Below, in pieces: positions 1 to 64,000 of a stretch of 64,000 nucleotides of DNA. The DNA comes from Tubulanus polymorphus (Eukaryota > Nemertea > Palaeonemertea > Tubulaniformes > Tubulanidae). Within the stretch, counting starts at the first letter, position 1, and every line of letters starts with the position of its first letter. The stretch lies in NCBI RefSeq assembly GCF_964204645.1, contig NC_134029.1:16820450-16884449 (forward strand), in the 5' to 3' direction. Position numbers and translations under genes: made by a program. The notes below the pieces were generated by a model, which worked only from the letters and a program-made list of their open reading frames with translations, made no database searches and was not told where the DNA came from.

Positions 1-776
1 TCAATTTCAAGGTTGTAGCTCATGACACATTCTATAATTCTTATGAGTTTCAAAGTCATTGGTTTCTAAATTTGTTCACCAGGGCCCAGTTTCATATACT
101 AATCTGAACATTCCTAACCATTTTGAAATTGGCTATTTATCACCACCATGTTTCTCATTGTTACTGTGCTTGAGTAACAAGGTTGAGGATCTCCTTTGAG
201 GATAAATTTGATACCCAGTCTATGAAATCAGGCTCGGGGGAGATTCTATATTGAATTTCGCTAAGTGTCGCTGGGCTGAACGAAAGAATTACTGCATGCT
301 TTCCGTGCAATGTTTCGTTCCATAATTTCATTAATAACCACTTGATCTACCTTTATTCAGTATCAATTCGTTCAGTAAGGATTTTTCGCTAAATGTGTTT
401 TTATTTGCATTATTTGCATTACACCAGCGTATTCTAGGAAAACAATGGCAGATAGATGAAAACAAAAACCAGTTCACGTGAATTCATAGTTTATTTCTGA
501 ATGCAAAATCCTTACTGAACAAATTGATGCATAATATGCGGAGATCGACTGATTACTAATGAGATTACGGATCAAAATATTGCACAGAGAGCATATGTAA
601 CAGACAGTAGATTGTTTTAGAACAATTTCATGGTCAAGTCAAACACACCAGTGGTGCTAGAAGTCTTTATTTAATTAATCACAGCAGAGGAAACACAGCA
701 AGTTGTTGCCGGTTTATGTTTCTTGATTGAATCGTTTTTTGGATAATTAACTGTGTTTTTATCTCTTGATTTTTAG
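1..776. other. Non-coding sequence upstream of the first visible exon
   Basis: No convincing exon or RNA gene seen. The sequence is AT-rich and ends in a pyrimidine-rich acceptor (TTTTTAG) at 776, so it is probably intron of the zinc-finger gene whose 5' end lies outside the window. Confidence 0.5.
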
Positions 777-3700
777 GTTGAAATTCAGGAAGATGCTCTC
801 CTGAATTCAAACGTCATTGAACAGTTAGTGTTGAACGTTGATGAAGAAACTTGGAAGAAATGGAGAGAAAAGCGTTCTAATCAGACATTGACTACGACTA
901 ATCAAAATGGTACGGGTATAACCAATTTGTCGCGAGGAATGGGACCATTCAATAGGATCCAGTTCTCAGTTAACCTACTTGAGTTAACCCAGTGAAAATC
1001 AACTGTTCTCGAAAGCTATGTCTAACTCTAATTCACATCTGTGGGTTCAGGCTCCTGGGGCTGGTTCCTTAGTCAAGACTTAAGACCAAAAGTGGTCTGT
1101 TAGATTGGCTATAGAACTAAATTGGTCTTAGAATGGTCTTAAGTCCAAGCCCTCACGGAGTCAGGGAATTCTGACATTTTCTGAATGAAAATCGGGAGAT
1201 CTGAAACAGACCTCAGTAATTTTTCTGAGGCTTTGTGCTTCACAGCTGTCTCTTTGAATTTCTGGAAAATAGCAAAGTTAGAGAGAAACAATTTGACAAG
1301 TATGGTCCGTGTCTAATTAGAGAGTGTGGCACTGGCTTAACACATTCATGTGATCTTCGCTAATGTCTCTGTTTTTATGCCGGTGACAATGGCACATTGA
1401 GCCTCAGTGAGGAAACAGCCCTTACCGATGACATCTTTTATAATTGAATCGAGGAATTTTTAGTCGGGAGTCAGGGAAAAGTCAGATTTGCGTCACAAGT
1501 TGGGGCGTAGGTCGGTTGTGACACGATTGTCAACGACTGTGTGTGACTATTTGCTCCCAGTCGCAAGAGCGCGTAGGTCGGTTGCGACAGTCGCCGAAAG
1601 TAGAACATGTGCGACTCATTGCGACTGGCTTTGCTGGCAGTCGCAACCCGTCGCTGGCAGTTGCAAGGTAGCGTAGGTTGGTTGGTCGCTGCAACGCGAT
1701 CGTTGCTGCCGGTAAAAATGAGTTGCAAAGTTGCAAGACCGACCTACGCCCCGCTTAAGAACCCTGTTGCTGCGTGTACGAATGCGTGTGTTTACCATTA
1801 AGTTATGGGTGAAAAATTGATTTGATTAATGAATTCAATATGAAATTGTGTAAATCTGTTTTCCACGTATTTGGGTTGCGCTTCATAGTGCCAGTCATTT
1901 AGGCGCCATTATCATTTTAAAGGAACACAAACTTAATGATTGCGTTATAATCACACCCGCCTGGTATCATTAATGAACTTAAAGTTATCACAGTGCCACA
2001 AACTTACCGTAAAAACCGGCGTATAAGTCTACGCGGCGTATAAGTGGAGGTCGATTTTTAGACCTACATTTTATGATTTTAACATATATCCGGCTTATAA
2101 GTCGAGTCCCGTCTCTTAGAAGAATAATTACTAGTATCATTGTATTGAATAGTTTGTTTTGATAACGATGTGTGCCTTCATGCACGCGGCCACATGTCAG
2201 CCTGATTGCTGCTGTGTGTTAATCAATAGACTGTTACACACACTCAGGTATAATACACTACCATACAGTGATACAGTAGTGTGAGTCACATGCTATATAT
2301 AGCCTAATGTATTAAGCGCTGCTATGAGCGCGCATATATGAATACATCGTTTTAAATAAAGCTGTGTCAAAATGAAAGAAGTTTTTTTCATTAAATAACT
2401 TTATTTATCATGAATAATTATTCAAACTGTTAAAGCACTGTTATAGTCTTTTTTGTCTGGTAGAATCAATATTTCTTGTGACCTGAAAATACTTCGTAGA
2501 AAACTGTACTCGGCGTATAAGTCGAGGTCAATAATTTAGTGGTAAAATCAAGGGTTAAAAACTCGACTTATACGCCGGTTTTTACGGTATCTGTAATTGA
2601 TCAAATACGGTATATTGGCGCTTTTCACAAATTCGATATCAATTTCATTTTAATCAGTCAAAAACAAGCCTCAGTTAATGCAGATGACTATGAGCATTCA
2701 TAAAACTATGAAGATGCATCATTATAGTAACCACTTAGTCTCTCATTAGTAACTTATCAATATTTGGTGCTGTGTATTATTTTGATGAGAGTTAGTAGGT
2801 CTTACCCTGTCACTGCAGTGGAACTGAATTTTGATAGATTTCTATATGATTCCTACCAATATTAAGGATATTGTTGGTGCTTCATAGACTTCTAGAAATA
2901 TCATACAAGGCACACGTCCCTGGTAAAAAGGACGAGTTGGTTTGTTATGGTTGAATGAACAAACTTTCATCTTTGGCAAAATTTGACCACTGAATATTTT
3001 TTTTTTCTTTTTTTGGTTATGGTTACAGTAGATATGCCACCAGACAGTCATCAAAGATTGTCTATACCGGATTATCAGACTACTATTGATGATGTGATTG
3101 ATAGATTTACGACATCCTCAACTGCATCAGCTGATGGCGAAGTTCTTTTGAATGTTCAACCAGTTGAGGAACATTTAGAAATGCAGTCAGATGACAAAAA
3201 ACGTCCGCTTGATAAATCTGACTGTTTTGGTAAGTTACAATGCAAATGATTATTGAGAATTTAGAGTTTGAATCTTGGATTAAGGTACTGGCACATACCA
3301 GATGGTGCACCAATAGTTATGCATAGTGAAAATTGGTTCAGTATGGATGAAATTTGGACTGGATTTTTAGGCTCCCAAATTCAAATAGGATCAAACAAGT
3401 CATCGAGGAGATGTATAAAATTGCTTTTCCACTAGGTGTATGAAATATACCATATATGAAATATGAAATCTATATAATAGATTTCACCGAAAAATTATTT
3501 ACTGATAATAAAATTTGATTCAAAATTCATTAAAATGTAGAAATTCAAGCAGCACGGTAACTGCAAAACCACTTGCGAACCTGATGAATCCTCACTTGCC
3601 ACGGTAGCGGTGCTGGTACCTCATTGTGGTCGGTGTCTCTTAAGCGTTTAATATGTTTGCCTGTTTCAGGGTCAGACTCACATGAGACACGACCACTATT

Positions 3701-4853
3701 TCTTAAACCCGGCGATAATAGGAATGAAAATCAACTGAATTCGTTGAGGCCAGAATCACAAACGATTCGGTGTAGTTTGTGCGAGGAGACGTTCAAAAGT
3801 CGCGTTGCTTTACAAAACCATGAACATGAGCGACATAAACTTGGTGATGACTTCGTTTGTCATTTTTGCCAAAAAATCTTCTCTCGCCGACCGAATTTAA
3901 AATTGCATTTGAAAACTCACACCGGCGTGAATTTGTTCGCGTGCGACCGTTGTGATAAAAAATTTCCGACTTCGTGTAATTTGAAGCGCCACCTGTTGAC
4001 GCATACGGGTAGTAAACCTTATCAGTGTGCATCGTGCGGAAAGCAATACCGTCAGTTTATCAGTCTTCAGACTCACGAGCGTCAATGCCACACCGGAGAA
4101 CGTCCGTTTATTTGCACCTCGTGTCCAAAAACGTTCACGAGCGCTGCTTATTTGAAAAATCATTCGAAAATTCATTCCGAACCGGATAAAAGCGAAAATG
4201 ATAGAAAAGCGAAATCGAGTGGTTCTAAGAGCGAAGTAGGTTGTAAATTGTGCCCTCGCAAATTCAGTAATCAGAAATATTTAGATATACACACACGGTG
4301 GTTACATCCCGATGTGGCACCGCCTTGCAGGGAAAAAATTCACGAATGCAACGAATGCGGCAAGCGTTATTCACAAAAGGGTCCGTTAATAGTTCACATG
4401 CGACGTCACTCCGACCTGAAACCATTTCTATGCGAAACGTGCGGGAAACGCTTTTACACGAGGAATAACTGTGTGATTCACGCTCGTTCGCATTCGGGGG
4501 AACAGCCCTATAAATGCGACGAATGCTCGAAACTTTTCAGCAGTTCTTACAATTTACAACGTCATAAACTGCTCCACTCTGGATTGAAGCCGTATTCGTG
4601 TAAACTCTGCGATCGTTCCTTTACGCAAGCGAGTAATTTGAAGACTCACCTGAAAACTCATTCTAAAGATGAGTTTTCCGGCGTAAAAATCTCGACGTCA
4701 ACGGTACCCAGTAGCAGGGAGGATGATATCGTTAATCGATTGTTGTTCGAAGCTTGGAATCCGTTGAATTTTCAACAGAATCCAATTATTTTAACTTCTC
4801 ATCAACTCGATGTTTTATCTGATTCACAACTCAATCCGACAGATTCTGTTTAA
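777..4853 (+). CDS. C2H2 zinc-finger protein, 5'-partial, three exons (777-909, 3029-3229, 3670-4853)
   Basis: Likely a nuclear DNA-binding protein. Exon 777-909 is open (VEIQEDALL...) and ends in phase 1 before GTACGG. Exon 3029-3229 is acidic and polar, phase 1 at both ends, with a GTAAGT donor. The terminal exon opens after TTTCAG at 3669 and runs in frame to TAA at 4851-4853. The joined partial protein is about 505 aa. The last exon holds ten C2H2 fingers from about 3771 to 4665, with TGEKP-like linkers such as HTGVNLFAC, HTGSKPYQC and HTGERPFIC. The upstream methionine lies outside the window. An ATG at 3624 gives a longer uninterrupted frame, but phase and the acceptor support splicing at 3670. 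No KRAB, BTB or SCAN domain is visible. Exon 3029-3229 could equally splice to the second finger exon at 7711. Orthology is not assigned, because arrays of this kind are not diagnostic. Confidence 0.85.
1502..1752. mobile_element. Short TIR element (MITE-like), about 250 bp
   Basis: Perfect 14-bp inverted ends: GGGGCGTAGGTCGG at 1502-1515 and its complement at 1739-1752. The interior repeats GTCGCAAC/GTTGCAAG-type motifs on both strands, so every frame here is a shadow ORF. It lies in the intron between exons 777-909 and 3029-3229. The superfamily is not identified. Confidence 0.6.
2005..2589. mobile_element. TIR DNA element, 585 bp, no transposase
   Basis: The ends are inverted repeats of about 24 bp: the left starts TACCGTAAAAACCGGCG and the right is its complement ending at 2589. 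Further copies of the GGCGTATAAGTCGA motif occur just inside both ends. There is no coding capacity, so this is a non-autonomous copy in a zinc-finger gene intron. Confidence 0.75.
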
Positions 4854-6358
4854 TTTGGCGTCAGTTACACAGTAGTTGGTTAAACTGGACATCTAACTGA
4901 CGTACCCTGAGGTGATGATTAAAACTGGATTGTAACCTTACCATGGTATTGATCAAATAGTTAAAGATCTAGTAATGTTTAAATAGTTACAATATTAATT
5001 GATAGTGATTAATTACATTACGATCTTAATTTATGTAATAATAATTATCTGTATTGAGTGATGGATAAATTAACTATTTATGATTCAAAAGTGTTGAATT
5101 TGAAGGAATTTTTACATCGTGTAGTTCATCTGATACTTATAAAGATGGCGCTGATGATGACATAATAGGGCTATATACTGAATTCATGTCAGGGTACCCA
5201 AAGTTTTAGTTATCCCTGTTTATCTGGATCTTTTTATGCATAGTACACGTACATACTTCAGTATGCGGTAAATGTCTCTTTTAAGAGGCATGGGAAACTC
5301 TACTGACTATTTTAAAGATCAAAAGCTTGATTTGTCATTTGATATGATCTCATTCAATAGTTAACTAACCTATATACCAAGAGAAATGTTTTTTTTTTAA
5401 CACTGAACTTGAATAAATATCAGGGGCCAGTTGCTCAAAATTTGGTTCAAGTTACTCATAGGATAGTTGATAGGCCTATAGTAGTGACAAATAAACTTAA
5501 CCAACAAACTTAAACAACCAGCAAATGACCCTGATTGTTAACGCGGGTTGCCCTAGCAGGCTTTTGCGTTTATTTTTTGCCCATCCGCCTGTTGATCCAA
5601 AGACATAATCCAGTTACTTAAAAAAGTTTCGAAGATGCTTCAATTGATTGTCATGATATTTGGAATGTATCAACCCTAGACACATCTGCAGCCCAAAAAT
5701 GGCACTATCAGAATTGAGGCATGTGCTGTTTGCCAATAATGAAGTGTTCATAAATTACGTGCGCAATATCCAGGTAGGGAGTATAAGCCATTAGTGTACA
5801 AGCTGCATTCAAGCAGGTTGCAAAATGAAAGAGTACATGCGCATGTTTTTCACAAAACAAAAAATATTCCATTGACACAAAGAACAAAGTAAATGTAGTT
5901 ATGTCATCTTTTTTTAAATTGTTAGTCGTGTCTTACATCGGATAACCCCCTCGGTAATCATGCCGGCAGATTGCCTAGTGTTCTACTATTCAAGGACATT
6001 TTACTCAGTTCAATAAAAGGACAAATAGGTTTTTCATAAACTATTATTTTGATGAATTTCATGCATGATTTTGTGAAATGAAGAAAAAATTTCCAGTGAA
6101 TACATGAATTTTATAGATCTTTGTGAATGTGAATTTGACAAAAAAATCTGCGTGATTTTGTGAATCTGTTTGCTTTATTCCATGAATCGTGAATTTCTCG
6201 GAAAGCAACAATTCAATAAGGTCGGGGATAAAGAAGTTTCCAGTTTCTAGGAACCATTTTGTGGCGTTCCCTCGAGTTCCCCATTGTTGCGATTATTTGC
6301 GCTCATTTTTAAAACATAAGTTTTGATTGAATATCATAAAGCTATGCAGTCCCTCCTT
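4854..6358. other. 3' UTR and spacer after the ten-finger exon
   Basis: Contains the AATAAA at 5412-5417. The rest is AT-rich with no supported gene. If the locus is alternatively spliced this is also intron for the second terminal exon. Confidence 0.5.
5412..5417 (+). promoter_or_regulatory. Candidate poly(A) signal AATAAA
   Basis: Canonical hexamer about 560 bp after the stop at 4853. It is the first clear one downstream, so it is the likely cleavage signal for the ten-finger transcript. Confidence 0.45.
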
Positions 6359-6687
6359 CAGAGATGCTAGTTTTCCGGAAATATCCGGAATTCCGGAAAT
6401 TTAGGATCGCCGATGTCAATTCCGGAAATTTGGTGAGAATCCCTCGCGGCGACCAGTAATGGCATGGACCGTAAAAGCGTTCGTTTGCTTGTACTCGTCG
6501 TCGCTTCTGTGTTATTTTATCTTGGTCTCCGTTTCCGAGGATGTTCTGCTACAATGTATATATGTGTGCTTGTGGTGGTATCTGTGCGTGCGTAGGTGGA
6601 GCGCCACTGTTGTGACGCCATTTCCAATTATCTTTACGCGCCGTTGTACATCGTCCCGCTGACGGCCAACAATGTGAAGATGCACGT

Positions 6688-6734
6688 GGTAATAATTAAG
6701 ATGATATTTAATAAATATCATCTTAATTATTACC
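6688..6734. repeat. Perfect AT-rich hairpin, 47 nt
   Basis: Arms of about 22 nt starting GGTAATAATTAAGATG are followed almost directly by their complement. It lies inside the hAT-like element, upstream of the BED ORF, and could be a nested foldback or a structural part of the transposon. Confidence 0.8.
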
Positions 6735-6813
6735 ATGCGCGTGCTATGTCCTGAGGCACGCAGCTTTGTAACTTTCTTTTTGCCTGCAGCTGTCAAGCGG
6801 GACGGTCTGCAAA

Positions 6814-7191
6814 ATGAGCACGCACGGAAAGATTGTCAGTCGGGAGTCGGCCGATATAAAGGCAATTGACAGCGGTATAAAAAATGAATTTAACTGGCAC
6901 TGGCTAGAGTGTAAGGACAGTAACGGGGACTACTTATCGAACTACATTCGTAAGTTAGACTTAGCTGGCGTGGCGTACTGCGTCGTTTGTAAAGACCAGG
7001 TCAAATACAGTAGTGGCGGGAAAAAAGATATTCTTCGTCACCCGGATAGCGCGCGGCATAAGAAGGCAGCGAGGGATGTGAAGCACAACGAATGCCTGCC
7101 GTCGTATTTTCAGATGAAAGATGCCGATCGTGATACTGCATCTCCGGTGATGCAAAAACGCAAAATTTTTCCTGGGGGAGAATTTTTCTGA
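6814..7191 (+). CDS. BED/hAT-type zinc-finger ORF, 125 aa
   Basis: Single-exon intact ORF inside the hAT-like element. It has a C-x2-C pair (CVVC) and a downstream HPDSARH histidine pair, with an aromatic/Trp region before it (NWHWLECKDS), as in BED fingers at the N-terminus of hAT transposases and their domesticated derivatives. The dimerisation and RNase H-like catalytic regions are absent: the ORF stops just before the right end of the element. It is either the N-terminal remnant of a transposase left by internal deletion or a free-standing finger protein. There is no evidence of expression. The start at 6814 gives the full domain. Confidence 0.6.
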   Translation: MSTHGKIVSRESADIKAIDSGIKNEFNWHWLECKDSNGDYLSNYIRKLDLAGVAYCVVCKDQVKYSSGGKKDILRHPDSARHKKAARDVKHNECLPSYFQMKDADRDTASPVMQKRKIFPGGEFF

Positions 7192-7710
7192 CCCCCCGTT
7201 CTAATTCCGGAATTTTGGTACTTTGGCCCTAGCATCTCTGCTCCTTTGATTAACTTAATTTGTAGACCTTTTTAACTCTTTCAGTGAATTTATTCAAATT
7301 CTTGCATGAAAATGTGAATTTATACCCCCTATTGCCCCCCCTGCCCCTAGGCCTATAATCACAAAAATATTTGGCTGCTCCGTGACTTTGATTGTGCCTA
7401 AAAAGGTCATTTTTTGTCTGAATTCTCAGGCTTTTGGCTCTTTTAAAACCCAGTTTCAAGGATTGTTGGTTACTGTAGTGTATTAGTTCACCAGGGGGTA
7501 CTGAAAATGGAAATTGTCAAGCATTTTGTGATCCATGGTGTCCCTGGCCCCTTTTTGTCATATCCACCTGCTCTTAAAAAATTCCAGCTGTGGCCTGCAT
7601 CCTAGCCTGAAAAATGAATCCTGATTTGAAATGTTGATCTTTTTCAATGGAGCACAATAAAGATTTAACTGGGTGCCATATGATTTAAAGTTTTTTTTTC
7701 TATATTTCAG

Positions 7711-8747
7711 ATAAAGATGATGAAGAAAGTGTGCATGTTTCAAAAAAGCGTCGAAATGAATCTGTGAATCAGCGTGAAAATCAGTTCATTTCGAATCAAT
7801 CCGAAAATGATTCCCTCATGAGATCTATTATTAAACGGGTTCGAGCTGGAAAATCGGACATCGCCACTGATGATGCCGACGATTTTGTCTGTCAGACATG
7901 CAGTAAATCTTTCGCCTTTCGCACTGATTTAGAAGAACACGAATCGAGCTGTCGGGACTGCTTTACCTGTGAAGATTGCGGTAAACTGTACAAAACAGCG
8001 AAATCTCTATCGTTTCATCAGCGAATTCATCGGGGCGAAGGATTTCAATGCAAGGAATGCGATAAAGTATTCCCGCGTCGGGAATATTTAAAAGATCACA
8101 TGCGGATACACACGGGAGAAGTACCGTATAAGTGTAGCGAGTGTTCGGCTATGTTTCGATCACGCAGCCATAGAACGAAACACATGCGTACGAAACACTC
8201 GAACGAGAAACCGTACGTCTGCAAGGTGTGCAACAAGGCGTTCATCGCATTGTACATGCTGAAATCGCATTTCGTCTCGCATACGCAAGTGAAAAAGTAT
8301 CGCTGCGAAATTTGTAACCAGACATTCGGATTGGTCGAGAATATACGACGACACATGAAGATCGTTCACGCCAAGGCTCGCGAACACAAATGTCCCAATT
8401 GCCATCGTTCGTTTCAGTTTAATTATTTGCTTAATAAACACGTGAACGATTGCCATGGAATTAAAACCGAGGAATCTGTGGCCGCAATAGGTGATGATGA
8501 ATCGATGGATGTACCGTTGCGAGTCCGGTGTCCGAGAATTATTGCTCGGCCGGATAAATCGCGGTCCGAGCGTAGGTTGGAACCGAAGCCCCTGCAGCTT
8601 GTCGTTAATGACCCGGATATGATTCTAGAATCGGTTGACAATGTCAACAAAAACCAAGCTTTGTATTTGATTCAGATGCCGGATGGACAATTACAGGTTT
8701 CAGCTACTGAAGATACTGATGATTCACAGAAATTCCTCATCGCTTAA
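7711..8747 (+). CDS. Seven-finger C2H2 terminal exon (second product of the zinc-finger locus, or paralogue)
   Basis: Opens after a strong acceptor (poly-T then TATATTTCAG at 7701-7710). The first two bases complete a split codon, so entry is phase 1 and the frame reads (D)KDDEESVHVSKK. It runs 344 codons to TAA at 8745-8747. There are seven C2H2-type fingers from about 7890 to 8455. The first is degenerate: its last ligand is Cys (HESSC) instead of His. The C-terminal tail ends with LYLIQMPDGQLQVS. An internal ATG at 7731 would also give an ORF, but the acceptor and acidic lead-in argue for a spliced exon. No separate 5' exon was found between 4854 and 7710. Exon 3029-3229 ends in phase 1 and joins this exon in frame, so alternative terminal exons are plausible. 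A tandem duplicate with an unseen promoter is the other reading. Confidence 0.8.
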
Positions 8748-8957
8748 GTTATTGAGTTAAGTAATTGAATTGTAAACCAGAATAGGGAATTCTCAATTAT
8801 CCTCCCTATTGGCGGATAAATGTGGATAGCTGATGATGAACTAAATTTTTCTAATTGGGATTTCAAAATTCTGATCTTGGGTGGGCAATTGTGAGTTACT
8901 GTATTGCAAGTTTTGAATATTTCCTGTTATGTCGTCCAATTTGTCAAGTTTTTTTGA

Positions 8958-8963
8958 AATAAA
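8958..8963 (+). promoter_or_regulatory. Candidate poly(A) signal AATAAA
   Basis: Canonical hexamer 211 bp after the stop at 8747, in a T-rich context. Likely 3' end of the seven-finger transcript. Confidence 0.55.
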
Positions 8964-10037
8964 TTCATATGTAAGGTTTGTTCAAAACTCATGAATTTTT
9001 TGTTCAATTCTTTTTTTTAAAATTCTTCAGACACCATAGCTTGACCACTAATTTTTATTGGTAAGCCTAAGCTCATCATCGGATAGAGCTCATTGTTCGT
9101 CGAAATGTCTGATTGTGATCTTACAGGCGGGTAGAGCCCATGGTTCCCACAGTACAGGAAAACTGGGAAAAAATTGGGAATTTTGAAATAATTATTCCCC
9201 AGTTTGGAAATATTTGGGAATTTGAAATGTTTTTGTCAAATCAGGGAAATATTTGGGAAATTCACCTACATTTCACATGTTGCATTTGCCAAGGGCATTT
9301 GCTCAATTTCTCTAGAGAATCGCATTTATCAACCAGTCACCTCTAAAATGTTGACTAGCATGATGATATCTGTTCATGTCCATTTGGGAAATTGAAAAAT
9401 CGCTCATGAAACACCCCTTTGGAAAAATCTGGGAATTTGGAATTCATTTAGCTGTGGTAACTATGAGAGATGAGCCAAAGTTTGATATTGGATTTCATTT
9501 GGCTTTTAAATTTACTTCTTGGCTATCTGACTTAACTTTCCTTTGCGGTAATGAGACGTGATGTACGAATTCTCCATGAATGCTTAATATTGTCTTTGGA
9601 TTTTGTGTAAATACTTAGTGAATGAACCCTAGTTTGGTGTTCTAAAGATTTAGAATCCTAAATCACCATAAGCTGGGCTTTTGACACCATTGACTCTAAA
9701 TTGTCTGGGATCAACTTTTGCGGGATATTTCTCTTTTGAACGCATGCGTCAATTTGGCACAGCAGACTCCGCTCAACTCGAATTCATTGGGACCAGAAAA
9801 TATCATCGAGTTTAAAGCGTAATTTGAGATGGGGTTTTGACGAATTTTGTAAAAAAAATCATTGGAAATTGAACCTCAATGAAACATTCGATCCTACATG
9901 GCTTGTATTACCGTAGTGAACCTTTTAATAAGTGAACGGGCAACGGGCAGTTAATTTTCGGGTATTTATGATCACTAACCAAGCTGGAGATTGTGGACTA
10001 GCCTACAAATGACTGAATGTCTCCATGAGGTTGCCTA
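8964..10037. other. Intergenic sequence with imperfect TGGGAAAT-rich repeats
   Basis: Between about 9160 and 9440 motifs such as GGGAAATATTTGGGAA recur irregularly, so the small ORFs there are low-complexity artefacts. No gene seen. Confidence 0.5.
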
Positions 10038-10262
10038 GTGACCATGGGGATGGAAGGAAGAATGAACATCTAAGCTTCATGTAACTTCTACATATTTAAC
10101 AAAAACAACATCTTCCTGCCATCTAACTTAGCAGGACAACGTTGAATAATACACAGGGATTCTTCTGAATATTGCTTCAACAACCACGATCTTCCCTAAG
10201 AAAATCTGTGAGTGTTTAAAAAGTGGAATCTTTAATCTGTGGGAAATCATCCAAGCAACTTA
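10038..10262. repeat. Direct repeat copy 1 (225 bp)
   Basis: Nearly identical to 11946-12170, starting GTGACCATGGGGATGG and ending AAGCAACTTA. Copy 2 leads directly into the retrotransposon ORF1 relic, so this is probably a detached 5' end of the same element family. Confidence 0.8.
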
Positions 10263-10265
10263 AGG

Positions 10266-10387
10266 CTGGCTTATGTCGACAAGCAACGCGACGCCTACCG
10301 ACGCAACTGGGTTTATCGCCGATTAGCGGCAACTAGCGGCCTACGAGAGGCCGCCAGTTGCTCCTCAATCGGTTCGACATAAGCCAG
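10266..10387. repeat. Short inverted-repeat element
   Basis: CTGGCTTATGTCGA at 10266-10279 and its exact complement at 10374-10387 enclose GC-rich CGACGCCTACCGACGC-type sequence. That sequence recurs just after the right arm, to about 10440. Probable MITE. Confidence 0.6.
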
Positions 10388-11404
10388 CTTGCGACGGCAA
10401 CGCGACGCCTACCGACGCCTACCGACTCGTCGCAAGCCGTATCCGGCTAGTCGCCCATGTTCTTCTCCGGCCCATGATGAAAGAAGAAGTTTTACTGTAA
10501 AACTTTTGGTCAAAAAAAAGTTCGAGTTGAACGAATTCGAGTTGAGCAATAAGAGTGAATTGAAATGTATGGTAACATCGGGGACGGAAAAAAAACTTTG
10601 AACATTTGCTGAGTTGAACGGATTTTCGACTTCGTAGGATTCGAGTTGAGAGTAGTCTTACTGTATTACGATCAGTGAAATTGCAGTCTAACTACGGTCA
10701 ATCTCTAAATTCGTCGTCGGTAAATTCACGACGTACCTAGTTCGTATTAAAATGAAACTTTTTCCTTCGTTTAATTCCCTTTAATTTCTATCGGACAATT
10801 CGTAAATCATAGCCACGGTCCCTTTTCTTCCCGTAATTGTATTCGATTGAACATCCACCTGGCATCGGCAAGGATCAATTCTCGTCAGTCATTGCCACTG
10901 AGCCGTGCCCTAAACAATGAATGGCCTTGGTAGCCTACGCTGCGTTTGTTCCAATGCCAGTGGAAAACATTTGCAACTTTCATTCGTACTTTATTCGAAT
11001 CAAATCGCTAATTCTACGAATTACGTAACTAATAGAAAATACGAATTACGTCAGTCCGTACAATTCGCAGAAAATCACCATGGTCCTAAGAGATTGTATC
11101 ATCCATTACACAAGGATTGCTGATAAGCTTGTTAAACTCATTAAGAATGAATCCATACTACGACTACGTTCCATTATGCCGGGGCCCACTGTTTACTTAA
11201 AGTAGTTGACATATTCTTGTCCCAAAAGGCATGGGAGCCAATAAAGGGAACTTATCGCCCACTATCGCTGACACCGGAAGTGCAAACCTAGGAAATATTA
11301 GAATCGTTCATTTTCAAAGTTTTCGCCGCGGTGGCCCGGATGCATGGCTCAGTAAGTAGCCTACTATACACACTACACTTTCGGGCACTACCCCAGTAGG
11401 CATT

Positions 11405-11610
11405 TTTACGTTTTCATTACGTCCTTAAAACATCCAAACCAGACGTTGGATTTCGAGTAAAAAATGAAAGTTTTCTCGACGTCATTTAAGACGTCTTTTT
11501 CTTTCGTCAAAATTACGTCAATTTCTTGACGTCCTCCATACGGCATCAAAGTGACGTAATCCAGACTTAATTCCATCTTGACGTCCCATTGACGTCTTTA
11601 CCTTACATCC
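11405..11610. repeat. Cluster of ACGT/GACGTC motifs
   Basis: About ten ACGT cores in roughly 200 bp (for example CGACGTCAT, AGACGTCTT, TTGACGTCC). Could be a degraded tandem repeat or transposon. It resembles half CRE sites, but no promoter context is visible. Confidence 0.4.
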
Positions 11611-11945
11611 GAAAACAATGTCAGTTAGAATTCGTCCTGAACAAGATGATCAACAAGAATAACACGGTTTTTTCATTTACCTAGGGTTAGTCGTTTGTAT
11701 TTGTACACGACCAACTTTTATTAACGAATGTTTAAAGCTTCCATTTGAATAGTTCAAAATATGCATGTCAAAAATACAGCACTTGTTTTCACCCTGAGTT
11801 GGTTTCTACACCTCTTTTCCTGTCTGGCGGGCGACCCTCAGTCCTTGCTTCAACTAATCAGCTTTTCTAAATGTTTCCTATAAGTCCCTGCAGCCTGGAA
11901 TGGAAAGAATGAAGGAATAAAATATGTCAACCTAGGATAAGAAGA

Positions 11946-12170
11946 GTGACCATGGGGATGGAAGGAAGAATGAACATCTAAGCTCCATGTAACTTCTACA
12001 TATTTAACAGAAACAACATCTTCCTGCCATCTAACTTAGCAGGACAATGTTAAATAATACACAGGGATTCTTCTGAATATTGCTTCAACAACTACGATCT
12101 TCCCTAAGAAAATCTGTGAGTGTTTAAAAAGTGAAATCTTTCATCTGTGGGAAATCATCCAAGCAACTTA
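11946..12170 (+). repeat. Direct repeat copy 2 (225 bp), leader of the LINE ORF1
   Basis: Partner of 10038-10262. It is followed by about 150 bp of leader and then the ORF1 start at 12325, so it is best read as the 5' UTR of the non-LTR element. Confidence 0.75.
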
Positions 12171-12324
12171 GCAACCACCAGTCAGCAACCATTTCAGACA
12201 AGGGAAACCATAGGTAACTAAGGTAAAGGGCTGTGACCAAAAGGGCAAATTCATGAAGAAGCTCTGAAGTTTGCTGAGAGTCTAGCAGAACTGGACAGTG
12301 ATTGTGATTCAACACTAGAAGAAG

Positions 12325-13253
12325 ATGATGAATGGGGAAAACTATGTACCGTGCTCTAAATGTAACCGACTGTTTAATTTTGAAAACGAGATCGTCCAAG
12401 TGCAGTCAGTCAATTTGTAATAACTGCTCCAACCCAGCTGAAAATGCAGAGAATCTGCCGGTTAAATATCTGTGTAGTCGATGTTTGACTGATTTTCAAA
12501 CTGAGCAGAAATTTCAAGAGATGGAGACCATTAAGTTGGAGATAAAGAACATGAGAGAAATATTCTTTAACGCTATAGAAATTTTAGAATCCCGGATTAC
12601 CAAAATACATCAAGAAGTTTCTGCAAAAGAAAGCTACAAAACAAATAAATGCATAGCTGACATCAGGATAAAAATCGAGACCCATAGTAGACTATTGGAT
12701 ACGAACTCAAAAAATCTCGATGTTCTTTCAAATCAAATTAAGCAGATTGAGAGTGAAAATATGGTCTTCAAGAAATCTACCCATAAAATGGAAGCTGGAT
12801 TTAACACTTCAACAAAAACATCGCCTGAGGAAATCAGTGTTCCAAATAGCTCTTCCAATGATGAGAGACGGTCACACATTATCATATAACATACCTGAAT
12901 CAGATAATAAGATTATTTGTGACGACACTTCTCGGGTGGAAAGATTTCTAAATGGTATCATTAAACTTGGTGCAGCCAACTTAAGAGACATCAGAAGAAT
13001 TGGCAATGAAAATCAAACGAGACCACGTCCCATAAGAGTGATATTTACCAATGTAAATGATCGGGTTCAATGCGTAGAGAATTACATAAAATTAAAAAGG
13101 ACCGAACCTGCAACACTCAACGGGATCCAATTAGCTAAGAACAGAACAAAAAAGGAGCAACAACAGCATGTCAAGAAGAAGAGTGGAACCCAACTACAGC
13201 ATGGATGTGTACCGGAACAGAACAATATATCAAAAACGACACTTAATTCATAA
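12325..13253 (+). pseudogene. Non-LTR retrotransposon ORF1, frameshifted
   Basis: A start at 12325/12328 reads MMNGENYVPCSKCNRL. It loses frame near 12385 and continues in another frame with paired cysteines (CSQSICNNC, YLCSRC), a PHD-like zinc-binding pattern known from CR1/L2-type ORF1 proteins. A coiled-coil-like stretch follows (about 12520-12770). A second frame change at about 12885 leads to an RRM-like tail (YNIPESD, RPRPIRVIF, VQCVENYIKLKR) ending at 13253. No ORF2 (endonuclease/reverse transcriptase) follows. The copy is dead because of two frameshifts and the missing ORF2. Clade assignment to CR1/L2-like is tentative. Confidence 0.7.
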
Positions 13254-13983
13254 TATTCATGCCGTATATCTAAATATTGATATCACATTTTTTTTATCAA
13301 TGTGGAAATAACTTATTTAGATAACTTGAGTAGGCTATGGATAACTAATCTCAAAAGTCTTTCTCTAAAAAACTATTAGAACTTATTAACTATATATAGA
13401 TAACTTTATTATTCTTTAAAATCTAAACTCGAAATGATAGATTATTGATATCAATATTATATCATGTAATGTTACAATACTTGGCAACCATTCTAACTGA
13501 TCTAAAGAACATTTAACGCCCGTCTTTAAGATGGGCTAGGTCAGATCAAACTATGAGCATTGAGAAATATTTTAAATATCACCTAAATTTATGTAAATTA
13601 CCAAACGAGCCGGACACCAATAGGCCTCAACAGGCCTCCATAAGTCCGTGATATTGATGATGAAGAACCAACGCAAGTTTTTGCTACGTGTGAGATTTGG
13701 GACCCCTTGAAAATAAGCTCTGGATCCGCCCCTGCAATTATCATTGTAGACAAAATGAAAAGGACACAAACAAAAAAATGCATTTGTTAAAAGTCTCACA
13801 AGTCCCTGCCTGGACCTCCCTGCCTGGTTGGTTCCACCCCGATAATGCCCAGTTATTATCTAGGAAAAAATACTATGGCATCTATTTCGCTGTTAGACTG
13901 GTCGCCTGTCCAATTCTGCGCCACCTGCATTCGCATTCGCACATTACACACTGGCAACCAGTCTACTAAAAGCTTCTGTAAAG
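13254..13983. other. AT-rich spacer and promoter-proximal region of the hnRNP M gene
   Basis: No gene between the ORF1 relic and the hnRNP M start. It includes a repeat-like CTCTGGATCCGCCCCTG string near 13718. No TATA box could be supported. The 5' UTR begins somewhere before 13984. Confidence 0.45.
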
Positions 13984-16980
13984 ATGGCGACAGGTACAAA
14001 CAACGGAGCCGGTATGGCAAATTATGACTACAATAATGGGGCAGATGGTGGTTGGAATGAACCAGGTGTTGGGTAAGTTACTCTTCAAAATGTTGAGCTT
14101 AAATTGATAATTGATTTTAACCTATTCCTACGGGAAAAAACTAATGCAATTGACGTTTTATTAGTCACGACGAGTAGAGATTGGTTTTTCTTCACTCTTC
14201 GTCCGAAGCTCCTAGCGGTCTCAAATCGGTCATCATCCAGTGCTTGTGTGGTCATCCTTTGCTAGTCTGCAATTAAAGTTGATTAAGCAAAACTATTCTA
14301 TCAAAGTTTTAGGGAAAATGACTGAGTCTCATTTTAGAAAATGGCAATTTTAAGCCTCAAATTTACCTTCTCTTGTTTATGTCTTTATAGACGGACTGAA
14401 AGATCTAGGTCACCAAAACGTTCCAGGTCTCGGTAAGTAGAAAAAATAATGGCAAAATAATTCAACAGAATATGACACCGTAAAAGTTCTTATATCCTCT
14501 TAAGTTGGATAATTCTGAAGTTGAACCTCTGATAGATTTTATTTAGATAGGCTTTGAAACCGGGAATTGGCGTAAAATCGTAAAAATCGCATCGTCAAAG
14601 TAAATACGCAGTGGATATTTTTGCCAATGCGGCATTATTCAATGAAACGCTATTTTGCCAATGGCTATATTTAATAAGATAAACTAATGAAATAAAACAA
14701 TAAAATCATTGTATTTTGGGGTTAGGGTTTCGATTATTAGTCTGAATACCAGTCATTGTTACCCTACAACGTCTGACGCTAAAGTATCATATAGAGGTTA
14801 ACTCCTGTTACATGATTCCTACAGCCCCTCATATTCCTCAAATTCCAAAATCAATTTTTGATGGTACAAAATCCCTCAAATTCTGAGTGTTAGTCCTTGG
14901 TTCCTAAAATTTTGAAAATTGTTTGCAAATGATCAATTAGATTAATAAAATTAGATTAACTAAATGAATATAGTGAGAATTCAATATGTTTCAATTTTGG
15001 TCAAATTACCTTAAGAATTTGAAACAAAATTAATATATGCATTGCCATCAATGTCAGTCCAAGTTCAAGTCCGAATCCGTAATTTACATCACTCCCATCA
15101 TGCAACACGAAAAGCCGCCATATTTGTTATGTTGCTTCACTTCAACTATTTTTTGAGGCGACTAGGCATACATTTTGAGTTACTTCGACCGTCAAAAGCT
15201 ACTTCGGATTACAAATTTATGCACAAACAATAGTTAACTTCCATCTCAGAACAGTCAGTTTGAGGTAAGTTGATGGTGTTTTAAGGGGTGAAATAGACGC
15301 TCAAAGCCTCGTCCCTCAATGAGGGAGAAAATTAACCTTATATGAGCACTCTAGCCCTAATCTAGGGTTTCCACCGGTCCTGCCAAGTCCTTCTTTTGGA
15401 AAAATTTTTGGACAAGCATCATCTTTGTCCTTCTTTTTGACTTAAAGTCCTTCCTCTTGATAAAAAAAGTCCTTCCACATTTGATTTTTATGTACTTTTT
15501 GTGCGCAATTTTGTCGCGAATTCAACTGTTGAAGTATTTTCTTAGTCGGACCTGGTAATTCAATTGTCAGTAAGATTCAAGGAAAGTGTTATAGATTACC
15601 CTGACATGTTCGATTGGTCTACATGACGAGTATTCCGGCCAAGGTACTGCAAAAATGCTTCATGGGCCCTCCTTTTACTGGAAAGTACTTCTTTCCGAGT
15701 CCACAAGTCCCTCCTTTTGGGTGTAAAATTGTCGAAAAAGTCCTTCTTAGTACTTCTTTTTATCCTAGCCTTACCACTGGAAACCCTGCAGACGTTGTTT
15801 GTGGAACGACGACTAGGTTTCGATAGGGTTAGGGTGAGGTTTTGGGTCCGTTTAACTCCTAGGGATAGGATTAGGGTAAGGTGAAACTATATTTAGTGAA
15901 AACTTACGTCTGAACTGCAGTGAGCTCGGTGGTCTTGTGGAAAAGCGTTAGACTAGCAAAATGCTGATTTGGGTTGGAATCCCGCTCTATGCTCCTATTC
16001 TCTCTAACTCTGTTCTCCGCACTTTCTTTGAATTTTTGGCGAACCGTAGGTTTGCCTATGCAAACGGTCTGATGAAGCAGTTTTCATTGAAAATGAATAG
16101 AGTACCGGTGTGTAAACAAGGCACAAACATTGGCTGTTGAACCGATTGTGTTGATTTTTGGTTTCATGGTTTGGCTTAATGAGTTCTCGAGCCCACAAAA
16201 ATTTCATAGTGATCGAGTTGTTTTTAGGGGACTTATTCTTGAAAAACACGCAAAAACCCTGCTTTTTAGCACTAAGTAATGGCACGTTTTTATATATGAC
16301 AATTTTTATGCTTGCAATTGAAATATATAAAAGTTCAATCCTTCCTGGAAGTGTCGCCGTTTTTAGTTCGACTGATCTCATTGTACTTTTCGACCTACAG
16401 GCCCTCACTTTATAAACCCCCTAAATTTCCTGGCTTCTATTTATTTGAGTTGACCTTGTAACCTGAGCTACAATGAATGTGATTGGCTGTTTGTGGGATA
16501 TACGGGAAATTCCGGGAATTTCGGCGCCTCTGATGTACCGGTAATTGGGAAAGCCTAATGTAAAACCCAAGACAAAATGGCGAACATTTTATTCGATAAG
16601 GTATCGTACGTTTGCTTATAATTTGTTCGTTGATACGAATATAAGCGAGTACGCTATTCAATTCAGTTGCAATTCTGAACTAGCAAGTATGACGATACCA
16701 ATGACAGGGTTCGTAGTAGGTCTTCCAAGTCATTTAAGAAAAAAATCATAGCCGGTATTTTTTTTATTTCTAGAAAAAAAAGTCCGTATATGTTTGTATA
16801 TTTTTGACATTTTGTGGATGGATGTATTCTGACTTGTGAAATTACGGTCAATCTAATACTGCGTCGCTAGTACATTTGTATATACGCGCGTCAGCAGTCA
16901 GCCGCATGTGTGCGAATATAGGTTACAGTATGGCTGTGTGTGTTAGTTATCACCTGAGCGAGTCTATATATAGCTATAGC

Positions 16981-17029
<49 letters not shown>

Positions 17030-20000
17030 CTGACTCGGCAATATACACAGAACTCTAACACATCCGCAGGCGCTTATATTGTCAGCCTCACATCTTCAAT
17101 CCAAATTAATTTATATTTAGTATAATATTTTTGACAATATATGCATTAAATGGTGAGCCACAGGGCCATTGGACCTTTATCTAAGTTGCGAACCTAAAAT
17201 AAAACAGGATTGGCTAATAATGACATCGACTAAGCTGTGCACTCTGGCTAGTGTGGCAGGGTTTCGTACCCTGGCCACTCTCGATGCCATCAGGTTTAAA
17301 TCCCTGCCGGGGAGGATGGTCTTTCACTGACACCTGTATTAAATAAGTTGAAATGGACATAAAGGTTGTGGTTCAACTTGTGAAATGAAGATCCCATCAC
17401 ACAGCCAACGGAAGCAATCTGATTGGTAGGACATTACGGAACTGCCTTTGCTGAGCCCGTATTAGTAACAACATTCTGAAGAGGAGGGGCAGTGGGTTAA
17501 CCTGAATTGTTTGAAATAATGGTGGAATCCAGGGCATATTCAAAAGGTTAACAGTTGAGCAAAATTTGAAAAAATACTGAAATCATTAGAAACTAATGAA
17601 GTATGTCATAACCGTTCCACAGCATGTTTCATTGTGCCTTTTCTTAGAAATTTTGGTCACAACTAACGTTTCAAGGCTTCTGAAATGGACTTTTCTTTTG
17701 ATGGAATAGTCTTGATTTAATTAATCCGAGTGCCTTGGACAACTCACTGCTGATAAATTCAAATTGATATTTAATTCCATTTTCTCCTCGGAATTGGAGT
17801 AGACATATCGTAATTAGAAAATTAGTTCCAGACATTGGAGAGGTTGAACAATTCGGATAAAGGTGAAGTAACGGGTGACGGTGATTATTTGTAAATGTTC
17901 CAGCTCGCCGAATGATCGAAGAGACAGAAGACGTGGTGGAGGACGCAGTCGGGATAGGGATAGAGACCGTGGCACAGATAGTGGAGGCGAAGCTAAAGAA
18001 GTTCGTACGCGCAGAGCGTTTATTTGTAATCTACCATATGATGTTTCCTGGCAGGATTTAAAAGATTTGTGCAAACAAGAAGGTAAGTTAGTTCTATAGC
18101 CTGATGCATGTTTTTGCATGTTCTTGAAATTTAATTGATTTCTTAATCTTACAACTAACTGAACTATTTTATTTGTGCTATTCAGTTGGTGATGCTTACG
18201 TTGAAGTCTATGATGAAAAAGGGAAATCCACAGGCTGCGCGTAGGTTTTTCTAGAAAAGTTTGGTTTTTAGTTTTTCACTTGTGGACTTTTTCTGACAGT
18301 TGAATTTATATTTCTAGGGCAGCAGAATTCCGAGATGTTGAAACGTGTAAAAAAGCCATTGAAAATCTTCACAGGAAGGAATTAAAAGGACGATTAATTG
18401 TTGTCAGGGAGGTTCGTATTAACAGTAATTTCTCAAGATAATTCAGTATCCGGGAATTAATTCTGACTTATTGCAGGCCTAATGTTTGTGAAAATACACT
18501 TTGATTAATATGTAGGACCTGAGGGTTTTATTTGATCTATAATTGAGCAAGATTCAAATTTTTTGGTTTCCATTTAGTTCGATAAGGGTAAAACCATGCT
18601 TAACCCTTAACTGGCTTGAAGTATTTTTTGCCCTGTTAGTGATTTTGGACCTTGCAAGGGGAAAACATAATAACTCAGAAGATATGAGGGATAACCCAAT
18701 ATTGTATGTATTTTATGAACGCTCTTTTCACAAACTTTCGAATGGTACCAAGTTTTCAAACTTTGGGGGTTACCTTTAGGGTCTGACTTCAAGGTCAGAG
18801 ATCCCAAGGTCATCCAGAAGAACCTAGGATAAATTCTTTGCAAGGTATAGGTTCATCAAAATTGGTGGTAGTTACATGGATAAATGAGACATCAATTTGA
18901 GGATTAGGAGACGGTTCGTAGCCACATAATGAGGGCAGTACTGTCCCCTGAATAGCGAAATTGGGGGGGGGGGGTTTAAAATATGATTACAGAATAATTA
19001 GTTTCGTAAACAGACTGCAGGAGGCGCCATGTCTCGGTGGGATGGCAGAGATGCCTCGAGTACCCATCAGCGTAAGAAAAATTGGTTAGACTGCCACTGG
19101 ACATATGATGGCCATCTAGTGACCTTTTTGGTCTGAATTCTTAAACCTGTAGCTTGCCACTTGTCATTGGAATTTGTTATGGGTTTTTTTTGGGCAGGTG
19201 GGTTTTCGGGATCAGTCAATTATCACATAATTGGCGGCTATCTTAATGTCATCAGTCCTAAATTCTAGGTGGAAGAAAATAATATGAGCAGGTTTTAACT
19301 TGAATGTATAGTCTTGTTAATTGATTATCAGTCATCGAAAGCATTTCATGGGATCACTCTATTGTTCTTGCCACCAGGGGAGTTGAATATTGAATCATAT
19401 ACCTAAGTGTGACAAGTGGGTTTCGAGTCCTACTGGCTGCTTACAGTGTGCGTCGGGTGGTTAAATGAATAATCCAATAGGGTTAGGCTTAAGAAACCAA
19501 GATCAAGCGACGTTAAGTCAGAACAAACAAAAGAACAAACAAATAAACAAACAAGCTTATTGTATTATTGCGTAGGCAGCGAACGGGGGACTTTGTATCC
19601 GCCTCCGTCCATCCGCATGAGCTTGTGAACGCGATTCAAGAAGAACCGTTGATCGCAGGACTATGATATTACACAGTATGATTACCCCTAGGGAGAGGAT
19701 GTGCCCTATTGATTTTGGGGTCAAAGGACCAAAGGTCAAGGTCACTACAGGTCATTCATGTAAAACGTGATTCAAGAACCGTTGATAGCAGGACCATGAT
19801 ATTACGTAGTATGATTACCCCTAGGGAGAGGATGTGCCCTATTGATTTTTGGGTCCAAGTACCAAAGGTCAAGGTCACTACAGGTCATTCATGTGAAACC
19901 TTGTGAACGTCATTCAAGAAGAACCGTTGATAGCAGGACCATGATATTATGTAGTATGATTAGCCCTAGGGAGAGGATGTGCCCTATTGATTCTGGGCTC

Positions 20001-23000
20001 CAAGGATCAAATGTCAAGGTCACTTCAGGTCATTCATGTGAAACCTTGTGTCGTGAATGTGATTCAGAAAGAACTGTTGATAGCAATACAATGATATTAC
20101 ATCGCATGATTACCCCTAGGGAGAGGATGTGCCCTATTGATTTTGAGGAAAAAGGTCAAGGTCACTAGATATCATTCATATGAAACCTTGTAAACACGAT
20201 CCAAGAAGAACCATTGATAACAGAACAATGCTATTTCATAGTATGATTACCCCTGGGGAGAGGATGTGCATTGGTGATTTTGGAGTTCTAGGGTCAAAGG
20301 TCAAGGTTGGTAGACGTCTTTTGCCTAAAACCCTGTAAACTCAATTCTTAAATAACCATTCATAGCAGAAAAATGATATTTCATAGTATGGTTATCCCTG
20401 GATACACTCATAATTTTTCTATACAAAAGATTAGTGTCTTCGGGGGTCATTCATTCCCTACTGGCTATCGTGGGGGACAAAGATACGTAGTATCGAATTG
20501 CTTTGTTTATATTGGTACCAATGCATATTTTGTAAGTTGAAGCTCATGACATGTTCTATGGTTTTGGTTTTTAAGGTAACTGGCGGCATTGAATATTGAA
20601 TTAGTCGCATTGTTGAGCATTTCCTCTTGCCAAGTAGGCATGGTGTCTCAGGACCCCTAGTTATGTATGGGTTGAGGCAATAATTTGCAGGGGCTGGAAT
20701 ATCTTGAAAAGATGGTGTGCACTTTAATTTTCAGGAAACTCCAGCGGATAGACGAAGGTTTGATCGATCAGAAAAGGGTCGTCGCGGAGATGACCGATCC
20801 TCAAGATCCAGTCGAATGGAACGTCGTCCATTGATGGACACGGATTCAACTCAGCCACTGAATACGCACGGAATCAATCCACAAATATTAAAACAGTTGA
20901 ATATTGAAGGTCCCTTGGTTAATACTGTATTCGTAGCGAATGTAAGTATTCAGTATTAGTGAAGTAAGAATTAACTCATTTGTTAAATTCTGGAAATTTT
21001 ACAGTCTCATGGAACGTTTAGCTTAACAAACTGTTTACAGGGTCCCAACGATTCCTTGAAATCTCCTTCTAAACCAAAGATACTTTTCCAGGTCCTTGTA
21101 TAACCTTGAATTTGGAGAAATTGGCAATCAGAAAATTTTTAGGTTTTAAGCCTAGTTAGCAGTCAAAGGCCTTATACATGCAGATACCACTGAATTAATG
21201 GTTTACCAAAATAAACAGTACCGATTTAGAGCTGAGTACTGTAATTGGGATATGAAAGTGATACATACGCTCCTCGAAATTTGAAATTATCTCCTTGAAA
21301 ACTCCTTGAATTCTGGAATGACTGATCAAAAGGGACCTTGGTTTAACGAGTTCAGTTCTTCCAACAATTGCTGATAACAATTTTTCCTGTGATATTTACA
21401 GTTGGATTATAAAGTGGATGACAAAAAATTGGAAGAGATTTTCAAAATGGCTGGTAAAACAGTGAAAGCCGAGATAAAAAAGGACAAGGATGGAAATAGT
21501 CGAGGATTCGGAAGTGTTGAATTTGATCACCCAGTTCAAGCGGTTCAGGCTATCTGTATCCTTAACATAATGAATACACTTAATTCTTAACTCTCTATGA
21601 ACATCGTGTTTCGTACTGCAAGATGATTGCAAATTTGCAATTTTCACATGCTTCATTGAATAAGTTATAGAAGGTAGGGCATTTTCTTTTGGGCGCTAAC
21701 GTTATGATCGCCCATCATGGATACTTCTGTGATCGCTCTTTCGTTACTCCCGAGTAGGGGATATTATGCCCTATGGGTTTTCAAAATAAACTTCTGAGGT
21801 GATATTTCGTATTTCGTAGTGGTATAGCATGGTATTTCTATGTGTAGGTATCTATGGTGCGTATATTTTGTTGCGGTTAAACCACAATCGTTGAAATTTT
21901 TAGCTCATTCTATGCTTTATGATTGTGGTTAGTTCCAAGGCAATTGATTACCGCATTCATTCACCAAGGGGCATTGAATATTAGCAAGCATTTGTTAGAT
22001 TATCAATTAAGTGGGCACGGTGTGTCTGTGGACCTTTAGTTTCTGATCAAGATTGTGCGTGCCAGTGGAATTTAAAGTGCTACATCGTAAATCCCATGAA
22101 AAAGGCTTCTTCTGAAAGAAACTTTGCCCTGAAACCCTCAGATATCCAGTTTGTTTACTTAATTGATTTAAACCAGCTATGTTTAATGGTCAAACGCTAT
22201 TTGATCGCGCGATGGCTGTAAAAATGGATAAAGAAGCTCGTCCTAAAAAGCAAGAATTACCCAGCGGTTTGCAGGGAGTCGGTAAAGGTCTCGGTATAGG
22301 TGGTGCTCCAATCAATGATCCCAATGATATTTCAAGTGAGTGCAGTATCTTGAATATAACAAATATGAACTTAGTGTGTTGCGGTGCGATACAATGTATG
22401 TGTGCTTATTTACATAGGTAGCTTGAATACTATGAGTAACAGTATGAATATGAATATGGATAACATCGGTATGGGTATGGGTAAGTAGAAATTTAGTATA
22501 TACTATGGAAGCTACTTAAAACCTAACTTTATAGCCCACCCTCTAGCCAAAGGACCCGCTTTAACAAAAGCAAATTCTGGAATTTTGGCACAATGCTATT
22601 TACTTCTGTCAAAATATTTGGTAAATTTATTGTCGACATAACTAAATGATATTCAACCATAAATATTGGCAATTTGTGACAAAATATTAACATGTAATCA
22701 TGAAAAATATGTTGACTTAATATTTGGTTATTTATTTGTAGGCATGGGAACCGGAGGAAATATGGGTCTTGGCGCAATGAATATGGGAATGCCTGGAATG
22801 GGAATGAATAATTTACCAATGAATTCGAGCAGTCTCGGAGGAATGGGCAGTAATAGTATGTTAGGAATGCCCAGTATCAGTGATATGGGTATGAATCCTA
22901 GTTTACTCAATATGAACAACATGTCATCAGGGCTGTCGCTGGGCAGTTCTCTCGGAGCTGGGTCCGGTATGGGATCCGGAATGGGATCGTTGGGTTCAGG

Positions 23001-24828
23001 TATGGGATCGGGACTCGGCGGCAGTATGGGCAGCGGTTATGGCTCGGGCGGAATGGGTAACATGGATGGGTTACTCGGTAGCGGAGCGGCGATGAATAGT
23101 ATGAATATGGGATTATCCGGAGGTATGGGAAACATGAGAGGTAACCTAGGCGGTGGTGGAGGACTGAACAGAGAAAATACGACCATCATCGTCAGAGATG
23201 TAAGTATAAGTTATTTGTTCACCTGATATACAGTCCAAACTCAAGAAAATGTATTCTGTATAGCCGTACCTTGGCTGAATATTTTAGCCAGCCCTGGGTG
23301 TATCAACTGCTGGTCGGCTATGTCATTAATCACTATGGGAATTGCACTCAAATCATTCAAACCAATCTCTCTCAAAAGTTTCATAGAAATATTGGAATCT
23401 TATTTTTACACTCTGCTGGTTGGGACAAAATAGAAACTGTTTAGTTAGATTCATTCAACATAAGAATGTTCTTGACGTATTTAGTGAAAAACCCCCGAAT
23501 GATGGAAAAGCGCACCCAAGAGCCATCCATTTTGTTAGTACAAAACTGAGCATGTAAAAATATTGTCTATTTTATGATGGGTTTCACAGATGAACTATGT
23601 TATTGTCAATGTTTATTGCTAATAATGTCATTTTAACTTTGTTAGTCTCCATGACTCATAATTTTGGGTTATAGTATCGTAAAAGGCTCCAAAGATGGCA
23701 TAGCTGGAGTTTAGGAAACATTGAGTATGCAGGCTTATTAGTTGTTGTATTAAGCAAACTTGAAGTAGCTGGTCTGAGAATTCAATTTCATTCGGCAAAA
23801 AAGTTCCAATTCAACTATATTTGACATCAGAGGGAAATTTATGAAATCGATCTGAAATACTTGTTCCTGCAAGCCCACGAGTCTTTGTTACATAAGATAT
23901 GAACGTAGGAATGGTGTGAGTCAACAATTGGCATCAGTTTTCACAAAGAAGCACATTAATAGTTATCAAGTAGCTACTGTAGCTACGTGATAACTGTAGC
24001 CTACAGGCTGGCTGTAGTGTCCCTGGGCGATCTGAAAAAACGTAACCAATTCGCGATGAAATCGTTTTACCCTGCAGATTGATACTTAGCGTAGTATAGA
24101 TACAAAGCTAGCAATTTTGTCATCAGCCCTTTCCTGCTAGTTTTTTGGGGGTTTCCCAAGCGTTAATTTCCTTTGGCAGCTCGAAATAATTCCAAGAAAA
24201 CCACCGGCCTTTACACTATTAAAAATAAGAATGATGATTTTAAATTGCATCATCGGTGTATTGTTGTACCATTATTGTACGGTCTTTATCTATAGTTACC
24301 CTATACATACACGTGGCAGAATTTACGGGAGCGTTTCTGTGACTGCGGCGAAGTGAAATATGCTGAAATCAAGACTGAGAATGGAAAATCTCGCGGAATT
24401 GGAATAATTCGATTTGCTACATCGAAAGAAGCTATTCGTGCTGTCAGTATCCTTTATGTGTAGAAGTATTAGTTATTTATTTGAGATCTCAGATATTATG
24501 CTGGTTTATTCAACAATTTACATCCTAACTTGAATCATTTTGAACATTGGAGTGACCAGAGTATAAGATACCGGGGTAATGGAATTTAATTTACATTCTG
24601 TTGCGATGATTCTAAGATTTGTGTTTGAATGTTGAGATAATTCGACTTGAATGTATCTGAGAGGATGCGGGTCTACTGTGTTAAACAGCTGGCGTCTGAA
24701 AATTTTGAGAATACTTTGGTCTGCGTAATATGATGTCGCTGCATTTCTCCTTGACTGATATTTTTTTAGATTTGATGGATGGAAGCAGAATCGAAGGACG
24801 CGCCATTAAAGTTCGTTTGGATGAATAA
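13984..24828 (+). CDS. HNRNPM: hnRNP M orthologue (three-RRM RNA-binding protein), 12 coding exons, complete
   Basis: A nuclear pre-mRNA-binding protein. In vertebrates hnRNP M regulates alternative splicing. Exons: 13984-14072, 14391-14432, 17904-18082, 18186-18240, 18318-18411, 20735-20941, 21402-21555, 22177-22335, 22418-22480, 22742-23199, 24296-24446, 24770-24828. All phases agree and give 569 aa plus TAA. Residues 30-70 are RS/RD-rich. RRM1 is about 81-152 (RNP2 AFICNL 82-87, RNP1 KSTGCAAAEF 117-126). RRM2 is about 217-291 (VFVANL; NSRGFGSVEF). A Gly/Met/Ser-rich linker spans about 300-490. RRM3 is about 494-567 (IIVRDL; KSRGIGIIRF). The architecture and the MFNGQTLFDR...VKMD segment match vertebrate hnRNP M/MYEF2, but the linker is shorter and lacks the regular ERMG repeats. 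The start has A at -3. Introns after exons 7 and 11 have U12-type signals; the others are ordinary GT-AG. Confidence 0.93.
15815..16040 (+). mobile_element. tRNA-derived SINE, diverged
   Basis: GGGTTAGGG-like leader (15820-15890), then a tRNA-like part (GAGCTCGGTGGTCTTGTGG) with a weak B box (GGGTTGGAATCCCGCTC) and the tail CTCTGTTCTCCGCACTTTC. The same arrangement occurs at 30655-30925 and, in part, at 34845-35045. Lies in hnRNP M intron 2. Confidence 0.55.
16979..17028. repeat. TA dinucleotide microsatellite
   Basis: Near-continuous TA run with a single C interruption, in hnRNP M intron 2. Confidence 0.95.
17160..17319. mobile_element. Partial copy of the GATGCCATCAGGTT TIR family
   Basis: The end CGATGCCATCAGGTTTAAAT...GGGGAGGATGG (17282-17319) matches the right ends of elements 30153-30340 and 36317-36638. 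Upstream AAAATAAAACAGGATTGGCTAA-type sequence matches the interior of the latter. The left TIR is missing. Confidence 0.55.
19624..20410. repeat. Tandem repeat, about 142-bp unit, 5-6 diverged copies
   Basis: Units share GATTCAAGAAGAACCGTTGA, GATTACCCCTAGGGAGAGGA and AAGGTCAAGGTCACTACAGG. Unit starts are near 19627, 19768, 19902, 20051, 20189 and 20335. They lie in hnRNP M intron 5. Open frames across them are repeat artefacts. Confidence 0.8.
20420..22075. repeat. Two loosely similar dispersed-repeat segments (about 20440-20690 and 21690-22075)
   Basis: Both contain AGCTCAT...TTCTATG, GGCATTGAATATT and a GTGTCT...GGACC end. Similar fragments occur near the window start, 19320 and 43660. They look like old copies of one dispersed family. 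Exon 7 of hnRNP M (21402-21555) lies between them and is not part of it. Confidence 0.35.
21556..22176 (+). other. U12-type intron in RRM2 of hnRNP M
   Basis: The 5' splice site GTATCCTTAA matches the minor-spliceosome consensus RTATCCTT. A branch-like TTTACTTAAT lies about 15 nt before the AAACCAG acceptor. The intron splits Ser (T|CT) just before MFNGQ in phase 1. Inferred from consensus, not from transcripts. Confidence 0.75.
24447..24769 (+). other. U12-type intron in RRM3 of hnRNP M
   Basis: The 5' site GTATCCTTT is a perfect U12 match. A branch-like CTCCTTGACT ends about 15 nt before the acceptor. It splits Asn (A|AT) before LMDG in phase 1, the same domain position as intron 21556-22176 in RRM2. 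Confidence 0.85.
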
Positions 24829-24992
24829 ACAACGGTACGAATTATCCGCGGTCGCACCATATCTTATTGTATCGACTTTGGTTTTCAAGGTTTCTCGGAT
24901 TGTCGGACTTCGGTTTTCGTGGAATTCGTGGACTCGTGCTTAATGTTGTTTCTTCTTTTATTCGTCGTCGAGGATTTGAAAACGTACCGGCT

Positions 24993-24995
<3 letters not shown>

Positions 24996-25048
<53 letters not shown>
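24996..25048. repeat. TA dinucleotide microsatellite in the hnRNP M 3' UTR
   Basis: TA run about 170 bp after the stop, upstream of the candidate poly(A) signal, so it may be transcribed. Confidence 0.9.
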
Positions 25049-25049
<1 letters not shown>

Positions 25050-25349
25050 GATTGGATAATTCGCTGTTGTCATAGAATTTAAAATCACTATCATAGAAAC
25101 GCTGTTTAGAGGGGACGGTTTCGCACATTCATCGCAGATATGGGGCGCTTTTCATCTCTCATTGTTTTATATTTACGAAGGACCCGTGATTTTCGCATTT
25201 ATTTTTATAGCGTTTTTATTCGTGGCTATGGGCCCTCTGCTCATTCTACTACAAAGAATCGAATTCCAAAATCTTTTCGAACTTGAACTTTTTCAGAAAT
25301 ACCGATATTAACAGGGGCTGATTTATCGTTGTCATTATGATCATTGTGT

Positions 25350-25355
25350 AATAAA
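25350..25355 (+). promoter_or_regulatory. Candidate hnRNP M poly(A) signal AATAAA
   Basis: First canonical hexamer clear of the stop codon, 522 bp downstream. The one at 24824 overlaps the stop itself. Confidence 0.4.
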
Positions 25356-28045
25356 TTTCCGATTAGATCAAAATTTGAGATGTTTGTCCATCGCTCAGAT
25401 ATTTGCTGTTGAGGTTCACTTTTTAGATGAGAATATCTCTTGGATTTAAGGATTTAAGCTGATAAATTGACCGATGACTTCGCTTGCGTGAAAAATGAAC
25501 CGTTCATGTTTTGAAAGATTGGCTTTTTCATCGAGAATTTTATGCGCAAATTTCCTGCTCAGATTTTTCATTGTTTTTATGAATGATGCTAATGAATAAG
25601 AAATGTAATCTATGGATTTCTGAGAGCGACAAGTGATGTGGGCGAGTGAATTCTGAGATTTGCTGTGAGCGGTTTTCATTGATGAATTTCATTTATCTGA
25701 AAGACGAAAAAAGAGAATTTTCTTTGATTTGCTCCATTCGATTGTGAGTTTCATCAAGATGTGAAACGAAGAAGGTATAAGAATTTAAAGCTGCAAACTG
25801 ATTTTGGTAAAGTATAAAATTCATTTTTCTGAAACTTTTCTTCCGGTCAAAATAATTCTTCTCTTGACTTGTCTGGGGATTTTACATTGATCTCTCATCT
25901 CAATCTCTTCTTCTCTGAGAGATATCGCTTTATCTATGGGTTTGTTCGGGATTTGTTAAATGTTTTGTATTTTTTTCGTATGTTATTTTGTCAGATGCTG
26001 AAAACGTCGGAGACATTATAGATTTTATTTCAGCTATTTGAATTTTTGCTGAGTTTATTGAGGGCCAGTTAAGCTTGTCTAGCATTTATGGTGAAGAAGA
26101 TTTGGTTTTCAGACTTTTTTTAAGGTTTGTCTCTGCGGAATTCATCGTTTAAGAGGTAAATGATTGTAAAAGTTTTTTTTTTTTTAAATTTGTCTGATTC
26201 TTTGTTATATCAGTGGAATCACTATTTGTGAGATTTCAAGTATTCTTGTATCGCTTTGAATCGGTGAAACTTTTGAATTTGCAAACTATATAAGATTGGG
26301 GGGGGGAGGGTAGTTTTTGGTCTGTACACATCAACTCCAGGACTACTGTGGATTACTGAAGTACGATTAATAAGTCTTTTGATATGCTGTGGTTTTGAAT
26401 GGAGTGAAGTTGTGAAAGTTTCTTCCATTTATTGCAGGATTTATTATGATTTCAGATCCTGGCAAAAATCCTTTTCGTAGAACTATCAGTCTTCTCAGAA
26501 TTATTCCTTACCTTCAGTCATATGGTCATACGTATGAGGTTTCCAGGCATTCCTGTGCTGTGTAGCTGTTTCAATGGCGATTAAAACCTTTAGCACTCTG
26601 GGTGTTTAAATCTGTAGGAAAATCAGTGAATCGTTCGAATAGTCAGATTTTTTCCAGTACCATTTTCATAACGATCCAAGTTACATTCATGTTGTGAAGG
26701 AGGCCGCTTAATTACTAACGTCAGCCAGAACTTTTGATAGTGTTTGTGAATTCCTCCTCATCCTGGTCGCTGCCATGATTTTTTGTACATAAAAGTCTTA
26801 ACTGGACATGAAACAATAGGGATCAGGGATATCCCAAACTTTGTTCTGATATATCCCAATTGATGGTTGCAGCGGTTTATAGTACAACACAGATTGATTT
26901 TCCAGGGCATTTTGGGTTGCTTCGAAGACAAATGAATACATTTCAGGGTGCTCTTAAAAGTGCTGGTGGGTTAAGTACCCAGTAAGTCAGTCAAGCCCGC
27001 TTAAGTTGGATCTAATGGAAACGATAATCTGTGTATGCGACCAGTGAAATCTTGATCCAAAATATTGCCATTTGTTGCTTCATATACAGGGTGTCCATGG
27101 AAAAAATGTTCTTATTTAGAGAGCTTAAATTGATGGATTTTGAAGTGGGAGTTGATTGAACAGAAAATGCTTTTAAAGGTGCTTGAAACTCCTTTAATTT
27201 GAGCAAAATGTGAATCTTTTTGTGATATGCTATGGTTTTGAATGAAGTTAAGTTGTGAAGGTTAATTTCATTTATTGCAGGATTTTGAAAATTAAATTGA
27301 GATGAATTTATTGCGCCATTAACATTTGATTCAAAATGATGAATGCCTTTGAATTGCTATCCTTCATTTTGCAGATTGCTCGCCTCAAAATTTATTTTCC
27401 AAACCTTCAAACAGTTTTATTACCCTGTTTCTCAAATCGACGAATCTTGAGGTATCTAATCCCATCTGGGCAGCATTGGGTTACTGCTTATGTCGCATTT
27501 TGGATCTGATATAGATGGCGTTTTATTGGCTTGGGGGTGTAGTTGAGGATGTTTCTTCTCTTGGTCTCTCCCCCCCATTGGGAAAAAGAAACATCGAACC
27601 CGCTTTTAATGCCCTGCGTGGCGCTTAACGGGTTGTGGGTGTAAAAAAACCCCATCAAAACATGAAATTACGGAATGATGCGACTTGAATTCAAAGAAAT
27701 GAATGGATACTGAACATCAGGACTATAAAAGGAGCAGCCGCTTAATGTCCAAAAATCTGACTTATTTATGGACTCCGCTGTTGATATTTATAGGCATAAT
27801 TGAATGAGATAATAGTTCACTCAATTGCCATACAACGTATCCGAAATCTGACTTAAGTGCGCTTGACTGTACAAATTTAGCTGAAGGTAGTTATGGACAT
27901 GATTCAATTGAATGCTGGTATGTTGCCATGTGTTATTCAATATGGTAATGGCAGTAATGTTCGTTGGGATGATGTCTGTAGATTGATTTCTTAGTTCATT
28001 TGGGCGTAATACTTTCACTTAATTTGTTGATTGTTTCTGGTGTAG
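25356..28045. other. Spacer between hnRNP M and the small downstream gene
   Basis: T-rich, with no strong exon. A possible first exon starts at ATG 26932 (MNTFQGALKS...) before a GTAAGT donor at about 26981, but its phase 2 end does not fit the next exon (28046), so it is not called. A CCATTTATTGCAGG-type string recurs near 26425 and 27270. The 5' exons of the gene at 28046 may be hidden here. Confidence 0.4.
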
Positions 28046-28883
28046 GTTCATTCAAGCTATCGTCAAGAGAGCCTCAGTTTGTGAGAGTGGTAAGAAACAA
28101 CAATTTATTGCGAATATTGACTTCTTGGATATTGTATTCTGTAGATTTGAGGTTTTTTACATCTAATCCATAAAGGGGAAGTCGTTCTGATATTTTATTT
28201 TGTATTGGGTCATATCTATTGTTAAAATCTAATGCATTGTAATAAGAAATACACTAGTATGCTTGGGCTGTGTCTGATATTGCTCAGATTTAGGCATTAA
28301 GAATACATTTCATTATGTAAGTTATATCTTAAAAATAATACATCTTCGACAAACCTTCGCACAAAGTATAAGAATACATGAAATGGAAAGTTTGTTGAAC
28401 AATTTTTTGAGACGTTTTAATTTTAGCAATTTTCTTTGTTAATTAGGATTTTGTATGTCTGATTGGTTGATTGACATCCAGGCTACAATTTGGAATATCA
28501 AATTGTTATCAAATAAGGTATGCACAGAGATTGATGATAGGTTCATGATTGATTAATAGAGAATGTGGCAATCGGAGGCATCATTCGGTTGTAAATTTTT
28601 ATTTCAGAACATGGGATTGGAGGCAAAGAAGACTATTGAGGTACCTACCATCGGAGATGCATTAGGGTGCAATATTTATTGTTTCATCAATAATGACGAA
28701 CTCAGGAAGGTAAAGTTGTTGAATGAATTTCTTTATTACACCAATTGTCCATTTAGTTTTGTGGTCTAATTTATGTGATAGTGGCATCTTTTTGCGTATT
28801 TCAGTGAATACAAAAAGAACATGGACTTGAGAAAACTGTACACAGAATCAAATGGAAGACAAAGATTTACTAGTGAAATTTAA
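28046..28883 (+). CDS. Terminal exons of an unrecognised small gene, 5'-partial
   Basis: I do not recognise the product. Three exons stay in one frame: 28046-28089 (SFKLSSREPQFVRV), 28482-28517 (ATIWNIKLLSNK) and 28608-28709 (NMGLEAKKTIEVPTIGDALG...). The GTAAGA, GTATGC and GTAAAG donors and TCCAG/TTTCAG acceptors are good. The last exon is uncertain. Joining to the first acceptor (28805) gives an immediate TGA after ELRK. A second AG at 28817 keeps frame and adds NMDLRKLYTESNGRQRFTSEI to TAA at 28881-28883. An AATAAA lies 20 bp after that TAA, which supports a real 3' end. The upstream start was not found. No signal peptide or membrane segment is visible in this part. Confidence 0.5.
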
Positions 28884-28902
28884 ATGTAATTTTTTGTTGC
28901 AA

Positions 28903-28908
28903 AATAAA
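28903..28908 (+). promoter_or_regulatory. Poly(A) signal AATAAA of the small gene
   Basis: Hexamer 20 bp after the TAA at 28881-28883. Compact spacing supports a transcript ending here. Confidence 0.55.
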
Positions 28909-29000
28909 TTCGTTCTGATCATCATTTCTATCTTATCTTTCGTATAATGATTAAGCGTCGTTTTGGGCAGTGCAATGTCTAATTTCATGAGAGTTTACTT

Positions 29001-29155
29001 TTCATTCATTTATTACGTACGCATAAAATTTGAATTTTTCAAACCCCCCTCCCCCTCTGTACGCAAATCGGCAGTTCTTTCATATACATTAAGCATTACA
29101 TCATGCAATTGCAGACCCTCTCCCCTATTGCGTACGTAATAAATGAATGACCCCT
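29001..29155. mobile_element. MITE with ATTCATTTATTACGTACGC ends, copy 1
   Basis: The left end TTCATTCATTTATTACGTAC and the right end TGCGTACGTAATAAATGAAT are inverted repeats of about 22 bp around a C-rich, non-coding core. A second copy is at 31138-31302, and a left-end fragment is at 32404-32454. Confidence 0.8.
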
Positions 29156-29651
29156 TAATTATTGTGCATTGAAGAAACCAACAATAAAGAAACACTTTTC
29201 CATCTCTATTGTGAAAGGGTCCAGTATCTGGAAAAAGTTCAAGTTCATATCAAGTTTGAATCATTTCTTCATTGACAATATGAATTTATCAATTATATAC
29301 TGAAAAAGGGAAACAATTCTTCAATGAAGACTTAAACTTCCTCATGAAAATGGGCCCGGTTAGCCTAATCCAGATCAACTTAATCCGTATTCGATTTAAT
29401 CCAGACATTAATGCTTTCGCTTGCATAAATATGTGTAAAATATAGTATTTATACGATCTGGATTAAGTTAATTGGTTCAGGTCCGAAAGACGCAAAGGTT
29501 ACGTGTCTACTCCTGTGTGTGACACGACCGACCCATGCGCTACCTATCGTAAAATGAGTATATCAACCGCGTTCGATTGCGGGCTGCCGATTGGTCGTAA
29601 ACCGCTCCCCCACGAAGCGAGAATCATAACAAGACAGGAAGAGAAGCCATC

Positions 29652-63994
<34,343 letters not shown>

Positions 63995-64000
63995 GTAAGT

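What the first reader, a model, noticed from the sequence alone, without database searches (positions are those of the whole stretch)
21556..24769. Two U12-type introns at the same place in RRM2 and RRM3 of the hnRNP M gene
Introns 21556-22176 and 24447-24769 both start GTATCCTT and have branch-like motifs (TTTACTTAAT, CTCCTTGACT) about 15 nt before the AG. Both are phase 1 and split the residue directly before the equivalent MFNG / LMDG motifs. Two rare-class introns at homologous domain positions suggest that the RRM was duplicated together with its intron. RRM1 has no intron there. If retained elsewhere, it links hnRNP M output to minor-spliceosome activity.
Basis: partly seen in the sequence, partly recalled or inferred. 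Interest (0 to 1): 0.72.

Follow-up and report, generated by a model that had tools for sequence, protein, structure and literature searches.

The report
Paired U12 introns in hnRNP M
An animal gene for the RNA-binding protein hnRNP M has two introns of the rare U12 class at exactly matching places in its second and third RNA-binding domains, which is best explained by one ancient domain-plus-intron being copied inside the gene.

Summary
Introns 21556-22176 and 24447-24769 both begin GTATCCTT, end AG, are phase 1, and split the equivalent residue before MFNG and LMDG in RRM2 and RRM3 of an hnRNP M gene. The branch site is excellent in intron 2, only fair in intron 1. The genome carries U11 and U6atac RNAs; U12 and U4atac searches did not complete. 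New here: RRM2 and RRM3 share a second intron position (phase 0), and RRM1 shares neither. Of 43 other RRM exons compared, none has its best donor at that codon and phase, and one, SRSF10-like, has a convincing U12 donor, elsewhere. Duplication of a domain with its introns is the best explanation, though a tree cannot order the three RRMs. It is a new case of a known kind: human HNRNPM is already reported with a U12-type intron (one, PMC10853781), and genes with two U12 introns are known among ion channels (PMC2831892). Regulation through retention is untested.

The parts
21402..21555 (+). RRM2 middle exon, LDYKV...QAI(S)
   Evidence: RRM_1 profile positions 6-61 (the match runs 14 nt into the intron)
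21556..22176 (+). U12-type GT-AG intron 1, phase 1, between AI(S) and MFNG of RRM2
22155..22163 (+). branch-point motif TTACTTAAT, branch A 22162, 14 nt to intron end (fair match)
22177..22335 (+). exon carrying the end of RRM2 (MFNGQTLFDRAMAVKMD)
24296..24446 (+). RRM3 middle exon, LPYTYTW...RAV(N)
   Evidence: profile positions 6-57
24447..24769 (+). U12-type GT-AG intron 2, phase 1, between AV(N) and LMDG of RRM3; last coding intron
24747..24755 (+). branch-point motif CTCCTTGAC, branch A 24754, 15 nt to intron end (strong match)
24770..24828 (+). last coding exon with the end of RRM3 and TAA
20942..21401 (+). U2-type intron, phase 0, after RRM2 strand 1 (VFVAN|LDY)
23200..24295 (+). U2-type intron, phase 0, after RRM3 strand 1 (IIVRD|LPY): same place as in RRM2
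18007..18411 (+). RRM1; introns 18083-18185 (phase 1) and 18241-18317 (phase 2), U2-like donors by eye, at places not shared with RRM2/RRM3

Best explanation
The gene is the hnRNP M orthologue (no second copy found) of an animal that keeps a minor spliceosome. An ancestral RRM with two introns, a U2-type intron after strand 1 and a U12-type intron before the xxG loop, was copied inside the gene and gave RRM2 and RRM3, each keeping both introns. The copying predates the split from the human lineage, because RRM2 pairs with human RRM2 and, less firmly, RRM3 with human RRM3. Full-length hnRNP M then needs two separate excisions by the minor spliceosome (U11 and U6atac pairing with AUCCUU, U12 with the branch site). 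Shown: splice signals, positions, phases, U11 and U6atac genes. Inferred: actual excision by the minor spliceosome, the duplication event. Predicted only: if intron 1 is retained a stop begins at its nt 33, if intron 2 is retained a stop begins at its nt 15, so weak minor splicing would lower hnRNP M.
For: Perfect GTATCCTT donors and branch motifs at 14 and 15 nt, U12 scores far above U2. Same codon and phase in both domains, and a second shared phase-0 intron position. None of 43 other RRM exons compared has its best donor at that codon and phase. hnRNP M RRM1-3 and human RRM2/3 form one group among 34 RRM rows (95/79, just short of the tool's star). U6atac 96.5 bits with AAAAGGAGAG; U11 98.1 bits, beginning TAAAAGGGC. 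Positive control: an SRSF10-like gene of the same genome has an AT-AC intron with U12 donor and branch TCCTTAAC. Human HNRNPM has a ZRSR2-bound U12-type intron (PMC10853781, passage and section 15). At most one U12 gain in 18 metazoan genomes (PMC2831892, conclusions). Minor introns lean to phase 1 in animals and plants (PMC10639083, passages).
Against: The intron 1 branch motif is only fair. The tree puts RRM1 weakly beside RRM3 (88/76) and holds the two RRM3 rows together at only 83/8, which would need loss of both introns in RRM1. [quoted passage not shown] The human paper speaks of one U12-type intron, not two. The two introns show no DNA similarity (local score 22, shuffled mean 21.2), expected for old copies but no help. 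U12 and U4atac RNAs were not searched successfully. No RNA evidence. No outgroup gene could be examined.
Confidence: 0.72

Rival explanations
1. Both introns are U12-type but arose independently: the codon before the xxG loop of an RRM is a favoured insertion site, and two U12 introns landed there separately.
For: Three other RRM exons (L045, L028, L031) have U2-type donors within about one codon of this site, so the neighbourhood does attract introns. PMC6865273 counts 55 candidate minor-intron gains (passage).
Against: Those three are phase 0 and U2-type, not phase 1 U12. PMC2831892 finds at most one U12 gain. RRM2 and RRM3 share a second intron position as well.
Confidence: 0.13
2. Intron 1 is no longer purely U12-type: it is a former U12 intron with a decayed branch site, or is spliced by both machineries, while intron 2 is a true U12 intron.
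For: TTACTTAAT scores 6.5 bits and is reached at 2.8% of AGs in the window; use of some sites by both spliceosomes is stated in the abstract of PMC10853781 (listing).
Against: The intron 1 donor is a perfect U12 match and scores 0.7 as U2 against 8.2-9.1 in four other introns; there is no pyrimidine tract before its AG (by eye).
Confidence: 0.13
3. The GTATCCTT donors are coincidental and both introns are U2-type.
For: GTATCCTT is not enriched genome-wide: 5,577 copies against 6,487 for the reversed pattern.
Against: About 2e-4 per GT, twice, at homologous places, with branch motifs at U12 spacing.
Confidence: 0.02

Closest known systems
U12-type intron of human HNRNPM (ZRSR2 CLIP, PMC10853781; passage and section 15 seen)
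   Same: Same gene; a U12-type intron bound by ZRSR2 beside U2-type introns.
   Different: The human gene is described with one U12-type intron; which RRM it lies in is not stated in the text seen. Here there are two.
Voltage-gated sodium and calcium channel alpha subunit genes with two U12-type introns (PMC2831892 passages; Wu and Krainer 1999 not held)
   Same: Two U12-type introns in one gene; that these genes are built of duplicated domains is established knowledge, recalled.
   Different: Membrane channels with several paralogues; that the two introns sit at homologous repeat positions is recalled, not read.
U12-type introns shared between proto-eukaryotic paralogues (PMC9120149 passages; PMC9887622 passages)
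   Same: A U12-type intron position kept through a duplication.
   Different: Between genes, before the last common eukaryote ancestor; here between domains of one gene, of unknown age.
Srsf10 minor AT-AC intron (PMC7244321 passages)
   Same: Minor intron in the gene of a splicing regulator; its expression follows minor-spliceosome level.
   Different: AT-AC ends and a competing U2 5' site. No such competition was looked for in hnRNP M.

Membership tests
U12-type (minor) intron, intron 1 | 5' site [AG]TATCCTT | tested here: met
   GTATCCTTA, 14.4 bits against U2 0.7
U12-type (minor) intron, intron 1 | TTCCTTAAC-like branch site close to the 3' end | tested here: inconclusive
   TTACTTAAT, 6.5 bits, 14 nt; 2.8% of AGs do as well
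U12-type (minor) intron, intron 2 | 5' site [AG]TATCCTT | tested here: met
   GTATCCTTT, 15.8 bits against U2 0.7
U12-type (minor) intron, intron 2 | TTCCTTAAC-like branch site close to the 3' end | tested here: met
   CTCCTTGAC, 12.8 bits, 15 nt; 0.09% of AGs do as well
U12-type (minor) intron, both | Host genome has the minor spliceosome RNAs | tested here: inconclusive
   U11 and U6atac found over cut-off; U12 and U4atac did not complete (for example)
U12-type (minor) intron, both | Excision depends on the minor spliceosome | not testable with these tools
   no RNA data
hnRNP M | RRM2 and RRM3 closest to hnRNP M | tested here: met
   RRM2: best PDB match 2do0 hnRNP M, 52 of 77 identical. 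RRM3: hnRNP M 2dh9 and 2dgv at about 78 bits, second to a nucleolin entry whose 89.3 bits sum four domains of at most 33.8. Tree: RRM2 pair 100/99, RRM3 pair only 83/8
hnRNP M | three RRMs with a Met/Gly-rich linker before RRM3 | tested here: met
   read from the sequence; Pfam RRM_1 with two stretches in the RRM2-RRM3 part; RRM1 named by its place and its grouping, not by a database match

The most novel reading that the evidence does not exclude
Early animal hnRNP M carried a U12-type intron in each of two RRMs copied from one minor-intron-bearing RRM. This puts a double minor-spliceosome gate on a splicing regulator: intron 1 retention would make a transcript prone to decay and intron 2 retention a protein lacking the end of RRM3. 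Humans later lost or converted one of the two.
Probability: 0.3. Interest if true: 0.55.

Novelty: new member of a known kind. Interest (0 to 1): 0.4.

Why it matters
A minor intron kept through a domain duplication gives an internal control: the same intron, same phase, same gene and same expression level, but two copies free to be lost, converted to U2 or degraded separately. That lets U12 loss and U12-to-U2 conversion be compared without gene-to-gene differences. It also makes hnRNP M, like Srsf10, a splicing regulator whose making may follow minor-spliceosome activity.

Tried and rejected
Looked for a paralogue that might also carry the introns: the RRM2+RRM3 query found four exons of this gene plus two weak matches to other RRM genes (33% identity), so no second hnRNP M was found; the tool scores only its best candidates (28 here). 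Looked for leftover similarity between the two introns: none. Considered that the position is simply a common RRM intron site: three other exons have U2 donors nearby but not at the same phase. L040 scored 9.2 as U12, but its frame runs on for the rest of the domain, so I take it as a false donor; L076 and L077 (GTATCTTAA, 4.7) lack C at +6. Ten literature searches: in the listings and in the passages I opened, none says which human HNRNPM intron is U12-type or reports two there; most listed papers were not opened, supplements were not readable, and the library holds only open-licence papers.

Errors mended on the way: one search read 15 loci on the wrong strand, put right; one search used two wrong exon edges (in RRM1 and near 22742), put right by reading and, and the RRM1 protein used is my hand reading of the exons; one search took one U2 intron one base too long at its 3' end (22742 for 22741), without effect on its donor score. 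An earlier count said 46 exons; one search printed 45 rows (43 others plus RRM2 and RRM3).

Survey limits: one search listed 150 RRM matches; I examined 72 (30 loci that came with the search, 40 fetched, RRM2 and RRM3); 78 were not examined. 27 of the 72 were dropped because the match ended outside profile positions 50-67 or held a stop. Donors were chosen by score and not checked against RNA; AT donors were scored with G in first place; some rows lie in long open frames without introns and some are near-identical copies (L057/L058, L076/L077).
Full report
What is there. The window lies in a 267.8 Mb genome of 77 contigs that the tool does not name; that it is an animal is inferred from its genes. 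On the + strand, from at least 18.0 to 24.83 kb, runs an hnRNP M gene. RRM2 reads VNTVFVANLDYKVDDKKLEEIFKMAGKTVKAEIKKDKDGNSRGFGSVEFDHPVQAVQAISMFNGQTLFDRAMAVKMD, 52 of 77 aligned residues identical to human RRM2; RRM3 is 35 of 75 identical to human RRM3. A search of the whole genome with RRM2+RRM3 returned six matches: four exons of this gene and two weak matches to other RRM genes. The start of the gene was not traced.

The two introns. 21556-22176 is GTATCCTTAACATAATG...TTTGTTTACTTAATTGATTTAAACCAG; 24447-24769 is GTATCCTTTATGTG...TTTCTCCTTGACTGATATTTTTTTAG. The branch motif of intron 2 scores 12.8 bits, reached at 0.09% of 6,647 AGs in the window; that of intron 1 scores 6.5 bits, reached at 2.8%. 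So intron 2 is a textbook case and intron 1 rests mainly on its donor.

Chance. 3 of 6,857 GTs in the window continue as ATCCTT, two of them these donors. Genome-wide there are 5,577 such sites and 6,487 of the reversed pattern, so the motif is not enriched as such; it is about 2e-4 per GT by the window's GT density.

Homologous place. Both introns are phase 1 and split the same aligned residue, S of AIS-MFNG and N of AVN-LMDG. RRM1 has introns elsewhere, phase 1 after CKQE and phase 2 after STGC.

Control set. Of 150 RRM matches in the genome I examined 72 and compared 45 (43 others plus RRM2 and RRM3). None of the 43 has its best donor at the same codon in phase 1. Nearest are U2-type phase-0 donors in L045 (same residue) and L028 and L031 (one residue on). 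One of the 43, L051, has a strong U12 donor, elsewhere in the RRM: an SRSF10-like gene (name recalled) with donor ATATCCTTTTCC, branch TCCTTAAC and acceptor AC, whose joining reads AYI(Q)FDDPKDAED. Mouse Srsf10 has an AT-AC minor 5' site in exon 2 (PMC7244321, passages); that it is the same place in the protein is recalled, not tested. It serves as a positive control that minor introns are kept in this genome.

Machinery. U6atac: three matches, 96.5, 93.5 and 40.5 bits; the two best have AAAAGGAGAG near the 5' end, the third lacks it. U11: one match, 98.1 bits, beginning TAAAAGGGC. U12 and U4atac searches did not complete, and minor-spliceosome proteins were not found or excluded (PF16021, unanswered).

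Origin. A tree of 34 RRM rows (29 from the genome survey, RRM1-3, human RRM2 and RRM3) puts the five hnRNP M rows in one group (95/79, just under the tool's star; bootstrap not settled), the two RRM2 rows together (100/99), the two RRM3 rows together only weakly (83/8), and RRM1, a long branch, weakly with RRM3 (88/76). Pairwise scores favour RRM2-RRM3 (105-134) over RRM1-RRM3 (83-112) and RRM1-RRM2 (57-59). Sequence therefore suggests that the three RRMs are copies of one another and that RRM2 was separate before the split from human; intron positions group RRM2 with RRM3. At most one U12 gain was found in 18 metazoan genomes (PMC2831892, conclusions), though another paper counts 55 candidate minor-intron gains (PMC6865273, passage). 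One U12 intron copied with its domain is the simplest history. I could examine no outgroup gene.

Working. If retained, intron 1 gives a stop codon that begins at its nt 33 and intron 2 one that begins at its nt 15. Intron 1 retention would leave four known junctions downstream and should be prone to decay; intron 2 is the last coding intron, so its retention would cut off the end of RRM3. These are predictions. Human HNRNPM shows ZRSR2 binding at its U12-type intron (PMC10853781, Figure 4 legend and section 15), named in the singular.

Verdict. Real, well placed and most likely two inherited U12-type introns from an intragenic RRM duplication. It is a new case of a known kind, of moderate interest.

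Noticed in passing
L051 (G000:C2:29859424-29863376), intron about bases 426-1637: SRSF10-like gene (name recalled) with an AT-AC U12-type intron inside its RRM; mammalian Srsf10 also has an AT-AC minor intron, the equal place being recalled.
   Followed up: partly
L045 (G000:C4:6092176-6096134): A LARP7-like RRM exon (name recalled) spans the same profile positions (6-57) as the hnRNP M RRM3 middle exon, but its downstream donor is U2-type and phase 0, two bases from the hnRNP M site.
   Followed up: no
L028 and L031: Two hnRNP R/Q-like RRM exons (name recalled) have U2-type phase-0 donors within about a codon of the hnRNP M U12 site.
   Followed up: no
window 32439-33320: Reading frame with a GIY-YIG domain (6e-6) behind a YVDD-containing stretch, which looks like part of a Penelope-like retroelement (reading recalled).
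   Followed up: partly
window 3588-4853 and 7689-8747: Two C2H2 zinc-finger reading frames upstream of hnRNP M.
   Followed up: partly
window 19600-20400: Diverged tandem repeats with CCTAGGGAGAGGATGTGCCCTATTGAT and GGTCAAGGTCACT between RRM1 and RRM2 (seen by eye).
   Followed up: no
window 53287-54700, - strand: Long tandem array that reads [13 protein letters not shown] over and over in open frame.
   Followed up: no
G000:C8:11654955-11668479: Cluster of PABP-like RRM matches (name recalled), several with stops inside.
   Followed up: no
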